33,527 nucleotides of DNA, taken from positions 1 through 33,527 of the forward strand of contig JAHDDT010000012.1 in NCBI GenBank assembly GCA_020629195.1, read 5' to 3'. Of the stretch, positions 1-33,527 are shown piece by piece; the first letter of the stretch is position 1; each line of letters begins with the position of its first letter. The position numbers were made by a program, and so were the translations under genes. Origin of the DNA: Hellea sp. (GTDB lineage: Bacteria; Pseudomonadota; Alphaproteobacteria; Caulobacterales; Maricaulaceae). The notes under the pieces are model-generated. The model was given only the letters and a program-made list of their open reading frames with translations. It had not been told where the DNA came from and made no database searches.

Positions 1-1241
1 AGGCTGATGTCGAGACCTTCATATTCTTGCTCTTCCGTGACGCGAAGGCCGAGCGTGAATTTCAGCACAGCAAGGATGATCGCGCTGGCAATGGCTGACC
101 ATGCCACAACTGCGGCTGTGCCTGTAAGCTGCACCATAAAGTCCCCGTCGCCTGTGCCGCCAAGAGCCGTAGATGACAGGAATGGGAGGAGTAAGATACC
201 AAGGATACCGCCCACGCCGTGAACCGCAAAGACGTCCAGACTGTCATCAATCTTAAGCTTGACGCGGATAAGGTGAACGGCGGCGTAGCAGAGAAGTCCA
301 CCCGCAAGGCCCATAAGTAAAGCGCCGCCCGGTCCAAGCACGCCTGCAGCGGGGGTGACGGTTGCAAGGCCAGCAATCGTTCCAGTTGCCGCGCCGACAA
401 GTGTTGGCTTCTTATTTGTAATCGCTTCGATTGCGACCCAGACTAATGTACCGACCGAGGCAGAGATATGGGTGACGAGAAGCGCCATGCCAGCTCCGCC
501 ATCCGCCGCGAGTTGTGAGCCGCCATTAAAGCCGAACCAACCCACCCAGAGCATAGACGCGCCGATCATAACAACGGCAGGACGATGCGGAACGGCAAGC
601 TCATGGGGGAAGCCTTTACGCTTACCGAGCATCATAACATAAACGAGGGCCGAGATACCCGCCGTAGCGTGAACGACTAAGCCGCCCGCGAAATCAACAA
701 CACCTTTTTCAGCCAGCCAGCCGCCGCCCCAAATCCAATTTGTCACGGGCGCATAGACAATAAGTAGCCAAAGCGCCGTAAAAATGAGGACCGGCAGAAA
801 TTTAACACGCTCCACAAAGGCGCCGACAATCAGGCCAGGTGTAATCACCGCAAAGGTCATTTGAAAGGCAAGGAAAACAGATTCAGGTATCGTGCCGCTA
901 ACAGCGTCGCGTCCAAGGCTTTTGAGGAACAGATTATCCAATCCGCCCCACCAGCCATTACCCGCCCCAAAGGCGATGGAATAGCCTGCGATAACCCACA
1001 CAATAGAGGCGAGGGCCGCAATGGCGTAAATTTTCATAAGGACGGAGAGATAGTTCTTCGCCCGAACAAGACCGCCATAAAACAGAGCCAAACCAGGAAG
1101 CGACATAAAGAGCACGAGCGCTGTCGCGGTTAAGATCCAAGCGGTGTCACCTGAGTTAACAGCAGCGTCTTGCGCTGCGGCTGTGGATGATGCGGCCATG
1201 GCCGCTGATAAGCCGATTAAGGCCTTTGATATTTTGTGCAT
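1..1241 (-). CDS. amtB: Ammonium transporter, Amt family (3' end cut by window edge)
   Basis: This is an inner-membrane channel for ammonium/ammonia. The frame is open from an ATG at 1241-1239 to base 1, giving 413 residues without a stop. A GAGGGG ribosome site lies 6 bases before the start. Residues 1-24 look like a cleavable signal peptide ending in AAAQ. Family landmarks are visible: FQMTFA (Phe130) and WFGFNGGSQ (Phe238) for the outer gate, and the twin pore histidines His191 (VVHATAG) and His341 (FAVHGVGG). The sequence is cut at EYEGLDIS, where the cytoplasmic tail that contacts PII begins, so tail and stop lie outside the window. The upstream neighbour on the same strand is a second Amt gene, separated by a terminator, so this gene probably has its own promoter. 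No glnK lies next to it on the visible side. Confidence 0.95.
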   Translation of the reverse strand, partial: MHKISKALIGLSAAMAASSTAAAQDAAVNSGDTAWILTATALVLFMSLPGLALFYGGLVRAKNYLSVLMKIYAIAALASIVWVIAGYSIAFGAGNGWWGGLDNLFLKSLGRDAVSGTIPESVFLAFQMTFAVITPGLIVGAFVERVKFLPVLIFTALWLLIVYAPVTNWIWGGGWLAEKGVVDFAGGLVVHATAGISALVYVMMLGKRKGFPHELAVPHRPAVVMIGASMLWVGWFGFNGGSQLAADGGAGMALLVTHISASVGTLVWVAIEAITNKKPTLVGAATGTIAGLATVTPAAGVLGPGGALLMGLAGGLLCYAAVHLIRVKLKIDDSLDVFAVHGVGGILGILLLPFLSSTALGGTGDGDFMVQLTGTAAVVAWSAIASAIILAVLKFTLGLRVTEEQEYEGLDIS

Positions 1242-1294
1242 AGCGATTCCCCTCGCATAATTATGTGTTGAAAATCCGTTAATATATGGGTGAC

Positions 1295-1310
1295 CCCGAC
1301 GGGAGTCGGG
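1295..1310 (-). promoter_or_regulatory. Leader hairpin upstream of amtB
   Basis: A perfect 6-bp inverted repeat, CCCGAC and GTCGGG around a 4-base loop, lies about 54 bases before the amtB start, between the upstream terminator and the ribosome site. It would form a compact GC-rich stem in the amtB leader. It has no U-run, so it is not a terminator by itself. A role in mRNA stability or leader regulation is only a guess. Confidence 0.35.
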
Positions 1311-1350
1311 CGGTTAATGCCCTTGGGGATGATAGTGCTGCGCCCAATAA

Positions 1351-1398
1351 TTAAACAAAAAAACCCCGACTTTGCACATATGCTGTGCAAGGCCGGGG
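1351..1398 (-). terminator. Intrinsic terminator of the upstream Amt gene
   Basis: Read on the minus strand, a CCCCG arm and a TTGCACA arm pair with TGTGCAA and CGGGG around a 5-base loop, with a short internal mismatch. The stem is followed by seven T residues and then GTTT. It lies about 90 bases after the stop of the 2789-1491 gene, so the two Amt genes are probably separate transcription units. The rest of the 249-base gap holds the leader hairpin listed separately. I saw no convincing sigma-54 -24/-12 promoter there. Confidence 0.8.
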
Positions 1399-1490
1399 AA
1401 GGTAATCGCTACTCTTTAGACAGAGCGCGAGGGGGAAAGATTGTGCGGCGGGGCTAAGATAGCCCCGGCCAAGTTCTGTGCATGAAGGGC

Positions 1491-2789
1491 TTAGCCGTTC
1501 ACAAATTCAGGGTAGGACGCGATACCGACTTCGTGGCTATCCAGTCCGTCATATTCTTCTTCGTCACTGACGCGGATGCCCATTGTGACTTTCAAGACCG
1601 TCCAGATGATGGCTGAGACGATGGAGACAAAGACACCAACCATGATGACGCCGACCAATTGTCCAACAAAGCTCGCATCGCCATTCGTCGCGGGAACAAT
1701 AAGTGTCCCGAAGATACCTGCCACCAAGTGTACAGGGATAGCGCCGACCACATCATCAATCTTAAGCTTGTCGAGAAGCGGAACTGTAAGACAGGCGAGA
1801 AGTGACCCTGCACCGCCGATTAAAAGCGCCGCTGGCACACTAGGTGTCAAAGGTTCAGCTGTAATCGCAACAAGACCTGCAAGCGCGCCATTCAAAGCCA
1901 TGGTTAAGTCAATCTTCTTATAACGTAGCTGCGTGTAAAGAACGGCGACCAAGACACCGGCAACAGCTGCCATATTCGTATTAACGAAAATCTTAGCAAT
2001 AGAGTCAGCATCAGAGATGGTGCCCATGGCGAGTTGTGACGCGCCGTTAAAGCCAAACCAACCCAGCCACAGAATAAAGACACCGAGCGTGGCAAGCGGC
2101 ATATTAGACCCCGGGATCGGATTTACCTTACCGTCAACATATTTGCCCTTACGTGCGCCAAGAATGATGGCACCGATGAGCGCGGCCCAGCCGCCTGTTG
2201 AGTGAACAAGGGTAGAGCCTGCAAAGTCAGAGAAGCCCCATTTGCTGTCGAGATAGCCTCCGCCCCATTCCCATGACCCGACGATAGGATAGATAATGCC
2301 TGTCAAAAAGACTGTGAATATAATGAAGGGCCAAAATTTAATACGCTCAGCAACTGTACCAGACACAATAGAGGCTGTTGTGGCGCAAAAGACCATTTGG
2401 AAAAACCAATCGGAATAAGATGAGTAGCCTGTTGCGGCATCTTCGGGGGTGAAGCTCATCACACCTATTGTGCCGAAAAATGTTCCGCCGCCATACATAA
2501 GGTTATACCCGACGACCCAAAACATGAGGCCGGCCACTGAATAAAGGCTAATATTTTTAAGGCACTGCATGGAGACGTTTTTCGTGCGGACGAGACCCGC
2601 TTCGAGCATAGCAAAGCCAGCCGCCATCCACATGACCAAAAAACCGCCAATCAAAAATAGCAAGGTGTTAAAGACAAAAGCGTCATTAGCCGCGAGGCTT
2701 TCAAGTGTGGGAGCATCTTGGCCCCAAGCGAGAGCCGGAATAGCGGCAATTGCCGCCGCTCCGCCCATTATTTTTGCGATCTTACGCAT
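1491..2789 (-). CDS. amt: Ammonium transporter, Amt family, second copy
   Basis: A complete 432-residue Amt protein. The ATG is preceded by a strong GGAAGGG ribosome site. Residues 1-23 form a signal peptide ending in ALAWGQ. Visible landmarks are FQMVFCATT (Phe134), GTVAERIKFW, WLGWFGFNGAS, and the pore histidines His196 (LVHSTGG) and His354 (IPVHLVAG). It ends with a short tail, EEYDGLDSHEVG and a terminal FVNG. It is clearly diverged from the amtB copy directly downstream, for example KNVSMQCLKN against KNYLSVLMKI in the same region. The pair therefore looks like an old duplication or two acquired subfamilies, not a fresh copy. PII proteins normally gate such channels, but no glnB or glnK lies nearby. 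GlnD, which modifies PII, is encoded about 21 kb away in this window. Confidence 0.95.
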   Translation of the reverse strand: MRKIAKIMGGAAAIAAIPALAWGQDAPTLESLAANDAFVFNTLLFLIGGFLVMWMAAGFAMLEAGLVRTKNVSMQCLKNISLYSVAGLMFWVVGYNLMYGGGTFFGTIGVMSFTPEDAATGYSSYSDWFFQMVFCATTASIVSGTVAERIKFWPFIIFTVFLTGIIYPIVGSWEWGGGYLDSKWGFSDFAGSTLVHSTGGWAALIGAIILGARKGKYVDGKVNPIPGSNMPLATLGVFILWLGWFGFNGASQLAMGTISDADSIAKIFVNTNMAAVAGVLVAVLYTQLRYKKIDLTMALNGALAGLVAITAEPLTPSVPAALLIGGAGSLLACLTVPLLDKLKIDDVVGAIPVHLVAGIFGTLIVPATNGDASFVGQLVGVIMVGVFVSIVSAIIWTVLKVTMGIRVSDEEEYDGLDSHEVGIASYPEFVNG

Positions 2790-2956
2790 AGGATTTCCCT
2801 TCCTTTAATTATTCGTAAAGCTGTTCTGTAAGCGCGAAGAGAAATGCGCGAGTCGTTGCAGGCTCTGTTCTAAAAAAGGGAGAGCTAAGGTTATTTTATG
2901 TGCGCGATAATTTCGAATCTGCTCTATTGTTGTGCAATCAGCTAAGAGAGACTTAT

Positions 2957-3310
2957 ATGCGCGGCGCTATCATTTATAAAATTCTTCGCCAATCCGAATG
3001 GGCGAAGCTAGAACGCCATGGCCGCTTTGACGGCAGTGAACATGATATCCGCGATGGATTCATTCATATGTCCACCGCTTCTCAATTACAGGGCACATTG
3101 GATAAGCACTACACACAAGGTGATGTTGTCATATTAGCAGCGGTACGACTGGCGGATGTGGAAGAGGGCGTGAAATGGGAAATTTCGCGCGGCGGGGAAA
3201 AGTTTCCGCATATTTATGGGGCGCTGCCTTTCAGCGCGGTCAAAGCACACTGGCCCTTGTCACCAGACCCCGAAGGACGATATGCGGTGGCTGATTTAAT
3301 AACGGAATAA
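2957..3310 (+). CDS. DUF952 family protein
   Basis: A 117-residue soluble protein of the DUF952 family, recognised by the opening IYKIL, the central DGFIHMSTASQL segment, and the end segment FPHIYGALPFSAV. The longer frame opens at 2900, but the ATG at 2957 is preferred: AGAGAG lies about 6 bases upstream and the family typically begins with a few residues before IYKIL. Its biochemical role is unknown. Placement next to pyrD recurs in alphaproteobacteria, and here the gap to pyrD is only 13 bases, so they are probably cotranscribed. It has no signal peptide or membrane segment, so it should be cytoplasmic. Confidence 0.85.
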   Translation: MRGAIIYKILRQSEWAKLERHGRFDGSEHDIRDGFIHMSTASQLQGTLDKHYTQGDVVILAAVRLADVEEGVKWEISRGGEKFPHIYGALPFSAVKAHWPLSPDPEGRYAVADLITE

Positions 3311-3323
3311 GGTTGGGCCCAAT

Positions 3324-4382
3324 ATGTCACTTTTTTACAAAATGGGTACGGCTGGGATGCGGATGCTCCCCGCCGAAGCCGCGCATAAGACAACGATAAA
3401 AGCGCTGCGGGCGGGCTTGGGGCCCGTCGCAATTAAAACGGCTTCACCCGAACTCGTGACACATATTGGCGGTTTGACGCTGCCTAATCCTGTCGGTCTT
3501 GCTGCGGGGTTTGATAAAGACTGCCAAGTGCCAGACGCCATGCTCGCGGCTGGGTTTGGTTTTGTCGAATGCGGAACGGTCACGCCACGTCCTCAAATCG
3601 GTAATCCCAAGCCGCGCCTCTTTCGCCTCATAGAGGATAAAGCCGTCATCAACCGTATGGGGTTTAATAATGGCGGACTGGAAGATTTCAAATCTCGCCT
3701 GACGGCGCGGCAGGGAAAAGACGGTATTGTCGGCGCGAATTTAGGCGCGAATAAAGACAGCGCGGATAGGGTTGAGGATTATGTGAAGGGGCTGAAATCA
3801 CTTTGGGGTCTCTCGGATTATTTCACCATCAATATTAGCTCGCCTAACACGCCAGGTTTGCGGGACCTTCAAAATGAAAATGCGATGGATGAGCTCTTGG
3901 GCCGCATTGCTGAAGCCCGCGCCGAGCTGACCGGGGATAGGCCAAGCTATCCGATATTTTTAAAAGTCGCACCTGATGTCGATATGGGAGAGATAGAGCG
4001 CATCGTTCAGCAAGCGCGAACCTATGGCATGAATGCGATTATCGTGAGTAATACAACGATTGCGCGGCCTGATACATTGCAAAGCCAGCACAAAGGTGAA
4101 GGCGGAGGCCTCTCTGGGGCGCCGCTTTTCGAAAAATCGACAGAGATTCTAAAAGAGTTTTACGCGGCAGCAGAGGGCAAAATTGATCTCATCGGTGTGG
4201 GCGGGATCAGCAATGGCGCGCAGGCCTATGCGAAAATACGCGCGGGCGCCAAAGCCGTGCAGCTTTATTCCGCGCTCGTCTTTCAAGGGCCAGGGTTAGT
4301 CACAGAGATAAACCGCGATTTAAAAGCGCGATTGAAAGCCGATGGGTTTAAGACGATTGGCGAAGCGGTAGGGCAGCGTTAA
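3324..4382 (+). CDS. pyrD: Dihydroorotate dehydrogenase (quinone), class 2
   Basis: Oxidises dihydroorotate to orotate in pyrimidine synthesis, passing electrons through FMN to quinone at the inner membrane. The 352-residue length fits class 2 enzymes. The N-terminal helix region (about 1-45) matches the quinone-facing extension. Visible motifs are NPVGLAAGFDKD (55-66), NRMGFNNGG (110-118), and NISSPNTPGLR (170-180), whose second serine, Ser173, is the class 2 catalytic base by alignment with the E. coli motif. FMN phosphate-binding segments follow: VSNTT, GGLSGAPLFEKST and GVGGISNGAQA. It follows the DUF952 gene at 13 bases. It ends only 4 bases from the convergent stop of the GNAT gene, with no terminator between them. 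Confidence 0.97.
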   Translation: MSLFYKMGTAGMRMLPAEAAHKTTIKALRAGLGPVAIKTASPELVTHIGGLTLPNPVGLAAGFDKDCQVPDAMLAAGFGFVECGTVTPRPQIGNPKPRLFRLIEDKAVINRMGFNNGGLEDFKSRLTARQGKDGIVGANLGANKDSADRVEDYVKGLKSLWGLSDYFTINISSPNTPGLRDLQNENAMDELLGRIAEARAELTGDRPSYPIFLKVAPDVDMGEIERIVQQARTYGMNAIIVSNTTIARPDTLQSQHKGEGGGLSGAPLFEKSTEILKEFYAAAEGKIDLIGVGGISNGAQAYAKIRAGAKAVQLYSALVFQGPGLVTEINRDLKARLKADGFKTIGEAVGQR

Positions 4383-4386
4383 GTGA

Positions 4387-4842
4387 TTAAATCTCTTTCG
4401 TCATAAAGACGGAATACTCGCTGTCTTCATAATTACCAAAGGGGCCGCATTCTTCAAAACCGAAACGCTTATAGAGCTTCAGGGCGGGCGTAAAATATTG
4501 CCCGGGATGCGTTTCAAGAGAGAGGCGTTTATAACCGCGCTGTTCAGCGAATTTCGTCATGTGATAAAGCAAAGCTGCGCTTACGCCGCGGCGACGGAAG
4601 CGGCGATCCGTATGCATAGATTTTATTTCGCCATGTGTCGCATCGAGCTCTCGGACCGCGCCGCAGCCCGTGAGCGTTTCACCCTCCCAGACGGAGAAAA
4701 ATGTGACGTCCTCACTTTGTAGTCCCTCTAAATCAAGGGCATTGGATATGTTTATATTATCATTGGCCACCATTTCATTATGATGTGTCACGACAAGGGC
4801 GCGGACATCGGGGTGTGTCAGATTATCAACTTTAATATCCAT
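4387..4842 (-). CDS. GNAT family N-acetyltransferase
   Basis: A 151-residue single-domain acetyltransferase. The acetyl-CoA pyrophosphate-binding motif is RRRGVSAALL (83-92), followed by a helix and LSLETHPGQYFTPALKLYKRFGFEECGPFG split across strands 5 to 6, where LYKRFGF is the typical motif B end. GCGAVREL and GEIKSMHTDRRF form strand 4. The substrate cannot be read from sequence; it resembles the small-molecule or amino-acid acetyltransferase branch more than RimI. It is the last gene of a minus-strand block and overlaps the end of the MATE exporter gene by 11 bases, so translation is probably coupled. An exporter paired with an acetyltransferase suggests detoxification, but that is an inference. 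Confidence 0.85.
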   Translation of the reverse strand: MDIKVDNLTHPDVRALVVTHHNEMVANDNINISNALDLEGLQSEDVTFFSVWEGETLTGCGAVRELDATHGEIKSMHTDRRFRRRGVSAALLYHMTKFAEQRGYKRLSLETHPGQYFTPALKLYKRFGFEECGPFGNYEDSEYSVFMTKEI

Positions 4843-6181
4843 TTTCGTCGTCCATGTGTTTGCGAATCTTTGGAACGTATAAACAAAGTGTTACAGCTCT
4901 TGCTATATAATACGTTAAGAAAGCTAACCAAATACCATCTTTATCGAATTTTGGGGTTAATACGTGATGGGCGGTGATGTAGATGACAACCGCAGCGATA
5001 CCCGCATTGCGCATTTCGCGCGTATGGGTGGTGCCAATAAAAATACCATCGAGCTGCCAAGCCGCAAATCCAACAATGGGCGCGAGGGCGCAATAGGGCA
5101 GATATCTTGTCGCGCTAGAAATGACCTCTGGGTCTTTGGATAGCATAGCGATAAAATAGGGCCCGCCAAAGAAAATAAGCGCGCCTATCAAAATAGCAAA
5201 GGCAGCGGAAAACTCCGTCGTGAGCCGAATGGCTCTATCAAAGCGGGCTTTATTTTTCGCCCCATAAGCGGCGCCTGTGACGGCTTCTGCGGTGTGGGCG
5301 AAGGCATCTAAGACGAGGGCGACCATGGTAATGAATTGCATGAGGATATGGTAACCCGCCAAGAAGACGACACCTTCTGCTGCGGCGGCATTGCCAAAGA
5401 AACTAAAGCCCAACGTCAGGCACATGGTGCGGATAAAAATATTGCTGTTGGTAATGCCAAGTTTTCTTAAGGCAGCCGTATTGAGAAGAGCCGATTTGCT
5501 CAGGGCTTCACGCCTAAAACCGCCGCGTGTTTTGATGGCGGTATAGGCCAGGTAAAGCCCCGCAACTAGCCCGCCCCATTCTGCGATGGCCGAGGCAATC
5601 CCAACACCCCAAAGCCCCCAGCCTAATTGAATAACAAATATCGGGGATAATATAATGTTGATGAGGTTCAGGATGATCTGCATTTTCAGCGCAAGACCCG
5701 AGCGGCTAATCCCCACAAACCATCCCATCAAAGCAATAGAGGCGAGCGTTGCAGGGAGGCCCCAAAGTCTTGCACCAATATAAGTGGCCGCCGCGCTTTC
5801 GACATCTGGCGTGCCCGTAAAGATTTTAAACGCCCCCGCGACAAGCGGTATTTGAGCTGCGAAAATAAGAAGCCCAATGAAAAAGCCTAAGGGCACGGCG
5901 CGAGCCAGATGCGCCTGCACGCCGCCTTCATCTTTTGCGCCGTCGCTTTGGGCAGCGAGGCCCGCTGTGCTCATGCGCAGAAAGCCAAACCCCCAATAAG
6001 CAATGGCATATATAACAGCCCCAAGCCCAATTCCTGCTAAAGCGGTGGTCGTGCTATAGCGCCCAATCACAAATGTATCGACGAGTCCGACAATAGGCGC
6101 AGCCGCATTGGCGAGCATGATCGGCCAGCTCTGTGTGAAGATGTTTTTGCGCGTTAGCGCGATACCGCCTGCGGAGGACAT
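4832..6181 (-). CDS. MATE family efflux transporter, DinF-like
   Basis: A 449-residue multidrug and toxin extrusion protein with about twelve hydrophobic segments arranged as two similar halves. The first helix region, QSWPIMLANAAAPIVGLVD, and the following DTFVIGRYSTTTALAGIGLG are typical of the MatE domain. FAHTAEAVTGAAYGAKNK marks the start of the second half and is characteristic of the DinF branch. Export would be driven by a sodium or proton gradient. It starts 12 bases after the stop of a thioesterase gene and overlaps the GNAT gene at its own 3' end. The substrate is unknown. No SOS box was recognised nearby that would match the damage-inducible naming of dinF. Confidence 0.92.
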   Translation of the reverse strand: MSSAGGIALTRKNIFTQSWPIMLANAAAPIVGLVDTFVIGRYSTTTALAGIGLGAVIYAIAYWGFGFLRMSTAGLAAQSDGAKDEGGVQAHLARAVPLGFFIGLLIFAAQIPLVAGAFKIFTGTPDVESAAATYIGARLWGLPATLASIALMGWFVGISRSGLALKMQIILNLINIILSPIFVIQLGWGLWGVGIASAIAEWGGLVAGLYLAYTAIKTRGGFRREALSKSALLNTAALRKLGITNSNIFIRTMCLTLGFSFFGNAAAAEGVVFLAGYHILMQFITMVALVLDAFAHTAEAVTGAAYGAKNKARFDRAIRLTTEFSAAFAILIGALIFFGGPYFIAMLSKDPEVISSATRYLPYCALAPIVGFAAWQLDGIFIGTTHTREMRNAGIAAVVIYITAHHVLTPKFDKDGIWLAFLTYYIARAVTLCLYVPKIRKHMDDENGY

Positions 6182-6193
6182 TGAGTTCAGACC

Positions 6194-6610
6194 TTAATCT
6201 TTCTTGGCCATAAGGTAATGACCGTGCATGGCCGCAATAGGTTTATCATAATCGTCTTGCCACGCCTGCACACGGACATTAGCGACGCGGCTGCCTTGTT
6301 TAAAGATAACGGCGCGAGCATAGGTGTCTTTGGGATTACCCTTGCGCAAATAATCAACATTGATGCCGATAGGTTTAGGCAAGCCTTGCCCTTCCTCTTG
6401 CTCAATCATGAGCTGGACAATAGCGGCCATCTCCATAAGCCCGCTAATCGCGCCCCCATGTAAGGCGGGCAGCGTGGGGTTTCCAATATTGCTGTCCACA
6501 TAGGGCATGATCAACGTAAATTCCTCGCCGATAAAAAGAGGCTTAACGCCCAGACTTTGCGCGTAAGGAATACGGAGAAGCGCTTTGGCAATTTTGTCAT
6601 GCCCTACCAT
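6194..6610 (-). CDS. PaaI-like hotdog-fold thioesterase (138 aa)
   Basis: A hotdog-fold acyl-CoA thioesterase-like protein. The catalytic loop is HGGAISGLMEMA, with His51, Gly52, Gly53 and acidic Glu60 on the central helix. The closing strands are INVDYLRKGNPKDTYARAVIF and a terminal GHYLMAKK. It overlaps the preceding, related thioesterase by 7 bases. Glu where that neighbour has Asp68 suggests the two copies differ in catalytic detail or substrate. A tetramer or heteromer with the neighbour is possible but cannot be shown here. Acyl substrate unknown; cytoplasmic. Confidence 0.87.
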   Translation of the reverse strand: MVGHDKIAKALLRIPYAQSLGVKPLFIGEEFTLIMPYVDSNIGNPTLPALHGGAISGLMEMAAIVQLMIEQEEGQGLPKPIGINVDYLRKGNPKDTYARAVIFKQGSRVANVRVQAWQDDYDKPIAAMHGHYLMAKKD

Positions 6611-7065
6611 GACTTTACGCCCTTCTTACGAGCACCAGTGGCCATGAAGGTCGCTTGTGCTGTGGCCACAGGGTCTGTCTCGTCGCCGTCATGCGCAACA
6701 GCTCTGAGGAAAGCGACATGTTTGGTGGCTTTGTAACAATGGGCTTGCGCAATGATGGTTTCGCCTGGTTTGGCGGCGCGCATATAATCAATGGACAGGT
6801 TAAGTGTCGCGCAGGCACTCGGCTCCTCAAAACCTGCAATCGCCGCAAAGCCGCAAGTCTGGTCAAGCAATGTTGTGACAGCGCCGCCATGCATGACGCG
6901 GGTTTCAGGGTCCCCGATTAGCTCAGGGTTATAAGGGAGGCTCATGGTGGCTCGGCCTTTATCAACGGCGACAAATTTAATGCCGAGCTTTTTTCCATGT
7001 GGGGTATGTTCAACGAGGCTTGGCCCCATTTCCCATAATTGTTGTATAAATTCGCTATTCGGCAT
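6604..7065 (-). CDS. PaaI-like hotdog-fold thioesterase (153 aa)
   Basis: A second hotdog thioesterase. The active-site motif is MHGGAVTTLLDQTCGFAA, with His59, Gly60, Gly61 and Asp68, the classic PaaI HGG...D/E pattern. SIDYMRAAKPGETIIAQA forms the next strands and AQATFMATG the last. Its start lies 21 bases after the stop of the beta-lactamase-fold gene. It overlaps the following thioesterase by 7 bases, so the pair is almost certainly cotranslated. Such enzymes hydrolyse aryl- or acyl-CoA esters; the exact ester cannot be deduced. Same-strand neighbours include a serine hydrolase, so the block could handle esters or acyl groups, which is an inference. Confidence 0.88.
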   Translation of the reverse strand: MPNSEFIQQLWEMGPSLVEHTPHGKKLGIKFVAVDKGRATMSLPYNPELIGDPETRVMHGGAVTTLLDQTCGFAAIAGFEEPSACATLNLSIDYMRAAKPGETIIAQAHCYKATKHVAFLRAVAHDGDETDPVATAQATFMATGARKKGVKSW

Positions 7066-7086
7066 GTGTCCCTCCCGAGGCTCTGC

Positions 7087-8223
7087 TTAGAGACAATTAT
7101 AGAGCGCGTCTATCATGCGGCGAGGTCTCATGTCGCCCAATAAGGTGTTTTCTTGACGGTTCATAACATAAGCGCCGTGAAGGCCCGTTACAGGATCTGC
7201 GAAAACACAAGATCCGCCCCAGCCGCTATGACCCACGGTCTGCGCATTGGGGCCGTAAAAATAATTAGGCGCGTTACGCATCACGCCTGCGGCAAAGTCT
7301 ATATCAAATGGCAAAACAAGATTACGGCCTGAGATACGGGATTTGCTCAGGGCAAGCACAATATCTTCGGACAGATATTTTGTATCGCCAATATTTCCGT
7401 CCACAGCTAGCTGCATGACGCGCGCGAGGCCTTTGGCGGTGGCTTGGCAATTGCTGCCCGCAAATTCAGCTTCTCGCCATTCGCTCTCGGGTCGACCACC
7501 GGGTGCGGCGCTTTTGCTCATAAAGGCGGCTTTGGTCGCGGCGTTCATCTCGCCTAAATCCGCCAGAGCTTTGGGTTTAATCATTTGAGCGCAGCGCTCA
7601 TGTTCGGAAAGGGGTAAACCAATCCAGACATCAATCTCATTGGGCGCGCAAATATCTTCTCGCAAGATACGGCCCAAGCTGCGCATGTCTTTGTCAGCGC
7701 GGCGTGCAATCTCCCCCGCTAAGAATCCATAAGTGACAGGATGATAGCCGCTGGTTGAAGCAGGCGGAAAGATGGGCTCTTGCGCGGCAAGCTCTGCGCA
7801 GGTCTTATCCCAGTCATACCAATCTTCTTTCATCCAATCTGGATTCGTAATTCCCGATAGTCCAGCCTGATGTGACATGACTTGCGCAATTGTTAGCTCA
7901 CCTTTGCCGTTAGCCGCAAATTCCGGCCAAAGGGTTGCGACAAGCTGATTATAGCCCAGACGGTCTTGATCCGCGAGATGCGCAATAACCATAGCGGCCA
8001 TAGCTTTGCCAGATGAGAACACTGAAAAAAGTGTCTTTGATGTAACAGCGCGTGTCTCTTTTCGATCCGCCCACCCGCCTTTCATGTCGATGAGAGGCTT
8101 TCCATTTTGAAAAACATAAAATTGAGCGCCATGTTCTAAGCCGTCTTCGAAATTGGCTTTAAAGGCATCCGCTACGACTTCGAAGCCAGACGCGGCAAAT
8201 ATATCAAAGGGAATTGAGGTCAT
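7087..8223 (-). CDS. Serine hydrolase, class C beta-lactamase/EstB-type fold
   Basis: A 378-residue penicillin-binding-like serine hydrolase without an obvious signal peptide, so probably a cytoplasmic esterase and not a secreted beta-lactamase. The SxxK motif is SSGK (Ser70, Lys73) in LFSVFSSGKAMAA. The tyrosine motif is in SGYHPVTYGFLAGE (Tyr160 likely). The third motif, HSGWGG, appears near the C terminus where KTG sits in true beta-lactamases. The HSG form is common in EstB-like esterases. MSHQAGL is another conserved family segment. The start overlaps the stop of the pyridoxal kinase-like gene by 4 bases (ATGA). The physiological ester is unknown. Confidence 0.88.
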   Translation of the reverse strand: MTSIPFDIFAASGFEVVADAFKANFEDGLEHGAQFYVFQNGKPLIDMKGGWADRKETRAVTSKTLFSVFSSGKAMAAMVIAHLADQDRLGYNQLVATLWPEFAANGKGELTIAQVMSHQAGLSGITNPDWMKEDWYDWDKTCAELAAQEPIFPPASTSGYHPVTYGFLAGEIARRADKDMRSLGRILREDICAPNEIDVWIGLPLSEHERCAQMIKPKALADLGEMNAATKAAFMSKSAAPGGRPESEWREAEFAGSNCQATAKGLARVMQLAVDGNIGDTKYLSEDIVLALSKSRISGRNLVLPFDIDFAAGVMRNAPNYFYGPNAQTVGHSGWGGSCVFADPVTGLHGAYVMNRQENTLLGDMRPRRMIDALYNCL

Positions 8224-9035
8224 AATATTTTAATCGGTAAAGGTTTGGCTATGATCAAAGCATCTTGTTCTTTCACGAGCGGAAGCTCTTGGCACGAGTC
8301 AGAGACTGCCGTTGACAAAATGCTAAAAATACTGGCGACGGACTTGGCTAAAGCGTCGCGCCGCAAGTCTCCAAGCAGTAAATGCGCTAAGAATGTTGCT
8401 GCGAGACTGTCCCCGCCGCCATGCGGAACAGATGAAAAGGTGTCATGATAAACAAAATACCGAGCAGGTCCGTCAATAAAGAGGGCGCCGATTTTATTGC
8501 CATGAGGGACTGACGTTACAAGACACGCCGCGGTGATATCTGAGGCGCTGCCTAAAATATCTTTTACTGAGTTTGCAGGGCGGCCTGATATATATGACAG
8601 TTCCCAAGCATTTGGGGTCGTAACTGTGGCTAGAGGCAGTAAGTGCGTTTTAATAGCTTCGGCGCGGCTTTCTGGAATATACAAGGCTCCATTGTCCCCC
8701 ATAACAGGGTCCACTAATATAATAGCCGCAGGATTTGCGGTTTTTATATCTGCGATAATATCCGCCGCGACGCCGATATGACTGTCATCTGCAAGATAAC
8801 CTGTCATCACCGCATGAAATTTTATGTTTTGGGCTTTTATAACGTCCCACATATCACGCAAATGCGCGGCTGAAAGGGCTTGTCCGCCTGGCGGCCCCCA
8901 TCCGGGGTGACGTCCCAACACGGTTGTTGGGATAAGAACGGTTTCTATGCCTAATCTGCGCAGACAAAAAGCGCTTGCGGTTGCGCCGACTTGGCTTGAG
9001 GCGACCAGCGAGGATATGACTAAAGCGGTTTTCAC
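8220..9035 (-). CDS. pdxY: Pyridoxal kinase-like protein (PdxY/PdxK family)
   Basis: A ribokinase-fold kinase, probably phosphorylating pyridoxal in vitamin B6 salvage. The family pattern is clear: VISSLVASSQVGATASAF at the N terminus, IILVDPVMGDNGALY in the centre, VTTPNAWELSYISG, and a late anion-hole region, PHGGGDSLAATFLAHLL. The last motif usually reads GTGD; here it is GGGD. A TTG-initiated frame opens at 9065. I prefer the GTG at 9035, which starts MKTALVISS and matches the short N terminus of the family, although neither start has a clear ribosome site. It is the first gene of a six-gene minus-strand block and overlaps the next gene by 4 bases. It runs divergently from arsC. A ThiD-type pyrimidine kinase is a less likely alternative. 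Confidence 0.8.
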   Translation of the reverse strand: MKTALVISSLVASSQVGATASAFCLRRLGIETVLIPTTVLGRHPGWGPPGGQALSAAHLRDMWDVIKAQNIKFHAVMTGYLADDSHIGVAADIIADIKTANPAAIILVDPVMGDNGALYIPESRAEAIKTHLLPLATVTTPNAWELSYISGRPANSVKDILGSASDITAACLVTSVPHGNKIGALFIDGPARYFVYHDTFSSVPHGGGDSLAATFLAHLLLGDLRRDALAKSVASIFSILSTAVSDSCQELPLVKEQDALIIAKPLPIKIL

Positions 9036-9083
9036 GTGAGTTATGTGACGATATACACGGCTCAAATCAATCGGAGTTTCGCT

Positions 9084-9431
9084 ATGGCGTTAAAAATCTA
9101 CCACAATCCGCGATGTTCCAAGTCTCGCCAGACATTAAAGTTGATTGAAGAGGCGGGAGAGCTGGCTGAGATTATATTATATCTCAATGAGCCATTATCT
9201 TCGGCTGAAATAACAGAGCTTCTTGGGAAATTAGGCTTCGCAGACGCTAGAGCGCTGATGCGGACGGGTGAGGCCCTCTATAAAGAGCTTGGATTAAAGA
9301 CTGAGGCCGATCAAGCGGCCCTCATTGAGGCTATGAGTAAGCACCCCAAGCTCATTGAACGCCCTATCGTGGTTAAAGGAAATGCCGCAATATTGGGCCG
9401 TCCACCAGAAAATGTGCAAAAATTCCTCTAA
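9084..9431 (+). CDS. arsC: ArsC/Spx-family thioredoxin-fold reductase (arsenate reductase type)
   Basis: A 115-residue glutaredoxin-dependent arsenate reductase-type protein. Cys11 lies in NPRCSKSRQTL, followed by LMRTGEALYKELGL, HPKLIERPIVV and GRPPENVQKFL. These supply the catalytic cysteine and the arginines that bind the oxyanion in ArsC. A longer frame opens at 9036, but the ATG at 9084 has GGAG 7 bases upstream and gives the family N terminus. There is no arsR, arsB or acr3 beside it, so a role in arsenate resistance is not assured. The YffB/ArsC-like family also includes proteins of unknown redox function. Confidence 0.88.
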   Translation: MALKIYHNPRCSKSRQTLKLIEEAGELAEIILYLNEPLSSAEITELLGKLGFADARALMRTGEALYKELGLKTEADQAALIEAMSKHPKLIERPIVVKGNAAILGRPPENVQKFL

Positions 9432-9502
9432 ATCCTAAAAAAAACCAACATATAAACGCCTTGTTAAGCAAACCGCGTCATTTCTCTCGTTAACCATAGT
9501 TT

Positions 9503-9519
9503 TCCTGCGCTCTGCAGGA
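9503..9519 (+). promoter_or_regulatory. Hairpin in the arsC-lipoprotein intergenic region
   Basis: TCCTGC and GCAGGA form a 6-bp stem with a 5-base loop, followed by TGACTTTTT and then the ribosome site of the 9541 gene. It could be a weak terminator for arsC or a leader stem of the lipoprotein gene; sequence alone does not decide. The rest of the 109-base gap is AT-rich with no other clear site. Confidence 0.35.
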
Positions 9520-9540
9520 TGACTTTTTCGGAGGAACGAG

Positions 9541-10923
9541 ATGCGCTTAGCTGTCTGCACTTTATCAGCGGTATTACTCTCAGGCTGTTCTTGGCTTGGT
9601 GGTGTTGGCAATGTCTTTAATGGCGGCGGCCAAGGTCATCATGCTAAATCTTCGCACTATCAATATGGCGGTGGACATCACCGGCAGCACCAATATCAAG
9701 CTCAGCGTGACCCTTGCCAAGTTTTCTCGCCAAAAGCGCCGATTCCGCAAGGCTGTCACCCCTCTCAGGTCACGCTTGGTACTGCGGGCGGTTTTCCGCA
9801 ACAGCCTAGCTTCGGCGTGCCAGCGCAGGGCCGCGGCCAATATGCGAGCCAAGGTTATGGCTCTCACGCAGGTGTTGCGCATCAACAAGCTGCACATTAT
9901 GGTCCGCGTAAGAGTAAAAAGCGCAAGCCGCGTTTTCGTGGGGCGTTATCTCTAGGGGCTGAGAAAAGTATCTCTGGAGGATTACTGGATTACACAAAAC
10001 TTCCGACAATTGACCCTGTGGCTGGATATAACCCGCAGGATTACCGTGAAGCCAGAACGACAGGTAGCGAAGCTACAGGCAATATAACGACCGTTACATG
10101 GACTGCGAATCAGCAGGAGCTTTCCGGAACAGCGGTCTTAACGCCGCCAGGAACTGGCTTTTTAGGTTACGAACGCGCAAGGAACCCTGAAATTTCTTTC
10201 GATGATGTTTACAGCACGCCCACACGGCTCGCTGGCGGATTTGAATATATTGTGAATCCAAAAACCACTTTCTTTGCAAATGCCGGATATTCTCAAGCCG
10301 AAGGTAAGAGCGGCCAAGTTGCCTCTATTGATGCCACGCTTTACCGTTTGACGGAATCTCAAGATTATCAACCAGAGGATCCGGGTGTTGACGCCATGGG
10401 TAACCCAAACCCTCCGACAGGAAATTTTGTTACCGCGGGCGGCCTTCAACGTTCAACATCATTTATTCCAAATGAAGAAATTGCCCGGTTCAATTATGAT
10501 TTTACGGATATGAAGCGCCTCGATTTAGAAGCTGGTGGGCGTTATTACTTTAACCCTCTTGTCAAAAGCCAAGGTTATAAAACCTTGACGCCTTTTGTCG
10601 GGGCCGCCGTTGGCGCGTCACATTACAACGCTGTCTCTTACGATTCATCTCAGACACAGCGTTTTTACGAGCGCGCCTTTGAGAGTGGTGAAAATGATTA
10701 CTACGAAATTGTAGGCCCTAACACACGTGTTGATCTCTATGATAGTCAATGGGTTCCATCAGGTCAGTTAAACGCCGGTATGGAGTGGCAAGTTACGCCC
10801 AAATCAGCTCTCGCATTTGAAACAGGTGTCCGTGTTGAAGGCGCTCGCAAATATAGCAACGGTGAACGTGGCGATAAAAATATAGCAATTCCGATGACAA
10901 TCAGAGGAAGTTACAACTTTTAA
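9541..10923 (+). CDS. Lipobox outer-membrane barrel-like protein A (His/Gln/Tyr-rich N-terminal region)
   Basis: A 460-residue protein of unrecognised family. Residues 1-16 form a lipoprotein signal with lipobox LLSGC (Cys16) and Ser at +2, predicting outer-membrane retention. Residues 17-122 are low complexity, with a His-rich stretch (33-50), many Gln, Tyr and Gly, and two cysteines (59 and 72) around APIPQGCHPSQ. A basic patch, KSKKRKP (124-130), precedes a C-terminal part (about 133-460) of alternating polar/hydrophobic strands ending in TIRGSYNF. The final Phe is typical of outer-membrane barrels. The ribosome site GGAGGAACG is strong. It is the first of three tandem paralogs; shared segments include TPFVGAAVGA, FETGVRVEGA and the last strand. 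Function unknown: a surface-exposed barrel, adhesin or envelope structural protein are all possible. Confidence 0.8.
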   Translation: MRLAVCTLSAVLLSGCSWLGGVGNVFNGGGQGHHAKSSHYQYGGGHHRQHQYQAQRDPCQVFSPKAPIPQGCHPSQVTLGTAGGFPQQPSFGVPAQGRGQYASQGYGSHAGVAHQQAAHYGPRKSKKRKPRFRGALSLGAEKSISGGLLDYTKLPTIDPVAGYNPQDYREARTTGSEATGNITTVTWTANQQELSGTAVLTPPGTGFLGYERARNPEISFDDVYSTPTRLAGGFEYIVNPKTTFFANAGYSQAEGKSGQVASIDATLYRLTESQDYQPEDPGVDAMGNPNPPTGNFVTAGGLQRSTSFIPNEEIARFNYDFTDMKRLDLEAGGRYYFNPLVKSQGYKTLTPFVGAAVGASHYNAVSYDSSQTQRFYERAFESGENDYYEIVGPNTRVDLYDSQWVPSGQLNAGMEWQVTPKSALAFETGVRVEGARKYSNGERGDKNIAIPMTIRGSYNF

Positions 10924-11034
10924 CTAAATAACTGGAAACCTTAAGGTTTTGTTTCCGATTTAGAAACGAAATTTTAAGCATACAGTGTTTTAAATTGGGA
11001 CAGTTAGTCTTTTAACGAGAAAAGGGAGGCCGAT

Positions 11035-12417
11035 ATGCGGCTTGCAGTTTGCGCTTTATCAGCGGTTTTATTGTCAGGGTGTTCCTGGCTGGGTATGGGC
11101 GGTCACGGATCTGCAGGCGGGGCCTATGGTGTAAACTGTGCTCCCACTGGAACGGGATATTACGCTGGCGGCGGAAGCGCGGGAGCATGTGGCGTTGGCG
11201 GCGGTTACGGCGTCGCAGGTAACGGTTATGGCGCGGGCGCAGGTTATGGTGCTGGTGCAGGCTACGGTGCAGGCGGTGCTGGATATGGCACAGCAGGCTA
11301 CGGAGCGGGCGCGGGTTACGGGGCTGCGGGTTACGGCTCAGGTGCTGGCGCTGGATATGGGGCCGCTGGTTACGGTACAGGCGCTGGATACGGTGCAGGC
11401 GGATATGGCGCGGGTGCTGGTTTTGGCGGCGTAGGCGCTGGCTTAGCGGCGAATGGCGTCGGCGCAGGTTACGGCGTTAACGGATATAATCTTCAAGGCT
11501 TCCAAGGTGCGTATGGCGCAAATGGCGGCGTAACAACACTTGGCGCGAATGCAGGATATGGATCTGCTGTTTACGGACAAAATGTTGTCGGCACGCAATA
11601 TGGCAATGGTCAATATGTCCAAGGTGCTGGCGTACAAACAATACAAGGCGCGCCTTATTATGTGCCGCAGCCTTATCCCGCTTATTACGGCGTTCCGCAG
11701 CTTCGCGGCGTTGGTGCGGCTCTTCCATTCGCTTTTGAAACAGGCATCGGGACAGAATTTGACATTGGCGGCGATGTCTTTGGCGGCAAAGAAGAAAGCC
11801 CTAACGGTGCTGATTTCGCCAGCTCAACAGCGCGTATTGGTGAACTTGATGCGATTAGCTATGACGATGCCTTTAAGAAAGGCATCAGCCTCGGCGGTAA
11901 TCTAGCCTATGACGTGTCACGCAATACAACACTGATTGGTGGCTTGGGTTATTCTAAGCGTAAAGGCCAGACACTTGAAAATGGTACATTTGAGCCGGGT
12001 TCCTATGACTCAGCAGGTAACTTTACATCAAGCGGCCCTGTTGAAACAGTAACAGCTGAATATTCAGACCTTGAAGAGTGGAAACTCGAAGGCGGCGTAC
12101 GTCAATATATGGGTTATAATCCAGTATTCCGTCCTTATGTCGGCGCCACAGGCGGCTTCACACATAATAATGGTGTCGATGTCACACAGACATCGTCTGG
12201 CGGAACTTTGACAGCTGCAGCCAATACGCAAGAATTTATCGATAGCGGATGGCGTCCAACAGCAGCAGGCGTAATAGGCGCAGAGATGGCTGTAGGGTCA
12301 CGTGCGGCGCTGGGTGTTGAGACAGGTATTCGCTGGCGCGATAATCTTGACACAAATACGAAGTCTGATGACCGTTGGTCTATCCCAGTCTCTCTACGTG
12401 GCCGGGTTGCCTTTTAA
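11035..12417 (+). CDS. Lipobox outer-membrane barrel-like protein B (Gly-Tyr-Ala repeat region)
   Basis: A 460-residue paralog of the preceding gene, with nearly the same signal sequence (VLLSGCSWLG, lipid Cys16). Residues about 57-148 are a Gly/Ala/Tyr repeat built on GYGAGA, GYGAA and GYGTG variants. A Gln/Pro/Tyr-rich spacer follows, with VPQPYPAYYGVPQL near 210. The C-terminal part (about 229-460) reads as beta strands: GIGTEFDIGGDVFGG, LGYSKRKG, LEGGVRQYMGY, FRPYVGATGG, GWRPTAAGVIG, VETGIRW and the terminal SLRGRVAF. It starts 111 bases after gene A with GGGAGG at the ribosome site and is followed by a strong terminator. No known family was recognised. The repeat is reminiscent of self-assembling Gly/Tyr-rich proteins, which is only an analogy. 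Confidence 0.82.
   Translation: MRLAVCALSAVLLSGCSWLGMGGHGSAGGAYGVNCAPTGTGYYAGGGSAGACGVGGGYGVAGNGYGAGAGYGAGAGYGAGGAGYGTAGYGAGAGYGAAGYGSGAGAGYGAAGYGTGAGYGAGGYGAGAGFGGVGAGLAANGVGAGYGVNGYNLQGFQGAYGANGGVTTLGANAGYGSAVYGQNVVGTQYGNGQYVQGAGVQTIQGAPYYVPQPYPAYYGVPQLRGVGAALPFAFETGIGTEFDIGGDVFGGKEESPNGADFASSTARIGELDAISYDDAFKKGISLGGNLAYDVSRNTTLIGGLGYSKRKGQTLENGTFEPGSYDSAGNFTSSGPVETVTAEYSDLEEWKLEGGVRQYMGYNPVFRPYVGATGGFTHNNGVDVTQTSSGGTLTAAANTQEFIDSGWRPTAAGVIGAEMAVGSRAALGVETGIRWRDNLDTNTKSDDRWSIPVSLRGRVAF
11203..11478 (+). repeat. In-frame Gly-Tyr-Ala coding repeat
   Basis: Imperfect tandem units of about 12 to 24 bases encode GYGAGA-type segments, about residues 57-148 of protein B. Codons vary between units (ggt, ggc, gga; tat, tac), so the repeat is better conserved in protein than in DNA. 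This suggests selection on the amino-acid pattern and not very recent slippage. All unit length differences are multiples of three, so the frame is kept. Confidence 0.85.
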
Positions 12418-12442
12418 TTAACCCAAAAATAACTATGAATAC

Positions 12443-12473
12443 AAAAGCCCGGGTCAAACGCCCGGGCTTTTTG
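12443..12473 (+). terminator. Intrinsic terminator after barrel gene B
   Basis: The arms AAAAGCCCGGG and CCCGGGCTTTTT form a perfect GC-rich stem around a 7-base loop, with the U-run built into the 3' arm. It separates gene B from gene C, so the third paralog probably has its own promoter in the remaining roughly 130 bases before its start. Confidence 0.9.
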
Positions 12474-12602
12474 CATTTTCTTTAAGACTTTTCCCTATGG
12501 AGCCGTCCCATAAATATGAATTGGCCTTTTCTTTGCAACGTTCCGTTTCAAATCTGAAGTTCAAGGCAATTGTGCCAATTCGTAACAACAGGGAATGGAT
12601 TT

Positions 12603-13457
12603 ATGCGTATTTTATTAGCAGGTGCGGCAGCTATCGCACTTTCAGGGTGTTCTTTTTTAGGATTAGGTGGAAACAAAGACTATAAGAACTACGGTTACAA
12701 CGCACAGACTGGCAATTACGGCTATCAAGCTGATAAAGTTGCGCCTAAGGGCTGTCATAGCGGTCAATGTTTAAGCCGTTGGAATCTCGAAGGCGCCATA
12801 GGCCCATCATTCGCTGTTGGTGGCCATGCTGTGACTGGCGATAAAATGAATGCGGCGCCTCGCACTTCGGTTCGCAATCTTGATAATAGCGACATCTTCG
12901 ATACGGGTTATCGTGCCGAACTTGGCGGGTCTTACGCTCTAAGTCCAAATCGTAAGATCACGGGTAACGCATTTGTTGAAAATGCCAATGGCGGCGATGT
13001 TGTAGATTGGGGCACGCTTAATGGAGCGTCACTCCAAGGCGGTTTATCTGATTATCAGACATATGGTGCCGAGATCGGTCTTCGTCAGTATTTTGCGCCG
13101 CGTAAAGGACTGATTCTTAAGTCTGTTCGCCCATATGTAGAAGGTAAACTCGGTGCAGCGCATTTGGACGATATCACTTTAAACAACGTCACCACTACAG
13201 CTGGCACAACGGTGAATAATGTTGCTGATCTTCCTTTTTACGAAGGAGGTTGGGTTCCAACGGCAGCGGGTATGATTGGTTTTGAAACGCCTGTCGCTAA
13301 ATATACAACAATAGGTCTTGAGACAGGTCTGCGTTATACAGGTGTACCAAAAACGGATACATCAGCAATTCGTCCAGGAACAGCCTTGTCAGGTGCAAAT
13401 AATGGCGGCGCGCGTTATTCCGTGCCTGTCATGCTACGGGGCCGCTACCGCTTCTAG
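12603..13457 (+). CDS. Lipobox outer-membrane barrel-like protein C (short N-terminal region)
   Basis: A 284-residue third paralog. The frame is open from 12570, but the ATG at 12603 begins the lipoprotein signal MRILLAGAAAIALSGCSFLG (lipid Cys16) and has AGGGA 8 bases upstream. The N-terminal linker is only about 35 residues, Tyr/Asn/Gly-rich, and contains VAPKGCHSGQC. This parallels IPQGCHPSQ in protein A, so the P-x-GCH motif is shared. From residue 59 the barrel-like part runs through LRQYFAP, VRPYVEGKLGAAH, GGWVPTAAGMIGFE and LETGLRY to the terminal MLRGRYRF. It is the compact version of the family and may represent the minimal domain. Function unknown. Paired hairpins follow the stop. 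Confidence 0.82.
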   Translation: MRILLAGAAAIALSGCSFLGLGGNKDYKNYGYNAQTGNYGYQADKVAPKGCHSGQCLSRWNLEGAIGPSFAVGGHAVTGDKMNAAPRTSVRNLDNSDIFDTGYRAELGGSYALSPNRKITGNAFVENANGGDVVDWGTLNGASLQGGLSDYQTYGAEIGLRQYFAPRKGLILKSVRPYVEGKLGAAHLDDITLNNVTTTAGTTVNNVADLPFYEGGWVPTAAGMIGFETPVAKYTTIGLETGLRYTGVPKTDTSAIRPGTALSGANNGGARYSVPVMLRGRYRF

Positions 13458-13460
13458 TTT

Positions 13461-13496
13461 GACGAAAAATATTTCACATAGGTTTTGGTCTATGTG
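13461..13496 (-). terminator. Probable terminator for the DUF885 gene
   Basis: CACATAG and CTATGTG form a 7-bp stem with an 8-base loop. Read on the minus strand it is followed by AAATATTTTT, giving the U-rich tail expected of an intrinsic terminator for the convergent gene that stops at 13550. Confidence 0.6.
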
Positions 13497-13509
13497 ACTG
13501 GGGACACAG

Positions 13510-13544
13510 CCTCGGCAGGAAACTGCCGAGGTTTTGTTGTTTTT
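13510..13544 (+). terminator. Intrinsic terminator after barrel gene C
   Basis: CCTCGGCAG, a GAAA tetraloop and CTGCCGAGG form a perfect 9-bp stem, followed by TTTTGTTGTTTTT. The orientation fits the plus-strand barrel gene C. Together with the hairpin at 13475-13496 it gives one terminator for each of the two converging transcripts. Confidence 0.9.
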
Positions 13545-13549
13545 AAACC

Positions 13550-15415
13550 TTACTCTTCGTCCGGTCTGGATTTTTCTGCGAATATCCAGCGGTCGATTTT
13601 ACGTTCCAATAGGTCGAGCGGCATGCCGCCATCCAGTAAGATTGCATCGTGGAATTTGCGGATATCAAATTTATCGCCTAGCTGCGTTTTAGCACGTTTG
13701 CGCAGTTCCAATATCTTAAGTTCCCCGATTTTATAAGCGAGCGCTTGGCCGGGCCAGCTAATATAGCGTTCGACTTCAGTTCTGATATTATGAGGGGCAA
13801 GGGCAGAGTTTTCAAAGAAGCAGGCCTCCGCTTGTTCGCGTGTCCAGCCTTTCCAATGCATACCCGTATCGACCACGAGGCGGCAAGCTCTCCACATTTC
13901 ATAAGTGAGCCGTCCGAAATTTTCATAAGGCGTTTTATAAAGCCCCATTTCTTTTGCGAGTTTTTCTGAATAAAGGCCCCAACCTTCACCAAAAGCATTT
14001 GGATAAAGACTTTGGCGGAAGGGCGGCACATCTTTGAGCTCTTGGCCCAAAGCAATTTGATGATGATGACCGGGAACGCCTTCATGGGCTGTGAGTGCAG
14101 GGAGGTTATAAAGTGGGCGTTGCTTCAAATCATACGTATTGACGACATAATTACCTGCGCGGTGTTGCTCGGGATTACCGCCCCAATAGCGTCCGGTTGT
14201 GTAATTGGGGGCAATCTCCTTGGGAACGGGGATAACACCATAAGAGAGGCGCGGCAGAGTCTCAAAAAACTCCGGCATTTTTCCGTCGATCTGTTTAGCC
14301 ATCCACGCAGCCTCTTTTAAAAGCTGTTCCTCCGAGGTGGCATAGAATTGAGGGTCTGTGCGTAAAAAATCTAAAAACTCAGCAAAGCTACCTTTGAATT
14401 CTAAGTCTTCAATGATGGTGTCCATTTCGCTGCGGATTCGGGCTACCTCTTTCAGACCGATTTCATGAACTTCATCAGGGCTCATATCGAGCGTTGTAAA
14501 GTAGCGTACAAGTGCCCGATAATATTCACGCCCTTCTTCTGTTGTTCCTATACCCACAACTGATCGCGCATGTGGTAAATATTCTTCTTCTAGAAATTTT
14601 GCGAGATCACGATAGGCGGGCATAACCGCATTCATAATGGCGGCTTCACCTAATGATGTCAGGCGGGCTTGTTCATCTTTTGAGATTGCGTCCGGATAGA
14701 TTGTGAAGGGCTTGAAAAAACTATGATCTTTAGCGCTGCCTTCTCCTAGATTTTCAACCATCTCAATAATGCCCGGCATGATTTCCGCAGAGGCAGTCAT
14801 ATTGGTTTGGATGCCGCGTCTGAGGTTAGCTTTATGCTGGCCAAAATAGCGCGGAATTTCTGTCAACCGCGCTGCATAGGCTTCATAATCGTCGATTTTA
14901 GCGAATGTCGTTTGCCGCGAAATATAACTCATTTCATTGAAAAACCCACTATCATTTGTAAATGGGATTCGGGCTTGATCAAATGGTATCATGCGCTGAC
15001 GCTGCTCAAGAACAAAACCAAGCAGCTGATAATTTAGACGTTTTTCTTGAGACATTGGCCGCGCCGACAAGGCCGCGTGGCGCTTGATAAAGTCTGTCGT
15101 AATGCGTTTATAATTTTCAGCAGCCTCGGGACTGACATCGGGCAATTTGCGTAAGGCTTCACGGTCACCCTCTTGTCCAGCAGATATCGGGTTGCCAGAA
15201 ATTTCCATTTGCTCAAAGTCAGCTATTAAAGTCTCTAAGCTGTCATCAATGCGGCATTCTCTCAGGCCATCTACAATAATGACAGTCCCGGCTTTGCAAA
15301 ATTCAGCAGGCTGAATTATGGGGGGGTTAGAGGAATTTCCATTGCTTTGGGCTATGGCTGCAAACGGTAAAGCTGTCGAAAGAGCCAAGAGGGCGAGGCG
15401 GGAGATCACTGTCAT
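13550..15415 (-). CDS. DUF885 family zinc peptidase-like exported protein
   Basis: A 621-residue exported protein of the DUF885 family. The ATG at 15415 is chosen over the upstream in-frame TTG at 15436 because AGGTG lies 6 to 8 bases before it and the protein then starts directly with a signal peptide (LALLALSTALPFAAIAQ). The likely zinc site is HEGVPGHHHQ (His444, Glu445, His450/451), characteristic of DUF885. Upstream conserved segments include DEVHEIGLKEVARIRSEM and, nearer the site, YNLPALTAHEG. The C-terminal part has WPGQALAYKIGELKI. These proteins are thought to be periplasmic metallopeptidases; the natural substrate is unknown. It is divergent from a lipoprotein with a cysteine-protease-like domain, across a 144-base shared promoter region. 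Confidence 0.88.
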   Translation of the reverse strand: MTVISRLALLALSTALPFAAIAQSNGNSSNPPIIQPAEFCKAGTVIIVDGLRECRIDDSLETLIADFEQMEISGNPISAGQEGDREALRKLPDVSPEAAENYKRITTDFIKRHAALSARPMSQEKRLNYQLLGFVLEQRQRMIPFDQARIPFTNDSGFFNEMSYISRQTTFAKIDDYEAYAARLTEIPRYFGQHKANLRRGIQTNMTASAEIMPGIIEMVENLGEGSAKDHSFFKPFTIYPDAISKDEQARLTSLGEAAIMNAVMPAYRDLAKFLEEEYLPHARSVVGIGTTEEGREYYRALVRYFTTLDMSPDEVHEIGLKEVARIRSEMDTIIEDLEFKGSFAEFLDFLRTDPQFYATSEEQLLKEAAWMAKQIDGKMPEFFETLPRLSYGVIPVPKEIAPNYTTGRYWGGNPEQHRAGNYVVNTYDLKQRPLYNLPALTAHEGVPGHHHQIALGQELKDVPPFRQSLYPNAFGEGWGLYSEKLAKEMGLYKTPYENFGRLTYEMWRACRLVVDTGMHWKGWTREQAEACFFENSALAPHNIRTEVERYISWPGQALAYKIGELKILELRKRAKTQLGDKFDIRKFHDAILLDGGMPLDLLERKIDRWIFAEKSRPDEE

Positions 15416-15479
15416 TTTTTCACCTAAAATACGCAATACTGTCTGCTTTAGTCTTCTGAGGCTAGGACAACAAGCTAAA

Positions 15480-15506
15480 TTCGTAATAGCTATCGTGGGT
15501 TACGAA
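15480..15506. promoter_or_regulatory. Inverted repeat between divergent genes, possible operator
   Basis: TTCGTAA and TTACGAA are perfect 7-bp inverted arms separated by 13 bases, so their centres lie 20 bases apart, about two helical turns. The site is inside the divergent promoter region of the DUF885 gene and the 15560 lipoprotein gene. A 7-bp match with free spacing can arise by chance here at an appreciable rate, so the assignment is weak. Confidence 0.3.
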
Positions 15507-15559
15507 GTGTTCACATAAAACGCAACGCTCTCTTAGGACTTATACCCTAGGGCGGAGTT

Positions 15560-16180
15560 ATGTTACTCAGGGCGACTATAACTCTATTTATGATTATCGC
15601 GTTATCTGCTTGCGGTACAACGCCATTGCCGCCTGGGTCTGAGAGCGCCGTCCAAATGCCTCCGCAAATGACACCTATTCCTAAAGGAGGCCTCGCTTTG
15701 CCAGACAGAGCCGCATTTTTGCAAAAAGACCCCCGCTGGGGTCAAGAACGTCTTGGCAATACATCTGACTCAATGGCCAGTGACGGTTGCCTCGTGACGG
15801 CAGCAGCTATGGCGCTCGCAAATCTTGGGTTCACCACTGATCCGTCAGACTTAAATACTAGGCTGACATCAACTCAGAGCTTTACGTCGCGAGGTTGGCT
15901 CATTTGGGACGGCATTCGCAAAGTCACTGAAGGACGCGCCAAAGCCATTTATCATGACGAGGTTTCAGAAGATATTATTGATAGCTGCATGTTGGAGGGA
16001 CAATATCCGCTTGTGCAATTCTATCTTAAAAACGGACGCTCGCATTGGGCTATGATCGTCAAACGTGATCAAAGAGGATATCATATGCGGGACCCCTTAA
16101 GACCCTCAAAAAGCCCGCTTATTTTTCCGCGAAGCAGCGAAGCTTTTAGGGCTGTTCGCTGTATCGGTCTCCACAGCTAG
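15560..16180 (+). CDS. Lipoprotein with C39-like papain-fold cysteine peptidase domain
   Basis: A 206-residue lipoprotein. The signal peptide ends at lipobox LSAC (Cys18) with Gly at +2. After a Pro-rich linker (22-42), LQKDPRWGQERLGNT (54-68) is the usual lead-in of C39-like domains. DGCLVTAAAMAL gives candidate catalytic Cys77, SHWAMIVKR gives His162, and YHMRDPL gives Asp178, in the order Cys-His-Asp expected for the Peptidase_C39_2 fold. The ribosome site GGCGGAG precedes the ATG. No ABC transporter or bacteriocin gene is adjacent, so it is not a typical leader-peptide processing protease. A periplasmic or outer-membrane peptidase or transglutaminase-like role is possible. It is divergent from the DUF885 peptidase. 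Confidence 0.8.
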   Translation: MLLRATITLFMIIALSACGTTPLPPGSESAVQMPPQMTPIPKGGLALPDRAAFLQKDPRWGQERLGNTSDSMASDGCLVTAAAMALANLGFTTDPSDLNTRLTSTQSFTSRGWLIWDGIRKVTEGRAKAIYHDEVSEDIIDSCMLEGQYPLVQFYLKNGRSHWAMIVKRDQRGYHMRDPLRPSKSPLIFPRSSEAFRAVRCIGLHS

Positions 16181-16238
16181 ATTAAAGTTCTTGATTTGTT
16201 CTAGCCTTCTATGATAACTCATAATATCGGAGGGTATT

Positions 16239-17786
16239 ATGGTTGCACGTATTTACACGGTTGCATTTGACGGCGCGGAAGCGCGGCGTGTTGATGTGCA
16301 GGTTCAGGTCACGTCATCTGGTAAGAATATCTTCAATATTGTTGGACTGGCCGATAAAGCGGTGGCTGAGTCACGTGAGCGCGTCAGAGCCGCATTTGCC
16401 TCCCTTGGAATAGGCTTACCCGGAAAACGAATTATTATAAATCTTGCTCCTGCGGATTTACCCAAAGAAGGCGCGCATTATGACCTCCCCATCGCGCTTG
16501 GGCTAATGGCTGCCATCGGCGTTATTCCAGTAGATGCGATTGAGAGCTTTGTGGCGATCGGCGAATTATCATTGGACGGCACCATCTCTGGTGTTCCAGG
16601 GGCTCTGCCGGCGGCGGTTTTAGCAAATTCAGAAGGTTTAGGCCTCATCTGTCCGCAGCCTAATGGCGCCGAGGCGGCTTGGGCAGGCGATTTACCTTTG
16701 CTTGCACCGCAAAACCTTATTCAATTGATGAACCATTTTAAGGGGAGTCAAATACTGGCTCGTCCCGAACCTGGCCAAATGCTCGAGGATGAAAGCTCAC
16801 TTGATCTGCGGGATGTACGCGGACAGGAAACAGCGAAACGGGCTTTGGAAGTGGCTGCGGCGGGCGGGCATAATCTACTCATGGTTGGGCCGCCTGGATC
16901 GGGCAAGTCCATGCTTGCAGCGCGAATGGCAGGGCTTTTACCTCCGTTGACGGCTAAAGAATTACTCGACGTATCCATGGTTCATTCTGTTGCGGGGCTG
17001 TTAGAACGTGGACAGCTCTCAAGGGTACGTCCATTTCGAGCGCCGCATCATTCCGCGTCAATGGCGGCGATGGTCGGCGGTGGTACAAAGGCGAAGCCCG
17101 GCGAAGCCTCTTTGGCACATCGCGGCGTTTTATTTTTGGATGAATTGCCCGAATTTACACCGCAAGTCTTGGATAGTCTGCGCCAACCTCTTGAAACAGG
17201 CGAAATTGCTGTCGCCCGCGTTAATGCTCACGTGACTTATCCCGCACGCTTTCAGCTAATTGCCGCCATGAATCCTTGTCGCTGCGGAAGCGGAGGCGCA
17301 GATGGAATTGCTTGCCGCCGGGGTGAGCGCTGTGCCGCAGATTATCAAGCTCGCGTGTCTGGGCCATTTATGGACAGGCTGGATATCCAAATTGATGTCC
17401 CTGCTGTAACGCCTGCTGATCTCGCTCTACCGCCAAGTCAAGAAGGCACAGCGGAGGTCGCAACAAGGGTGGCGCGTGCTAGGGCGGTGCAGCTTGAACG
17501 CAATGGCGGGCGCACTAATGCTGAGCTTTCACAAGATATGCTTGATCATGTCGCCGCTCCAGATAAGGAAGGCCAAACACTCTTAATTCAGGCGGCTGAA
17601 ACTTTGGGCTTAACAGCAAGAGGATATCACCGTGTGCTGAAAGTGGCGCGAACATTAGCTGACTTGGCTGGATCCGAAAACATACACAGATTACACATTG
17701 CCGAAAGTTTGTCTCATCGCCGTGCGCGTAAGGGGATAGCGCAACATAAAAAACTGCAACCCACTTCCCGTCAGCGTCGATATTAG
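16239..17786 (+). CDS. comM: ComM/YifB family Mg-chelatase-like AAA+ ATPase
   Basis: A 515-residue YifB/ComM protein. Residues 1-170 form the N-terminal ChlI domain with TVAFDGAEARRVDVQVQV and GLADKAVAESRERVRAAF. The AAA+ core has Walker A GPPGSGKSM (217-225), Walker B VLFLDELPEF (297-306), and a sensor region MNPCRCGSGG, where Cys347, Cys349, Cys359 and Cys365 form a cysteine cluster common in this family. The C-terminal helical domain contains LTARGYHRVLKVARTLADL. ComM is a hexameric helicase that promotes branch migration during natural transformation in Vibrio and relatives; in alphaproteobacteria its role is less certain. A strong GGAGGG ribosome site precedes the ATG. In many genomes this gene neighbours gshB or dprA, not seen here. 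Confidence 0.95.
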   Translation: MVARIYTVAFDGAEARRVDVQVQVTSSGKNIFNIVGLADKAVAESRERVRAAFASLGIGLPGKRIIINLAPADLPKEGAHYDLPIALGLMAAIGVIPVDAIESFVAIGELSLDGTISGVPGALPAAVLANSEGLGLICPQPNGAEAAWAGDLPLLAPQNLIQLMNHFKGSQILARPEPGQMLEDESSLDLRDVRGQETAKRALEVAAAGGHNLLMVGPPGSGKSMLAARMAGLLPPLTAKELLDVSMVHSVAGLLERGQLSRVRPFRAPHHSASMAAMVGGGTKAKPGEASLAHRGVLFLDELPEFTPQVLDSLRQPLETGEIAVARVNAHVTYPARFQLIAAMNPCRCGSGGADGIACRRGERCAADYQARVSGPFMDRLDIQIDVPAVTPADLALPPSQEGTAEVATRVARARAVQLERNGGRTNAELSQDMLDHVAAPDKEGQTLLIQAAETLGLTARGYHRVLKVARTLADLAGSENIHRLHIAESLSHRRARKGIAQHKKLQPTSRQRRY

Positions 17787-17895
17787 CCATATATTCGGCT
17801 TAAAATATAAAGCTTAAGCGTGAAGTTTTTAAAAAATAAATCTAATAAACCCAATTTTTAACCGTTTTGGTAAGACATTTTTTAGATTAAGTGTT

Positions 17896-17926
17896 CACAA
17901 ACAAGGTTAAGATTCACCCGTTTGTG
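17896..17926 (+). promoter_or_regulatory. Inverted repeat in leader of the PAS-receiver gene
   Basis: CACAAAC and GTTTGTG are perfect 7-bp inverted arms with a 17-base spacer, ending 7 bases before the GAGGGG ribosome site. It could be an operator or a leader stem next to the translation start. Arm length is modest, so chance is not excluded. The rest of the 158-base gap after comM is AT-rich with no clear terminator. Confidence 0.25.
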
Positions 17927-17944
17927 GGATTTGAGGGGATATGC

Positions 17945-19279
17945 ATGTCACCTGACGACATTTTTGCGGCACAGATTTGGCCTTGGCCGGACCCCGCTCT
18001 TAAACGTGACCCCATGGGCCGAGTGCTTTTTGTCAATGCAGCCTTTCTCCAAATGTACGGGGGACAAGTTGATGATTGGCGCGGTAATGTGGTTACAGGT
18101 TGGCCCGTTCCGCAGCCTCCGGGGCTGCCTTATCGGTTTGAAACGCGCTTGCCGTCAGATGATGGAGAGCAAGTCTTTGACTGGATGGAATTTACCATGG
18201 CCGATGGGAATGCTTTTGCCATGGCACGAAATGTAACCTATCTTATGCATACGCCTGACCCTGATCCCGGAGCTCTGCAACCTCCTGCTGAAGCTCAGTC
18301 TGTACCAAGCGCGGGGCAAGATAACAGTTACGTCGCCACGACACAAAACCAATCGGTAGATACGCCGCTTCCTGCCTTTTCTCAGAACACGGATACTGCT
18401 CCCGTGGCTGAAGTTCAAATTGCAGACGCGCCGAGTTATCAAGAACAACCTCCTCAAGAGCCGTTGCAGAATCAGGTTACAGAAACGGCCAGTGTTGAAT
18501 CCTATGTTACCGAAAGTCATCAAGCAGCAGATTCTATTATCGCAGATGTTGCTACTGACCCTTCATTTGAGTCGTCCTCTTATGATAATCTAACGACCCC
18601 ACAAGTGACCCCAGACTCAGAGCCAGAGTCTGTAAATGCCGAGCCCATTTTAACGCATCAAGATACGCAATCATTGCAAGACCCCATGCCAGTTCAAGAG
18701 ACCGCTTCGCAAGAGCGAGAATACGAACGTCGGGCTTTGCCATTAGAGAGTGAGAATACTGTTCTTGGAAATAATTGGCGGGATGCCGTTATTGCAAAAG
18801 CTGTTGGCGTAGAGACGTCGACAGAGGAAGAAACGTCGGAAGCCGAAACAGTTGATGCGCCTAAAGCGAGTCAAGTTGAGGGTGATGGCCCGATAAGGAT
18901 TCTTCTCGCTGAGGATAATGCGATAAATGCTTTATTGACCCGTACGCTTTTAGAAGCCGAAGGGCATACTGTCGAAACTGTTGAAGATGGTGCGTTAGCT
19001 GTAGAGGCAATGAAGTCCTCTTCCTATGATTTGATCTTTATGGATATGAGAATGCCCAATATGGACGGGCTCGAAGCGACAAGAAAAATTCGCGCCATGG
19101 ACAATGTATCCAAAGGCTTGCCGATTATTGCCCTGACGGCCAACGCTTTTGATGATGACCGTAATGCCTGTTTCGACAGCGGAATGAATGACTTTATGAC
19201 AAAGCCAGTCTCTGCAGAAGAGCTCTCTGAAATGGTTCGGACTTGGACAAAAAATAAGGCTCAGAGAGAAGCCGCGTAA
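17945..19279 (+). CDS. PAS-like plus receiver-domain protein lacking a histidine kinase core
   Basis: A 444-residue signalling protein. A GTG-started frame opens at 17891, but the ATG at 17945 has GAGGGG at the right distance. Residues about 20-102 resemble a PAS domain (GRVLFVNAAFLQMYGG, then FDWMEFTMADGNAFAMARNVT). Residues about 105-310 are an acidic Pro/Gln/Thr/Ser-rich linker with no visible H-box, N-box or G-box. Residues 316-433 are a complete receiver domain: Glu323-Asp324, phosphoacceptor Asp367 in IFMDMRMPNMDG, Thr398 in ALTAN, and Lys420 in MTKP. The receiver is of the type usually attached to hybrid histidine kinases, so this looks like a hybrid kinase without its catalytic core, or a scaffold that receives phosphate from a separate kinase. 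No HPt or kinase gene is adjacent. Confidence 0.82.
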   Translation: MSPDDIFAAQIWPWPDPALKRDPMGRVLFVNAAFLQMYGGQVDDWRGNVVTGWPVPQPPGLPYRFETRLPSDDGEQVFDWMEFTMADGNAFAMARNVTYLMHTPDPDPGALQPPAEAQSVPSAGQDNSYVATTQNQSVDTPLPAFSQNTDTAPVAEVQIADAPSYQEQPPQEPLQNQVTETASVESYVTESHQAADSIIADVATDPSFESSSYDNLTTPQVTPDSEPESVNAEPILTHQDTQSLQDPMPVQETASQEREYERRALPLESENTVLGNNWRDAVIAKAVGVETSTEEETSEAETVDAPKASQVEGDGPIRILLAEDNAINALLTRTLLEAEGHTVETVEDGALAVEAMKSSSYDLIFMDMRMPNMDGLEATRKIRAMDNVSKGLPIIALTANAFDDDRNACFDSGMNDFMTKPVSAEELSEMVRTWTKNKAQREAA

Positions 19280-19318
19280 TGACCAAAATCTTGCCTTGAA
19301 AAGGGACTAAAAGAATTG

Positions 19319-19350
19319 CACCGTGGCTTAATCCTAAGCCGCGGTGTTCT
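19319..19350 (+). terminator. Terminator-like hairpin abutting the ampG start codon
   Basis: CACCGTGGCTTA and TAAGCCGCGGTG form a 12-bp stem with one G-U wobble and a 4-base loop, followed by TTCTTAT. It can terminate the PAS-receiver transcript, but it ends 7 bases before the ampG ATG at 19354 and covers the place where a ribosome site would lie. It may therefore also control ampG expression. Confidence 0.7.
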
Positions 19351-19353
19351 TAT

Positions 19354-20850
19354 ATGAGTGATGTAAAGACTGAAAAATCCCTTATCCAAAAATTGGATGA
19401 GGCTTTTCTTTTTTCAGAAATATTTGCAAGCCGCAAAATGGCTGCCATGTTGGCTTTGGGCTTTAGCGCCGGCCTTCCCATTATGTTGGTCTACACGACG
19501 CTTTCGGCATGGTTGCGCGAAGTCGGTGTAGATCGCGCCACAATTGGTTTCTTTATTTGGGCCAGTTTTGCTTATTCGCTGAAGTTTCTCTGGGCCCCCT
19601 TAACGGACCGCATAAGAATTCCAGTATTAGCCAATAAAATCGGAAACCGATTGGCTTGGACATTCTTGGCCGTTTTAGGCGTTACGGGGGCGATGGTAGC
19701 AATGGGTTTTCAAGACCCTGCTGAGAATTTGCGTAATGTTGCCATATGCGCCGTTATGATAGGGTTCTTCTCTGCAACATTGGATATTTGCGTTGACGCA
19801 TGGCGCATTGATGCATCCGAAGACAAAGAACAAGCGATGATGGCCGCCGTCTATCAGCTCGGATATCGATTCGGAATGATCATTGCGATTTCAGGTGTAT
19901 TGTGGGTCGCAGAATTAAGTTCATGGCCTATTGCCTATTGGACCGTTGCCTTCATAGCTTTTTTGGGAGCGACAACCCCTTTTTGGGCGAGCCGTCCTGT
20001 TGAAGCAAAACCTAAATCCGTCTCAGAGATTAAATGGTCACGTTTTTTGTTTATTGTGCCAATTATAGCCCTTGTTTTAGGGTTTAAAAAATATGGCGGG
20101 GTAGGCGATCTTTTTTACATTATTCTATTTATCCTATCTCTCCCCTATTTTTTTGCCATAGCGCTTTTAACATTGGGCCGCGAGACGCTGCAGGGACAGG
20201 CCATTTATGATGTTCCTATTGTGGGTGATTTCGCAGATATCGTTCGCCGCTTTGGGTGGCTGTCTCTTCTATTATTACTCATTGTTATGACCTATCGATT
20301 TAGTGATTACACAATGGGTGTTATGGCGATGCCCCTTTATATTGATTTGGGATATAGCAAGGGCACGATAGGACTCGTTAAGGGCGCATTTGGCGTGACC
20401 ATGTTATTAGTTGGCTCTTTTGCGGGCGGCTGGTCTGCGCTTAAATTTGGACTTCCAAAGACACTGATAGTTGGCGCTATATTGACCATTGTGACCAATA
20501 TGGCCTTTGCTTGGCTTGCCCAAGTTGATGCGCCTTTGGCTCAATATTTATTTGTGACCATAGGTGCAGATAACTTAGCGGCAGGCTTTGCAGGCACGGC
20601 CATAATTGCCTTTATGTCGCTTCTTGTGAATAAGGAATTTACCGCGACTCAATATGCATTATTTTCATCTATTGTTGCTTTTTCTGGAAAATCCATAGCC
20701 GGATTTTCTGGCGTTTTGGCGGATATGATTGACTATCAGAATTTCTTTATAGTGACTGCTCTTTTTGGCATTCCGCCTCTCTTAGCTGTGATTGTCAGTT
20801 GGAAGATAAAGTTGCTCGACCGCGGCAAAATGAAATCCACACAGGATTAA
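19354..20850 (+). CDS. ampG: AmpG-like muropeptide MFS permease
   Basis: A 498-residue major facilitator transporter of the AmpG type, which imports GlcNAc-anhydroMurNAc peptides from the periplasm for cell-wall recycling. After a short cytoplasmic lead (1-30), the first helix carries LALGFSAGLPIMLVYTTLSAWLR split across the AmpG signature, followed by FAYSLKFLWAPLTDRI. DICVDAWRID and YQLGYRFGMI are further AmpG-typical segments. About 12 to 14 hydrophobic helices are visible, with the longer form including extra helices near residues 230-270. No Shine-Dalgarno sequence is visible before the ATG; instead a strong stem-loop ends 7 bases upstream, and the next in-frame Met is residue 29. No ampR or ampC is adjacent. 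Confidence 0.88.
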   Translation: MSDVKTEKSLIQKLDEAFLFSEIFASRKMAAMLALGFSAGLPIMLVYTTLSAWLREVGVDRATIGFFIWASFAYSLKFLWAPLTDRIRIPVLANKIGNRLAWTFLAVLGVTGAMVAMGFQDPAENLRNVAICAVMIGFFSATLDICVDAWRIDASEDKEQAMMAAVYQLGYRFGMIIAISGVLWVAELSSWPIAYWTVAFIAFLGATTPFWASRPVEAKPKSVSEIKWSRFLFIVPIIALVLGFKKYGGVGDLFYIILFILSLPYFFAIALLTLGRETLQGQAIYDVPIVGDFADIVRRFGWLSLLLLLIVMTYRFSDYTMGVMAMPLYIDLGYSKGTIGLVKGAFGVTMLLVGSFAGGWSALKFGLPKTLIVGAILTIVTNMAFAWLAQVDAPLAQYLFVTIGADNLAAGFAGTAIIAFMSLLVNKEFTATQYALFSSIVAFSGKSIAGFSGVLADMIDYQNFFIVTALFGIPPLLAVIVSWKIKLLDRGKMKSTQD

Positions 20851-20862
20851 AGTAGTTAGAGC

Positions 20863-20875
20863 TTGCGAGTCGCAA
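20863..20875. promoter_or_regulatory. Perfect 13-base dyad upstream of mutS
   Basis: TTGCGA-G-TCGCAA is a perfect dyad with a single central base, followed by CCTTTTT. It may be a small protein-binding site or a weak terminator for ampG. The ampG-mutS gap is only 50 bases. Confidence 0.35.
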
Positions 20876-20900
20876 CCTTTTTCGCCAATTTACGGGCCTG

Positions 20901-23588
20901 ATGAACGCTCCCGTTAATACCGATAAAAAGGCCCATAAGGTGACGCCGATGATGGCGCAGTTCTTGGGCATTAAGGCTGAGGCTGGGCCAGATGTTTTAC
21001 TCTTTTACCGCATGGGTGATTTTTACGAGCTGTTCTTTGACGATGCTGTAAAGGCAGCTGAGGCCCTCGATATTGCGCTGACAAAACGCGGCAAACATGA
21101 AGGCCAAGATATCGCGATGTGCGGCGTGCCCGTCCATTCCTCTGAGACCTATCTACAGCGCCTGATTAAAAAAGGCTTTCGCGTGGCAGTGTGTGAGCAA
21201 ACGGAGAGCCCTGCCGAAGCCAAAAAGCGCGGCTATAAATCTGTCGTCAACCGCGCCATTGTCCGCGTTGTTACGCCTGGAACCTTGACCGAAGACACGC
21301 TGCTAGATGCAAGGGGACGTAATTTAATCCTCGCTATGTCCAAAACCTTGGCAGGAGATTATGCGCTGGCATGGGCTGATATATCCGACGGCTTATTCCA
21401 TGTTTGTGATGTGCCTGCTGCGCGTCTTGCCAGTGAGCTCTCCGCTCTATCACCCCGCGAGATTGTCTTGCCAGAAAGCCTTTACCAATTACCAGAATTC
21501 ATGGCGGGCTTGCCATTATCAGGAACGGCTTTAACGCCACAGCCTTCAACCAAATTTGATGTCCGTTCTGGCGAGCGCCGCCTCAAAGACCGTTTTGATG
21601 TCAAAAGCCTCGACGGTTTTGGCGATTTTTCGAAAGCAGAAATATCTGCGGCAGGCGCATTGCTAGATTATCTTGAGCTCACACAAGCGGGAAATCCCGT
21701 GCAGCTCTCCCCGCCGCAGCGCCGCGTCGCGAGTGGCTATATGGCGATTGATCCGTCCACGCGTATGAGCCTTGAAATAGACCGCACACAAAAAGGCAAG
21801 AAGTCGGGCTCGCTTCTCTCCGTTATCGACAAAACTGTGACAGGGCCAGGCGCGCGTCTTTTGAGCGATAGGCTCGCGCGGCCTTTAGTGGATGTGGCGG
21901 ACATAAATAACCGTTTGGATGCCGTCACGTTTTTTGAAAATCAGAGTGAACTTAGAGGCCAGCTTAGAGCCAAGCTTAAAGAAATTGGCGATATGGCCCG
22001 CGCCATCAGCCGTATCGCGCTGGGTCGCGGCGGCCCAAGGGATATCTCGACACTGGGTAGCGGCCTAAAGCAAGGTGAGCAGCTTTGCGCAATCTTTGCA
22101 CGCTCACCTGATCTTGAGGTGCCTTGCAATACGGGCCAAGCTTTGATGCAACTTAGCCTCGCCGATAAAGGCGAGCTGGCGAAATTTGCATCAGATATCG
22201 CCAAAGCATTTCTTCCAAGCGTTCCGATGATGGCGCGTGACGGAAACTTTATTGCGGCGGGATGGCGTTCTGATTTAGATGAGCTAAAAAAATTACGCGA
22301 TGATAGCCGCCGCATCGTGGCCGGCTTGCAGGCTGATTATGCAAAAGCGGCTGATGTGCCGACGCTAAAAATAAAACACAATAATGTTTTGGGTTATTTT
22401 GTCGAAGTCACGCCCAAATATGCCGATACGATACTCAGTAAAGGGCCCGACAGTCAATTTATTCACCGCCAAACCCTTGGCAGCTGCGTACGTTTTACCA
22501 CGGCAGAGCTTGCAGAATTGGACGCCAAAATTTCAGGGGCAGGGGATAAAGCCCTCGCGCTAGAGCTTGAGATATTCGCAGAATTTGTGGCGCGCGGCGC
22601 CGCTTTCGCAGAACCTATTCGCGCGGCCGCTCAGGCGCTTGCGCAATTAGATGTTCAAACGGCCCTCGCACAATGGGCGGCAGATCACAATGCCGTGCGC
22701 CCCTTGGTCGATGATAGCCTCGCATTCGAAGTTAAAGGCGGGCGTCATCCCGTTGTTGAGGCCGCGCTCAAGAAATCTGGCGAGGCGGGTTTTACGGCCA
22801 ATGATTGTCAGCTTGATGCGAGCATAAAATCCGCACCGCGGCTGACCTTGATTACGGGCCCGAACATGGCGGGTAAATCGACTTATCTGCGTCAAAACGC
22901 GATCATGTTTATATTGGCCCAAGCGGGAAGCTTTGTGCCTGCGGCCTCGGCGCATATTGGCGCGGCGGATAGTCTGTTCTCTCGCGTGGGGGCGTCTGAT
23001 GATCTCTCCCAAGGACGCTCGACATTTATGATTGAGATGATCGAGACGGCCGCAATTCTGAACCAAGCAACCGAGCGTACTTTTGTTATTCTTGACGAAA
23101 TTGGGCGCGGCACAGCGACATTTGACGGCCTCTCAATTGCTTGGGCGGCTGCGGAGCATTTGCATGCCGTGAATAAATCCCGTGCCCTTTTCGCAACGCA
23201 TTATCATGAGCTGACGGACCTTATCGAAAATCTTGATGGGGCCAGCAATGCCAGTCTCCGTGCCAAAGAATGGGACGGCGATCTAGTCTTTTTGCATGAC
23301 GTGCGTCCTGGCGCGGCCGATAAATCTTACGGTGTTCAAGTGGCAAAGCTTGCGGGCCTTCCCCCTGCCGCTGTCGCAAGGGCGCGCGAGGTTCTTAACA
23401 AGTTAGAAGCTGATCATGACGGCCAAAAAGACAGCCTAGGCGCCCTACCTTTATTTACTGCCGCTCCGGTGCCTTTAAAAGCCAAGCCCTCCGAAATTGA
23501 AGACGCCCTTAAAGCGCTGAATGCGGATGAATTATCCCCCCGCGCGGCGCTTGATCTCATTTATGATTTAAAAAAGAAGCTCAAATAA
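20901..23588 (+). CDS. mutS: DNA mismatch repair protein MutS
   Basis: An 895-residue MutS1 that recognises base mismatches and small loops and recruits MutL. The N-terminal mismatch-binding domain has LLFYRMGDFYELFFDDA with the Phe-x-Glu wedge at 41-43. The ATPase has Walker A ITGPNMAGKSTYLRQNA (from 651; Lys659), the signature DDLSQGRSTFM, Walker B VILDEIGRGTATFDGLS (Asp732, Glu733) and ALFATHYHELTDL. The C-terminal tail, ALKALNADELSPRAALDLIY, resembles the tetramerisation segment. The ribosome site is weak (GGGCCTG). The stop TAA is followed immediately by the glnD ATG with no spacer, so translation is probably coupled. mutS next to glnD is a recurrent alphaproteobacterial arrangement. Confidence 0.98.
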   Translation: MNAPVNTDKKAHKVTPMMAQFLGIKAEAGPDVLLFYRMGDFYELFFDDAVKAAEALDIALTKRGKHEGQDIAMCGVPVHSSETYLQRLIKKGFRVAVCEQTESPAEAKKRGYKSVVNRAIVRVVTPGTLTEDTLLDARGRNLILAMSKTLAGDYALAWADISDGLFHVCDVPAARLASELSALSPREIVLPESLYQLPEFMAGLPLSGTALTPQPSTKFDVRSGERRLKDRFDVKSLDGFGDFSKAEISAAGALLDYLELTQAGNPVQLSPPQRRVASGYMAIDPSTRMSLEIDRTQKGKKSGSLLSVIDKTVTGPGARLLSDRLARPLVDVADINNRLDAVTFFENQSELRGQLRAKLKEIGDMARAISRIALGRGGPRDISTLGSGLKQGEQLCAIFARSPDLEVPCNTGQALMQLSLADKGELAKFASDIAKAFLPSVPMMARDGNFIAAGWRSDLDELKKLRDDSRRIVAGLQADYAKAADVPTLKIKHNNVLGYFVEVTPKYADTILSKGPDSQFIHRQTLGSCVRFTTAELAELDAKISGAGDKALALELEIFAEFVARGAAFAEPIRAAAQALAQLDVQTALAQWAADHNAVRPLVDDSLAFEVKGGRHPVVEAALKKSGEAGFTANDCQLDASIKSAPRLTLITGPNMAGKSTYLRQNAIMFILAQAGSFVPAASAHIGAADSLFSRVGASDDLSQGRSTFMIEMIETAAILNQATERTFVILDEIGRGTATFDGLSIAWAAAEHLHAVNKSRALFATHYHELTDLIENLDGASNASLRAKEWDGDLVFLHDVRPGAADKSYGVQVAKLAGLPPAAVARAREVLNKLEADHDGQKDSLGALPLFTAAPVPLKAKPSEIEDALKALNADELSPRAALDLIYDLKKKLK

Positions 23589-26393
23589 ATGGCCCTTAGA
23601 GCTAAAAAAACTGAAATTCCTGCAAGGCGTCGATCCCCCGATAGTAAAATTGACGCCCCATCTTTAAAGGCACAGCTAGAACATGCGGCGGCTGATACCA
23701 AAGATGTGCGCGGAGCTGTTCTTGATATCTTAAAATCAACTTTAGAGACAGCGAAACAATCCGCCCAAGATCATTTCGAAGCGGGGCGTCTTGGCGGCCT
23801 AGAGACAGCACGCCTTATTGCGTCCATTCATGATGATATCATCATCGGTTTGTTTGATTTCACAATAACGCATATTTCGCGGGTTTCTAATCCAACAAAG
23901 TCAGAACGCATGTCGCTTTGCGCCGTGGGCGGATATGGCCGCGGAGAAATGGCGCCGCAATCTGATGTCGATTTATTATTTTTAACCGCTAATAAAAAAG
24001 GCTCGCCTCATACAGAACAAGTTACGGAATATATGCTTTATATGCTCTGGGATTTGGGGCTTAAGGTTGGCCATTCAATTAGAACCGTTGAGCAATCTAT
24101 TAAGCTCGCCAAGGAAGATCAAACAATCCTAACGTCCCTGCTGGATGTCAGGTATTTGCGCGGTGATGAAGATCTGGCGAATGATCTTTATACGAAATTC
24201 CGCAAAGATATCACCAAAGGGAAAGGCCGCGCCTATATCGCGGCCAAACTTGCGGAGCGTGATGCGCGCCATGAGCGGGAAGGAAATTCCCGCTATGTTA
24301 TCGAACCCAATGTGAAAGAAGGTAAAGGCGGTCTTCGGGACCTGCATGCCCTCTATTGGATTGCACGTTTTCTGGATAAGGACGGTAAAATTAACGACGC
24401 GCAGCAACCTCAAAGCTACGTAGAAATGGGGCTCTTTGACAAAAGTGCCGCAACACGTTTTGTGCGCGCCGCTGATTTTTTATGGCGTACGCGTATTTGG
24501 CTTCATTATGCGTCAGCACGTCCAACTGAAAGCCTGAGCTTTGACAAACAAACACTCTTGGCTAGAAAAATGGGACATGCCTCTGGCCCTATTGAAATTG
24601 CCGTTGAAAAATTCATGCGGGAATATTTCACCAATGCGAAAGAAGTAGGGGCTTTGACTAGAATAGCTTGCGCAAAGCTCGAAGCTGAAAAAGCTATTTT
24701 ACTGCCTAAAGGCCTAGATGTATTTCTGCCTAATTCTCGGCGAAATATTAAGAATACGGATTTCTTTCTTGATCATGGCAGGCTGATGTTTTCAGACCCG
24801 TTAAAAATTAAAGAGAAGCCGTCAATGATCCTGCAGCTTTTTGAAACAGCAGGCCGCCGCAATTTAGATATTCACCCTAACGCGTTTAGCGCTATCGATT
24901 TTCGCCGTAACCTCATCGATAATGATTTTCGGCGGAGTGCTGAAAACTCAGCGATTTTTCAAAAAATATTGCTAGGCGCCCGCGCGCCATATGCCACCTT
25001 AAAAGCGATGAATGAAGCGGGCGTTTTGGGACGTTATCTGATTGAGTTTGGCGGTATTGTTGCGCGGACTCAATTTAATATGCATCACGCCTATACGGTA
25101 GATGAGCATACACTTAGGCTCGTAAATAATTTTCATAATATTCTCAGCGGGGAAATGGAAAAAGAACACCCCATCTCCACTGAGATTGTGAAAGGGTTTA
25201 CAGCCGAACAAAAACTCATTCTTTATCTGGCATGTTTACTACATGATACGGGCAAAGGGCAGGGCGATCAATGCATAGAGGGCGCACAACTTGGCCGCAG
25301 AGCTTGCCGTCGTTTGGGCGTGAACCAGAATGTGACTGACACTGTGGCTTGGCTTATCCGCCGCCATTTGGATATGAGCGAAACAGCTCAGCGCCGTGAT
25401 ATTTCTGATCCTGAAACCGTAAGAGAATTTGCGGAACTTGTCGGCTCCCAAGACCGTCTGGATATGCTGACCATTTTAACTGCGGTGGATATTCGCGCTG
25501 TGGGACCAGGTATTTGGAATGATTGGAAAGGTGTGCTTTTGCGTAATCTTTATCAATCGACATCAGCTTATTTGGAGGGTCATGCGGAGCTTGCCCCAGT
25601 CTCCCGCGCTAAGGCCGCGCAGGAACAATTCCGCGAAAAGTTATCCTTGGAGATGTCAGAGCGTATCGCGCCAATCACCTCTGATTTAGAAACGAATTAT
25701 TGGCTGAATTTCGATATGACAGATCTTATCCGCCACGCGCGTTTCTTCGATCAAACTCTAGAGTCAGGCCATGATACGGCGGTTCAAACACGGCGGGACC
25801 GACCGCGCGATATTACCGAGCTTTGGGTTCTAACCCGAGATAGAAATGGATTATTTGCGGATGTGACCCGCGCCATTTCGGCTTGCGGTGCGTCCATTAT
25901 TGGCGCCCGGCTTCATACGGGCGAGAATGGCCGCGTCATGAATGTCTTCTATTTGCAAAACCCAGATGGCCATGCCTTTGGACGGCAAAGTGATCATGCG
26001 CTTGAAACACTTCGCCGCCGCGCGCGTAAAGCTGCGGAAGGGGATACGGGAGGTATGAAGATACCTAAGCCTATTAAATCTCGCCGTGCAGGAGCTATTC
26101 CCGTGAAGCCAAAAGTTAGATATCTGGACTCTGCTTCAGGCGACGCTTCCATTATTGAAATTCAAGCGCGTGATCGTCCGGGTTTGTTATGTCATGTGGC
26201 GGAAACTCTGCGCGATGAAGATATTGATGTGCTCTCAGCTCATATCGAAGTTGTGGGCGAAAAAGCCATTGATGCATTTTATGTAAGATGCCGCGGGAGC
26301 GACGGAAATCTGCCTGAAAAACGCCGTAAAGCTTTGCGTAAAAGACTTCTCCAAGTACTTGACAGCAAACGCTTAGAGAAGAAAGCGGCTTAG
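23589..26393 (+). CDS. glnD: Bifunctional PII uridylyltransferase/uridylyl-removing enzyme
   Basis: A 934-residue GlnD, the glutamine sensor that uridylylates PII proteins under nitrogen limitation and deuridylylates them when glutamine is high. Domains in order: nucleotidyltransferase with VGGYGRGEMAPQSDVDLLF (113-131; Asp126 and Asp128 likely metal ligands); a GlnE/PII-UTase helical region with VKEGKGGLRDLHALYW; an HD hydrolase with LACLLHDTGKGQGD (His552-Asp553) and RRHLDMSETAQRRD; and two ACT domains starting near LWVLTRDRNGLF (745) and IIEIQARDRPGLL (855). All catalytic landmarks are intact. The gene begins directly at the mutS stop and ends 6 bases before murJ. Its PII substrates would control the two Amt channels at the left of the window if the usual pathway applies. 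Confidence 0.97.
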   Translation: MALRAKKTEIPARRRSPDSKIDAPSLKAQLEHAAADTKDVRGAVLDILKSTLETAKQSAQDHFEAGRLGGLETARLIASIHDDIIIGLFDFTITHISRVSNPTKSERMSLCAVGGYGRGEMAPQSDVDLLFLTANKKGSPHTEQVTEYMLYMLWDLGLKVGHSIRTVEQSIKLAKEDQTILTSLLDVRYLRGDEDLANDLYTKFRKDITKGKGRAYIAAKLAERDARHEREGNSRYVIEPNVKEGKGGLRDLHALYWIARFLDKDGKINDAQQPQSYVEMGLFDKSAATRFVRAADFLWRTRIWLHYASARPTESLSFDKQTLLARKMGHASGPIEIAVEKFMREYFTNAKEVGALTRIACAKLEAEKAILLPKGLDVFLPNSRRNIKNTDFFLDHGRLMFSDPLKIKEKPSMILQLFETAGRRNLDIHPNAFSAIDFRRNLIDNDFRRSAENSAIFQKILLGARAPYATLKAMNEAGVLGRYLIEFGGIVARTQFNMHHAYTVDEHTLRLVNNFHNILSGEMEKEHPISTEIVKGFTAEQKLILYLACLLHDTGKGQGDQCIEGAQLGRRACRRLGVNQNVTDTVAWLIRRHLDMSETAQRRDISDPETVREFAELVGSQDRLDMLTILTAVDIRAVGPGIWNDWKGVLLRNLYQSTSAYLEGHAELAPVSRAKAAQEQFREKLSLEMSERIAPITSDLETNYWLNFDMTDLIRHARFFDQTLESGHDTAVQTRRDRPRDITELWVLTRDRNGLFADVTRAISACGASIIGARLHTGENGRVMNVFYLQNPDGHAFGRQSDHALETLRRRARKAAEGDTGGMKIPKPIKSRRAGAIPVKPKVRYLDSASGDASIIEIQARDRPGLLCHVAETLRDEDIDVLSAHIEVVGEKAIDAFYVRCRGSDGNLPEKRRKALRKRLLQVLDSKRLEKKAA

Positions 26394-26399
26394 GACTTT

Positions 26400-27968
26400 A
26401 TGAGGCTCTTAAAATCAACTGCGATTATTGGCTCGTTGACACTCGTTAGCCGTCTCTTGGGCTTAGTGCGCGATGTTTTAATCGCAAGGTTTCTGGGCGC
26501 AGGGTTAGTGTCTGATGCCTTCTTTACCGCTTTTAAGCTTCCCAATGTGTTTCGGCGAATGTTTGCGGAAGGCGCTTTTAATGCCGCTTTCGTCCCGCTT
26601 TATGCAAGGCGCATAGAAGAAGAGGGCGAAGCCTCTGCCGATGAATTTGCGAAGGAAGCCATGGCGGCGCTTTTCGTCTTGGTTGCAGGCATTGTTATTA
26701 TTTTTGAACTGACTATGCCGTGGTCACTCTCGATTATTGGCTACGGGTTGGATAAAGCCGTTGACCCTGAAGCTGGGATTAGCCCCTATTATTTGGCCGT
26801 GGTCTATGCGCAGATAACCATGCCTTATCTGATTTTTATGTCGATGACGGCCTTGTTTTCAGGTGTGCTGAATACGCGTAATCATTTTGCTTTGGCCGCT
26901 GCTGTTCCAATCGTTCTAAATATTTTTATGATTACGGCGCTCTTTGCAGCTGGCCTTGCTGAATGGAGCCAAAAACTTATTGGCTATTTCCTTGCCGGAG
27001 CCATAACTTTGTCTGGCCTTGTGCAGATGGCAATCGTCATTTGGGGCTGCAAGAAAGCTGGGGTGAGAGTCGGCTTTAAACGTCCCCGCCTCACGCCAGG
27101 GGTTAAGCGGCTTGTTGTGCTCGGCGTGCCAGGATTGCTATCGGCGGGCATAACGCAAATTAATCTTCTCGTGAGCCATTCTATTGCGACAATGCAAAAA
27201 AGTGCAGCGTCTTGGCTGACTTATGCGGATAGGCTTTATCAGCTGCCGCTCGGAATGATCGGAATTGCCATGGGCGTAGCTTTACTGCCTGCTTTGTCCC
27301 GCCGCCTACGGGCAGGGGACCAAACGGGCGCGAGAACCACGCTTAACCGCGCGATTGAAATCGCGGCTTTCCTCACATTGCCCGCGGCTTTTGCCTTAGC
27401 TGTCATTCCGCAATTTCTTATCGGCGGATTATTCGAACGCGGGGCTTTTACAGCGGAAACCACAGAGCAGGTGGCGCTCGCGCTGCGTATGTTCGCTTAT
27501 GGCCTCCCGGCCTTTGTGATGCTTAAGATTTTAACCCCCGCTTTCTTTGCGCGTGAGGACACCAAGACCCCGATGATATTTGCGGCCGTGTCGGCGATTA
27601 TTAATGTGTCCTTGGGCGTTTATCTGTTCTTCACTATCGGTTTTTACGGCCTTGCGCTTGCAACTTCTGTTGCGGCTTGGGTGAATGTGATTTGCTTAGG
27701 GTGGCTCTTATTGCAGGATAAAAGCTTTACGCCAGACATGAGACTTATGTCACGCTTACCACGCATTGCGCTTGCGAGCGCTATCATGGCGGCGGCCTTA
27801 ATCGTCATCGCGCCAAGGCTCTCACCCTATTTGACGGGTCATTTTGTAAAAGACTTTGTTGTCTTGGGCGCCGTCTGCGGAGCTGGATTTATCGTCTATG
27901 CCGCAGCGGCCGCCCTCTTGCGGGCGTTTAATATGAGTGATATTCGCGACGCCCTTAAACGGAGCTAA
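26400..27968 (+). CDS. murJ: Lipid II flippase MurJ (MviN)
   Basis: A 522-residue member of the MOP superfamily that flips lipid II across the inner membrane for peptidoglycan synthesis. The opening [20 protein letters not shown] and [20 protein letters not shown] followed by [13 protein letters not shown] are the classic MurJ signature, carrying the essential arginines. About 14 transmembrane helices are visible. [20 protein letters not shown] and ARAGD-like [10 protein letters not shown] mark the second half. The gene lies 6 bases after glnD and 5 bases before trpS, so it sits within the mutS-glnD-murJ-trpS run. It is essential in most bacteria. Confidence 0.97.
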
Positions 27969-27973
27969 CCAAC

Positions 27974-29017
27974 GTGTCAGATGAACAAAATAATGGGCAA
28001 AATCAATATCAAGGCCCAAAGCGAGTCTTTTCAGGTATTCAGCCATCAGGTGATATGCACCTTGGGAATTATCTTGGCGCAATCAAAAAATTCGTTGATC
28101 TCCAAGAAGAGAATGAATGCCTCTATTGTATCGTCGATTTGCATGCGATCACAGTGTGGCAAGACCCGAAATTACTGCCTGAGCAAACACGTCATATTGC
28201 GGCGGCTTATTTGGCTTCTGGTGTCGATCCGTCAAAAGCGATTGTTTATAATCAATCTGCCGTGCGTGCCCATACAGAGCTTGCTTGGTATTTTAACTGT
28301 GTTGCGCGGGTGGGATGGCTCAACCGCATGACGCAGTTCAAAGATAAGGCTGGCAAAAATTCTGAGAAGATGTCTGTGGGACTTTATGATTATCCTGTGC
28401 TGCAAGCGGCCGATATTCTCGCCTTTAAAGCGACCCATGTCCCTGTCGGTGAAGACCAAAAACAGCATCTTGAACTCTCGCGCGATATTGCGGCCAAGTT
28501 TAATCATGATTTCAACGTGCCCAACTTTTTCCCACAGCCAGAGCCTATGATTAAAGGCCCAGGTGCGCGCGTAATGTCCTTACGTGACGGAACCGCAAAA
28601 ATGTCAAAATCTGATCCGTCCGATAATTCGCGGATTAACCTCACCGATGATGCGGATAAGATTGCGAAGAAAATTCGTAAAGCCAAAACCGATGCGGGCG
28701 TCATTCCGGAAACGATGGAAGAGCTAGAAGGCCGTCCCGAAGTGGCGAACCTTGTCAGCATCTATGCGGCGCTTTCAGGTATGAGCGATGCGCAGGTTCT
28801 AACCCAATATGCGGGTGAGGGCTTTGGTGTCTTTAAACCTGCGCTTGCTGACCTAACCGTTGAAAAGATGAGCCCGATTACGGACCTTATGAATCGCTAT
28901 TTGGCCGACCCTGAGGAGCTTAACCGTATCCTCGCAAAGGCGGCAGATAAAGCGGCAGAGATTGCCGATCCTATAGTGGCGGATGTGCGTAAAATTATTG
29001 GTTTCTGTGGAGCATAA
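27974..29017 (+). CDS. trpS: Tryptophanyl-tRNA synthetase
   Basis: A 347-residue class Ic synthetase charging tRNA-Trp. The start is GTG, with GGAG about 10 bases upstream, overlapping the end of murJ. The ATP-binding HIGH-type motif is in [17 protein letters not shown] (20-36) and the KMSKS loop is at 209-213 in [24 protein letters not shown] and [16 protein letters not shown] are typical TrpS segments. Length agrees with bacterial TrpS. It ends one base before the ATG of the copper-chaperone lipoprotein, so the two are probably cotranscribed. Confidence 0.97.
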
Positions 29018-29018
29018 A

Positions 29019-29519
29019 ATGAAAAAATTTCTGACAATTTTGGCGGCTGTGGCGCTTACGGCTTGTTCGGGCGACATGAATCACGGCGAAGGCGGCATGT
29101 CCCATGCCGGTCATCAAATGGACGAAGGTATTGTCATTTCTTCGGCGCGTGTTCTCCCGCCTTTTCCGGGCCGTGATACTGCGGCGGGATATTTTTCAAT
29201 AACCAATCATAGCAAAGTTGATGATACATTAGTCTCTGTGAGTAGCCCGATAAGCGGTGCGGTAGAAATTCATAACCATATCGAAGAAGATGGCGTCATG
29301 AAAATGCGCCAGGTAAAGGGCATTCCTCTAAAAGCAGGCGAAACGGTTGAGCTTAAGCCCGGTAGCTTCCATTTGATGATGTTCAAGGCAAACTTACCTG
29401 AAGGTCAAGAAGATGTGTCACTGACGCTGAATTATGAAAAGGCCCCATCGGTCACGATGATTGTGCCTGTTGAAGGTCGGGGCGAACCATCAAAAATGGA
29501 CGATCATTCAGGGCACTAA
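29019..29519 (+). CDS. PCuAC-family periplasmic copper chaperone, lipoprotein form
   Basis: A 166-residue PCuAC (DUF461) protein that binds Cu(I) in the periplasm and can deliver it for CuA assembly of cytochrome oxidase. The start at 29019 has GGAG 6 bases upstream and begins the signal MKKFLTILAAVALTAC, a lipobox with Cys16. The metal site fits H-x10-M-x21-H-x-M exactly: His85, Met96, His118, Met120. A His/Met-rich segment, MNHGEGGMSHAGHQM (20-34), and the tail DDHSGH add possible metal ligands at both ends. Sco or other copper genes are absent here. The gene follows trpS by one base and precedes a strong terminator. Many PCuAC proteins are soluble, so lipid anchoring is a variant. Confidence 0.92.
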   Translation: MKKFLTILAAVALTACSGDMNHGEGGMSHAGHQMDEGIVISSARVLPPFPGRDTAAGYFSITNHSKVDDTLVSVSSPISGAVEIHNHIEEDGVMKMRQVKGIPLKAGETVELKPGSFHLMMFKANLPEGQEDVSLTLNYEKAPSVTMIVPVEGRGEPSKMDDHSGH

Positions 29520-29530
29520 TATGAGACATA

Positions 29531-29569
29531 CGTCCTCCCCCCGCTAATGCGGGGTGAGGACGCATTTTC
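29531..29569 (+). terminator. Intrinsic terminator after the PCuAC gene
   Basis: Two 14-base arms (29531-29544 and 29549-29562) form a stem of 13 pairs with one C/T mismatch and a TAAT loop, followed by CATTTTCT. It closes the plus-strand run and lies within 8 bases of the convergent M48 stop, so it may also serve that transcript, although the minus-strand tail is less U-rich. Confidence 0.85.
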
Positions 29570-30475
29570 TCAAAACCTCAATTCATCCCCAGCGGTCTTT
29601 ACCTTCTGAATCCGCCTCTGCTCCTGCCGAAAATTTTCATAGCGTTCCGTAATATTTGGATGCGTTTTTGACGTTTTTTGAAACTCCGCATGGGGGTGAG
29701 CGGCGTCTTTCCAATAGCTTATAGCGCGGTCAATATCATATCCCGCGCGGGACATCATCACGAGGGCCATCCGGTCAGCTTTCAGCTCCAATGCCTTTTC
29801 TTTTCTCTGATGACCTTTAATCGCGTGGGCCATTTCATGGGCGATTATGAGGGCGAGGTTTACATCATCTGGAACCGTTTTCATCAATTCTGAGGTGATA
29901 ATAATTTGCTCACCGTCTGTGTGGCCATTGGCTTTATCATTGAAGAAAACATTGACGGGGTAATCGCATATCGTTTCAGGTTTCACCGTTAGGGTAAGCC
30001 GTTTTTCACCGCGCCGAATGTCAAGCTTAGCGCTTTTGCGCCGATAGGCATTTTGCGTGGCGACTTTAAAAAAGCGCTGCACCGTAAACCCGCCTGGCAT
30101 ATATGCGCCGTTAATGCCCGTGATTACATCTCCCGTTCTAAGCCCACTTTCATCTGCGGGAGACCCTTTACGGACCGTCCGCACGGAGAGACGTTCTGTG
30201 GCGCCCATCAAGACTTCGGCAAAGGGCTGTAAATTAGGTTGATAATCCGAGAGCGTATGGACCGTCATGCCAATATCGCGAGTGGTTTGAGGACAGAGCT
30301 CCATATTAGCTTTGAGGAGCGGCGCGGCAACTTTTTGAAGGCGTGTATTATAGCTTTGATGCTCTTTTAATATGGCTGCGAAAGCGAGCTCATTTTTTGT
30401 GCGGGGGATATAATCTGCGGCCATTACCGGGGCTGTTAAAGCCAGAACAGCCAAACTTAAAACGGCGCGTTTCAT
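29570..30475 (-). CDS. PDZ-M48 family zinc metallopeptidase, secreted form
   Basis: A 301-residue exported peptidase. Signal peptide 1-20 (LALTAPVMAA). Residues about 25-80 carry ANMELCPQTTRDIG (Cys61). Residues about 90-165 are PDZ-like (VRKGSPADESGLRTGDVITGING). A second cysteine, Cys170 (ETICDYPV), follows. The M48 domain has HEMAH (213-217) and the third zinc ligand region ELKAD (Glu230). A helical C terminus contains KTHPNITERYENFR. The upstream neighbour encodes a paralog with the same order of domains and overlaps this start by 4 bases (ATGA). M48 peptidases such as BepA and LoiP act in outer-membrane quality control; here the substrate is unknown. A PDZ-like domain placed before the M48 domain is unlike those two proteins. 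Confidence 0.88.
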   Translation of the reverse strand: MKRAVLSLAVLALTAPVMAADYIPRTKNELAFAAILKEHQSYNTRLQKVAAPLLKANMELCPQTTRDIGMTVHTLSDYQPNLQPFAEVLMGATERLSVRTVRKGSPADESGLRTGDVITGINGAYMPGGFTVQRFFKVATQNAYRRKSAKLDIRRGEKRLTLTVKPETICDYPVNVFFNDKANGHTDGEQIIITSELMKTVPDDVNLALIIAHEMAHAIKGHQRKEKALELKADRMALVMMSRAGYDIDRAISYWKDAAHPHAEFQKTSKTHPNITERYENFRQEQRRIQKVKTAGDELRF

Positions 30476-31446
30476 GACTTATTATCATCTGTTTTGAAAT
30501 TCGGGATGAGGGGCTGCCCCGCCGCTTGTTTTGCCCTAATCTCGGCCCGTGCGGCGGCAATAGAGAGGTAGCGGTTTGGATAGGTTGGGTGGGTTTTGGC
30601 ACGCGCAACATGTTTTGGATTTGTGACCGCTAATCGCCGCCAGAAGTCTTCAACGCCTTCAGGGCTATATCCAGCCCGTACCATGTAATACAGTCCGACA
30701 TAATCCGACTCTGACTCAAAAGGCCGTGTATAACGTGTGCCGCCGAGAGAAAGAATGATATTGCTGACGATTTTGCGGATATGGCCCATCGTATTATGAC
30801 CGAGCTCGTGACCGATAATCAGAGCGAGCTCATCATCATTTTTAACGAAATTCATCATGCCCGTTGTCATGGTGATGTTTCGCCCATCCGCATAAGCATT
30901 AATGGTCGAAGTCTGCGCGAGCCGCACATTATAACCACATACGGTGTCTGATGTGACGGTGATGGGCATTTTGTTATTGCTGCGCTGGATCTGCACAGTC
31001 TCCCCCGCATTAAGCTGCGCCTGAATCGCTTTACTATTTGGCGTAGTGACTTTGCCTTTGCTGGTTAGAAACTGATCCCCTGCTTTCAATCCCGCCGCCT
31101 CTGCCGCTGAGCCTTTTACAACTAACCTTATAGACGGCTCTTCACCTGCGCCGAGCTCACGCTTAGCCGCAGGACGCAAGGCTTTGGGGTAGTTTTTCAG
31201 GCTGTGCATGATCACACCAATATCTTGCCGCGTTTTTGGGCAGAGTTCTGTATTCGCTTTTAGAACGGGTAAAGCGACTTGCATCAGGCGCTGTTGCTGT
31301 CGCTCCAAATCCTCAAAGGCTAAAGCTTCTTGGCGAGTTTGTTCACCAGAAATTTGTGGCGCTGTAATATCAGGGAGCCTTGTGGAGACACTGGCGCATC
31401 CCCCCCAAACGCCCCCTAAAATTAAGGCTGATAAGAAGATTCTCAT
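30472..31446 (-). CDS. PDZ-M48 family zinc metallopeptidase, lipoprotein form
   Basis: A 324-residue paralog of the following gene. The N terminus is a lipoprotein signal with GGC (Cys17) and Ala at +2, so it is probably membrane-anchored. It repeats the same plan: ANTELCPKTRQDIG (Cys69), a PDZ-like part with LVVKGSAAEAAGLKAGDQFL (split), Cys170 in DTVCGYNV, HELGHNTMGH (213-222), and ESESD (Glu244 third ligand). The C terminus has KTHPTYPNRY, matching KTHPNITERY of the paralog. The two zinc motifs fall at identical residue numbers. The 4-base overlap indicates coupled translation. It is divergent from nfu, with a 93-base gap. One anchored and one apparently free copy suggests division of labour in the envelope, an inference. 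Confidence 0.88.
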   Translation of the reverse strand: MRIFLSALILGGVWGGCASVSTRLPDITAPQISGEQTRQEALAFEDLERQQQRLMQVALPVLKANTELCPKTRQDIGVIMHSLKNYPKALRPAAKRELGAGEEPSIRLVVKGSAAEAAGLKAGDQFLTSKGKVTTPNSKAIQAQLNAGETVQIQRSNNKMPITVTSDTVCGYNVRLAQTSTINAYADGRNITMTTGMMNFVKNDDELALIIGHELGHNTMGHIRKIVSNIILSLGGTRYTRPFESESDYVGLYYMVRAGYSPEGVEDFWRRLAVTNPKHVARAKTHPTYPNRYLSIAAARAEIRAKQAAGQPLIPNFKTDDNKS

Positions 31447-31539
31447 AACCTATGATGCAAATCATGACGGGGCACGTCAATGCACCACTTGCACACAGAG
31501 CTGTGAGAGCCCATATGAGCGCAGAAATAGGAGACAGAT

Positions 31540-32118
31540 ATGTTTATCCAAACAGAAGATACGCCAAACCCCGCCACATTGAAATTCCTGCCCGGCAAAG
31601 ATGTGACGGGCGAAGGTCAACCGCCTGTAGAAATTGCGCGCGGTGGTGATGTGTCTGGCGCGCCTTTGGCGGAAATGCTCTTTATGATACCAGATGTGAC
31701 GCGCGTCTTTTTTGGCGCGGATTATATTTCCGTCACCAAAGGCGATGATGCGCAGTGGAAGCACTTAAAACCTGCCGTTCTTGGCGCGATTATGGATTTC
31801 TATGTGGCAGGGGGGCAGCCCCTGATTGACCAATTGCAAGCCGGTGATGTTGAAGAGCGCATCTATGAAGGCGAGACGCTTGAAATCGTCGAGCAGATTA
31901 AAGAGCTTATTGAGCTGCGCGTGCGGCCCGCTGTGGCGCAAGATGGCGGCGATATTGTATTCAAGCATTTCGATGATGAGGATGGCGCGGTCTATTTGGA
32001 AATGCGCGGCGCGTGTGCGGGCTGTCCAAGCTCGACCATGACGCTGAAATCAGGCATTGAAAATCTACTCAAGCATTATGTCCCCGAAGTCACGCGCGTC
32101 GAGCAATACGCTAACTAA
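31540..32118 (+). CDS. nfu: NifU-like Fe-S carrier protein with Nfu N-terminal domain
   Basis: A 192-residue Nfu protein that carries and delivers Fe-S clusters. Residues 1-90 form the Nfu_N domain (MFIQTEDTPNPATLKFLPG). Residues about 115-185 are the NifU C-terminal domain with RPAVAQDGGDIVF and the cluster-binding Cys159 and Cys162 in CAGCPSS. This Nfu_N plus NifU form is typical of alphaproteobacteria and mitochondria. Ribosome site AGGAGA is strong. The stop overlaps the tsaB ATG by one base (TAATG), so the run nfu-tsaB-rimI-fur is likely one operon. Confidence 0.96.
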   Translation: MFIQTEDTPNPATLKFLPGKDVTGEGQPPVEIARGGDVSGAPLAEMLFMIPDVTRVFFGADYISVTKGDDAQWKHLKPAVLGAIMDFYVAGGQPLIDQLQAGDVEERIYEGETLEIVEQIKELIELRVRPAVAQDGGDIVFKHFDDEDGAVYLEMRGACAGCPSSTMTLKSGIENLLKHYVPEVTRVEQYAN

Positions 32119-32720
32119 TGCGGATTTTAGGTCTGGATACGACAGGGCCGCATTGCTCTGTGGCGCTGGTCGATGAGGCCAAGGTGCTTGCCTATAAATC
32201 GGAAAAGATAAATCGCGGCCATGCCGAACGGCTCGCGCCTATGGTTCAGGAGGTCCTCGCTGAGGCTGGTTTGATGGCGAAAGATGTCGATAAGCTCGCG
32301 GTCTGTACGGGGCCGGGGAGTTTTACCGGGCTGCGCGTAGCGCTGGCCTTTGCCAAAGGTTTTGCTTTGCCGCGTAAGTTGCCTGTTGTCGGATTGTCTT
32401 CTTTGCAGGCCTGGGCTGCGCAGGCTGATCCTGAAGGCGATAAGAAAATCATTTCAATTGCAGATGTAAGGCGGGGGGAGCTGTGCTGGAGCGCTGTATT
32501 TCATGGCCAAGCCGCTGAAGGCTCTATCACGCAAAAGGCCGAGGCCGCGCGGAAGATGATTGCGAAGCTAAACCCTGATATTATTATTGAAGATGATATT
32601 GTCGATGCGCGCAGGCTTGCATGGCTTGGCGCCGACCTCTCGCCCGAAGACTACCCCGCTGCCCCGCTTTATTCGCGCGGGCCGGATGCAAAATTGCCGG
32701 GCGGTATAGACCCCAAATGA
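32118..32720 (+). CDS. tsaB: tRNA threonylcarbamoyladenosine biosynthesis protein TsaB
   Basis: A 200-residue TsaB (YeaZ), partner of TsaD and TsaE in making the t6A37 modification on ANN-decoding tRNAs. The ASKHA-fold N terminus, MRILGLDTTGPHCSVALVD, and the segment CTGPGSFTGLRVALAFAKG (63-81) are diagnostic. The C-terminal half is shorter and less conserved, as usual for TsaB. It begins at the nfu stop (TAATG). rimI follows 13 bases later; TsaB and RimI genes are neighbours in many bacteria. Confidence 0.96.
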   Translation: MRILGLDTTGPHCSVALVDEAKVLAYKSEKINRGHAERLAPMVQEVLAEAGLMAKDVDKLAVCTGPGSFTGLRVALAFAKGFALPRKLPVVGLSSLQAWAAQADPEGDKKIISIADVRRGELCWSAVFHGQAAEGSITQKAEAARKMIAKLNPDIIIEDDIVDARRLAWLGADLSPEDYPAAPLYSRGPDAKLPGGIDPK

Positions 32721-32733
32721 GCTATAAAAAATT

Positions 32734-33180
32734 ATGATAAGGGCTCTGAATATAACGGACTCCATCCGCATGGCGGAAATTCACGCGCAGTCTTTTTTTA
32801 AGGGGTGGGACGATACCGATATGGGCGCGCATATTCAGAAAGATCTCTGCTTTGGGTTTGGGCGGCCTTTGGATGGCTTCATCATTCTCAGCTCTGCCGC
32901 GGACCAAGCGGAAATTCTCACCATCGCTGTTGACCCTGCTGAACGCCGCCGGGGTATTGCGCGGGCCCTGCTTGAAATTACAGAGACCGAGCTCGTTGAT
33001 AATGGCGTCGATACGCTGTTCCTCGAAGTCGCAGAAGATAATAAAGCGGCGATAAAATTCTACAAAGGCGCAGGGTTTGAGCCCATTGGCCGCCGCCCGT
33101 CTTATTATAAACGGGAAATAGGGCGCGTCGCGGCGATTACTTATCGCAAACGCCTTGCCGCCAATGACCGACTCGGTTAG
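32734..33180 (+). CDS. rimI: Ribosomal protein S18 alanine N-acetyltransferase (RimI-type)
   Basis: A 148-residue GNAT enzyme. The acetyl-CoA motif is ERRRGIARALLEI (70-82), preceded by strand ILTIAVDP and followed by LFLEVAEDNKAAIKFYKGAGF and GRRPSYYK, the RimI-like ending with the Tyr pair. Its place directly after tsaB is the usual genomic context of rimI and is the main reason for choosing S18-alanine acetyltransferase over a generic GNAT. No clear ribosome site precedes the ATG. The annotation of the exact substrate is by context. Confidence 0.9.
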   Translation: MIRALNITDSIRMAEIHAQSFFKGWDDTDMGAHIQKDLCFGFGRPLDGFIILSSAADQAEILTIAVDPAERRRGIARALLEITETELVDNGVDTLFLEVAEDNKAAIKFYKGAGFEPIGRRPSYYKREIGRVAAITYRKRLAANDRLG

Positions 33181-33189
33181 ATAAACCCT

Positions 33190-33527
33190 ATGGGAAGTTG
33201 GATAGCTAAAAAATGCGCCGAACGCGGCCTTAGAATGACAGATCAACGCAAGGTAATTGCGAAGGTGCTCTCGGATGCTGATGATCATCCTGACGCCGAG
33301 GAGCTCTATTCCCGCGCCTCTGCCATTGATCCGAAAATTTCCCTCGCCACAGTGTACCGCACGGTGCGTCTCTTTTCAGAAGCGGGTATTATCGAAACCC
33401 ACGATTTCCGCGATGGCCGCGCGCGTTACGAAACCGCCGATGACGAGCATCACGATCACCTTATCGACGTCACCACAGGCGACGTCATTGAATTCGTCGA
33501 TGACGAGATTGAAGAGCTACAGCATAA
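33190..33527 (+). CDS. fur: Fur-family metal-responsive regulator (3' end cut by window edge)
   Basis: 112 residues are visible from the ATG at 33190; the in-frame TAG at 33178 just upstream limits other starts. The winged-helix part has RGLRMTDQRKVIAKVL, DDHPDAEELYSRA and ISLATVYRTVRLF. The regulatory metal site is HHDH (87-90) followed by LIDVTTGDVIEF. In classical Fur this region carries CxxC; here the cysteines are absent, as in alphaproteobacterial Fur/Mur proteins, which can sense manganese or iron. The cut at base 33527 removes the last part of the dimerisation domain. Iron or manganese control fits the upstream Fe-S carrier gene, but nothing shows direct regulation. Irr is less likely, because I see no N-terminal haem regulatory motif. 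Confidence 0.92.
   Translation, partial: MGSWIAKKCAERGLRMTDQRKVIAKVLSDADDHPDAEELYSRASAIDPKISLATVYRTVRLFSEAGIIETHDFRDGRARYETADDEHHDHLIDVTTGDVIEFVDDEIEELQH

Follow-up and report, generated by a model that had tools for sequence, protein, structure and literature searches.

The locus examined here raises the question of what a signalling protein does when it has the sensory and receiver ends of a hybrid kinase and no kinase between them. The gene lies at positions 17945 to 19279 of the window, which is the whole stretch of DNA that was analysed (33,527 nucleotides of Hellea sp., contig JAHDDT010000012.1). An earlier note, based on the sequence of this stretch, had suggested a phosphate sink, a scaffold, or a sensor modulated by a separate kinase. 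The basis of that suggestion was retained, in that the protein is kinase-free and must use a separate kinase or act as a sink; its orthology to ShkA and the presence of ShpA and TacA in the genome had been missed.

The gene and its product

The open reading frame encodes 444 amino acids on the forward strand, starting with ATG at 17945 immediately behind a Shine-Dalgarno sequence of the GAGGGG type. The features of the locus are given below in window coordinates, with the evidence in brackets.

16239..17786, + strand: yifB, upstream synteny anchor of the shkA slot (Pfam, synteny)
17945..19279, + strand: coreless ShkA ortholog, 444 aa, PAS - disordered linker - receiver (Pfam, synteny, orthologs)
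17945..18265, + strand: PAS domain, residues 1-107 (AlphaFold2 and Foldseek, weak Pfam match, conservation, dN/dS)
18266..18709, + strand: acidic disordered Pro/Gln/Ser/Thr/Ala linker, residues 108-255, no Lys or Arg, in place of DHp, CA and REC1 (AlphaFold2, composition, full-length counterparts)
18710..18814, + strand: clade-specific linker motif, residues 256-290, helix at 278-287 (ortholog alignment, AlphaFold2)
18815..18892, + strand: variable acidic spacer, residues 291-316 (ortholog alignment, AlphaFold2)
18893..19252, + strand: receiver, counterpart of ShkA REC2, residues 317-436, with D367 at 19043-19045 (Pfam, PDB match, conservation)
19318..19347, + strand: terminator-like hairpin 3' of the gene, 13 base pairs (-24 kcal/mol, z=-4.9)
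19354..20850, + strand: AmpG-family transporter gene, downstream synteny anchor (synteny)

The PAS domain is weak at the sequence level (PAS_4 in Pfam, E=0.015) and clear by fold. Modelled by itself, it reached an AlphaFold2 pLDDT of 86, its top PDB matches in Foldseek were all PAS domains, and about 30 of its residues are invariant among 13 orthologs. The receiver was matched by PF00072 at residues 319-432 (E=6e-29), and its residues E323, D324, D367, T398 and K420 are intact and invariant in an alignment of 16 orthologs. AlphaFold2 modelling with 16 orthologs yielded a confident PAS (1-107) and receiver (about 318-435), and pLDDT values below 50 at residues 108-277 and 288-313 with a single short helix (278-287) between them. 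The linker from 108 to 255 has a net charge of -23 and contains neither Lys nor Arg. No kinase family was matched by the 444-aa protein in Pfam even at E<=10, a divergent kinase fold in the linker was sought with Pfam and AlphaFold2 and none was found, and both methods agree that no output domain follows the receiver. With an intact receiver, no output domain and no kinase of its own, the protein has the make-up of a stand-alone relay receiver of the Spo0F/MrrA type, and would accept phosphoryl groups from trans kinases and donate them to an HPt if it also functions as one. It is not a hybrid histidine kinase, which combines a kinase core of its own with a receiver.

The domain reading of the earlier note, namely a PAS-like N-terminal end, an intact receiver with Asp367, Thr398 and Lys420 and nothing behind it, and an acidic linker without kinase core, was thus borne out. 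The terminator-like hairpin that it had placed after the gene was also recovered, although its T tail is weak. Residues 255-290, described there as less disordered-looking, correspond to the clade-conserved motif and its predicted helix. The motif has the consensus R..(D/E)RR.LP.....LG.NWRD.VIAKA.G, is present in coreless genomes only, and gave no further match above noise when searched among the other proteins of these genomes.

The CtrA box TTAA-N7-TTAA was sought in 17 upstream regions and was no better than in shuffled sequence in 16 of them. A plasmid search returned generic receivers only. Elsewhere in the window (9541-13457), three lipoprotein-like ORFs with alike starts are arranged in tandem, the first two beginning with MRLAVCxLSAVLLSGCSWLG; the middle one contains a Gly/Tyr-rich repetitive stretch (tandem repeats at 11224-11420) and coincides with a local GC-skew peak.

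The shkA slot and descent from ShkA

The gene is located between yifB and an ampG-like gene, and this YifB-X-AmpG order was found across the order Caulobacterales. In the other four of the five families sampled, the slot is occupied by a hybrid kinase with or without PAS, consisting of DHp, CA, pseudo-receiver and receiver, and ten other genera of the Hellea family also have a hybrid kinase in this place. The slot kinase of genome G038 (family f3) matched PDB entry 6qrj over its full length (E=9e-135), and the window receiver likewise had 6qrj as its top PDB match, at REC2 (E=5e-32). Entry 6qrj, named only 'Hybrid kinase' in the PDB tables, was taken to be Caulobacter ShkA; the spacing of the R, Y and DDR positions agrees, those of G038 fitting the published R324, Y338 and D369-R371 at a constant offset of 12. 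These positions are needed for c-di-GMP control of ShkA (PMC7010744). They are all present in the slot kinase of f3; f4 has a DER variant, and full-length members of f1 are already without DDR.

The PAS domain resembles that of the full-length slot kinases ('VN.AF...FGG...DW.G'). The alpha-1 face of the receiver, DNAINALLTRTLLEA, is invariant and ShkA-like (NALL signature), and this signature was absent from every other aligned receiver in H. balneolensis and G010.

ShkA of Caulobacter crescentus is arranged as DHp-CA-REC1-DDR linker-REC2 and acts in the phosphorelay ShkA-ShpA-TacA (PMC7010744). The window protein shares with it the yifB/ampG slot, a C-terminal REC2 with intact phosphorylation site that is closest to ShkA among solved proteins, a short C-terminal Ala tail, and ShpA and TacA-like partners, both of which are encoded in the same genome (G000). 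Unlike ShkA, it is devoid of the DHp and CA core with its H, N and G boxes, of the c-di-GMP-binding REC1 with R324 and Y338, and of the DDR motif, and has a PAS domain, a long disordered tether and a new motif. Since DHp, CA, REC1 and DDR are missing, it has no autokinase and no c-di-GMP switch. Based on the slot and on the matches of both the slot kinase and the window receiver to 6qrj, the gene is a shkA ortholog without these parts; that its product descends from ShkA and lost its core is close to certain.

The AmpG-like neighbour at L033, L038, L041 and L044, from several genera, differs in orientation and has only about 27-32% identity to the window copy. The transporter beside the slot looks as if it had been exchanged in several genera.

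Loss of the core and constraint on the remaining parts

A profile of the slot kinase core was run against the genomes to look for a displaced core. Slot proteins of genomes with a full-length kinase scored about 270-590 bits against it, and its best match in coreless genomes reached 250-295 bits, which is the level of unrelated hybrid kinases in any of these genomes. A displaced or split ShkA core elsewhere in the coreless genomes was ruled out by these scores. With the core missing from the protein and absent elsewhere in the genome, the window protein is a ShkA in ancestry and genomic position without being a kinase of the ShkA type.

A search of 61 relatives recovered orthologs with this architecture in the same genus and family. 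Among named genomes, 51 loci of the long coreless type were located in Hellea, Litorimonas, Algimonas, Robiginitomaculum and related MAGs, all of them kinase-free. The 137 genomes of the family scan comprised 56 with the long coreless form, 14 with a short coreless form, 55 with a full-length kinase and 12 in which no slot product was found. Whether the linker is always kinase-free, a check proposed in the earlier note, could be affirmed for all of the approximately 56 orthologs of the coreless clade. The long architecture spans eight genera and includes isolates (Hellea balneolensis, Litorimonas, Algimonas, Robiginitomaculum). These genomes belong to the Robiginitomaculaceae, a prosthecate family, some members of which bud (PMC11556061).

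The long coreless forms constitute one clade in the YifB tree (100/99) and in the TacA tree (100/100), and the short-form genus is its sister in the YifB tree (95/95). The short coreless form (L053, L067, L252-L264; 283-307 aa, one genus) has an RDRRRN-like motif directly after the PAS domain and a changed alpha-1 face of the receiver, and is a second kinase-less ShkA type. A single genome of that genus, G159 (L240), has a full-length ShkA-type kinase, with YifB and AmpG on either side as usual, which makes two or more losses of the core probable. Re-acquisition of the kinase by G159 would be the alternative to repeated loss; in the receiver tree its receiver falls outside the short forms, and the MAG is listed at 5% contamination.

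Among orthologs, the PAS domain, the linker motif and the receiver are near-invariant, and the tether between them is poorly conserved. In close pairs, dN/dS was 0.008-0.022 for the receiver, 0.026-0.067 for PAS, 0.015-0.20 for the motif and 0.2-0.4 for the linker, values that are rough because dS is partly saturated. Receiver divergence relative to YifB was 0.78x in the long coreless clade versus 1.74x in full-length relatives of the same family. Core loss was followed by tighter, not looser, constraint on the receiver.

Partners, proposed relay and rival explanations

No kinase or HPt gene adjoins the gene, as had been observed before; an HPt is encoded elsewhere in the same genome, at G000:C127. 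The only PDB match of this Hellea HPt was ShpA (2ooc, E=5e-10), to which its f3 homolog was matched at 4e-47. A co-occurring HPt, which the earlier note had proposed to look for, was found as a ShpA-like protein in 48 of the 56 long coreless genomes, in 14/14 short coreless genomes and in 54/55 full-length genomes. The corresponding counts for a TacA-like sigma-54 regulator were 51/56, 14/14 and 53/55, the assignment being based on the receiver, C-terminal features and copy pattern and not on direct comparison with the Caulobacter protein. The f3 regulator carries the D54 site and ends in Ala-Gly, as described for TacA (PMC7010744). ShpA was not detected in some coreless MAGs, for instance G003, which is listed as 100% complete. 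Both partners are missing in six of the 12 genomes without slot product; five of these six are at least 88% complete and represent three genera, two of them coreless. The nominal Fisher p values for partner loss (4e-4 and 1e-5) ignore relatedness, which inflates co-occurrence statistics. It is likely that the coreless protein still works with ShpA and TacA.

Slot product, ShpA and TacA are all missing in G074, in G118, and in G001, G002 and G005 (one genus, 1.8-2.0 Mb); the last three are additionally without YifB. Reduced lineages have lost shkA and shpA along with other developmental genes (PMC12700997), and these losses fit the no-slot genomes of the family scan. In some Hellea, an HPt-containing protein of about 680 aa is encoded beside an extra sigma-54 activator (G000:C122:359-1587, G008:C33, G009:C32).

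The proposed mechanism starts from a ShkA descendant in which DHp, CA and REC1, the pseudo-receiver that binds c-di-GMP, have been lost, and PAS and REC2 remain at the two ends of an acidic, disordered tether that contains one conserved motif. In it, REC2 would still exchange phosphoryl groups with the HPt ShpA, and ShpA with the sigma-54 regulator TacA. Because the coreless protein cannot autophosphorylate, a separate histidine kinase acting in trans most likely charges the receiver, which may then hand the phosphoryl group to ShpA like Spo0F or MrrA; PAS and the linker motif would probably recruit or gate this kinase. HPt proteins normally obtain their phosphoryl group from a receiver, and no ShkA-type receiver other than that of the window protein was found, which makes the path from trans kinase via receiver to ShpA the simplest reading. 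Since HPt-receiver transfer is reversible, the direction of flow is not given by sequence alone, and the chances that the receiver is the donor to ShpA appear about even. No candidate for the trans kinase was singled out; a conserved hybrid kinase of 829/833 aa, seen in H. balneolensis and G010, differs from the window protein in alpha-1 of its receiver. For a coreless ShkA that would be charged in trans and exchange with ShpA-TacA, a probability of about 50% is estimated.

The main rival is that the protein may serve as a sink or brake. Another hybrid kinase would charge ShpA, and the coreless receiver would drain ShpA~P, hydrolyse the phosphate and lower TacA~P under PAS control. This would suit a complete receiver with a ShkA-like alpha-1 face and a reversible transfer, and several other hybrid kinases are present in H. 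balneolensis and G010. A precedent is found in the related LovK-LovR pair (PMC5964349). A second ShpA-charging receiver would be required, however, and no other aligned receiver in the two genomes examined has the ShkA-type alpha-1. A sink is considered less likely than the relay charged in trans.

Still less credit was given to a scaffold or allosteric function, in which phosphorylation would be secondary and PAS, motif and receiver would bind a separate kinase to regulate it, or keep the relay at the cell pole. A conserved short motif inside a disordered acidic linker is in line with this, REC2 of ShkA is already a kinase inhibitor (PMC7010744), and in Rhodobacterales only the PAS part of DivL is left (PMC9430884). 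The five residues of the phosphorylation site are all invariant, though, at a receiver dN/dS of about 0.01, whereas the scaffold-type Osp has lost them (PMC9430884).

Replacement of shkA by an unrelated PAS-receiver gene is very improbable: the backbone of the receiver tree is weak and the linker is unalignable to the kinase core, but PAS and receiver stand in the same order and place, the PAS domain is family-like, and the receiver has ShkA REC2 as top PDB match and retains the ShkA-type alpha-1. Orthologs with a full core, named in the earlier note as an indication of local deletion, do occupy the same slot outside the clade, but a local deletion, a decaying remnant or an assembly error was ruled out by 56 orthologs of one architecture in a monophyletic clade with isolates. 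The loss of the core is ancient and has become fixed in eight genera, and strong purifying selection is seen in the very low dN/dS.

Spo0F of Bacillus is a stand-alone receiver between kinases and a phosphotransferase; the window protein is likewise a stand-alone receiver, whereas Spo0F is single-domain and of different ancestry. Caulobacter MrrA is a single-domain receiver that passes phosphoryl groups from six kinases to PhyK/LovK (PMC5964349). Its kinase-less receiver resembles the one described here in the proposed function as a conduit from trans kinases to a histidine phosphotransfer partner; unlike the window protein, MrrA has no PAS domain or disordered tether and is no reduced hybrid kinase, and its transfers were shown by biochemistry. 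The nearest evolutionary parallel is DivL of Rhodobacterales, of which only the PAS part is left; a further one to compare is Osp, an inhibitor of CckA (PMC9430884). Both act in the cell-cycle signalling of Alphaproteobacteria and have no kinase function, DivL having lost the core and retained the sensor. In contrast to the window protein, Rhodobacterales DivL has no receiver, and Osp lacks the acidic pair and the Lys, all of which are invariant here.

No report of a ShkA without kinase was found in the open-access literature. In Caulobacter, stalk formation and S-phase entry are timed by ShkA, a kinase activated by c-di-GMP. In a whole clade of relatives that are dimorphic and prosthecate, the gene is still in place and ShpA and TacA are retained, yet the enzyme has been removed. 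Because the core is gone, the ends are strongly conserved and the two partners are retained, the pathway must run, or be drained, in an undescribed way. Tentatively, the stalk and cell-cycle phosphorelay may have been rewired in these stalked, sometimes budding marine bacteria, probably more than once, by deletion of the hybrid kinase core with sensor and receiver kept, which would have turned a c-di-GMP-timed one-input relay into one fed by a kinase in trans, with the PAS-receiver protein as its free hub. Surveys of shkA presence or absence can misscore such genomes, in which the ortholog is present and is not a kinase. The clade offers a natural experiment on how phosphorelays switch their input, and on whether a hybrid kinase's receiver has a separate function.
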